Origin: Candidatus Melainabacteria bacterium
Lineage (GTDB): Bacteria; Cyanobacteriota; Vampirovibrionia; 2-02-FULL-35-15
DNA length: 43,500 bases
Assembly: GCA_023250205.1 (NCBI GenBank)
Contig: JAHFBE010000010.1
Coordinates: 1-43,500, forward strand
Reading direction: 5' to 3'
Position numbers and translations under genes: made by a program. How positions within the stretch are numbered: the first letter of the stretch is position 1; each line of letters begins with the position of its first letter. Positions 1-43,500 of this stretch are shown in pieces. The notes beneath the pieces are model-generated. The model worked only from the letters and a program-made list of their open reading frames with translations, ran no database searches and was not told the DNA's origin.

Positions 1-2
1 AA

Positions 3-149
3 GGTGGACACAATATTCTCCCATTGCTTTGCTGGAATCTTATTTACGCACTCCGTGCAATTACTGAGGAAAGACACTTAATGAAAGACCCTGCATATAG
101 GGCTTATGCGAAAAAGGTAAAATACAGATTCATTCCTGGCGTATTTTAA
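3..149 (+). CDS. C-terminal fragment of isoprenylcysteine carboxyl methyltransferase-like / phospholipid methyltransferase-like membrane protein (5' truncated by window)
   Basis: Frame 3 reads GGHNILPLLCWNLIYALRAITEERHLMKDPAYRAYAKKVKYRFIPGVF*; the EERHL..DPAYRAY..KVKYRFIPGVF ending resembles ICMT-like families. Confidence 0.55.
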   Translation, partial: GGHNILPLLCWNLIYALRAITEERHLMKDPAYRAYAKKVKYRFIPGVF

Positions 150-151
150 TT

Positions 152-1561
152 TTATAGAAACCTTCTTATATCAATAAATGGAAATCTATTGTTTGTTGAA
201 ACTCCTTCTCTAGTTTCAAACCTGCCAACTTTTAATAGCTCTAACAAGGTTTCTCCAATCAGAGAAGCGTGATAAGAGTCTCCAATAATATTTCCATTCC
301 TATCTGTTTCACCGATTTTTCTTCCCTGTCTAATTTGATTTCCAAAGATAACCATACTAAAGGCTCTAGTCCAGTGTTCACGTCCCGGAGGTACAAACAC
401 AGGACTAGTACGTGTACCAACGATTCCCCCATGATTAAACGTTGGCGCTCTTCCAAACTCAGAGACAACAGCCACATAAATGTTTTCATCTCTCATAGTT
501 GTTTTTATATCGGTAAGTAAGGCACTTAATCCTTGAGCAAATGGACGAATCTTTCCAGGCATATCTTCTCGTAGACCATAATGAAGATCATGGTTTCCGT
601 CATTTGCTGCAATTACACGTACGCCAGCCTGAAGCATTCTTTTTGTAAGAAGCATTTGTTTTCCAACTTTTGAAGTGCCATACCTTGCCAATACCTCAGG
701 AGGTTCAAGCCTTAAATTAAACGCGGAGTGAACATCACCATCAATAATATTAGTTGCGGCTCTAAAAGCTCTAGTACGCCTTTCTACAGATTGTCCTGTA
801 AGAGTATGTCCATGAGAATCAAGAACTTCAAGCAATCTCATCCTTTGCCTAAATCTACTTCTATCAAAATCTCCATTATTTCCAATGGGATCTGTAAAAT
901 TACCAGTTTCAGTATTAATAGCAGAATAAATGGTTTCAGGATCATTTGATTTTAATGCGTTCCATGGCTCTCTCCAAGATCTATTAAAACCATTAGAATC
1001 TGCCGAGCTGTGATGAAGAACAACCTATCCAACATTATCTGGCGATTGATTTGTAAGCATTCTGGAAAACTCAACAAAAGGATTTGGACTTAAAGCCTCA
1101 GCATAAAAATCTTTATTACGAACTCTTCCACTTCCAGTCATCGTAAGAGCAGCACCAAAATCATGAAAACCATCTCCTCCATATAAATTGTTAATTACAA
1201 TTGCATTATTCATATGCTCTGCAAGAGGATTTAATAGTTCTGTAAGTTTTATATCTGAACAATTAGAATCAATTTGCCTGAAAGGACTACTCGGCTTTGG
1301 ATTAAAAGTATCTTCCCAGCTAAGTCCGCCCTGCATAAACACAACAACTAATTTATAACGCGGATCTCTACCATCTCTTGAAGTAAATCTAAGATTATGC
1401 GGAGGAAGAACCCCTGCCTCATTCATTGAAGCAAAACTTTCCGGCAAAAAAGATGTAAAAAAAGGAGCTGCTAAAGACATCCCAGTAAGAGCATGCAAGA
1501 ACCTTCTTCTTGTTGGCTTATACACAAATGGTAATTGAGAATCTACTCTAGAAGTGTTCAC
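152..1561 (-). pseudogene. DUF1501 family protein (Tat-like RR signal), interrupted by one in-frame TAG
   Basis: ORFs 1025..1561 and 152..841 are in the same frame; the only stop between them is TAG (plus-strand cta 1025-1027). Intervening translation VVLHHSSADSNGFNRSWREPWNALKSNDPETIYSAINTE... stays open. N-term YKPTRRRFLHALTG and C-term GREHWTRAFSMVIFGNQIRQGRKIGETDRNG match DUF1501. Confidence 0.8.
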
Positions 1562-1822
1562 AAAATATAATCCGTATTTTTTAAATTAGGTTGAGTTTAA
1601 CGACACCAAGACCATTTGTCAATTAAGAATCTATTTTTTAAATTCTTAATCCCGTAAAGATTAGTAATAATCATAGATTGTGATTCTTTCTATGCTTTCA
1701 TTAAATAAATTTCATTAACGCTTTGTACCATCAATAAATCTGTGAGAAATATCTCTAGATTTTAAGCTAAGAGAATATTCAGAGAACAATACAAAGCACT
1801 GCTTTTATACTAAACTAAATTC

Positions 1823-3373
1823 ATGGTTTGGGAATTTTTAATATTACTTACAGCCATAATTTTTTGGGGCTCTCCTATTGGCATTTCAAATTTCTTAGGT
1901 CATTGTGGAACTGTCGTCATATGCTTGAGCTCCTTAAAAACAGTAAGTAAAAATCTTTTATTCTGGCTTCTAATACTCATAAGTATATTCTTTGCAAGCG
2001 AACCAAGATTCAGCCTAGAGTATGTTTTATATGCATCTTGCTTCTTTTGCTTTGGGTTCAAACTTCTTATAACTAATGATGAAAAAGATTGTAAGACAAG
2101 AAGAATTGCATTCTTTTTAATTTTTCTAGCAATTTCAATTCTGGATTACTTTCATATCTGTTTTGCAGAAAGAGGAAGCCTGCTGTTATGGATGCCGGTT
2201 TATCTTTCTCTGTATTTTGATGGAATAAATAAAAAGAACTTTTGGATATATTTAATTTTTGGAGGATTTACTTTCTTCTTAAACAAAATATCTACATTAA
2301 TTGCATTTATTACATCTTTTAAAAATAAGATTTTTTATTTAATATCAATCCTTTCTATAATTGCATATTTTTATTTAAGACAAGACTTTGCAACTTTCTT
2401 TCTAAAATCATTTAAGCCAAGAATTCATATTTTCATTTCCTGCTTGAAAGGATTTATAGATAAGCCTTTCTTTGGACATGGGTTTGGTACATTTGCTTTA
2501 GATTTTCCGGAATACAGAGCACATGCAAAAATTTTAGGAGGAAGGACCAGTGAATATGTTATTCATGGACATAATTTATTTAGCCACCTTTCATTTGAAT
2601 TAGGAATAATTGGGCTTTTATTTATTTTTGTTTTATTTTATCTAATTTATCTAAATAAACCGCTAGCTTTAATTCCTTTAATCACTATTAGTCTATTTGA
2701 CTCACCTTTAGTAACATTCAGTCAGTATCTTATAGCAGGAGCCTTGCTTGTTCCATTTATACAAAACTATGGACTCTTAGAAAAGATAAGATTGTTTAAT
2801 GTAAATAAGATTGCAAAAAACATTTTATTAACATTATCAATCATAATTTCCTGCTATTCATTTATACCAAGTCTTGTAGGACATTATTTTTACAGCACAG
2901 GAAACCTGGATAATGCAATTGAGTGGGATAAAAACAACTCACTTTATTACTTTACAAAAGGAGCAAAAAATCTAAATAAAGATACTGTAAAAAGTGAAGT
3001 CGATCTCAAAAAAGCTGTCAAATTATCTCTCTCAATTCCTTATTTTCTTGGATTTTTAAGTGCTGCTCAGCTAGCAAATGGCAAAACAAAAGAAGCAAAA
3101 ATTAATCTTGAAAAAGCAATGAAACTTGATGGAAGAGATGGATACTGGTGTCTTTTATATGCTTATGCAAATTATGACAATAAGAACATTGTTAACGAAT
3201 ACATCAGTAAAGCCTATAAAAAATCACCGGAGATCAAACAACTAATAGAAGATCCTGGAAAAAGCTCAAATAGATACATAGGATATTCTAAAGGTGGAGA
3301 TATTAGACTTGCAGGATTTTACAGGACTGGCGAAAAAATCTACTTTCCTTTGCCAATTTTAAGAAACGATTAG
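1823..3373 (+). CDS. O-antigen ligase/polymerase-like multi-pass membrane protein with C-terminal TPR-like region
   Basis: Many TM segments, HGHNLFSHLSFELGIIGLL motif typical of Wzy/WaaL-type proteins, helical repeat C-terminus. Confidence 0.7.
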   Translation: MVWEFLILLTAIIFWGSPIGISNFLGHCGTVVICLSSLKTVSKNLLFWLLILISIFFASEPRFSLEYVLYASCFFCFGFKLLITNDEKDCKTRRIAFFLIFLAISILDYFHICFAERGSLLLWMPVYLSLYFDGINKKNFWIYLIFGGFTFFLNKISTLIAFITSFKNKIFYLISILSIIAYFYLRQDFATFFLKSFKPRIHIFISCLKGFIDKPFFGHGFGTFALDFPEYRAHAKILGGRTSEYVIHGHNLFSHLSFELGIIGLLFIFVLFYLIYLNKPLALIPLITISLFDSPLVTFSQYLIAGALLVPFIQNYGLLEKIRLFNVNKIAKNILLTLSIIISCYSFIPSLVGHYFYSTGNLDNAIEWDKNNSLYYFTKGAKNLNKDTVKSEVDLKKAVKLSLSIPYFLGFLSAAQLANGKTKEAKINLEKAMKLDGRDGYWCLLYAYANYDNKNIVNEYISKAYKKSPEIKQLIEDPGKSSNRYIGYSKGGDIRLAGFYRTGEKIYFPLPILRND

Positions 3374-3423
3374 TCTTTACCATTACACCAAAAATATTTT
3401 CCATAAGCTATAATTTCCAGATT

Positions 3424-4161
3424 ATGAACAAAATAATTAAATTAGCTCTTACACTCTTACTAATTACAACTTTTTTACTTAATTCGAATGTTTTTGCAAA
3501 AAGTAAGAAAAAGTCACAAAGTATTTGCAGTATTTTTTCAACCAATAAAAGTTTAGATTCAATTGTAACAAAAGGATATTTTAAGAATTTCTCACATGTA
3601 ACAGGTAAACTAATTTTGCTTGGACAAGATGTAGCGGATAGCATTAAAATAGACAGCATCTTTTCACCAAAAAGCATAAATAAACCTGGGAACAGTGGTT
3701 CCACAAATAACTCTACAGGTACTTCTACTAGTAGCTCTACTGGTGGCTCTGCTGGTGCTCCTCCTGGGGGTTCTACTGGTAACAACATCCTGCTTAATAA
3801 TGAAGCTGGGTTTTATAAAGGAAATGATGATCTTATAGCTAAGAAAAAAATTGTTACCTTTAAGGGTACTCATATTGGCAGCATAATAAGTCTCACTGGA
3901 ATCGGGATGTCTAAAGGTTATTCTCTTACACTTAATGCACCAGAAGATTTTTGTGTAGATTCTAAAAGAAGAAATTCATCTTTAATTTCTTCAATTGTTT
4001 CCCTTTCGTTTACAGATTCAAGTTCAGATACTGATTACAATATTGATGGGGAAATAGTAGACGATTTTAAGCTAATAGGAACAAGAAGACAGGCTACTAT
4101 TACAGGCAAAATTACCACTGGAAAAGGCGAAGGCAGATTCATACTAAAGCTTAGAGATTAA
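3424..4161 (+). CDS. Secreted protein with signal peptide and Ser/Thr/Gly/Pro low-complexity linker
   Basis: N-terminal MNKIIKLALTLLLITTFLLNSNVFAKS signal peptide; linker NSGSTNNSTGTSTSSSTGGSAGAPPGGSTGNN. Confidence 0.65.
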   Translation: MNKIIKLALTLLLITTFLLNSNVFAKSKKKSQSICSIFSTNKSLDSIVTKGYFKNFSHVTGKLILLGQDVADSIKIDSIFSPKSINKPGNSGSTNNSTGTSTSSSTGGSAGAPPGGSTGNNILLNNEAGFYKGNDDLIAKKKIVTFKGTHIGSIISLTGIGMSKGYSLTLNAPEDFCVDSKRRNSSLISSIVSLSFTDSSSDTDYNIDGEIVDDFKLIGTRRQATITGKITTGKGEGRFILKLRD

Positions 4162-4200
4162 ATCTTATAAGAATCCTTTTAAAACTTATCCACCACTTTT

Positions 4201-4443
4201 TTAACAAAGCAATCCTTCCTTCTGCAATATTTGTTTTGCCGTTCTATTTTTTTCAAAAACCTCTCGAAGTTTTCTATTGTTATTAAGAATAGAACTTACA
4301 ATTCCGGGGGACCTTTGAACAATCTCCTTAAATTCACTACTATCATTAATAGATAAGAGCATTGCGGCTTTAACCCACTTTAGCTCCTGCAGGTAATCTC
4401 TCATTGAATTTTCAAGTACACAAAGCAGACTTGTATTTGGCAT
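4201..4443 (-). CDS. Small hypothetical protein
   Basis: 80-aa ORF, divergent from the LysR gene; no recognised family. Confidence 0.45.
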   Translation of the reverse strand: MPNTSLLCVLENSMRDYLQELKWVKAAMLLSINDSSEFKEIVQRSPGIVSSILNNNRKLREVFEKNRTAKQILQKEGLLC

Positions 4444-4538
4444 ATTTTATGTCCCCCTAATTACGACATTACAATAAGAAGTCTAATATGTAAAATATTA
4501 ATTTAGTTAATGATTAATATATATATAATATTACTAAC

Positions 4539-5423
4539 ATGGAGCTAAGACACCTAAAATATTTTGTTGCAGTAGCAGAAGAATTACATTTTGGTAATGC
4601 TGCAAAAAAACTCCATATCGCACAGCCCCCTCTCAGTCAACAAATAAAAGATTTAGAGAACGAGTTAAAAACAAAGCTTTTTTATAGAACTAAAAGAGAA
4701 GTCTCCCTTACAAGTTCGGGAGAGGTTTTTTTTAAGGATGCCAAACAAATTTTAGAAGCAGCAGAAAAAGCAAAACAAAATGCCCTACGAGCTTTAAGAG
4801 GAGAAACGGGTTCACTATCAATCGCTTTTATCGTATCAGCAACATATAGTATTTTGCCAGATATTCTTAAAGAATATCATCAAAAATTTCCCGGTATTGA
4901 ATTATCAATTCACGAAATGAGTCCGCAAGAGCAAATTACTGCAATAAAAGAAAAAAGAGTTAATGTTGGCTTTCTAAGAACACCAATTAACGATGATGCA
5001 TTACAAACCGTAGTTCTAACTAAAGAGCCTCTTTTAGTTGCGATTCCAATAAATAATATAAAAGCAAAGCTTAAAAGCATTCAATTAAATGATTTAAAGG
5101 ATGAAAACTTTATCATGTTTGCTCCTCGACACGGACCAGGGATTTACAATACAACAATGGATTTATTTAAAAAGAGTAATATAATTCCAAAAATTAAATA
5201 TGAAGTTGATCATATTCAAGCAATGCTAGCTTTAGTCTCTAGTGGACTAGGAATTGCTTTTGTCCCCCTATCAATTAGTACATTAATGAAAAGAAGTATT
5301 GTTTACAAGCAACTTCAATCTAATAAATCACTTATTGAATTAAGTGTTGCATATCTACCTGAGAATCAATCAAGCGCATTAGCTAGCTTTTTACAAATAG
5401 CTAAAAAGGTTAATCTATACTAA
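4539..5423 (+). CDS. LysR-family transcriptional regulator
   Basis: MELRHLKYFVAVAEELHFGNAAKKLHIAQPPLSQQIKDLENELKTKLFYRTKREVSLT LysR HTH plus substrate-binding domain. Confidence 0.95.
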   Translation: MELRHLKYFVAVAEELHFGNAAKKLHIAQPPLSQQIKDLENELKTKLFYRTKREVSLTSSGEVFFKDAKQILEAAEKAKQNALRALRGETGSLSIAFIVSATYSILPDILKEYHQKFPGIELSIHEMSPQEQITAIKEKRVNVGFLRTPINDDALQTVVLTKEPLLVAIPINNIKAKLKSIQLNDLKDENFIMFAPRHGPGIYNTTMDLFKKSNIIPKIKYEVDHIQAMLALVSSGLGIAFVPLSISTLMKRSIVYKQLQSNKSLIELSVAYLPENQSSALASFLQIAKKVNLY

Positions 5424-5660
5424 GTTATTGAAGATGGACCATTTATCTCATACAACAATAATCCTGTCCTCTTCCCAATAATTGAGAACAAATGATTTAT
5501 GCATGCCCAGCAGAGCCTAAAATAATTACAAAAAATACTTTATACCTTAGAAATCAATGTGTGTGAGCATTTCACATAGCTCTATTGACTTTTATTTAAT
5601 TCGTGTTAACATATTAGATAACGAAAATTATTAACAAAGCACTTATTCAAGGAGGATATT

Positions 5661-6287
5661 ATGACTCTACCTCTATCAGCTGTTACTTGCCAAAGAACTG
5701 ATATTCCAGCTTCTTCACCTGAATCTACTGCAGCATTAGATAAAACAAAGGAAATCATTGATTTAAACCGCAGGTTTCCGTTTTATGACCTACTAGTAAC
5801 ACTTGACCATAAACTAACTGGTAAGTATCTAGATGTTTATTATGGAAAAGCTACTACGAAAGAAAAAATTATAGAGGATCATGAACATTTAATCGGAACA
5901 ATAGATCACTTCCTTGAAAATGCAAATGCAATTAATCCATATGCAGCTTTTAATTTGTTTTTATCTGATAAAAAATCTAAATTACTTATCAATATTGATA
6001 GTCAAAGAGCTAATGGAAAAGTAAATAAGTTAATCTCTTTTGAATTAAAAACAGACGACCAAAACCTTAGAAAGAGATTTGAAGAGTTAAAAAGAGATTA
6101 TAAATTATGGGATAGTTCTATTGACCCAAATACTACTACTCAATTAGTAAAAGTGCTTACAAACCACTTAGAACATATCCCTGGCATTGAACTTGTAGCT
6201 GTAAAAGATTCTGATGGTGCATCTATCTGCTTACAGCCAGTAAGTTCTGTAAAAAAAGTTTTTAAATCTATTAGTCTTTTTCATTAA
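5661..6287 (+). CDS. Hypothetical protein
   Basis: 208-aa ORF with upstream aaggaggat RBS at ~5649. Confidence 0.6.
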   Translation: MTLPLSAVTCQRTDIPASSPESTAALDKTKEIIDLNRRFPFYDLLVTLDHKLTGKYLDVYYGKATTKEKIIEDHEHLIGTIDHFLENANAINPYAAFNLFLSDKKSKLLINIDSQRANGKVNKLISFELKTDDQNLRKRFEELKRDYKLWDSSIDPNTTTQLVKVLTNHLEHIPGIELVAVKDSDGASICLQPVSSVKKVFKSISLFH

Positions 6288-6376
6288 GTCCTAAGTAAAG
6301 TAAACATCTCCACTTGTCCATTCCCTTACAGGACAAGCAGGACACCAGAGAATATATGTAAGTATTGTTTAGATTA

Positions 6377-6450
6377 TCGGGGCGACACGATTTGAACGTG
6401 CGACCCTCTGCTCCCAAAGCAGATGCTCTACCAAGCTGAGCCACGCCCCG
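6377..6450 (-). tRNA. tRNA-Pro(TGG)
   Basis: Reverse complement CGGGGCGTGGCTCAGCTTGGTAGAGCATCTGCTTTGGGAGCAGAGGGTCGCACGTTCAAATCGTGTCGCCCCGA folds as cloverleaf; anticodon TGG; paired acceptor stem. Confidence 0.93.
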
Positions 6451-6451
6451 A
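6403..6451. repeat. attL: 49-bp direct repeat (5' half of tRNA-Pro)
   Basis: accctctgctcccaaagcagatgctctaccaagctgagccacgccccga, identical to 15813-15861. Confidence 0.9.
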
Positions 6452-6482
6452 TACAATTACAACGGTTTCAACATTACTTATT

Positions 6483-6502
6483 TAGTTCCCGCTGTGCCAG
6501 CT
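6483..6502. repeat. Subterminal inverted repeat, left copy (TAGTTCCCGCTGTGCCAGCT)
   Basis: 18/20 match to the reverse complement of 15730-15749. Confidence 0.6.
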
Positions 6503-6880
6503 ATTTCAGTATTCAACAGGTTATATTCTACCTGACTTTATTTACATTGTATATGCCACTGATTAATATCGAATTATACAGGGGTAGGCCTTTCAATTTA
6601 AAACTGGTAATTACTCAGAAGTACTCTGGGTGGCCTTATATTAAATTTAAATTTGCCTGATGGTGGTTTATGTATCCAGGTGAAAAAAGATTCAGTGTAG
6701 GAATTCCTAGAGGGCCAGTTAGCAAAATAAAAGCTAATCCAATTTGATTATTGTTTTATAAGATTAACAACGATTACAACGGTAGCTACGATAGTTTTAC
6801 TGACTTGAAGGGCTACACAAGTTTTTATTTCTTTCCTAGTCCACTGGGAGGTATTGGGGTTTTGGTTTCAATTATGAGAC

Positions 6881-7105
6881 TTAGTTTGTATTACTCCCCT
6901 CTTGAGAGATTAAAGTTTGGTTTATTACAGAGTGTGATTTAGGATAGTCTGATACTTTTCTCCTTGCTGATTCTTCATCAAAAAGCTTTTTTGAAAGTCT
7001 TGCAAGCTGAATTATATGCTCTTTAGCTTCTTCAGTTGTAAAGCTCTTATAACACTCAGCATCACAAGTTTTATAACCTTGTTGTACTAAACTTTCATTA
7101 CACAC
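6881..7105 (-). CDS. Small hypothetical protein (element)
   Basis: 74-aa ORF overlapping the upstream ORF in an operon-like string. Confidence 0.35.
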   Translation of the reverse strand: MCNESLVQQGYKTCDAECYKSFTTEEAKEHIIQLARLSKKLFDEESARRKVSDYPKSHSVINQTLISQEGSNTN

Positions 7106-7287
7106 TGAGCTAATAAATCTTTTTCAGGTTTGGTTTTGGGATTTAGGTTTGCATGATGTAGGCAATTGTTTTCAAATATTGCTTCTGTAAGTATGCTATC
7201 CGAAATTATAGATATAAAAGAGAGTCCAAAACATTGAGATAAAAGATAGTTTGCAATAAGAAAATATAGAATATACTTCATTTGCAA
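7087..7287 (-). CDS. Small putative secreted/membrane protein (element)
   Basis: 66-aa ORF with hydrophobic N-terminus MKYILYFLIANYLLSQCFG. Confidence 0.4.
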   Translation of the reverse strand: MQMKYILYFLIANYLLSQCFGLSFISIISDSILTEAIFENNCLHHANLNPKTKPEKDLLAQCVMKV

Positions 7288-7532
7288 TTCTTACTTTTCA
7301 TCTTATTCAGAAATTCCTTAAATGAATAACGAAAATCATTTAATTTGTTTCTAATATAAGAAATAAAAACAAACATTAATGCCAAAAGAATCAATAACAT
7401 TAAAAGAAAAACAGGTAAAAATAAAATGACATAGGGATTAGTTATAAATCCCCACCAATTCTCTGTTTTCTGAGCTAATTCAAAAGCATCAGCTACTTTT
7501 TGTGCAATTAAGTAAACAAATCCTTTTAACAT
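7278..7532 (-). CDS. Small single-pass membrane protein (element)
   Basis: 84-aa ORF with TM FLPVFLLMLLILLALMFVFISY. Confidence 0.45.
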   Translation of the reverse strand: MLKGFVYLIAQKVADAFELAQKTENWWGFITNPYVILFLPVFLLMLLILLALMFVFISYIRNKLNDFRYSFKEFLNKMKSKNCK

Positions 7533-7535
7533 TAA

Positions 7536-7892
7536 TTACAGCTTTGCCTTTTTAACGATCTCAATCCCACTATCCCAAGAGCTGTCTGTAAGATAAATTG
7601 TTGTTTTATTTTTATTAAACCTTACTTTAATTGTTTCACCAATAATCAAGTCGTTTAATTTAGATTTTGTTTTGCCTAAATATGCTATATCACCAACTTT
7701 AATTACAGGATAATAAACATCTTTGCTTTGACCATGACTACCAATGACACCACCATCAAACTGATATTCTTGACCAATTTTAATGTCTAATAAAATGCCA
7801 TTTTCATAAATATGTTTTTCTTTTGCATAAGTTGGGAGAAATAAAATGGTAAAAAAAGCCAGAATAACAAATATATATCTAATATCAAACAT
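7536..7892 (-). CDS. Small secreted protein (element)
   Basis: 118-aa ORF with signal peptide FVILAFFTILFLPTYA. Confidence 0.5.
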   Translation of the reverse strand: MFDIRYIFVILAFFTILFLPTYAKEKHIYENGILLDIKIGQEYQFDGGVIGSHGQSKDVYYPVIKVGDIAYLGKTKSKLNDLIIGETIKVRFNKNKTTIYLTDSSWDSGIEIVKKAKL

Positions 7893-7994
7893 TTTCCTTA
7901 ATTCCTATTAAAGCTAACGCTAGATTATATTTTAGCATTCTCGTTACGACTAGAGTGTAGACGTATAGTCAGCACAAGATTATCCTGCCTTTAT

Positions 7995-8231
7995 ATGGCA
8001 AAAGGCTTAAAATTAATTAGTGCTTTTCTAGGCAACACTATCAAAGAACTAAGAAAAAAGCAGAGTTTATCTCAAGAAGAACTTGCAGAGCGTGCAGGTA
8101 TACATAGAACATTCATGAGTCATGTAGAGTGTGGGACACGAAACATTACTATCTATAATTTAGTAAAAATTGCTAAAGCTTTAAAAGTAAAACCATCAAT
8201 TTTATTGTTGGATATAGATGAAATTGCTTAA
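7995..8231 (+). CDS. XRE/Cro-CI family HTH regulator
   Basis: LGNTIKELRKKQSLSQEELAERAGIHRTFMSHVECGTRNITIYNLVKIAKALKV. Confidence 0.93.
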   Translation: MAKGLKLISAFLGNTIKELRKKQSLSQEELAERAGIHRTFMSHVECGTRNITIYNLVKIAKALKVKPSILLLDIDEIA

Positions 8232-8479
8232 ACATGATTTCTTGCAAACCCTTATTGCTAGAGTGATACAAGGGTGTTAAGTATAACTCATTCGAAAGAA
8301 GTGTAAACCATTTGTTATATTTTTATTTCAGCCCAATACTCTTTTCTGGTTAAAGAAAAGTGGGGCATATTTATAGCGATACTAAAAGGCTGTCAATAAA
8401 AAACATTAATTCTAATAGTGGCATTGTATGATGGACATGTGCCTTGTAATTAAGAGGTATTTCTAGGAGGAGTATTCTT

Positions 8480-8680
8480 ATGGAACAAAGTAAAGCAGCC
8501 AAAGACAGGGTAAGACCCTCTCTAAGGTGTCTAAACATAGAAGAGCCTTATTGGGGTTACCTTAAAGAGCTTGCAAAGGACAGTGCTAGATCTGTATCTT
8601 CTTTTGTCAAATGGATGACAATTAGAATCCATAAAGATCAAAAGGAAATAACTGACTTAGCAAAAATTGCACAAAAATAA
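8480..8680 (+). CDS. Small putative ribbon-helix-helix-like DNA-binding protein (element)
   Basis: 66-aa ORF with aggagg RBS; RPSLRCLNIEEPYWGYLKELAKDSARSVSSFVKWMTIRI resembles RHH layout. Confidence 0.45.
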   Translation: MEQSKAAKDRVRPSLRCLNIEEPYWGYLKELAKDSARSVSSFVKWMTIRIHKDQKEITDLAKIAQK

Positions 8681-8682
8681 AA

Positions 8683-8706
8683 AACTCCACATGGAGTTGT
8701 GGAGTT
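8683..8706 (+). terminator. Hairpin after the small RHH-like ORF (possible weak terminator)
   Basis: aactccac-atggagtt-gtggagtt: 8-bp stem with an alternative overlapping stem; no clear T-tract. Confidence 0.35.
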
Positions 8707-8776
8707 AGATTCTGAGAATAATTTAAATTAATCAGTTACATTGTATCAGATTTTAACTCCTTCAATAGCCTAAAAA

Positions 8777-9316
8777 GTGCTTTATGTTGAGCACATAGGA
8801 TTGTATTGTCTAAAAAAGGAGGGAAATATGTTTTGGGATCCAAATGAAGAAAATCAAATACTTGCCGCTGCAAGATTTTATTATCATATACGTAAGTGGT
8901 CAATAATTCCAATAGTAGGTGGAGATAAAATTCCACGCATTAGAAGTTGGAAAAAATATCAATCTGAATATCTTGAGCCTGAACAAATTGAATTTTGGTT
9001 TAGTAAGTCAAATGTAAATATTGGATTGATTACAGGAATTTTGTCAGGAGTTGTAGTTGTTGACTTTGACATAAAGAAAAATACTGGTGAGTTTTCGGAC
9101 ATTGCTAAGCAGCTTATGAAAGAAATGCCACCAACAATTATTTCAAGAACTGGTAGTGGTGGACTTCATTACTTTTTTAAATATCCATCAGATAAAAAAC
9201 TTAGTAACTTTGTTAAAAAAGACATCGGGGTTGATTTTAGGGGTGAAGGAGGCTACGTTGTGTTACCTCCATCTATTCATTCAAATGGAAAGGAGTATGA
9301 ATTCATATGCAACTAA
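8777..9316 (+). CDS. Bifunctional DNA primase/polymerase (AEP prim-pol) domain protein
   Basis: GVVVVDFDIKK (hDhD) and RTGSGGLHYFFKYP (sGGxH) motifs; the true start is probably the internal ATG at 8828 (MFWDPNEENQ). Confidence 0.85.
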   Translation: MLYVEHIGLYCLKKEGNMFWDPNEENQILAAARFYYHIRKWSIIPIVGGDKIPRIRSWKKYQSEYLEPEQIEFWFSKSNVNIGLITGILSGVVVVDFDIKKNTGEFSDIAKQLMKEMPPTIISRTGSGGLHYFFKYPSDKKLSNFVKKDIGVDFRGEGGYVVLPPSIHSNGKEYEFICN

Positions 9317-11178
9317 ATTTTGATAATATTCCAGTTTTACCTAGTGATCTTTTTAGCGAAATTGAATCTACTAATAAAAATAACTGGAATGAAATAAAAA
9401 ATGTTAACCCTGAAGGCACCAGAAATAATACATCCATAAAGGTTATAGGAAAGCTTTTATACTCTTTACCTCAAGATCAATGGGATACTGTAGGACTTGA
9501 ACTATTCAAGTCCTACAATCAAACTCACAATGCTCCCCCATTAGATGAGGAAGAATTAATGGCTAAATGGGAGGGGATTAAAAGGAAACACTTAGAACAA
9601 CCTGAAAAGAAAAAACAATCCCAAAAAGAGAAAGAAACAGATGGTTTTCTTGAGTTAATAGAAAATAAGGAAAAAACTGGTGAAATCATTTATTTTCATA
9701 ATGAGCTAAATGAATCATTTGTAAAGGTAGTAGTAGATGGTAATCCATATATTATGTCAACAAAAAGTAAAATGCTCAAAAGATACATTTTAAGACTGTT
9801 CTTGGAAACTACTGGTTTCATAATTCCAAAAGAATATCTAAACAGTTTAGTAGAAATGATGGATACAAAAGCATCTTTTGGCAAAAATAAGCATGAGTTA
9901 TCTGTTAGGGTAACAAAAGTTGATAACGTATTGTTCTATGACCTTAAAGATGAACAAAATAGAACAGTAAAAATTACTACTGAGGGATATGAAATTACAA
10001 GCCCACCGATAATATTTAGGCAATATCAACATCAAAATAAGCAAGTTGAGCCATCTTTTGAAGGAGATGTAAAACTTTTCTTAAAATATGCAAATATCAA
10101 AGAGAAAAAATATGAGATCTTGCTTTTAGTATGGATAATTGCTTGTTTTATAGCTGGTTTTCCTCATCCTATATTATATGTTTTTGGCCCCCAAGGAGCA
10201 GCAAAATCAACATTACAAAAACTAATAAAAGATTTAATTGATCCTTCATCGGTAGATTTAACTCCTCTAAGAAATGATTTAAAAGAGTTTATTCAGCTAT
10301 TAGCCCATCATTGGCTAATTGTTTTTGACAATGTATCTAGTTTGAATGAAGAAATGTCAGATGCTATGTGTAGAGCTGTTACTGGTACTGCATTTTCAAA
10401 GCGTGAACTCTATACTGACGACGAAGATGTTATTTATTCATTTAAAAGATGTATTTGTATAAATGGTATTAATTCTGTAATTGGAAGACCAGACTTATTA
10501 GAGAGAAGTATATTATTAGAGCTTGAAAGAATATCTCCAATTAATAGAAGAGATGAACATGAAATAATAACAGAATTTCAAAAAGATAAACCCCAAATAT
10601 TGGGGGGTGTCTTTACTGCTTTATCTAAAGCATTAGCTATAAAGAAAACAATTAAGTTATCTTATAAACCTAGAATGTCTGATTTTGCATCATGGGGTTG
10701 TGCAATCTCCGAAGCAATTGGATATAGTAAAAAGGAATTTTTATCTGCCTTATTTGACAATATAAAAGCACAGAATGAACAAGTATTGTGTGAATCTCCT
10801 ATTGCTCAAGCACTTTTATTTTTTATGGAAGGTCAAAATAAGTGGCATAATACTTCTTCCGTTCTACTTAATGAACTAAAAGTTATTGCTAACAAGTTGG
10901 AAATTAATGAGAAAGAGCTTCCAAAAACTTCAAATGTATTAAGCAGGCAATTAAATAAACTAAGAGCTAATCTTGCTGATATAGGAATTACAGTTATTAC
11001 TAATAAACCACTGAAAAGAGGGAGAGGGATTTATATTTCTAAAACTACTTCAATTAATGACAATATAGTTGATATCGTAGCAGAGGACATTAATTGTAAC
11101 GATGTCAACGATAACAACGATACTTCTGTTATATCAGATGTAAATGATCCTTATAGAAAATACAAAGAAGATGCCTAA
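9307..11178 (+). CDS. Primase C-terminal-like plus P-loop ATPase/helicase protein
   Basis: PEGTRNNTSIKVIGKLL region and Walker A GPQGAAKST with Walker B-like WLIVFDNVSS; 10-nt overlap with the prim-pol ORF. Confidence 0.8.
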   Translation: MQLNFDNIPVLPSDLFSEIESTNKNNWNEIKNVNPEGTRNNTSIKVIGKLLYSLPQDQWDTVGLELFKSYNQTHNAPPLDEEELMAKWEGIKRKHLEQPEKKKQSQKEKETDGFLELIENKEKTGEIIYFHNELNESFVKVVVDGNPYIMSTKSKMLKRYILRLFLETTGFIIPKEYLNSLVEMMDTKASFGKNKHELSVRVTKVDNVLFYDLKDEQNRTVKITTEGYEITSPPIIFRQYQHQNKQVEPSFEGDVKLFLKYANIKEKKYEILLLVWIIACFIAGFPHPILYVFGPQGAAKSTLQKLIKDLIDPSSVDLTPLRNDLKEFIQLLAHHWLIVFDNVSSLNEEMSDAMCRAVTGTAFSKRELYTDDEDVIYSFKRCICINGINSVIGRPDLLERSILLELERISPINRRDEHEIITEFQKDKPQILGGVFTALSKALAIKKTIKLSYKPRMSDFASWGCAISEAIGYSKKEFLSALFDNIKAQNEQVLCESPIAQALLFFMEGQNKWHNTSSVLLNELKVIANKLEINEKELPKTSNVLSRQLNKLRANLADIGITVITNKPLKRGRGIYISKTTSINDNIVDIVAEDINCNDVNDNNDTSVISDVNDPYRKYKEDA

Positions 11179-11221
11179 TGATTTCCGGTATTTTTAATTT
11201 AGGGGACTATACAATAGCCTT

Positions 11222-11656
11222 ATGATAGGGCTATGCGATAAAAGATACAAGTTAGATAGAAAGATAGAAGTAGAAGAATGTTTAAAGTTATCCATAAATT
11301 CTTTTTATGAGGCAAATCTCCTTAGAGATGGTGCCGATGGTCAAACATTATGGCTCAATTTATTTGGCAATGAAATTGCAAGAGTTGACTTCTCAATAAA
11401 TATCAAACCTTCCGATAATTTTATTCAACTAAAATATTTAATAAAGAATGTCAATAAAGTATCTTACACAGTAAGACTAATAACTACTAAATGTAATTTT
11501 TCTGGCGTAAGATACTGGTTTATTTGCCCAGCTATAAAAAACAATGAGCCTTGTTGCAAACGTAGCGGTGTATTGTATAAACCATACAACAGTAAATATT
11601 TCGCTTGTAGGTTTTGTTATGAGCTTACTTATCAGAGTAAGAAGTTTAATTATTAG
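11222..11656 (+). CDS. Zinc-ribbon-like protein associated with mobile elements
   Basis: RYWFICPAIKNNEPCCKRSGVLYKPYNSKYFACRFCYELTYQS Cys-rich C-terminus. Confidence 0.6.
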   Translation: MIGLCDKRYKLDRKIEVEECLKLSINSFYEANLLRDGADGQTLWLNLFGNEIARVDFSINIKPSDNFIQLKYLIKNVNKVSYTVRLITTKCNFSGVRYWFICPAIKNNEPCCKRSGVLYKPYNSKYFACRFCYELTYQSKKFNY

Positions 11657-11689
11657 CAAAAAGGTAGATTATGTATTAAAATACATTAT

Positions 11690-14608
11690 TCATCTTATTT
11701 TGTCATCATCTTCATCTTGCTCGTCTTTATTTTCTAGTAATCCCTTGTCATTTAGTTGATCTATTGCCTCCTTAAGGGTATTTTCAAACTGTTCTGGAGT
11801 CATATTTTCATCAATTTTACCTATTACATATTTTGCATCCTTATAACCTTTTGTTTCTAAATATTTTTTTGCAAAATAGTAAGCATCTATATATTTATGA
11901 CTTATCTTTTTGATTTTTCTTAAGTTCTTAGATCCAACAACATTTCCTATCTTTGCGTCATCATTAACCCTCTTTCCAAGAAGCTCATGTATTATTTCAT
12001 AATCATCATCTGCATTAATTTCATTAGAAATAGTTGTTTGCCCTTTTTTCTCTTCTAAGATGTAACATTCTTCACTACCATCCCAATCTACATAAACAGA
12101 TGTATTATATATAACTTTGTCTAATACTAAATAATTATCAAATTCAGCATTATTAAGTAAAAATAGTCCAACTATTTGATTTAAAACATCCAAATCCTTA
12201 TTATTTTTCCTATATAAGTTATAAGCAATATCAATTGCTTGGTTAAAGTTCTTTCTTTTTGAGTATAAGGAAGATAAGGATAGTTGCTCAGATTTGCTAA
12301 GACTTTCAAAATCTATAACAGCTAAAAGAAACTTATCAACTTCGTCAAACCTTTCCAATCCATATAAATAAGTTGCTCTTTCTAGCAATAAGGATAAGTC
12401 CCTTTCATTTACTTTAATAAGTTGTTCAATTAGATTTAATGCCTCTTCTTTTTTACCTGTTTCAAAAAGAAGGCTACTTTCTTTTAACGTATACTTCTTC
12501 AGCAAACCATGTCTTGCTCTTATTGTAGACATTATAGTTAATAATTGAGATTTGTAGTTAGCCTGATACAAGGATAACAACATTTTATCTAAGCGATCAT
12601 CTAATTTCCCTATATCCACAATATGTTCATAACATTTTGCTGCTTTGTCATATATCTTATATTCAAAAAAAGTTTCTGCAAGAATGTGAAAATTATTTGA
12701 TTCAGGATCTTTCAATGAAAGACTATATGCAGTGATTAGCATTGGTAGTCCCTTGCTAATTCCCTCCTTAGTACAAGTTAATATTGCATCATTAATTATT
12801 GTTCTAATAGATTCCGGAAAATCTTTCTTTAGTATATTCTTGATTCTTTCAGCATCCTTATCTCTATGATCATTTAGGTACATAGTTAACAATTTATCCA
12901 ATAATTCTTTTCGAACAAACAGATCTGCAACTTTATCCTCAATTGCATTTCCAGCAATTCTAAGTGCTTCTTCTTTGTTTTTCTTAATACCACTTCGCAT
13001 CAATAGGTCTATTAATAATAGTGTTGCTCTAGAAACACCAGACTTATTATGGAGTATTTTTGCCGAATTAATAATTTCTTCAGTAATTAAACTTGCATTC
13101 TCCGAATGCAAGACCAAATTAGCTTTATTCATTATAAAGTTTTCATTCTCAGGATCAGCTTCTAATGCAATATCATACTCTTTGATTCCATCTGCAATAT
13201 TACCTAATAAGTATTTTGCAAAAGCTCTATTAGCAAAAACGTGAATCCGGATATTTCGCATTTCCGTTCTTGAATAAATATCCCAAAGCTCTGAAAGCAT
13301 TGAAATTGCATCTAGGAGTTTCTTTTTTGAATCTTCGCTAATTTTGCTAGCCATTTTTTCTTTTGCAGCTTGCTCTATATAAATAGATGCTAGTAGGCTT
13401 TTTGCCCCCTCAATTATTTTTTTATTATCACCTCTTAATACTTTTTTAAGCCATTCCTCTGCCTTATCATTACTGTCTTTTTTAATGGCAACCGTGCCAA
13501 TTGCTAATGCTGTATGAGGTTGTTCTCTATATTGAACTGGCACTTTATTAATAACATCATTTAGATCTTCATTATCTTGCGAGGAACTAACTATAATTGA
13601 ATACGCAATATCACTTTTTTCATTTTTACTCAAAACTATTTTTGCTATCCTTATTGCTTCATCATGATTATTTAAGTTTTGCTTACCAATAGCATAATTG
13701 CATAAAGCTTTTTCATCTTCCTTATTGTGATCTAATGCATCAATTAAGTAATTTGCTCCTTCACTAACAACACCTTCATCTTTTTCGCTTTGAATACATT
13801 TTAATTTTCCAATACCTAAGCTTGTTAAGATTTTATATTTTTGAATTTCATTCGTTTCACCCCAATATTTTTCTTTGATCATATTAAATATCTTTATTGC
13901 TGTTATGCAACAATAATTGTCAACCAGATATTTACCTTGCTCAATTACTGCATCAATCTCTGAAGACTTATTTGGCTTATCTTTTATTGATTCTATTTTA
14001 TCTAGAAGTAGTTGAACTCCAGAGTCTATCTTCTCTGCTAATTTTTTGTTAGAAGGCGGGAAAAATTCATCTTTGATATCAGGGTTAGCATCTAATAGTG
14101 ATAATACTTTCACTCCATCCCAATAATGAAAACCTTTAAAGGGATATTTTTTTAAGTTCTTTTCTATTTTTTCCTCTATAGTGTCATGCGTTCCTTTTTT
14201 TGCTACTCCAGTAAAAGATACATTCGTGATTATAATGTAATAATCACATTTTCCATCTTTGAAGTAACCATATTTTTCTAAGCTTTTTGGTTCACTATCT
14301 ATATAACCTTTAATAGTACTTCGTGCATCATCCACTAAACCATGAGTATTGCAATATTTTGACTGAAAAATCCATTTACCATTCCATTTTTCTGTATGTG
14401 AAGGATAGTTGGCTTCTCCTGAATATGTTGCTTCTCTTCCACCATCCCTACCAGATCCAAAAATTATTGATCCAGGGCCTATTTCTTTTAATATAAGTGC
14501 TTTACAAAGGTCTTCAAACCTCTCATCCTTTAGTTCATTTAATTGTTCAAGACTTATTTTCATTGTAAATAAATTATTTACAATTATATCTTGTTGAGAT
14601 TTCACCAC
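11690..14608 (-). CDS. Mrr-like restriction endonuclease fold N-terminus fused to a long TPR array
   Basis: FEDLCKALILKEIG...GSGRDGGREATYSGE...WIFQSKYC resembles the PD-(D/E)xK Mrr pattern (D...QxK); about 700 aa of helical repeats; no P-loop seen. Confidence 0.7.
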   Translation of the reverse strand: MVKSQQDIIVNNLFTMKISLEQLNELKDERFEDLCKALILKEIGPGSIIFGSGRDGGREATYSGEANYPSHTEKWNGKWIFQSKYCNTHGLVDDARSTIKGYIDSEPKSLEKYGYFKDGKCDYYIIITNVSFTGVAKKGTHDTIEEKIEKNLKKYPFKGFHYWDGVKVLSLLDANPDIKDEFFPPSNKKLAEKIDSGVQLLLDKIESIKDKPNKSSEIDAVIEQGKYLVDNYCCITAIKIFNMIKEKYWGETNEIQKYKILTSLGIGKLKCIQSEKDEGVVSEGANYLIDALDHNKEDEKALCNYAIGKQNLNNHDEAIRIAKIVLSKNEKSDIAYSIIVSSSQDNEDLNDVINKVPVQYREQPHTALAIGTVAIKKDSNDKAEEWLKKVLRGDNKKIIEGAKSLLASIYIEQAAKEKMASKISEDSKKKLLDAISMLSELWDIYSRTEMRNIRIHVFANRAFAKYLLGNIADGIKEYDIALEADPENENFIMNKANLVLHSENASLITEEIINSAKILHNKSGVSRATLLLIDLLMRSGIKKNKEEALRIAGNAIEDKVADLFVRKELLDKLLTMYLNDHRDKDAERIKNILKKDFPESIRTIINDAILTCTKEGISKGLPMLITAYSLSLKDPESNNFHILAETFFEYKIYDKAAKCYEHIVDIGKLDDRLDKMLLSLYQANYKSQLLTIMSTIRARHGLLKKYTLKESSLLFETGKKEEALNLIEQLIKVNERDLSLLLERATYLYGLERFDEVDKFLLAVIDFESLSKSEQLSLSSLYSKRKNFNQAIDIAYNLYRKNNKDLDVLNQIVGLFLLNNAEFDNYLVLDKVIYNTSVYVDWDGSEECYILEEKKGQTTISNEINADDDYEIIHELLGKRVNDDAKIGNVVGSKNLRKIKKISHKYIDAYYFAKKYLETKGYKDAKYVIGKIDENMTPEQFENTLKEAIDQLNDKGLLENKDEQDEDDDKIR

Positions 14609-15738
14609 CCCTGCATCTCTTTAATAACTTCATCTTGACTTGTCATTAAATACCCCTGTGTAGTCTTTAAATCTGAGTGCCCTAATGCTAACGAAATAAT
14701 ATTTATAGGCTTGCCAGCATTGGCCGCTATCGTTGCAAATGTTCTTCTTAACCCATGAACATTTACATCTATGTTTATTCTTTTTGAAAGCCTTTTTACT
14801 TTTCTAAATAACGTTTCAGGAGTAAATGATACAGGCTGATTACTGGCTCTTATAGTGGTTATAAAAAAGTTTTCTAAGTTTGTTTTTAGTCTTAGCTTTA
14901 AGTAATTAGCAAGATAGTTGTAAAGCCTGTTACAAATCCCTACAACTCTATTTTTCTTTCCCTTCCCTAAATAAATAAACAATTTTCTGTTTATAAGATC
15001 AACATCTTGAAGTCTTAAATTACATAATTCACTAGCCCTTAAACCACTGAAAACTATCGTTGCAATCGTTGCACCGTTGAGTAATACATCATATGGTGAT
15101 TGACCATTACACCATTTAGAAGATTCTTCTAGTAATTTCTCAACATCTTCTTGAGAACAATGCAATTTCTTAGCCGGATAAACTCTTTTTGGTTTTAACT
15201 CCTTTAATTCTGTCAGTAATATTTCATCAACATAGCCCTTAATAGCTAAATATTTAATAAAAGAACGTATAGCCTTATATAAATTGTCCTTAATACTAAA
15301 ACTCTTTACGTCAATGCTTGCAAGAACAGTTCTTACATTCTCTTTTGACACCAAAACAGATTTGCCATACCTACGTGGTAATAAACTCCAATATTTCCCC
15401 ATGCAGTATTGATATAACTCAATAGTTTTATCACTTAATGCTTTTGCAGTTAATGCACCACTCTTACACCAGCTAATCCATTCTTCTTGTTTCTCTTGTA
15501 AGAACTTATAATCAGACAAATACCCGTTTGCTTTTTTAAAGCTATTTCTATTTTTCTTCCAATCAAAATATGAGCTTGCAGGTACTAAATAAATAAAACC
15601 ACCTTGAAATGGTTTAGTTATTGTAGGTATTTCATTATTCTTTGCAAGTTTTCTTATATATCGTTCAGAAACTCTTAAATCTGCTGCTATATCAGCAATT
15701 GATAAAGTATCCATCTTGTCCAGCCTTTCAGCTGGCAC
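14602..15738 (-). CDS. Tyrosine recombinase/integrase with N-terminal excisionase-like HTH
   Basis: TLSIADIAADLRVSERYIRKLAKNNEIPTI HTH; catalytic pattern SGLRASEL...VHGLRRTFATIAANAG...LGHSDLKTTQGYL. Confidence 0.92.
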   Translation of the reverse strand: MPAERLDKMDTLSIADIAADLRVSERYIRKLAKNNEIPTITKPFQGGFIYLVPASSYFDWKKNRNSFKKANGYLSDYKFLQEKQEEWISWCKSGALTAKALSDKTIELYQYCMGKYWSLLPRRYGKSVLVSKENVRTVLASIDVKSFSIKDNLYKAIRSFIKYLAIKGYVDEILLTELKELKPKRVYPAKKLHCSQEDVEKLLEESSKWCNGQSPYDVLLNGATIATIVFSGLRASELCNLRLQDVDLINRKLFIYLGKGKKNRVVGICNRLYNYLANYLKLRLKTNLENFFITTIRASNQPVSFTPETLFRKVKRLSKRINIDVNVHGLRRTFATIAANAGKPINIISLALGHSDLKTTQGYLMTSQDEVIKEMQGW

Positions 15739-15749
15739 AGATGGAACTA
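15730..15749. repeat. Subterminal inverted repeat, right copy (AGCTGGCACAGATGGAACTA)
   Basis: 18/20 inverted match to 6483-6502; overlaps the annotated integrase start. Confidence 0.6.
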
Positions 15750-15812
15750 ATCTAAATAGTTAAGTTGTTATATTTGTTACTTTAATATGAGTGGGGTTTG
15801 ATTTAAAATCTT

Positions 15813-15861
15813 ACCCTCTGCTCCCAAAGCAGATGCTCTACCAAGCTGAGCCACGCCCCGA
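15813..15861. repeat. attR: 49-bp direct repeat (orphan 5' half of tRNA-Pro)
   Basis: Identical to 6403-6451; the tRNA 3' half is missing here. Confidence 0.9.
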
Positions 15862-16049
15862 ATTTATTTCTTATGCTCAAGACAAGCTTGAGCTTTCATC
15901 GATCAATCTCTTTGAAAAGATAGGATTTGCTAAATAAATCAGACAAATCCTATAGCTACAAGAAACATTTATATACCAGAATACAATTACGATTTGCAAC
16001 CGCTAGAATATTATATACCCTAACATTAGAGATATACTCATTTTTATAA

Positions 16050-18146
<2,097 letters not shown>

Positions 18147-18186
18147 TCAGTTATAATAAAAACTAACAAGCTAACACAATCTAAAA

Positions 18187-18537
18187 ATGAAAACCTTTAA
18201 AATCAATTCTCTAACTACAATACTTTTTGGTTTCGTAATCATAAGTCTTATTGTCTTTTTACCAATAGTATTTATTGAGGCTTTATGGAATACCACGATA
18301 GCAAAGTCTTATAATGATTTTTCTATTAATTTCTGGCAAGCATTAATCTTATGGTTAATCGTACTTGTCTCTTTAAATATTTTTGGTATTTTTAAGTTTG
18401 AATTTGCCATTGAAACAGCTGATACCTTTGATAAGGAATCATTACAAAAGAAGCTTGAAACCCTACAAAATCCCCATGAAGAAAAGCCAGGGAATGAACG
18501 AAATCTCACAAAAAACGAAAAAACCGATAAGAAATAG
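18187..18537 (+). CDS. Hypothetical membrane protein
   Basis: 116-aa ORF with two hydrophobic segments. Confidence 0.55.
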   Translation: MKTFKINSLTTILFGFVIISLIVFLPIVFIEALWNTTIAKSYNDFSINFWQALILWLIVLVSLNIFGIFKFEFAIETADTFDKESLQKKLETLQNPHEEKPGNERNLTKNEKTDKK

Positions 18538-18613
18538 ATAAAATTTCTTTCATTTAACCAACTCTTAATATAATATTTCAAGCTTATATCTTTTTATACA
18601 TACGAACCCTGTA

Positions 18614-19693
18614 ATGATTAAAAAATTAAAATTAAGTATTTTTTTATTTCTGCCTGTAATGGCTTTATGCTTCCTGCCTGCTTTTGGCTCCCTCGAAGGA
18701 TATGATAAAGTTTTAGCAAAATTAGAAAAAGCAAAAGAGGTTCAACTTGAACAAGAGAAAGAATCACTAAAACAAAACAAAGCAAGAGAACCAGAACAAG
18801 ATGACAATATAATCATTGATGAAACAGCTATAGATGACACAATTCCAAGTGAAGAAAGCCTTATTGAAGAAGACAATAGCAAAAAACCTAAAGGCTGGAC
18901 TCTTACCTTTGACCACGATCAACTTCCAAATTTAAATGGTATCTGGGTTTTAAAAAAGAAAACTGTTAAGAGGTTGATAAATCCAGTTCTTTCACGGCCA
19001 ATTACATTTGAACACTGTACCTCAAGATTACCTTTTGAAAAGAGAGATTTTGAAGATAAGGAAGTGGTTATAAGCCTTACCAATCCAAATTCTTTTACTG
19101 TCAGAGCTCTCTACCCAATTACTGAGGATGTTTATAACGACCCAAACCAAAAAAAAGATATTGTTTATCAGAATTTTGATTTTAAAGCAGTAATAAGACC
19201 AGAAGATATTACTTATGCTTATACTCTGAAACTAAAAGATCTTCTTGATAATCCATCCCTTACAAGACAACTATGGCTAAACGGTAAATTACACTTTGAC
19301 CATATTTCAGGATCTAAGATTAAAGCAACAGGATACGAAATTGAGTATACTCCTGAATGTCATGGATTCGTAACTGATGAAATTGCCTTTGAATTTGAAA
19401 AGGAAAGAACTTTGTCTGGAGATGGAGAAGGTATAGTACCGAGATCGTTTTTAATTGAACAAGCTGCGAATGCCGCTGAATTACATACTCCTGGAGATGG
19501 AAGCCTTGTGCCAGAACCAAATGATATTCCAAATGAAAATAAATCTTTACCTGAAGTACTTGATTCTGCAAAAGATAAATCAGGCTTTGAAGCAAGTAAC
19601 GATTATAAACCAGCTAACATTACAGAAGAATTAAGCAAAGAGCAAACTAAAAAAGATTACGCTAAGAAATTAAAAGTCCCTGGTATGTGGTAA
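18614..19693 (+). CDS. Hypothetical secreted protein
   Basis: 359-aa ORF with signal peptide LSIFLFLPVMALCFLPAFG. Confidence 0.6.
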   Translation: MIKKLKLSIFLFLPVMALCFLPAFGSLEGYDKVLAKLEKAKEVQLEQEKESLKQNKAREPEQDDNIIIDETAIDDTIPSEESLIEEDNSKKPKGWTLTFDHDQLPNLNGIWVLKKKTVKRLINPVLSRPITFEHCTSRLPFEKRDFEDKEVVISLTNPNSFTVRALYPITEDVYNDPNQKKDIVYQNFDFKAVIRPEDITYAYTLKLKDLLDNPSLTRQLWLNGKLHFDHISGSKIKATGYEIEYTPECHGFVTDEIAFEFEKERTLSGDGEGIVPRSFLIEQAANAAELHTPGDGSLVPEPNDIPNENKSLPEVLDSAKDKSGFEASNDYKPANITEELSKEQTKKDYAKKLKVPGMW

Positions 19694-19698
19694 TAAAT

Positions 19699-19818
19699 GT
19701 CATTGCGAGGAGCGTTAGCAACGAAGCAATCCCGATCTAACTTGCGCAAGTAGCTCGGGATTGCCACGCCTCACGGAGTTTACACTGAGCGAAGCGAATG
19801 TGCTCGGCTCGCAATGAC
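19699..19818. repeat. Palindromic repeat family copy B
   Basis: gtcattgcgaggagcgttagcaacgaagcaatcccg...cgggattgcc...ctcgcaatgac, 120 bp. Confidence 0.9.
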
Positions 19819-19821
19819 ATT

Positions 19822-20157
19822 TCACTTACCACTTACCACTTTTTTCAAAGCTTCTTCAAGAGTTTTAATTTTTGCTTCTAATTGACTTACCTTTACAGAT
19901 TCTATTTCCTGAGTCAACTTTGCATTTTCCAATTGTTTTTTTACATTAGAAGTTTTTGAACTCAAATTAACTGTCATAAGAAGTAAAAACGTTGCTAAGC
20001 TGGATAATACAGAGCAAAATAAAACAAAGAAACCAACATTTGCTCTTAAACTTAAAAAGCCCATATCAAGTGCAATTGTATTTGAAGTGTTAATTAAAAC
20101 AAAAATCCCTACAATGGAAAATATTAAAACAGATAAAAATCGAAGTAACTTTTTCAT
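19822..20157 (-). CDS. LapA-domain-like membrane protein
   Basis: Two TM helices then coiled coil, N-term FSIVGIFVLINTSNTIALDMGFLSLRANVGFFVLFCSVLSSL. Confidence 0.6.
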   Translation of the reverse strand: MKKLLRFLSVLIFSIVGIFVLINTSNTIALDMGFLSLRANVGFFVLFCSVLSSLATFLLLMTVNLSSKTSNVKKQLENAKLTQEIESVKVSQLEAKIKTLEEALKKVVSGK

Positions 20158-20206
20158 GGCTTATATTATACTCTCACTGGATGCTAATGAACCAAAAATA
20201 TTCCAG

Positions 20207-20331
20207 GTCATTGCGAGAAACGTTAGTGACGAAGCAATCTCACCTGACAACTACCAATTTATTCTCCTGCTCAAAATTGCTATATCCAAATGAGATTGCT
20301 TCGTCGACACTTTGTGTCTCCTCGCAATAAC
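20207..20331. repeat. Palindromic repeat family copy C (long subfamily)
   Basis: gtcattgcgag...gaagcaatctca...tgagattgcttcgtcgacactttgtgtctcctcgcaataac, 125 bp. Confidence 0.9.
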
Positions 20332-20369
20332 AAAAGACCTTATCTTTAAAAGACTTTCATATCCTATTC

Positions 20370-21278
20370 TTACTTAACAACATTCATTAAAAATTCCTTA
20401 AACCTTGAAGGCATCTCTGCCTCAAGTTTAATTTCTTTTTTTGTTCTTGGGTGTACAAATCCAAGTTTGTAGGCATGTAACATCATTTTTTTTACAGGAT
20501 CACTTTTTTTACCATAGACAATATCTCCAACAACAGGATGCCCCAAGCTTTTCATATGAACCCTTATTTGATGAGTACGACCTGTTTCAAGCATACACTC
20601 AAGCAATGTAAATTTGTCAAACTTTTTTAGTACGTTCCAGTGGGTAATTGCATTTCTCCCTCCATTAACAACTGCCATTCTATGCCTATGTATCTTATCT
20701 CTTCCTATAGGTTTATTTATGGTTCCACGATCATGAATTACTTTGCCATGAACAATTGCCAGATAGTGTCTCTTCAGTTCTCTCTCATGAATTTGTTTTG
20801 CAATTTCTGAATGTGCTTGATCATTTTTACAAGCTATTATTAACCCTGAAGTCTCTTTATCAAGCCTATGGACTATGCCAGGTCTTAAAACACCATTTAT
20901 ACCTGAAAGTGAACTCTTGCAATGATTAAGGAGAGCATTAACTAAAGTCCCTTCATAAATACCGCTAGCAGGGTGAGTTATCATCCCCTGTACTTTATTT
21001 ATAACTATTACATCCTTATCTTCAAAAAAAACATCAAGTTCAATTGCTTCAGGTTTAACTCTAGCCTCTTCTGGTTCCGGGATTGAAACAAGAACTTTGT
21101 CATCTGCTCTTAATTTATAACCAGACTTTGAAGGTTTTTCATTTACAAGAACTTGATGCTTTTCAATCAACTTCTGAATAAGTGAGCGGCTAAGATTATT
21201 TAATGCCTCAGACAAGAATCGATCTAGCCTTTCACCAGATAAATCTTCAGATACAGTTAGTGTTACTTCTTCTTCCAT
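20370..21278 (-). CDS. RluA/RluD-family 23S rRNA pseudouridine synthase
   Basis: S4-like N-term; GIVHRLDKETSGLIIACK; HQIRVHMKSLGHPVVGD. Confidence 0.95.
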   Translation of the reverse strand: MEEEVTLTVSEDLSGERLDRFLSEALNNLSRSLIQKLIEKHQVLVNEKPSKSGYKLRADDKVLVSIPEPEEARVKPEAIELDVFFEDKDVIVINKVQGMITHPASGIYEGTLVNALLNHCKSSLSGINGVLRPGIVHRLDKETSGLIIACKNDQAHSEIAKQIHERELKRHYLAIVHGKVIHDRGTINKPIGRDKIHRHRMAVVNGGRNAITHWNVLKKFDKFTLLECMLETGRTHQIRVHMKSLGHPVVGDIVYGKKSDPVKKMMLHAYKLGFVHPRTKKEIKLEAEMPSRFKEFLMNVVK

Positions 21279-21314
21279 CTTTATACTTCATCCCGAGTGC
21301 AGGACCAAATGCCT

Positions 21315-21803
21315 TTAAGAGACTGTTCCTTTTCTAGAGACAAACCATCCAAGTAATATTAGAACGACTCCAAGATCAATAAAAATATCAGCAAGATTAA
21401 AAATTGCAAAATCGAAAAACTGAAAATCAAGAAAATCTATAACTCCATTGTGAACCAAACGATCAATGAGGTTTCCCACAGTACCACCAAGAATAAACGT
21501 ACACCCCATTTTAATCGTATCGTTTAATTTAACAACAGGGCAAAATGCAAGATATGAAAAAATAAGTACATTAATAACTCCAAGGATCTGAAAAAAAACA
21601 GGGTATTGCTTAAGAATACTAAAAGCCCCCCCAGTGTTTTGTACCAGTGTAAATTGAATCACTCCAGGAATAAACTGTTTACTGTTATTCAAACCAATGT
21701 CAAATAGCAAAAAACGTTTTGTAAGTTGGTCAAAAATAACTATTAAAAAGAAGATAAAGAAATTTAATAGTATTTTTATTTTAGTGCTTTCAGAAATAAT
21801 CAT
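21315..21803 (-). CDS. lspA: Lipoprotein signal peptidase II
   Basis: VQNTGGAFS, GGTVGNLIDRL, VIDFLDF, FNLADIFIDLGV. Confidence 0.95.
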   Translation of the reverse strand: MIISESTKIKILLNFFIFFLIVIFDQLTKRFLLFDIGLNNSKQFIPGVIQFTLVQNTGGAFSILKQYPVFFQILGVINVLIFSYLAFCPVVKLNDTIKMGCTFILGGTVGNLIDRLVHNGVIDFLDFQFFDFAIFNLADIFIDLGVVLILLGWFVSRKGTVS

Positions 21804-21817
21804 GATTATATAAGCTC

Positions 21818-21911
21818 GTCATTCCGAGGGCTGAAAGCCCGTGAGAATCTCCTAACGCTTGTGAGATTGCTGTGGAGACGTTGCATGCAACGTCTCTTCC
21901 CTCGCAATGAC
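21818..21911. repeat. Palindromic repeat family copy D
   Basis: gtcattccgagggctgaaagcccgtgagaatctcc...gtgagattgc...ctcgcaatgac, 94 bp; carries a nested 22-bp palindrome. Confidence 0.8.
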
Positions 21912-21925
21912 ACGTGTCTATTTTA

Positions 21926-22924
21926 TTAGATTTCTTCATCTATTTCACAGCCTTCTACATCTCTACCAATAACTCCTCTTTTACTTGATTTAAAGAAGGA
22001 TATAAGTTTTTTTATTTCATCAAATTGAATAAGTTCATTCTCTGTTTTTCCCAGAGCATTTGTAGTATTTAATCCAGAAAGATAAATTAATTTATACGCC
22101 TTTGCAAGTTCACTTCTTACCTCAGGCTTAATTCCTCTCCTGCGCAATCCAACCCTGTTTATACCTCTTATTTTTGCAGGGCTTCCATCAGCAATAAAAT
22201 ACGGTGGGATATCCAGCCTGCTGCCAGTCATAGCACCAACTATAGCTGACTCTCCTATTCTACAGTGCTGATGAATAGTAGATAGACCACTAATAAAAAC
22301 ATAATCTTCAACTATTACATAGCCAGGAAGCATTGAAGTGTTTGCCATTATGACATTGTTTCCAAGCTGAACATTATGCCCAATATGAACATAATTCATA
22401 AGAAAACAATTGTTTCCAATTGTTGTAAATCCTTCTTTTGTAGCTCTGTGAACTGTTACATATTCTCTTATAACAGTATTATCACCAATCTTTACTCCCG
22501 TTAATTCATCTTTATAACTTATATCCTGTGGAGGCAAACCAATGCTGGAAGCAGCTACAAGTTTACAGTTTGCACCTATTTGAGTTTTTCCTTCAATAAT
22601 TACATGAGGACCTATATAAGTATTTTCTTTAATCTCAACATCAGGTCCAATAACACAATAAGGCCCAATGTTTACACCAGCTCCAATCTTTGCTTCTCTT
22701 GCTATTATTGCCGTTGGATGTATTATGGTAGGTGATTGATTTTGAAGACTTGTTGACATCATAGGTAAGTTTATCATAATACAATTTGTCAGGGTGTGTA
22801 AGAAATTCGAGGATAAATACTCTATGTCATTGCGAGAAGGGCAAAGCCCGACGAAGCAATCTCTGCTAACAGCTATCGATTTATTGTCCTGCTCAAAATT
22901 ATTGTATCTAAATGAGATTGCCAC
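21926..22924 (-). CDS. lpxA: UDP-N-acetylglucosamine acyltransferase; true start probably near MINLPMM/MMSTSLQNQSP (about 22757-22776)
   Basis: Hexapeptide repeats, HIGHNVQLGNNVIMANTSMLPGYVIVEDYVFISGLSTIHQHCRIG; upstream ORF extension runs through repeat copy E. Confidence 0.93.
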   Translation of the reverse strand: MAISFRYNNFEQDNKSIAVSRDCFVGLCPSRNDIEYLSSNFLHTLTNCIMINLPMMSTSLQNQSPTIIHPTAIIAREAKIGAGVNIGPYCVIGPDVEIKENTYIGPHVIIEGKTQIGANCKLVAASSIGLPPQDISYKDELTGVKIGDNTVIREYVTVHRATKEGFTTIGNNCFLMNYVHIGHNVQLGNNVIMANTSMLPGYVIVEDYVFISGLSTIHQHCRIGESAIVGAMTGSRLDIPPYFIADGSPAKIRGINRVGLRRRGIKPEVRSELAKAYKLIYLSGLNTTNALGKTENELIQFDEIKKLISFFKSSKRGVIGRDVEGCEIDEEI

Positions 22925-22951
22925 GTCGCCCTTCGGGCTCCTCGCAATGAC
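22826..22951. repeat. Palindromic repeat family copy E (long subfamily)
   Basis: gtcattgcgagaagggcaaagcccgacgaagcaatctc...tgagattgccacgtcgcccttcgggctcctcgcaatgac, 126 bp. Confidence 0.92.
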
Positions 22952-22990
22952 AAAACAGTCTCATCCTCGAAAACTTTACACCCCCAATTT

Positions 22991-23381
22991 GTCATTGCGA
23001 GCAAAGCGAAGCAATCTCACACTAAAAATATCGTACAATAATCAACATGAATAATTCTTACTATGTTTATATAATTTCTAATGAATCAAGAACTGTTTTA
23101 TATACAGGAGTAACTAATAATCTAGGGAGAAGGCTTTATGAGCATAGAAACAACCTCATTAAAGGGTTCACCTCAAAATATGGAATCAAAGATCTTCTCT
23201 ATTATGAACCATCTAGTGATATAACTACGGCTATAGAACGAGAGAAACAAATAAAATCAGGTTCACGTAAGAAAAAATTTGAGCTAATAAAATCTAAAAA
23301 TAAGGAGCTAAAAGATCTTTATAAAGAGTTATCTCTAAATTAAGATTGCCACGTCGGCACTTTGTGCCTCCTCGAAATGAC
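22991..23381. mobile_element. Split palindromic repeat copy F carrying a GIY-YIG nuclease gene
   Basis: Left half gtcattgcgagcaaagcgaagcaatctcac (22991-23020), right half gattgccacgtcggcactttgtgcctcctcgaaatgac (23344-23381), GIY-YIG ORF in between. Confidence 0.7.
23047..23343 (+). CDS. Small GIY-YIG nuclease family protein
   Basis: YYVYIISNESRTVLYTGVTNNLGRRLYEHRN...FTSKYGIKDLLYYE...AIEREKQIKSGSRKKKFELI. Confidence 0.93.
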   Translation: MNNSYYVYIISNESRTVLYTGVTNNLGRRLYEHRNNLIKGFTSKYGIKDLLYYEPSSDITTAIEREKQIKSGSRKKKFELIKSKNKELKDLYKELSLN

Positions 23382-23386
23382 ACAGT

Positions 23387-23833
23387 ATGCCAAATAGTCA
23401 AACACAAATTCAATTTGAAGAATTAGACAAGGTATTGTCAGAATCAATTGATAAAGAAATTCTTGTTGATCTGGATCATTACTTAAATCTTGTAAGAGAA
23501 AAAAGTCGTGCCTTGGCATCAAGTTTAAAACGATGTTTTGATAATGCAAAAAAAAGCATGCGATATATTTTAGTATATAACTTAGGAAAAAAAGATTTCA
23601 ATAATAAAAAAGATGTAAAGGAAGAAGACCTAAAACAATATCTGGAAAGCTACTTAAAAGATTACTTTGAAAAAAATGATTTTATGCATTATCGGGAATT
23701 TGTAAGACTTTTACGCGCTTGCACTATAGATGTTGGTGGAGAAGTTAGCTTGCATATCAAAGAAGCATATAACAATTTCTTCTCCGGGAAAAGATTAAAA
23801 GAAGCTTATAAGTTAGGTAAAAATAATTCTTAG
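23387..23833 (+). CDS. Hypothetical helical protein
   Basis: 148-aa ORF, no recognised family. Confidence 0.6.
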   Translation: MPNSQTQIQFEELDKVLSESIDKEILVDLDHYLNLVREKSRALASSLKRCFDNAKKSMRYILVYNLGKKDFNNKKDVKEEDLKQYLESYLKDYFEKNDFMHYREFVRLLRACTIDVGGEVSLHIKEAYNNFFSGKRLKEAYKLGKNNS

Positions 23834-23836
23834 AGA

Positions 23837-24145
23837 TTAAGCTGTTGCAACTTCAGATCCTCCCGACCAATCCCATGGAGATTTTCCCTCAGGTGGTTTC
23901 TGAGCCTCCATTCCTTGCATAATTATTTGTCGTGCTTGATTCGATTGTTGTCGTTCCGGAGTTCCTTGTGGAGGAGCACCTTCTGTATTATGTTCAGCAG
24001 CAATATTTCTTGAAATCCCTATTCCTGCCCTTATAAGAGCATAGGTACCAGCAACTGGTGCTAAAGCTGGGACAGCAAGAAAGCATAAACCACCTTCCAT
24101 TAACCCTCTAGCTGCTCCTCTTAGTCCTGCTTGTACATATGACAT
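23837..24145 (-). CDS. Hypothetical small protein with hydrophobic segment
   Basis: 102-aa ORF, hydrophobic LCFLAVPALAPVAGTYALI, polar C-term. Confidence 0.5.
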   Translation of the reverse strand: MSYVQAGLRGAARGLMEGGLCFLAVPALAPVAGTYALIRAGIGISRNIAAEHNTEGAPPQGTPERQQSNQARQIIMQGMEAQKPPEGKSPWDWSGGSEVATA

Positions 24146-24196
24146 ATAAAATCACCTATAACCTTTAAGTTTACAGATATATAAAGGATGTAATGT

Positions 24197-24285
24197 AAAA
24201 AAGTTGATAGTTAATCCCTTGTTAACCAATTCTACAAAATATTGCAGACATTTATTAATCTTAAAGAATTACTATCAACTTTTTT
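24197..24285. repeat. Long-loop inverted repeat between divergent genes
   Basis: aaaaaagttgatagt (24197-24211) and actatcaactttttt (24271-24285), perfect 15-bp arms. Confidence 0.65.
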
Positions 24286-24371
24286 CTATTGTCTGCTTTT
24301 TATATCATAACCAACATAAAGTTGGTTTATTTAAGTACATTATTAAGAATATCTAAGGAATACCTGCTTCT

Positions 24372-25013
24372 ATGAACATAGGCGCAATATTTGGCAATCC
24401 ATTTTCTACAGCCTTCACAATGGCTCAAAGAACCAGATTAATTGCTATTAATAGTGGTGCTGGAATATTAATGCCAAATCAGGCTGATAATGAAATAATC
24501 CCTGTTAGCAGTGGTGTTTTAGGTTTCTTAAGTAAAGCAGTAGATTTCAGCGCATTTGCTCTTCTTATCCCAGGACTTATGGCAACTCCAATAGGCGCAG
24601 CTATATTTGGAGCAGTTGTATTAAATGGTTTATTAAAATCAGTAAACTCAACAACAAATTTAGTCGGCTCTATTTGTTCATTTGATCTTATGGGAATAGT
24701 AACAAATAGTCTTGCTACAGCAGGAAATCTTATTACTGTCTTGCCTTTTGGCAAGCTATTCTCAAATTTCTCAGGCACTATGAGTGCTATACAAAAAAGT
24801 GCTACTGCAATGGGTGGAGGAACTAGAAATTATATTATTTCAGGAGCTAAACATCTATATGGGCATGAACTTGCATTTGGAGTTAATGCTGCTGCAGGCA
24901 GAACTGGTGGAATGAGAGCTTTGCTTTTCCCTCAAGCAGGTTCTGGCGTTCCTGCTACATTTGCAGGTAGAAATCCTGGCTTTGCTGGTGGAGTAAGCAA
25001 TTGGTGGAGTTAA
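24372..25013 (+). CDS. Hypothetical Gly/Ala-rich hydrophobic protein
   Basis: 213-aa ORF. Confidence 0.55.
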   Translation: MNIGAIFGNPFSTAFTMAQRTRLIAINSGAGILMPNQADNEIIPVSSGVLGFLSKAVDFSAFALLIPGLMATPIGAAIFGAVVLNGLLKSVNSTTNLVGSICSFDLMGIVTNSLATAGNLITVLPFGKLFSNFSGTMSAIQKSATAMGGGTRNYIISGAKHLYGHELAFGVNAAAGRTGGMRALLFPQAGSGVPATFAGRNPGFAGGVSNWWS

Positions 25014-25051
25014 AGTCTTAACAGAACCTAAAAAAAGTCAAAAAGCAATCT

Positions 25052-26281
25052 TTAAACATTTCCCACAATCTTATCAATTAATTTAACATTCTTTTTTAAA
25101 TGCGGGTCCCAGACCGTTGAATTTATTTTTTCCAGACCATCTTTGTAACCCAGGTCTATAAGTTCTTTACTATAGTAAGGATTAAAAAAGAAGTAGCTTA
25201 AAAGATCCCCTCGTAAATGTCCTTTTAAGTTTCCTAACTTAAATAGCCAGTCAAGCGTACGAAAATTTTTTCTCGTATCAGGATACCTATCCCAAATATC
25301 TTCAGCAATATCACTAATTGGTTTACTTGGTGAGACAAAAAGATCAGGAATAACTCTCCATGCTCTATAGCCTCTTTTTACCCTTTGATCATTTATTTTC
25401 TGAAGCAAAACAGGATCATCAATTGATTCCAAGATTTCATTTACCATATTTAATCTTTGAGTATCAGATCTTATATGATCTAAAAAAAGTGCATTTAAAA
25501 GTTTTCCAACATTTTGAAGTAATCCCGGTTTTTCTATATCAGTGTTAAATCTTTCCTCTGTAAAATGTAATCCGATAATTACCAGCGCATCCGCTCCTAA
25601 TATAAGTGCTGGTGAGAGTGGAGTATTTTGTCTAACCCCGCCATCACAAAACCAGTCAGCATGTTCAGCATTATGATCTTTAAATCTTATATATTCCGGT
25701 TTAAAAAATATTGGGATTGATGTTGAAGCAAGTGCATGAACAGGTGTAATTTTATCCGGGACAAATCTTGCATGAGAGTCTCTTGGAATTACACTTATAC
25801 AATTTGGATCATGAGACTCATAAAATACAATTGATCTACCACTTGTAATAGATGTAGCTGTAATAGTCAAAGCATAAATCAGTTCACTTTCTATATTTTT
25901 TTGAATCTGTTCCCAGCTAACTTCATTCTCTAAAAATCTTTTTAGCGGCATATTATCAAGTAAACCTTGAAAGTCAGGCTGACCTAATCTTAAAGAACCA
26001 AGAAAAGATCTAAGCCCTGCATGCGCCCAGTTCTCGACAAAGACCTGTTCTCTTTTTAACGTTAGCCAGTAATGCTCTAATCCCTCAACAATTTTTTCAA
26101 CAGGTAAATGAATCAATGAAGCTAAAAAACATGCATTAACCGATCCCACACTTGTTCCACAAATAATTTTAAAGCCGCCATATTTTTGAAACTCTGGCAA
26201 AATTGCTTTTAACACGCCAACTTCATAAGCACCTCTTGCAGCACCACCTGATAAAACCAACGCTATCTTTTTATTTGCCAT
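25052..26281 (-). CDS. Patatin-like phospholipase
   Basis: LSGGAARGAYEVG, GTSVGS nucleophile elbow, CDGGVRQNTPL DGG motif. Confidence 0.95.
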   Translation of the reverse strand: MANKKIALVLSGGAARGAYEVGVLKAILPEFQKYGGFKIICGTSVGSVNACFLASLIHLPVEKIVEGLEHYWLTLKREQVFVENWAHAGLRSFLGSLRLGQPDFQGLLDNMPLKRFLENEVSWEQIQKNIESELIYALTITATSITSGRSIVFYESHDPNCISVIPRDSHARFVPDKITPVHALASTSIPIFFKPEYIRFKDHNAEHADWFCDGGVRQNTPLSPALILGADALVIIGLHFTEERFNTDIEKPGLLQNVGKLLNALFLDHIRSDTQRLNMVNEILESIDDPVLLQKINDQRVKRGYRAWRVIPDLFVSPSKPISDIAEDIWDRYPDTRKNFRTLDWLFKLGNLKGHLRGDLLSYFFFNPYYSKELIDLGYKDGLEKINSTVWDPHLKKNVKLIDKIVGNV

Positions 26282-26458
26282 TTTTTTATAAAGAGTAAAT
26301 TTAAATCCTCATATACAATAAATTCTTACCCAGAAATATGTTACATCGCACATTATATTAAGTAATAAGCAAGCATCAATAAAAAAACTATTAATACTAA
26401 AGAATGAGTATAATAAAGGTATAATAGTTGGCTACAGATAATTGTAGAACAAGAAGCA

Positions 26459-26480
26459 GAGACACGATTAATCGCATCTC
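26459..26480. repeat. 22-bp imperfect palindrome upstream of leuC
   Basis: gagacacgattaatcgcatctc. Confidence 0.6.
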
Positions 26481-26495
26481 AACAAAGACAAAAAA

Positions 26496-27833
26496 ATGAA
26501 ATCAGTATTTGAAAAAATTTGGGAATCTCATACGGTTGAAGAACTTCCAGGAAATAACTTTTTAATTTTCATGGATCAGATTGTTGCTCATGAAATTACT
26601 ACTCCTCAAGGAGCGATTGAAATTGATGAAAACTTTAACGGGAGACTTTATTCACCAAACAGAATTATAGCTATTAATGATCATGTTTCCCCTGCAAAAG
26701 ATACTGCCACAGCTATTCAAGCAAAGGTTTTAAGAGACTGGTCAAAAAAACACAAAGTAAAAATATTTGATATTGGAGATAATGGTATTTGTCACGTAGT
26801 GGCACCTGAAAGAGGCTATGTTCAGCCTGGCATGACATTATGTTGTGGAGACAGTCATACAGGAACAAACGGTGCATTCGGGGCATTTGCACTTGGTATT
26901 GGCACTACAGCACAAGCAGGAGCAATGCTTGCACAATGCCTTATATTAACTAAACCAAAAACATTTAGAGTTCTTGTTAATGGAAAGCTCCCTTCTTTTG
27001 TTTATGCAAAGGATGTAATCCTTGCAATAATTGGAGAAATCACTTTTAAAGGCGGAACAGGTTATGTACTTGAATATGCAGGTCCTGCTATCGAATCTAT
27101 GTCAATGGAAGAAAGAATGACTATGTGCAATATGTCCATTGAGGCTGGAGCTACAAGCGGCATGATAAGCCCGGATCAAACTACCGTGGATTATTTATGG
27201 GGAAAAGAAGTTGTCACAAAAGATAAAAGTGAATTTGAGAAACTAAAAGTCAAATGGCTTAGCTATGCCAGTGACAAAGACGCAAAGTATGACAAAGAAA
27301 TTTCTTTAGATGCAAGTTTATTAAAACCAAAAGTTACATGGGGAACAAATCCCGGGGAAGTCGTTGATATAGATGGCACTGTCCCATCAAATGCAGACGA
27401 AAAATCTCTTGAATACATGGGATTAAAAAAAGGACAAAAACTATCTGGACTTCCTTTAGAACAAGCATTCATTGGTTCATGTACAAATTCAAGAATTTCA
27501 GACTTAAGAGAAGCTGCAAAGATTTTAAAAGGTAAAAAAGTTTCTATTCCTACTATTATTACTCCGGGTTCACAGGCAATAAAAAGACAAGCTGAAAGAG
27601 AAGGACTCCATGATATTTTTCAGGATGCAGGGGCACTTTGGACACATTCATCATGTGGACCTTGCCTTGGAATGTCTATGGGAGTTGTAGCTCCGCAATC
27701 CAGATGTATTTCATCTACAAATAGAAATTTCCCCGGTCGTATGGGAACTGGCTCAAGAGCTCATTTAGCCAGTCCTGCAGTAGTAGCTGCCAGTGCAATA
27801 ACAGGAGTTATCACACACCCCAAAGATCTATAA
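26496..27833 (+). CDS. leuC: 3-isopropylmalate/homoaconitate dehydratase large subunit
   Basis: CCGDSHTGTNGAFGAFALGIGT, FIGSCTNSRISDLREAA, SSCGPCLG, SSTNRNFPGRMG. Confidence 0.95.
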   Translation: MKSVFEKIWESHTVEELPGNNFLIFMDQIVAHEITTPQGAIEIDENFNGRLYSPNRIIAINDHVSPAKDTATAIQAKVLRDWSKKHKVKIFDIGDNGICHVVAPERGYVQPGMTLCCGDSHTGTNGAFGAFALGIGTTAQAGAMLAQCLILTKPKTFRVLVNGKLPSFVYAKDVILAIIGEITFKGGTGYVLEYAGPAIESMSMEERMTMCNMSIEAGATSGMISPDQTTVDYLWGKEVVTKDKSEFEKLKVKWLSYASDKDAKYDKEISLDASLLKPKVTWGTNPGEVVDIDGTVPSNADEKSLEYMGLKKGQKLSGLPLEQAFIGSCTNSRISDLREAAKILKGKKVSIPTIITPGSQAIKRQAEREGLHDIFQDAGALWTHSSCGPCLGMSMGVVAPQSRCISSTNRNFPGRMGTGSRAHLASPAVVAASAITGVITHPKDL

Positions 27834-27898
27834 GCTCAGGTTTTCCAAAAGCGAAAATCTGAGCGATGTAAAGTAGAAAAATAGCTGAGGATATATAA

Positions 27899-28456
27899 AT
27901 GACAATTAAAGGCAAAATATTACCACTCGATCGTTCTAACATTGACACGGATCAAATTATTCCAGCACGTCATCTGACCGGAATTACAAAATCAGGATAT
28001 GGTGTTCATTTGTTAGAAGATGTACCAGGAACACCAATAAATGACTCCAAATATCAAGGTGCAACTATTTTATTAACCCGTGAAAACTTTGGCTGTGGTT
28101 CATCACGTGAACATGCTGTCTGGGCAATTATGGATAGAGGATTTAAAGCAGTTATTGCCAGCAGCTTTGCCAGAATCTTTGAAGAGAATTGTTATAACAA
28201 TGGTTTAGTCCCCGTTAAATTAAAACAGGAAGAAGTTGAAAAGCTTTTTAAACAAAGTGAATGTGAAATTGATTCTGAGAATCAAACAGTAAAACTTCTC
28301 AATGGTGAAACATTTAAATTTGATCTTGATCCACTTAAAAGAGAATTTATTTTAAAAGGTGGATTTCTGAAATTTATGGAAACTAAAATTGAAAAAGTGA
28401 AAGACTGGGAAGAGACGCAATTAATTGCGTCTCAACAAAAAATATCAAAACCATAA
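27899..28456 (+). CDS. leuD: 3-isopropylmalate dehydratase small subunit
   Basis: [43 protein letters not shown]. Confidence 0.95.
28412..28433. repeat. 22-bp perfect palindrome inside the 3' end of leuD
   Basis: gagacgcaattaattgcgtctc. Confidence 0.8.
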
Positions 28457-28463
28457 AAAAGAC

Positions 28464-30131
28464 CTAACGCAAAGGTTCTCCTATAGGAATATCAACAGTA
28501 ATTGGATCATGATCGGAGAGTCTTCCACTAAAAGCTCTATTTGCTGATGACAGTGTTCTTCCAAAATGAGGGGCATAAGCATATGAACCATTTTTATCCT
28601 TTGGATCCTTGAGATTTAAAGACTTTACAAAAAACCAATCTAATTTATACTTTGCTACACCAAGATCTCTTTCCAGTTCAAAAGTAGGCTTAAATCCTTT
28701 TATCCCCCTTTCATTTGAATTGCTTAAAAGGGCATAATATCCATTGTGAGTTTTTTCCGGAACACCTCTTAAATCAAAAGCACCACCATCATTAAATCTA
28801 TATTCTCCAAGAAGATCAAAAAGTTTTCTTTCTTTATTTGGTAAAACTATTGGAATGTGTTTAGTTGTAGGATCCTTATAATTCCTTAAAGCATTAGTAG
28901 TATTTAAAATCACATTTTCTACAAATCCTAAAGGTGTTAAATACCAGATTGCCTGCCTTGCTACATAAGCTGGATCTTTTACTCTTTTAAAAACTTCTTT
29001 TTTAACCGATACTGGGCTTGCATCTGAGCCGGTAGTATTAAAATCTCCTGCTAAGATTAATGGTCCTTTTACAAAGCGTAGACTTTTTAACAGAAACTCA
29101 AGCTGTTTATAGCGACATTCCGGCAAGCATCGGTTTTCAATATGAGTAGCAACAACAGTAATTTTGTTATTTTTAGGTAATAACAATTCGGCAACAATTG
29201 CCATTCTTCCACCATGTCGTAATTCAGTTAAAACTTTTTCAGAAAAAATCTTTTTAGCTACACCTCTTCTTACCATCTCCAGTGCAGTAAGCTTATTTGA
29301 CTCTTCCATATACCAGTTATAACAATCAGGAAGCCTTAGAATTTTTGCATTTAGTATAGGATACTTTGAAAGTATAGCGGTTCCATGCAATCCCTTAAAT
29401 TTTTCTTTCTCTATATTATCCAGCTGACTTAATGCCTGCTGTTCAAGAAACAGTCTTTCTTCATTTGTAAATTTCTTAAGCCCTAGCTGATAAGGATCTA
29501 CTTCTATAAATTCTGTTCCAAATACATATCCTGCATTTAGTCCCTGTGCCAGTTTGCGAACAATATTCTGATAATGTGTTCTTGGTAAACCAATGTCAAC
29601 TTCATTTAAAACAATCACACTAGCTTCTCTTAAAACAAGTAACTCCTTGAACAATTCATCATTATCTATATCATGAGATGAAGCCTCTTCTAATAAATCT
29701 TTACTAGAAAAGACCTTCTCAATTAAATCAACATTAAACCCTCTTTCAATATTCCAGCTTGCTACTCTAAAAAACTCTCCAAGAGTCATTCCATAAAGAA
29801 ATTTTTCTTCCGGTTTAGTAGGTTGAACAATATATGCTTTATTTAACTGATTTTCTAAATTTTCCTTAAGCTTACCCTGTGGAACAGGTGTTTTACTTAA
29901 TTCAATTAAATCCTGGTAATCTAAGTAAAACTCTTCTGTATTATCTCCATGAGATCGGAAATCCAGACCATAATTATTATTACTAGATTCTCCAGCCACA
30001 TCAGTAAGTGACTTACTGCTTCTCAGGCTTTGACAAGATCCTTTTAAACAATAAATTGAACTTAAAGCTATAATAAGTAAAATAAAAAGTGAACGTTTTT
30101 TTCTCTTCATATAATTAATAATACAACTCAT
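28464..30131 (-). CDS. Endonuclease/exonuclease/phosphatase (EEP) fold secreted protein; start more likely internal ATG (MKRKKRSLF, about 30110)
   Basis: RVASWNIERG, VLNEVD, THIENR, LAGDFNTTGSD, GRLSDHDPITVDI. Confidence 0.9.
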   Translation of the reverse strand: MSCIINYMKRKKRSLFILLIIALSSIYCLKGSCQSLRSSKSLTDVAGESSNNNYGLDFRSHGDNTEEFYLDYQDLIELSKTPVPQGKLKENLENQLNKAYIVQPTKPEEKFLYGMTLGEFFRVASWNIERGFNVDLIEKVFSSKDLLEEASSHDIDNDELFKELLVLREASVIVLNEVDIGLPRTHYQNIVRKLAQGLNAGYVFGTEFIEVDPYQLGLKKFTNEERLFLEQQALSQLDNIEKEKFKGLHGTAILSKYPILNAKILRLPDCYNWYMEESNKLTALEMVRRGVAKKIFSEKVLTELRHGGRMAIVAELLLPKNNKITVVATHIENRCLPECRYKQLEFLLKSLRFVKGPLILAGDFNTTGSDASPVSVKKEVFKRVKDPAYVARQAIWYLTPLGFVENVILNTTNALRNYKDPTTKHIPIVLPNKERKLFDLLGEYRFNDGGAFDLRGVPEKTHNGYYALLSNSNERGIKGFKPTFELERDLGVAKYKLDWFFVKSLNLKDPKDKNGSYAYAPHFGRTLSSANRAFSGRLSDHDPITVDIPIGEPLR

Positions 30132-31266
30132 GATAAAAGATAATGTGGTAGCTGTTTATACAGTAAAAAAAGATGGGCGAGATATCAAAAAATTTGCTCA
30201 AGCTATTGCTATTGGACAAACAACCGGAACATGGAATGATCTTACAGATAACTTAAGATTACAAACCTCAAAACATATTGCTGAGGTTGTATCTATTGAA
30301 GAATTGGAATTTACTTCAACAATTAAGATTTCTTTCCCCATAGCAAATTTTGATTCTGATCTGGGAGCTCTTTTGACCGCAATTTATGGAAAAATCAGCC
30401 TGGCTCCAAAAATCAAATTAGAAGACATTGAATTTTCACCTAAATATTTAAATCTATTTAAAGGACCAAGGTTTGGGATAGAAGGAATAAGAGAACTGTT
30501 AGGTAAAAGTAAAAAACCTCTTTTAATGAGCATATTTAAACCCTGTCTTGGATTAGCCCCGGGAGAACTTGGAACAATGTTTTCAACTCAGGCAGAAGCC
30601 GGCTTTGACCTGGTAAAAGATGATGAAATCTTATACGATTCTGATTTCAACCAGACTCTCAAGAGACTTGAAGCCTGTCTTAAAGCAAAAGAAAAAGCAA
30701 ATTCAAAAACCATCTATGCCATCAATCTTACCGGTGAAGCAAATGAAATTTTAAACCGTGCTGTTCAGCTAGAAACAAACGGAGCAAATTGCATTTTGTT
30801 TAACTATGTCTCTTATGGTTTACCACTTCTTGCAGCACTTAGAAGGACCATTTCAATCCCAATTATGGCTCACCCTGCATTTGCAGGCTCTATGTGCATG
30901 AGCAGTAATTCAGGATTAAGTGAAAAGCTTTTACTTGGAAGTCTACCAAGAATTGCTGGAGCTGACTTTGTTTTATTTCCCAGTCCCTATGGCTCCCTTG
31001 CATGGGATAAGGATATTACAAAAGATATTCAATCAAAATTAACTAATACCATTGCACATATCAAACCAGTATGGCCAGTACCTTCTGCTGGAGTCAAAGC
31101 AAGCATGGTCAAAGAAATTGTTTTTGATTTTGGGGAAGATATAGTGATTAACGCTGGTACAGCTGTGTGGGACCATACCAACGGTGGTTTTGACGGAGCT
31201 AAAGATTTTATCAAAGAAGTTGAAAGCTTAAATCTAAATAAAGAAGCTGTAAGTAGTTCAGGGTAA
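30130..31266 (+). CDS. mtnW: RuBisCO-like protein, 2,3-diketo-5-methylthiopentyl-1-phosphate enolase type
   Basis: SIFKPCLGLAPGEL, GFDLVKDDEILYD, IYAINLTGE, IMAHPAFAGS, LFPSPYGSLA, INAGTAVWDHTNG; linked to mtnX/mtnB/mtnD. Confidence 0.88.
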   Translation: MIKDNVVAVYTVKKDGRDIKKFAQAIAIGQTTGTWNDLTDNLRLQTSKHIAEVVSIEELEFTSTIKISFPIANFDSDLGALLTAIYGKISLAPKIKLEDIEFSPKYLNLFKGPRFGIEGIRELLGKSKKPLLMSIFKPCLGLAPGELGTMFSTQAEAGFDLVKDDEILYDSDFNQTLKRLEACLKAKEKANSKTIYAINLTGEANEILNRAVQLETNGANCILFNYVSYGLPLLAALRRTISIPIMAHPAFAGSMCMSSNSGLSEKLLLGSLPRIAGADFVLFPSPYGSLAWDKDITKDIQSKLTNTIAHIKPVWPVPSAGVKASMVKEIVFDFGEDIVINAGTAVWDHTNGGFDGAKDFIKEVESLNLNKEAVSSSG

Positions 31267-31268
31267 TC

Positions 31269-31946
31269 ATGAACCAATCCAAAATTCCTATAGTTTTTTC
31301 AGACTATGATGGCACTATCACGGAACGCGATGTAATTCTCTCTGTTATGGAAAAGTTTGCTCCCTCTGAATGGGTAGAGTTAAAAAATAAGATTCTTTAT
31401 GAAAGAACTATTACTTTAAAAGACGGGGTAGAGAGGTTGTTTGGATTAATAAAGAGTAGTAAAAAGGAAGAAATAACAAATTACATAAAAGAAAAAGTTA
31501 AACTTCGAGAAGGGTTTAGAAGATTTATAGATTTCTGTGAAGAAGAAAGATTTGAATTTTATGTTTTAAGCGGTGGAATAGATTTTCTTATTGAACCCAT
31601 TTTAGAAGAATTTAAAGAAAGAATAAAAATCTGTTGCAATAAGGCAAATTTTAATTCGGAATATATAACAATCGACTATAAATATTTACCAATAAACTGT
31701 TCACTCTGTGGGACTTGCGGGTTTTGTAAAATTGAAGCTATTGAAAAGTATCCAAAAGACAAATACTTAAGAATATTAATAGGTGATAGTTTGACAGATT
31801 TAGCTGCTTCTAAAGTAGTAGATATAGTATTTGCCAGGGCTGATTTGATAAAATACTTGGAACAGGAGAACATTTCTTACATTCCATTTTCAAACTTTCA
31901 CGAGGTAAAAGAACAATTAGTACAAAAATTATTAATAAAGAGCTAG
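31269..31946 (+). CDS. mtnX: HAD phosphatase, 2-hydroxy-3-keto-5-methylthiopentenyl-1-phosphate phosphatase
   Basis: PIVFSDYDGTITERDVI; YVLSGGIDFLIEPIL; IGDSLTDLAAS; follows mtnW. Confidence 0.88.
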   Translation: MNQSKIPIVFSDYDGTITERDVILSVMEKFAPSEWVELKNKILYERTITLKDGVERLFGLIKSSKKEEITNYIKEKVKLREGFRRFIDFCEEERFEFYVLSGGIDFLIEPILEEFKERIKICCNKANFNSEYITIDYKYLPINCSLCGTCGFCKIEAIEKYPKDKYLRILIGDSLTDLAASKVVDIVFARADLIKYLEQENISYIPFSNFHEVKEQLVQKLLIKS

Positions 31947-32008
31947 AAATACAGCAATCTAAAGCTGAATTAATTAAAGTCAGCAACGGTTTTTATGGCA
32001 AAGGATGG

Positions 32009-32629
32009 ATGCTTGGAACTTCAGGAAATTTGTCAATTTTAATTGAAGAAAATCCCCTTAAGTTTTTAATTACAGCTAGTGGTAAAGATAAAGGTGAATT
32101 AACAGAAGAAGACTTTTTGCTTGTTAATGAAGATGGAATCATTGCGAGCACTGAAAGTGCGAAGCAATCCCGATCACTACCACATCAGAATAATCGGGAT
32201 TGCTTCGTCGCTAACACTCCTCGCAATGACACTATAAAACCGTCTGCCGAGACTCTTTTGCATTCATCTATTTACAAACATACAAATGCAAAAGCAGTTT
32301 TTCATGTACACACGACTAACAGCACTCTTCTATCTATGAAGTCTGATAATAAAATAATTTTCTCAGGTCTTGAAATGTTAAAGGGATTAGGATTTAAATC
32401 TCACGATGTAAAAGTAACTGTTCCTGTAATAGAGAATTCCCAAGACATGGAATACATTGCTTCAATTGCTCCAAGTTTTATTATTGAAGATGTACCAGGA
32501 TTAATTCTAAAAGGTCACGGTATTTATGCGTGGGGAGAATCTGTTCAGGAAGCCAAAAGACATATAGAAATTTTTGAATTTATCTTTGAATATAAGATCA
32601 AGGAGCTTGCTCTGGGGCTTGATATCTAA
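32009..32629 (+). CDS. mtnB: Methylthioribulose-1-phosphate dehydratase (class II aldolase fold), with 31-codon repeat insertion; N-terminus probably extends upstream
   Basis: LGTSGNLSILI, KPSAETLLHSSIY, AVFHVHTTNSTLLS, ILKGHGIYAWG. Confidence 0.88.
   Translation: MLGTSGNLSILIEENPLKFLITASGKDKGELTEEDFLLVNEDGIIASTESAKQSRSLPHQNNRDCFVANTPRNDTIKPSAETLLHSSIYKHTNAKAVFHVHTTNSTLLSMKSDNKIIFSGLEMLKGLGFKSHDVKVTVPVIENSQDMEYIASIAPSFIIEDVPGLILKGHGIYAWGESVQEAKRHIEIFEFIFEYKIKELALGLDI
32138..32230. repeat. Palindromic repeat family copy G (inside mtnB)
   Basis: atcattgcgagcactgaaagtgcgaagcaatcccgat...atcgggattgcttcgtcgctaacactcctcgcaatgac, 93 bp. Confidence 0.92.
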
Positions 32630-35327
32630 AAGCTTGCCTGTTGCCTATAGAAATAGTACCCCGAAAAGCGCTATAAACTCCTATCAAATTTGTATAGGTT
32701 CCATCATTATTTCTCCTTGAATATATGTAACAAACCCCCGGAATATTTGTAGTAGTAGCATTTTGATTTGTAGTAGTTACCGGCTGTATATTACCCCCAC
32801 TATGAGTAATATTTTGATGTGGGATTAATTGTGAGTAATTAAAAGTTATAACATGTTGATAAGTAAGTCTTTGACGAATTGCTGGTAGACCACTTGCAAA
32901 GTTAGTAAGTTCTGTAGCCTGCCCCCCCTGCAAGACAAGCTCTACGTTTCCAACATTACCAGCAGGAATAGGAGGGGGTCCTTCCTCTCTATTTAAAACT
33001 ATTGGAGGTGGCTGCTGGACTACCTGTGGTTGATTAGCTGGTTCATCCTGATTTGCTAGTGGAGGTGGAGCAGGAAGTCTGACAACTTGAATACTTCCAG
33101 TTGATAATGGACGTAACACGGCTAGTATATTAGTTACATTTGCCCCTTGTTGTCCTAATTGATTAGCAGCACCTTCACAGGCTGTTACATAAGCAGTAAG
33201 AAGCCTACGATTCTCATTACCCTCGGGAAAAGTCTGAGCATAATTTCTTGCATAGTTTGATAAAAACCTAAAACCTCTAGCTCTGGTATGAACATTAATG
33301 TTCAAGCTAGGATCTTCCAATATACTTCTTATGCCATTAAATACTTCATAAGAAAGTCCGGATGAATTGGTAGGCGATGCTAAAAGTATAGTGGCGCTTT
33401 CAAATAATCTTCTTGCAAATTCAATTTTTGCCTGTGGAGTGGTTGTTCTGCCAAGCAAAGTCTCAATGGTAATTGGATATGGTGTAAATGTAGCAGGCGT
33501 AAGACCTTCTCTTGGAGCACTTTCTGCTAATGCTTGAGCAGACAAACTTCTATTCAAATGAGATTCACATGTACAATCAATAGCTAATTGTCCATACAAT
33601 GATGCTTGTGATCGATTACTACCACTATAGTAGGTCATTATATTTATTGCATAGCTATTACATAACCCCCAGATGCGAGGCAATGCTCTACGTTCTTCTA
33701 GCGAAGCATTATTATTAGAACTTATTGAAATAGCCAAATTTCTCAATTGATTAAATTCTCTAATTGCCTTTTCTACATCCTGTTGAGTTCTTGCTGCTGA
33801 ACCAGAAAGAAAGAGTCCTCTCCTGTCCCATGCATCATTAGCAAGTCTTACTAACATTGAACGAGTTAGTCTATTCATCCCACTGGATGACACATTTATA
33901 TTATGCGTTGAACTATCAGGACCATTAGATATACCAAGAAAGGTTCCTATAGGCAGCCTAAGATATAAATAAGCATCTTCTATTTCTCCAGATGCATTAC
34001 CAAGTGCTTCTATAGTAGTTGCATAGTTTCCCAAAGATGTAGCATATGCAAGAAAACGAAGGGTTGATGGATCAGTATCTTGTCCCTGGCGATTTCTGTC
34101 AGTATAAGTAGCTAAGTTATCTGCATATGTTGAAAGGAATCTTAGAGCTCTTACTCTTACAGCATTAGGTATATCAATCTCAGGATTTTCTACTATATCT
34201 AAGAGATCATACAATACGCTTGTAGAAGTGCTTCTGTGGAAAAAGTCTTCTACTCTTGGACAATTTGGAGATTCATTACCAAATAGATCCATTATCAATG
34301 CTCTTTTTAAATTATTTCTTTCTTGATTACTACCAGCTCCCTGTACCTGTGTATTAAGAGTGCGCAATCTATTTAATAAAAAAGTTAGCCTATGATTAGG
34401 ATTGTTTAATTCTGGACCTGTGTATGGGGCACCTTCTCGTATCCGCCTTTGAGTCTGGGTGCGTAAATCCATATACTCTGTGGTTAACCGACTAAAATTA
34501 CCATCTGCATTTTCACCATGGTGTCTTGAAAGTTCATCTGCATATGAAGCACAAAGAAGAAGTAATCTGGAGTATGTTTGAAGCTGATTAGGTAACAAAA
34601 TTTCATTTTGCATTTCCCGTACTAATTGTTGTAGTTTTTCAAAATCTCTTTCAACAGCTTCATGATTATCTTCTGTAACACGTGGCGAAACAATCTCTAC
34701 ATTTTGTGGCACAGAATTTATAGCATTTACAAGAGTATTTTTAATCAAGCTTCTTACTTCCGGCGTTTCAGCATTAAAAGTAACTCCCTCAGGAAGCACA
34801 TTATAAGGAAGGTTTGAAAAGATTCCAATCGGTACTCTTAAAGTATTCTCTGTTCTCTGTGTAGTTGGAATCCGTGAAATAGACTCCAGACTATTTGCTA
34901 CTCTTCCATATGCTTCAGAATACTGCTCAAACATTATTACTGATTCATCAAATGGGTTACTTGCTCTCATATGATCAGAAATACCTGAGGCAAGATTTGA
35001 TAAAAATCTAAATCCTCGTGCTCTTGTAGCATTGTCGATATTTATATTTCTGTTAAGTAATATTCCTTTTAAATTATGAAAAATTGATGTTAGAGTAACT
35101 CTGTTATAACCAGCTAAATTTTCTGGCAAATTAGCATTCCCATTAGTACCAAAAAGTCTTAAAACTAACGCTCTTCTTGTTTCATCTGAATTTAAATTTC
35201 TAAGTTCGGTGTTTAAAGAAGTTAAGCTAAGTGTTGGTGTTGGCACAGTTTGAGTTTGGCCAATTGCAGCACTTGTAATTCCCAAAACAGGTCCAAAAGA
35301 AATACTTGGCATACCACCCGCCCCCAT
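32598..35327 (-). CDS. Large hypothetical protein with three internal repeat domains (RARGFRFLSN motif) and Pro-rich linker
   Basis: 909-aa ORF; repeats around NATRARGFRFLSNLAS, NAVRVRALRFLSTYAD, VHTRARGFRFLSNYAR. Confidence 0.8.
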   Translation of the reverse strand: MGAGGMPSISFGPVLGITSAAIGQTQTVPTPTLSLTSLNTELRNLNSDETRRALVLRLFGTNGNANLPENLAGYNRVTLTSIFHNLKGILLNRNINIDNATRARGFRFLSNLASGISDHMRASNPFDESVIMFEQYSEAYGRVANSLESISRIPTTQRTENTLRVPIGIFSNLPYNVLPEGVTFNAETPEVRSLIKNTLVNAINSVPQNVEIVSPRVTEDNHEAVERDFEKLQQLVREMQNEILLPNQLQTYSRLLLLCASYADELSRHHGENADGNFSRLTTEYMDLRTQTQRRIREGAPYTGPELNNPNHRLTFLLNRLRTLNTQVQGAGSNQERNNLKRALIMDLFGNESPNCPRVEDFFHRSTSTSVLYDLLDIVENPEIDIPNAVRVRALRFLSTYADNLATYTDRNRQGQDTDPSTLRFLAYATSLGNYATTIEALGNASGEIEDAYLYLRLPIGTFLGISNGPDSSTHNINVSSSGMNRLTRSMLVRLANDAWDRRGLFLSGSAARTQQDVEKAIREFNQLRNLAISISSNNNASLEERRALPRIWGLCNSYAINIMTYYSGSNRSQASLYGQLAIDCTCESHLNRSLSAQALAESAPREGLTPATFTPYPITIETLLGRTTTPQAKIEFARRLFESATILLASPTNSSGLSYEVFNGIRSILEDPSLNINVHTRARGFRFLSNYARNYAQTFPEGNENRRLLTAYVTACEGAANQLGQQGANVTNILAVLRPLSTGSIQVVRLPAPPPLANQDEPANQPQVVQQPPPIVLNREEGPPPIPAGNVGNVELVLQGGQATELTNFASGLPAIRQRLTYQHVITFNYSQLIPHQNITHSGGNIQPVTTTNQNATTTNIPGVCYIYSRRNNDGTYTNLIGVYSAFRGTISIGNRQAFRYQAPEQAP

Positions 35328-35417
35328 TTATATAAAGTGACAAAATATTTATTTTGACCATCTCTGGAAAATAAACAACTTAATCAATTGATAACAAAGT
35401 AATGTTTTTAATGGTAA

Positions 35418-35915
35418 TTAGCTTTGAATAAGTTTTTCAGGCATTTCATAAACGGCTTCCCACTTGGGCTTATCTTTAAATACCCTTATACAACAAATGT
35501 TTTTCTTATCCGTTAATTCAAACCAATGCCTTGTATTAGCAGGCACTAAAAGTAAGTCCCCTGTTTCTACATAAACTTCAAATGGTGGATCAGTAATTGG
35601 ATTTACTCCAAACATGCCTTCACCATCTACAGTAAATCTGACTTCATCATCTGTATGATGATGCTCTTTTACAAAAGCATCTAACATCTTATCCATATTT
35701 TTAGTATTGGAGTTCATTGAACAAACATCAGCTGACGCATAGTTAAATCTTTTCTTAAGTCTTTGAATTTGGTTTGCATATTTTACAAGCGGATCTGAGA
35801 TATTAGGGTCACTAACCTCAGGAGACCAAAACTCTGCATAAAGTCCATATCGTTCAAGAAAAGATTTTGCTTCGTTTTTATCTGTAATTAGCTTATCTTT
35901 TGTTTTAATTTTCAT
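35418..35915 (-). CDS. mtnD: Acireductone dioxygenase
   Basis: EHHHTDDEVRFTVDGEGMFGV, GDLLLVPANTRHWFEL. Confidence 0.93.
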   Translation of the reverse strand: MKIKTKDKLITDKNEAKSFLERYGLYAEFWSPEVSDPNISDPLVKYANQIQRLKKRFNYASADVCSMNSNTKNMDKMLDAFVKEHHHTDDEVRFTVDGEGMFGVNPITDPPFEVYVETGDLLLVPANTRHWFELTDKKNICCIRVFKDKPKWEAVYEMPEKLIQS

Positions 35916-35922
35916 AAGAGAA

Positions 35923-36891
35923 TTATACCTTGATGTTTTTCTTTAACCTTGACAAATTATTAAATAAATTACCACCGAAAGATGTTGTAATAAGCTGAAG
36001 AGCCCAGTCAACGGTTTGCCCCTTTAAATCTTTTCTCTCTAGTTTTGGGGCCACTTCTACCATTTCAAAACCAGCCAGTTTCCCAGCAAGTCTTATTTTA
36101 TTATTAATTGCTCTTGCAATAATTAATCCCTCTCTTAAAGTCAATTGACCATCTCCACTCGTACCAGTTCCTGTAACATTCATAGAATCTATATCCCAAG
36201 CAATATAAATATGCTTTACTCTTTTTAAGAGATAATCTATAGAACTTTCAATAATTTTTTTTATTCCAAAATTATCAATGTCCTCCATGGAATACCATTT
36301 TGTATGTGGATAAATATGACTTTTTTCACCAATTGCAATTTGAACAAAATTTTCCAATTTTACTTTTGGGAGTTTTCCACTCTTTCCTATAGACAATAAT
36401 CTTTGAAAGTCAGGATGCGAATCAAAATTCTTATCAGCTACTGCTACCGCTACTGGCATACCATGTGCTCTCCAGGAAGGGGTATTTTTGGGAGAATGCA
36501 TATCAAAATGTCTGTCTATCCAAATAACACCGATATTATTCAATGCATCTCTTACTCCCGCAATAGTTCCAATAGCAAGACTATGATCACCACCTATAGT
36601 TAGAGGTATTGAACCTTTTTTAATTTCATTAGAGACAACACCAGAAAGCCATTTATTTATTTTTATGATTGCTTCTATATTCTTTATTCTGTTTTTTCCT
36701 TTTTCCTCTAAATTTCGCTTTCCCATTTCAATCTTCGGTGGTTTAACAACTTTTACTCTAAATCCTAACTCTTCCAAATCCTCGTCAATATAATTATTCA
36801 TCAAAACTTTTGGACCATCCTCTGCAGCATCATTAGGACCGCCAATTGAAAAAGGTGCAAGAATTATTGAAATGTTTTTTTTTACAGCCAT
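35923..36891 (-). CDS. Arginase/agmatinase/formimidoylglutamase (ureohydrolase) family protein
   Basis: IGGDHSLAIG, WIDRHFDMHSP, AWDIDSMNV metal-ligand motifs. Confidence 0.88.
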   Translation of the reverse strand: MAVKKNISIILAPFSIGGPNDAAEDGPKVLMNNYIDEDLEELGFRVKVVKPPKIEMGKRNLEEKGKNRIKNIEAIIKINKWLSGVVSNEIKKGSIPLTIGGDHSLAIGTIAGVRDALNNIGVIWIDRHFDMHSPKNTPSWRAHGMPVAVAVADKNFDSHPDFQRLLSIGKSGKLPKVKLENFVQIAIGEKSHIYPHTKWYSMEDIDNFGIKKIIESSIDYLLKRVKHIYIAWDIDSMNVTGTGTSGDGQLTLREGLIIARAINNKIRLAGKLAGFEMVEVAPKLERKDLKGQTVDWALQLITTSFGGNLFNNLSRLKKNIKV

Positions 36892-36911
36892 CTTTTTTGT
36901 CCCCGTTATCC

Positions 36912-36931
36912 GGGCAGGTCTTGACCTGCCC
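36912..36931. repeat. Short hairpin GGGCAGGTC-TT-GACCTGCCC
   Basis: 9-bp perfect inverted repeat between two minus-strand genes. Confidence 0.6.
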
Positions 36932-37423
36932 CTACATTTTCTTCACAAAACTCCATTCCAATTTACGAAGAAAGAATTTCCATTTAGGTTCTATATGAGC
37001 AGTTAAAGCTCTAACTAAAATGGTTTTAAATCCAAACCTTTGACCAAGCCAGGTATCAGTTAAAGGTCTATCTCCTATTACTGCAATTTTATCATTTGAC
37101 ATATCCAAAATCCTAAGAGCTTCATGTACTCCAAAAGCCCATGGCTTTTTTGCAAAACCAATTACAGGTAGATCTATAACTTGTCTAACTGTTTCTAAGT
37201 AAAAAGCCTTGTTATTATTTGTAAGAATAACTATTTTAAAATGTTTCTTCATAACATCAAGCCACAGTTGAACCGGAGCATCTAGTCTGGCAGATTTAGG
37301 AGCCATTATCGTATTATCCAAATCAATAATTAAACCTTCGACATTTAAATTTTTAAGGTCTTGGAGACGCACTCTTGTTACATCTCCCTCATATATAAGT
37401 GTAGGTTTTAAAAATGGAAACAT
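36932..37423 (-). CDS. YqeG family HAD IIIA-type phosphatase
   Basis: GLIIDLDNTIMAP, ILTNNNKA, FAKKPWAFG, AVIGDRPLTDTWLGQRFG. Confidence 0.9.
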   Translation of the reverse strand: MFPFLKPTLIYEGDVTRVRLQDLKNLNVEGLIIDLDNTIMAPKSARLDAPVQLWLDVMKKHFKIVILTNNNKAFYLETVRQVIDLPVIGFAKKPWAFGVHEALRILDMSNDKIAVIGDRPLTDTWLGQRFGFKTILVRALTAHIEPKWKFFLRKLEWSFVKKM

Positions 37424-37514
37424 TCGTATTTAATTGTATTCTATCTCCATGTAATGTTATCAAGAAACAATTACAATTCAATTAGTATAATACGAAGGAT
37501 GAAGCAAGATGCAT

Positions 37515-37551
37515 GAAACATGAAGCATGACTTTCTCCTGCTTCGTGTTTC
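37515..37551. repeat. Imperfect hairpin upstream of murJ
   Basis: gaaacatgaagca ... tgcttcgtgtttc (12/13 pairing). Confidence 0.5.
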
Positions 37552-37575
37552 TTTCTTCATGTCTCTTTCCAAATT

Positions 37576-39153
37576 ATGTCAAACAGAAAATTATTTAAAA
37601 TTGCAGGCTTCGTAGGAATTATTACTATTATAAGTAAGGTCTTTGGGTTAGTTAGAGATTTAGTAATTGCAAAATATTATGGAACTACTATTACTGCTGA
37701 TGCATATAACTTTGCATATCTTCTAACCGGTAATGCACTTATTTTACTTGGTGGGTTAGGTGGACCATTTCATTCAGCAACAATTGCAACACTTGCAAAA
37801 ATAAAAGACAATTCAAAAGAATCTGGAAGCTTTTTAATAAAAATCTTTTCGATTACATTCTTAGTACTTTTATTGATAACTTTTGCTGTAGTCTATTTTA
37901 AAAATGAAATTGTTCACTTCATTGCTCCAGCCACAGGGCATGATATTTCATACCAGAAACAGCTTTGGTACTTAACCTCATTACAACTTCAAATAATGTC
38001 ACCATTAATTATAATTTCCGGATTACTAGGAATTCTCTGCGGCGTGGCAAATGTATATGGGGGATACTTTTGGCCATCATTTAGTCCCATTTTACCCAGT
38101 ATTGCAATAGTATCTTTTATTTTAATAAACCCTGATCCAAAAATTGGAATTGCTCTTGGAATTGGTACATTCATAGGAGCAATTTTACAATTAATAGTTC
38201 AACTCCCTGATTTACTTAAAGCTGGATTATATGAAAACTTACAATTTACAATTGTAAAAAAACAAAAAGCGGTCAGCGATTTTAATCATTTTTTAGGTCC
38301 TGCTATCTTAAGCACATCAATTGGACAAATAACTGTTTATATTGATAGCTTTTTTTGCTCTGGACTGCAGGAAGGAAGCTGGACAGCTACAGTTCTTGCA
38401 AACAGATTGATTCAGCTTCCATTAGGCGTTTTACTCACTTCATTTTTAGTACCATTTTTTCCAAGATTCTCTGAACTTGCAAATTCAAAGAATATAGAGA
38501 AGCTAAAGGAAACTTCTATAATAGTAATTAAATCTCTCTGGTTTTTAACATTACCAGTCGCTGTATATTTATTTTTATTCGCAAAACCAGTTGTAGAAGT
38601 AGTTTTTGAAAGAGGAGCGTTTAATGAACGTTCCACTTTGCTTACAAGCAGCATATTAATTGCCCTTTTACTTTCTATGGTTGCTTATGTAGCAAGAGAT
38701 ACATTAACAAGAGTATTTTACTCATTTGGAAATTCTAAGCTACCGTTACTTGTTGCAATATTTTCTATTATTTTAAAAATAGTTTTAAATAATTTGCTCG
38801 TTGAAAAATATCAAGCTCCCGGAATTGCTTTTGCAACTTCTCTAGTTACAGTATTCAATTTTTTACTTTTAGGTTTTCTATTAAGGAAGCAAATTGGTTG
38901 CCTGGGCTGGGTTAAACATATTAAATCTTTAGTAAAAATGGTTGTTGCAACTTTTATAATGTATTTATTCGGACTTTTATTTCTATTTGTTTTTCCAGTT
39001 AACATTGAAAAATATGACTTTTTCTCAAAGGCAATTTTAATATCAGCAAGCTTTATTACCTGCTTCATGATGTACTTTGGAATGGCTCTTACCTTAAAAA
39101 TTGATGAGGCAAAGAAAGTTTTAGAAGAAATAAGAATTAAACTGGTTAAATAA
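37576..39153 (+). CDS. murJ: Lipid II flippase MurJ/MviN
   Basis: SKVFGLVRDLVIAKYYGTTITADAYNFAYLL; RLIQLPLGVLLTSFLVPFFPRFSEL; FERGAFNERST. Confidence 0.95.
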   Translation: MSNRKLFKIAGFVGIITIISKVFGLVRDLVIAKYYGTTITADAYNFAYLLTGNALILLGGLGGPFHSATIATLAKIKDNSKESGSFLIKIFSITFLVLLLITFAVVYFKNEIVHFIAPATGHDISYQKQLWYLTSLQLQIMSPLIIISGLLGILCGVANVYGGYFWPSFSPILPSIAIVSFILINPDPKIGIALGIGTFIGAILQLIVQLPDLLKAGLYENLQFTIVKKQKAVSDFNHFLGPAILSTSIGQITVYIDSFFCSGLQEGSWTATVLANRLIQLPLGVLLTSFLVPFFPRFSELANSKNIEKLKETSIIVIKSLWFLTLPVAVYLFLFAKPVVEVVFERGAFNERSTLLTSSILIALLLSMVAYVARDTLTRVFYSFGNSKLPLLVAIFSIILKIVLNNLLVEKYQAPGIAFATSLVTVFNFLLLGFLLRKQIGCLGWVKHIKSLVKMVVATFIMYLFGLLFLFVFPVNIEKYDFFSKAILISASFITCFMMYFGMALTLKIDEAKKVLEEIRIKLVK

Positions 39154-40417
39154 TTTCCTTTATTTCACCCAAATAATTTTGTAAAATCTTAGGTACCAAA
39201 ATAGTTCCTTTTTCAGTCTGATAATTTTCTAATATTGCAGCAAGAGTTCTTCCTATTGCAAGTCCTGAACCATTTATAGTATGTGCGAACTGTGGTTTAT
39301 CCTTTGGGTTTGCTTTATATTTTATGTTTATTCTTCTTGCCTGAAATGAACCAAAGTTAGAACAACTGCTTATCTCTCTATATGTGTTTTGACTCGGGAA
39401 CCATACCTCAAGGTCATAACATTTCATGGCTGAAAAACCAATGTCTCCGGAACAAAGCAATATTTTTCTATATGGAATCTCTAATTTTTCTAAGATTTCT
39501 TCTGCATCCCTTGTAAGTGCTTCATGCTCACTATCACTCTGCTCAGCTGAGGTAATTTTTACAAGTTCAATTTTGTTGAATTGATGTTGCCTTATTATTC
39601 CACGAGTATCCTTACTGGCAGCACCTGCTTCCCTCCTAAAACATGGAGTATAGGCACAATACTTAAGAGGTAATTGCTCCGGTAAAACAACTTCATCCCT
39701 ATGTAAGTTTGTTATAGGAACTTCTGCCGTCGGCACAAGATATAAAAATTCATTTTCACACTTATAAAAGTCACCATCAAATTTGGGAAGCTGCCCCGTT
39801 CCAGTCATTGAATCTTTATTGACTAAAATTGGAGGAAAGATTTCTTTGTATCCTTTACTGCCAGCATGATCTAGCATAAAATTCATTAAAGCTCTCTCTA
39901 GTTTTGCCCCCATACCACTCAAAACTGTAAATCTGGATTGAGAAATCTTCACCCCTCGCTCAAAATCAAGTAAACCAAGTTTTGCACCGATTTCCCAATG
40001 TGGTTTAATCCATTTTTCGTTTTTCGGATTTCCCCATTTAGATATTTCTTGATTTTTAGTCTCATCTTCTCCAAATGGAACACTATCAGTAACTATATTT
40101 GGTAACCACAAAGCCTTTTCTGACAATGTATGAGTTAAATCAATTTCCTCTTTTTCAACTGTAGAAAGGGTTGCATTTATATTTGCACTTTCACTTTTAA
40201 GAGAATTAACTTTTTCTTTATCATCTTTCGAGCGTCCAATTTCATCTGCAATCTCATTTTTCCTCTTACGAAATTCATCTGCCTTAGACTGTATTTCTCT
40301 TTTCTTTTGATCTAAGGTTAATATTTCATCTATTATTGAAATAAGCTCTTTGCTTCTCTTAGAAAGCTTTTCTTTATAATACTCAGGTCTGGTTCTTAAA
40401 TCTTTTAAATCATGCAT
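39146..40417 (-). CDS. serS: Seryl-tRNA synthetase
   Basis: MHDLKDLRTRPEYYKEKL; LVPTAEVPITNLHRDE; PCFRREAGAASKDTRGIIRQHQFNKIELVK. Confidence 0.97.
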   Translation of the reverse strand: MHDLKDLRTRPEYYKEKLSKRSKELISIIDEILTLDQKKREIQSKADEFRKRKNEIADEIGRSKDDKEKVNSLKSESANINATLSTVEKEEIDLTHTLSEKALWLPNIVTDSVPFGEDETKNQEISKWGNPKNEKWIKPHWEIGAKLGLLDFERGVKISQSRFTVLSGMGAKLERALMNFMLDHAGSKGYKEIFPPILVNKDSMTGTGQLPKFDGDFYKCENEFLYLVPTAEVPITNLHRDEVVLPEQLPLKYCAYTPCFRREAGAASKDTRGIIRQHQFNKIELVKITSAEQSDSEHEALTRDAEEILEKLEIPYRKILLCSGDIGFSAMKCYDLEVWFPSQNTYREISSCSNFGSFQARRINIKYKANPKDKPQFAHTINGSGLAIGRTLAAILENYQTEKGTILVPKILQNYLGEIKEII

Positions 40418-40488
40418 AGATTTATTTTATACCATGTTATTGCTTCATCAGAAGATATATCTATGATGTGTTAATTTTACCGGGTAAC

Positions 40489-40569
40489 GTCATTGCGAGC
40501 CTTCGAAGAAGGCGTGGCAATCTCATAACGCTTGGAGATTGCTTCGTCGCTTGCGCTCCTCGCAATGAC
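40489..40569. repeat. Palindromic repeat family copy H
   Basis: gtcattgcgagccttcgaagaaggcgtggcaatctca...gagattgcttcgtcgcttgcgctcctcgcaatgac, 81 bp. Confidence 0.92.
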
Positions 40570-40631
40570 GTAAATTGTTTTACCCCACTTTGCTTAACAC
40601 ACCCAATATTACGATATAATAATAAATCGTT

Positions 40632-41006
40632 ATGAAAAGAAGAATCGTTATCTTATTCATTTTATTAATTTTAATAAACAGTGCTTGTAGTTTTGTTGAT
40701 CCAATCACACAGGCTCAGAATTTATCGAGAAATGGTAAATTCTCAGAAGCAATTAGAGTCTTAGAAAACGAATATAAAAAACAGCCCAATTCAGTTCCCA
40801 TTAAGTCTCTTTTAGCACAAGCCTATTCTGATTATGGATTATCTCTTTGTCAGGATACAAATAAACCACCCAGAGAAAAATATCCCATGGCAAAAGAACA
40901 ATTTTCTATGGCATTAACATTAAATCCCTATTTAAAAGATGCTAAAGATATGTATGAGATGATCGAAAAGATCCAGGATTCTTTTCGAAACAATAATGTA
41001 AATTAA
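40632..41006 (+). CDS. Small TPR-containing lipoprotein
   Basis: Lipobox-like LILINSACSF; TPR-like region. Confidence 0.65.
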   Translation: MKRRIVILFILLILINSACSFVDPITQAQNLSRNGKFSEAIRVLENEYKKQPNSVPIKSLLAQAYSDYGLSLCQDTNKPPREKYPMAKEQFSMALTLNPYLKDAKDMYEMIEKIQDSFRNNNVN

Positions 41007-41008
41007 TA

Positions 41009-41848
41009 GTGAATTTTTTACACCTAATCTCTAAGAACAAATTTATCTTAATACCTTCTATTTTTTTATTTACAATTCTCATACTAGTTACATGTTCTTA
41101 TATAGGGATTAATTTAGGAAAATATTCTTTTGATGCCCAGGATCAGGATTTAATTCTTCAATCTCCTTCCATAGAACATCCACTTGGAACAGATCAGCTT
41201 GGCAGAGATATGCTTGCAAGGTTAATTTATGGAGCAAGACTTTCCTTTTTAGTAGCTATTGTAACTGCCTTAATTGCATTTCTTATAGGTGTTTCACTCG
41301 GCACAATTGCTGGCATGTTTGGAGGAAGACTTGATTTCCTGATTTCAAGAACCATCGATATAATCTACTCCTTGCCAGATCTTTTAGTATTAAGCATTAT
41401 TGGGCTTACCTTTAACAGATCAACAACCGGAATATTATTTGCTATTGGCTTAATAAGCTGGATGGATTTAGCAAGGCTGACCAGAGCTGAAATATTAAAA
41501 TTGAAACAACAGGAATTTATTCTTTCAGCAGTAGCAATTGGATTAAACAAAAGAAGAATTTTTTTACAACATCTTTTACCAAATATTTTAAATGTAATTT
41601 TAGTATCAATTACATTCATTATGCCAAGAGCAATAATCGCAGAATCAACATTAAGCTTCCTCGGACTCGGTCTTTCTCCACCAAGCTGTAGCTGGGGAAC
41701 TCTAGCAAGTGATGGCTGGCAATTTTTAAATACACATACAAATCTAATCCTTTATCCAAGTATTTTGATTATGCTTACGGTCCTTAGTTTAAACATAATT
41801 GGTGATTTTTTAACTGAATTAAACCAGCCTCGAAAGATTTATATATAA
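41009..41848 (+). CDS. Dipeptide/oligopeptide-type ABC transporter permease (DppC/OppC family), GTG start
   Basis: HPLGTDQLGRDMLARLIYGARLSFLVA; LSFLGLGLSPPSCSWGTLASDG. Confidence 0.93.
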   Translation: MNFLHLISKNKFILIPSIFLFTILILVTCSYIGINLGKYSFDAQDQDLILQSPSIEHPLGTDQLGRDMLARLIYGARLSFLVAIVTALIAFLIGVSLGTIAGMFGGRLDFLISRTIDIIYSLPDLLVLSIIGLTFNRSTTGILFAIGLISWMDLARLTRAEILKLKQQEFILSAVAIGLNKRRIFLQHLLPNILNVILVSITFIMPRAIIAESTLSFLGLGLSPPSCSWGTLASDGWQFLNTHTNLILYPSILIMLTVLSLNIIGDFLTELNQPRKIYI

Positions 41849-41856
41849 TTTTATAT

Positions 41857-41953
41857 GTCATTGCGAGCCGAATAAAATGAGGCGTGGCAATCCAGATCTA
41901 TGTTTACATAAATTGCTCGGGATTGCTTCGTCGCTAACGCTCCTCGCAATGAC
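41857..41953. repeat. Palindromic repeat family copy I
   Basis: gtcattgcgagccg...ggcgtggcaatcc...gggattgcttcgtcgctaacgctcctcgcaatgac, 97 bp. Confidence 0.92.
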
Positions 41954-41967
41954 ATAATAGTATAAAA

Positions 41968-43500
41968 ATGAAAATTGCACTTGCACAAATTAATCCTACT
42001 GTTGGGGACTTCGAAGGTAATCTAAAAAAGATTCTAGAATACACTGATCGAGCAGCCAGTTTTGGAGCTGAATTAATTGTATTTTCTGAATTAGCTTTGT
42101 GTGGATATCCTCCTAAGGATTTACTTTTAAAAAAAGAGTTTCTTGAGGATAATCAAAAGTATCTAACTAAACTTGCTAAAAGTGTAAATCCAAATGTAAC
42201 TCTAGTCGTAGGGTTTGTAGAATCAAATAAAGATAAAGGTAAACCTTTGTTTGATTCTGTAGCAGTTCTTCAATCTGGAAATATTACTAATACAAGGCAA
42301 AAGACTTTACTGCCTACTTACGATGTTTTTGATGAAGATCGATATTTTGAATCCGGAAAAACTATTAAACCAATTGAACTGCAAAATCAAAAAATTGGAT
42401 TAACTATTTGTGAGGATATTTGGCACGATGATTTAACCTGGACCAATCCAAGATATCATTTAGATCCAGTTTCAGAGCTTGTAAAAGACAACATCCATTT
42501 AATAATAAACTCTTCTGCCTCGCCATTTTTTATTGGTAAGCCACAATTAAGAGAAAATATTTTGCAAAATTGTGCAAAAAAACATAATCTCCCAATCATA
42601 TATGTTAATCAGGTTGGCGGAAATGATGAGCTTATATTTGACGGAAATTCTTGTGCAATAAATCCAAATGGAGAACTCTGTCTGAAATTAAAATCTTTCG
42701 AAGAAGATTTACAAATCATTGAATTTACTAACAATAAATTTTCAATTTCTAGAAACAGTATACCGGCTGAGAATAACGAAATGGAAGAATTACTTCAGGC
42801 AATTACCTGTGGACTTCATGATTACACAAGAAAATGTGGTTTCAAAAAAGCAATTATAGGACTTTCTGGTGGAATTGACTCAGCTCTTGTAGCAACTATA
42901 GCTTCATATGCAATTGGAAAAGAAAATATTTTATGTGTTTTTATGCCTTCAAGATATACTTCTGAAGGCAGCTCTACTGATGCAATAAAACTGGCATCAA
43001 ATCTTGGCATAGAACTTAAAACAGTTTCTATAGAAGAGCCACTTAAAGCTTTTTTAAATATTCTCAACCCATTATTAACAAACTCTTTAAATCACAAAAC
43101 ACATACTGAAGAAAATCTTCAAGCAAGAATCAGAGGTTTAATATTAATGGCAATATCAAATCAAACTGGAGGCATTGTTCTCTCTACTGGAAATAAAAGT
43201 GAAATAGCAACAGGTTATTGCACTCTTTATGGAGACATGTGTGGTGGACTTTCAATTATTTCCGATCTTCCTAAAACCTTAGTTTACAAACTTTCAGAAT
43301 ACATTAATAAAAAAGAAGGGAAAGAATTAATTCCAAAATCCATTCTTACAAAAGCACCTACAGCAGAATTAAAACCAAATCAAACTGATCAAGATGTATT
43401 ACCTCCGTATGACACTTTAGATAAAATTTTAAACCTATACGTAGAACAACATATACCATTAAAAGAAATTATAAAGAAAAATATATCCAAAGATACCGTT
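41968..43500 (+). CDS. nadE: Glutamine-dependent NAD+ synthetase (3' truncated by window)
   Basis: MKIALAQINPTVGDFEGNL nitrilase-type domain; IIGLSGGIDSALVATIA; STGNKSEIATGYCTLYGDMCGGLS. Confidence 0.93.
   Translation, partial: MKIALAQINPTVGDFEGNLKKILEYTDRAASFGAELIVFSELALCGYPPKDLLLKKEFLEDNQKYLTKLAKSVNPNVTLVVGFVESNKDKGKPLFDSVAVLQSGNITNTRQKTLLPTYDVFDEDRYFESGKTIKPIELQNQKIGLTICEDIWHDDLTWTNPRYHLDPVSELVKDNIHLIINSSASPFFIGKPQLRENILQNCAKKHNLPIIYVNQVGGNDELIFDGNSCAINPNGELCLKLKSFEEDLQIIEFTNNKFSISRNSIPAENNEMEELLQAITCGLHDYTRKCGFKKAIIGLSGGIDSALVATIASYAIGKENILCVFMPSRYTSEGSSTDAIKLASNLGIELKTVSIEEPLKAFLNILNPLLTNSLNHKTHTEENLQARIRGLILMAISNQTGGIVLSTGNKSEIATGYCTLYGDMCGGLSIISDLPKTLVYKLSEYINKKEGKELIPKSILTKAPTAELKPNQTDQDVLPPYDTLDKILNLYVEQHIPLKEIIKKNISKDTV

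Follow-up and report, generated by a model that had tools for sequence, protein, structure and literature searches.

The window analysed, the whole 43,500-nt stretch of contig JAHFBE010000010.1, hosts at 31916-32629, on the + strand and counted from its probable start codon, mtnB, the gene encoding methylthioribulose-1-phosphate dehydratase. The gene has been identified by its matches to TIGR03328 salvage_mtnB (179 bits, cut-off 137) and PF00596, by comparison with the relatives L189, L190 and L191 (by coordinates, genomes G001, G002 and G005, respectively) and by its start context. The coding region begins upstream of the ATG at 32009, which corrects the listed ORF. The conserved N-terminus is not preceded by any ATG, GTG or TTG, either at the mtnX/mtnB junction of the window (31905-32010) or in L189-L191. 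In four species a GAGG/GGAG box lies within the end of mtnX, and about 9 nt downstream of it stands an ATT in the mtnB frame, at 31916 in the window; this arrangement suggests a conserved AUU start codon. Outside the insert described below, comparison with the sister species (L189) gives a pN of 0.12 and a pS of 0.73. mtnB is an intact gene under purifying selection; its being a non-expressed pseudogene, a possibility raised in an earlier note on this DNA, is contradicted by both the TIGR03328 score and the low pN/pS.

A near-perfect palindrome of 93 bp is found at 32138-32230 (+ strand), stop-free and in frame with mtnB. The sequence opens with ATC ATT GCG AG, closes with CGC AAT GAC, and spans 31 codons in phase p0, which is the phase reading GTC ATT GCG (VIAR... 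frame). The in-silico translation, IIASTESAKQSRSLPHQNNRDCFVANTPRND, is flanked by ...LLVNEDG and TIKPSAETLLH. The earlier note had reported this in-frame copy before the KPSAETLLH of MtnB, and had placed it in the same phase as a second coding copy, 87 bp long; both statements are correct. The second copy lies in ligA (16758-16844, + strand, LigA domains on both sides, p0). The element consists of a left REP-like monomer (32138-32171, + strand), a spacer of 24 bp (32172-32195) and a right REP-like monomer in opposite orientation (32196-32230, - strand), with tag GTC at 32230 and tail CCC. The left monomer features a tag, ATTGC, the inner hairpin CACT-GAA-AGTG, GCAAT and the tail CCC, and its tag is mutated to AATC where the family has YGTC. 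The RNA fold predicted for 32137-32231 has a free energy of -45.2 kcal/mol (z = -9). According to a phmmer alignment to the Aquifex homologue 2irp, the insert falls in a six-residue loop (between residues 69 and 76 of 2irp), directly before KPSAE. This alignment was used for loop placement, and an AlphaFold model from a four-sequence MtnB alignment was set aside (pLDDT 39).

Other copies are scattered in the window. Those at 19699-19818 (120 bp), 20207-20331 (125 bp), 21818-21911 (94 bp), 40489-40569 (81 bp) and 41857-41953 (97 bp) are intergenic, and one at 22826-22951 (126 bp) lies across the 5' end of an lpxA-like ORF; lengths given earlier for these copies have been re-measured and are the same. 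The listed GTG start of the lpxA-like ORF falls within the repeat (RDCFVGLCPSRND) and is probably spurious. Matches to the element termini number 22 in the window, against 5.0 expected from shuffles. At the Rfam gathering threshold a tRNA was the sole match in the window, and the repeat itself matched no curated family.

The genome (G000) is a 2.08-Mb MAG of 83 contigs from Ca. Melainabacteria (Caenarcaniphilales-type), and its closest public relatives carry the names Ca. Melainabacteria and Ca. Caenarcanales. A census of 2.01 Mb, in which up to 3 mismatches were tolerated in the termini, identified 150 full elements (74-149 bp) together with 58 lone termini. The exact sequence TCATTGCGAG occurs 297 times in the genome, and the reversed control 0 times. 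Termini are GTCATTGCGAG / CTCGCAATGAC, and inner arms are mostly GAAGCAATC or GTGGCAATC. Each half-element is organized as (T/C)GTC - ATTGC - variable hairpin - GCAAT - CTC/CCC, and the two halves face each other across a spacer of 10-65 bp (median 22 bp, 150 dimers). In 262 halves tabulated, the base preceding the GTC tag is T in 184 and C in 73, and tails are CTC (172), CCC (55), CTT (23) or CCA (6). The closing stem opens with A-T pairs and is only 5 bp long (ATTGC/GCAAT); beyond it come an internal loop and another hairpin. Inner stems of at least 4 bp number 69 distinct ones, in which pairing is kept despite the varied sequence. Judged from this layout, each full copy resembles two (T/C)GTC-tagged REP hairpins of the CGTC/dRS3/RPE-4/6 superfamily joined head to head. 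The family is found in all 10 relatives of the same taxonomic family and is patchy beyond; of the 194 genomes in the class, 23 have perfect full copies.

CGTC REPs carry the tag CGTC, replaced in many members by TGTC or CCTC, a stem of 8-9 bp opening with A-T pairs, a loop of 4-5 nt and a short unpaired tail, usually CCA. They are mostly arranged in head-to-head dimers, with spacers often of 20-100 bp, lack a dedicated flanking transposase, and have been listed from five phyla. dRS3 of Neisseria and RPE-4 and RPE-6 of Rickettsia belong to this set, in-frame intragenic members are known in DNA ligase, tRNA synthetase and repair genes, and recB REPs of X. campestris and X. oryzae are located at about one site (PMC3733652). 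The melainabacterial repeats share with CGTC REPs the YGTC tag, the A-T pairs opening the stem, the organization in dimers, beside which lone monomers exist here, and the in-frame copies within genes. They differ in that the 5-bp closing stem encloses a second variable hairpin, monomers are mostly 31-40 nt long, tails are CTC or CCC and rarely CCA, and the host is outside the five listed phyla. As with RPE-1 of Rickettsia, a palindrome is found in frame in many unrelated genes and is apparently tolerated by the protein. RPE-1 measures about 150 bp and is said to encode a conserved peptide (review PMC10969869, citing Ogata et al. 2000), whereas the melainabacterial elements, compared by description only, are shorter and their peptides vary. 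Again by description, the intragenic MITEs named in PMC10969869, QMITE1 of Coxiella burnetii among them, are similarly small, non-autonomous repeats that contribute ORFs; no target-site duplication was found for the repeat described here.

Within ORFs, 26 elements have coding-looking flanks on both sides, and in 26 of 26 the frame runs through the element. Two of these are located on contig C70, which is syntenic to contig C7 at about 75% DNA identity and carries a second mtnA, with elements at nearly the same two mtnA sites. C70 probably entered the MAG as a contaminant and derives from a related species; without it, the coding set comprises 24 copies. Hosts include pabB/trpE-like, mtnA (two sites), metH, murT, CCA nucleotidyltransferase, prmC (two sites), recF, valS, hemC, ligA, mtnB, thiL, ribE, nadD, trmL, bioD and ubiD, and for most copies Pfam/NCBIfam matches to the left and right of the insert back their identity. 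The least certain coding copy is that of nadD (p2, 148 bp). No disrupted gene was seen among the coding copies; the few elements with both flanks coding but out of frame look like gene junctions. Since stop-free ORFs of at least 150 codons make up about 84% of the genome and in-gene copies only 17% of the copies, in-gene copies are strongly depleted. The predicted insert peptides are 28-39 residues long (50 in one doubtful case), and differ widely in sequence while hairpin pairing persists.

Some of the same genes are occupied in relatives. At the same nucleotide and in the same frame, mtnB of G001 (L189) has a 10-codon remnant (GTCATTGCGAGGAGTGAC.., GTC ATT GCG AGG AGT GAC GTG AAT ACG TTA). 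Computed from match coordinates, mtnB of G003 has a partial copy from the same offset and frame, and mtnB of G007 a 35-bp mini-copy in the same loop, 16 nt further on and in p1. In mtnB of G005 (SW_12; L191 2971-3340) an in-frame palindrome, GTCATTCCCG..CGGGAATGAC, is located in another loop and encodes CHSRLDREST..HLHGND; its sequence resembles dRS3/CGTC-1. ligA is occupied at one and the same nucleotide in G000, G001 and G003, and copies near the G000 site were also found in pabB (G003, G009), thiL (G009), metH (G009) and mtnA (G003). The copies at orthologous sites of pabB, thiL, metH and ligA resemble each other no more than randomly chosen copies do (ranks 57-119 of 150); clearly the same insert is found only at the second mtnA site, in G003 (rank 1). 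Shared ancestry for all common sites was rejected, because interiors are random-like at all but this site. Random-like interiors at common sites indicate that sites are retained or re-used, and that interiors turn over. That some sites are old and common to genera (ligA and mtnB, same nucleotide in G000, G001 and G003), the repeat within having been exchanged by gene conversion or re-insertion, is a rather doubtful proposal. If true, essential proteins of this family would carry a slot in which genome-wide repeat turnover replaces the loop sequence again and again, and housekeeping enzymes would have in it a standing source of diverse loops.

At 98% of the ends a T or C precedes the element, and the other end is complementary. 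No target-site duplication of 1-9 bp above shuffled pairing was detected in the element flanks, and a model of simple insertion with duplication, or of a classical TIR-transposon MITE, was rejected for this reason. Three relatives have a ribE shorter by exactly 29 codons, a clean empty site; the 86-bp element corresponds to a net insert of 87 nt, with a residual of 0 in all three. Copies whose length is a multiple of three must add just their own length. The two length classes (0 and 2 modulo 3) are not given directly by one fixed insertion chemistry, and variable end processing is possible. A search with PF01797 identified one RAYT-like Y1_Tnp ORF, on contig C29, which is not bordered by copies, and no repeat-flanked transposase. 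The mobilising enzyme might be an HUH/Y1 or RAYT-type transposase, a guess to which we give somewhat less than an even chance. The RAYT-like ORF (G000 C29:41876-42460; L089 1876-2460) holds its own in-frame palindrome, GTAGGGGCAGACCC..., with the complementary arm ending ...GGTTTGCCCCTAC.

Frame and length modulo 3 of coding and intergenic copies were compared, as the earlier note had proposed. The three frames are not equally used: 19 of the 24 coding copies are in p0, 4 (4 or 5) in p1 and 1 in p2. Coding lengths are 0 modulo 3 in 13, 2 in 10 and 1 in 1, and the corresponding figures for 124 intergenic copies are 46, 49 and 29. The idea of a shared frame thus holds as a preference, p1 and p2 copies also existing; that of lengths being multiples of three fits mtnB (93) and ligA (87), but only 13 of 24 coding copies genome-wide. 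Some combinations are closed by the termini themselves. In p0, elements of length 1 modulo 3 end with TCG CAA TGA, and none of 58 intergenic readings is open; a terminal stop likewise closes p1 at length 0 and p2 at length 2, with 1 of 92 and 0 of 98 intergenic readings open, respectively. p0 is the phase most often stop-free in intergenic copies. Stop-openness alone, estimated by pooling old and young intergenic copies, predicts p0 in 42% of the cases, a value significantly lower than the 19/24 observed (P = 2e-4). When only frame-preserving classes are counted and the position of the pyrimidine-purine boundary by codon phase is considered, the prediction becomes 63%, and the observed 19/23 has P = 0.05; for coding copies of length 0 modulo 3, p0 in 13/13, P is 0.03 after correction. 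Since up to 3 terminal mismatches were allowed in detection, the good preservation of termini in the coding copies partly reflects how copies were selected. The bias is mostly gone once stop-openness and the pyrimidine-purine boundary, which coincides with the codon boundary in RNY-type coding sequence, are allowed for. A small unexplained p0 preference remains, and is weak after correction.

The mtnB insert very probably represents one copy of a mobile palindromic repeat that is non-autonomous, and the coding copies that survive are the harmless, in-frame and stop-free ones filtered by purifying selection. The REP-hairpin dimer would insert at a pyrimidine-purine boundary without target-site duplication, and copies would scatter over the genome. 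In ORFs, survivors would be those stop-free in the frame of the gene, adding a net multiple of three and falling in tolerant loops, and would be translated as an extra loop of an otherwise working protein. In mtnB, the LLVNEDG strand and the KPSAETLLH helix are joined by a short loop, which the insert would lengthen. Dominance of the VIAR..RND / VIAR..LAMT frame would arise because it is most often open, and because pyrimidine-purine sites are mostly at codon boundaries.

Alternatively, copies could be kept for an RNA or DNA function, as determinants of mRNA stability, terminator-like structures or protein-binding hairpins, coding copies being by-products. The conserved pairing of varied stems and the intergenic location of most copies fit this explanation, but perfect copies range from 2 to 62 among species of one family and sites vary widely, and we consider it improbable. 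Still less probable is that the element has been selected or built as a translatable cassette with a functional frame or peptide, as the earlier note suggested. The prevalence of p0 is in line with a cassette, as is the p0-openness of every full element found in orthologous genes of G001, G003 and G009. However, other phases are used, p1 in G007 mtnB among them; openness is not kept family-wide, p0 being open in just 43 of 92 intergenic readings of length 0 modulo 3; peptides are diverse where hairpin pairing is kept, and of the mtnB insert the sister species retains just 10 codons. Neither selection on a translatable frame nor its design need be invoked, as copies bringing stops or frameshifts are filtered out, which explains most of the bias. 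Excision of the copy from RNA, or its bypass by the ribosome, would make the frame irrelevant, and a strong hairpin within essential genes may evoke such processes; we hold them very improbable, as one would not expect, were the insert removed, every in-gene copy to be free of stops and to preserve the frame, nor the 1-modulo-3 class to be near-absent from genes (1/24 against 29/124). A dead mtnB or an assembly error, which a fragmented MAG containing a foreign-looking contig might bring to mind, can be dismissed in view of the intact family match, a pN/pS far below 1 and the same-site copies or remnant in independently assembled relatives.

A mobile repeat tolerated within genes is a known kind of phenomenon. 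What is new is the clade, how densely essential genes are occupied, and insertion sites, apparently old, with interior turnover. A literature search for the motif matched only unrelated primers, and no description of such repeats for this clade was found in the literature searched, which did not include subscription papers. Rickettsia is still treated as the extreme case of protein-coding palindromes (review PMC10969869). Melainabacteria provide an independent clade with dense coding palindromes in genes normally deemed essential, in which empty sites, remnants, common sites and re-insertions are visible among relatives, so that it becomes directly testable whether peptides of this kind are junk that is tolerated or serve as raw material. 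For annotation, VIAR..RND and HCEE..RND stretches in such genomes should be regarded as repeat-derived.

Elsewhere in the window, a 49-bp tract of tRNA sequence is exactly repeated at 6403 and 15813, adjoining a tyrosine-recombinase-like ORF (14602-15738). The region 6377-15861 looks like an element of 9.4 kb that has integrated at a tRNA gene, with the 49-bp repeats as its two ends.
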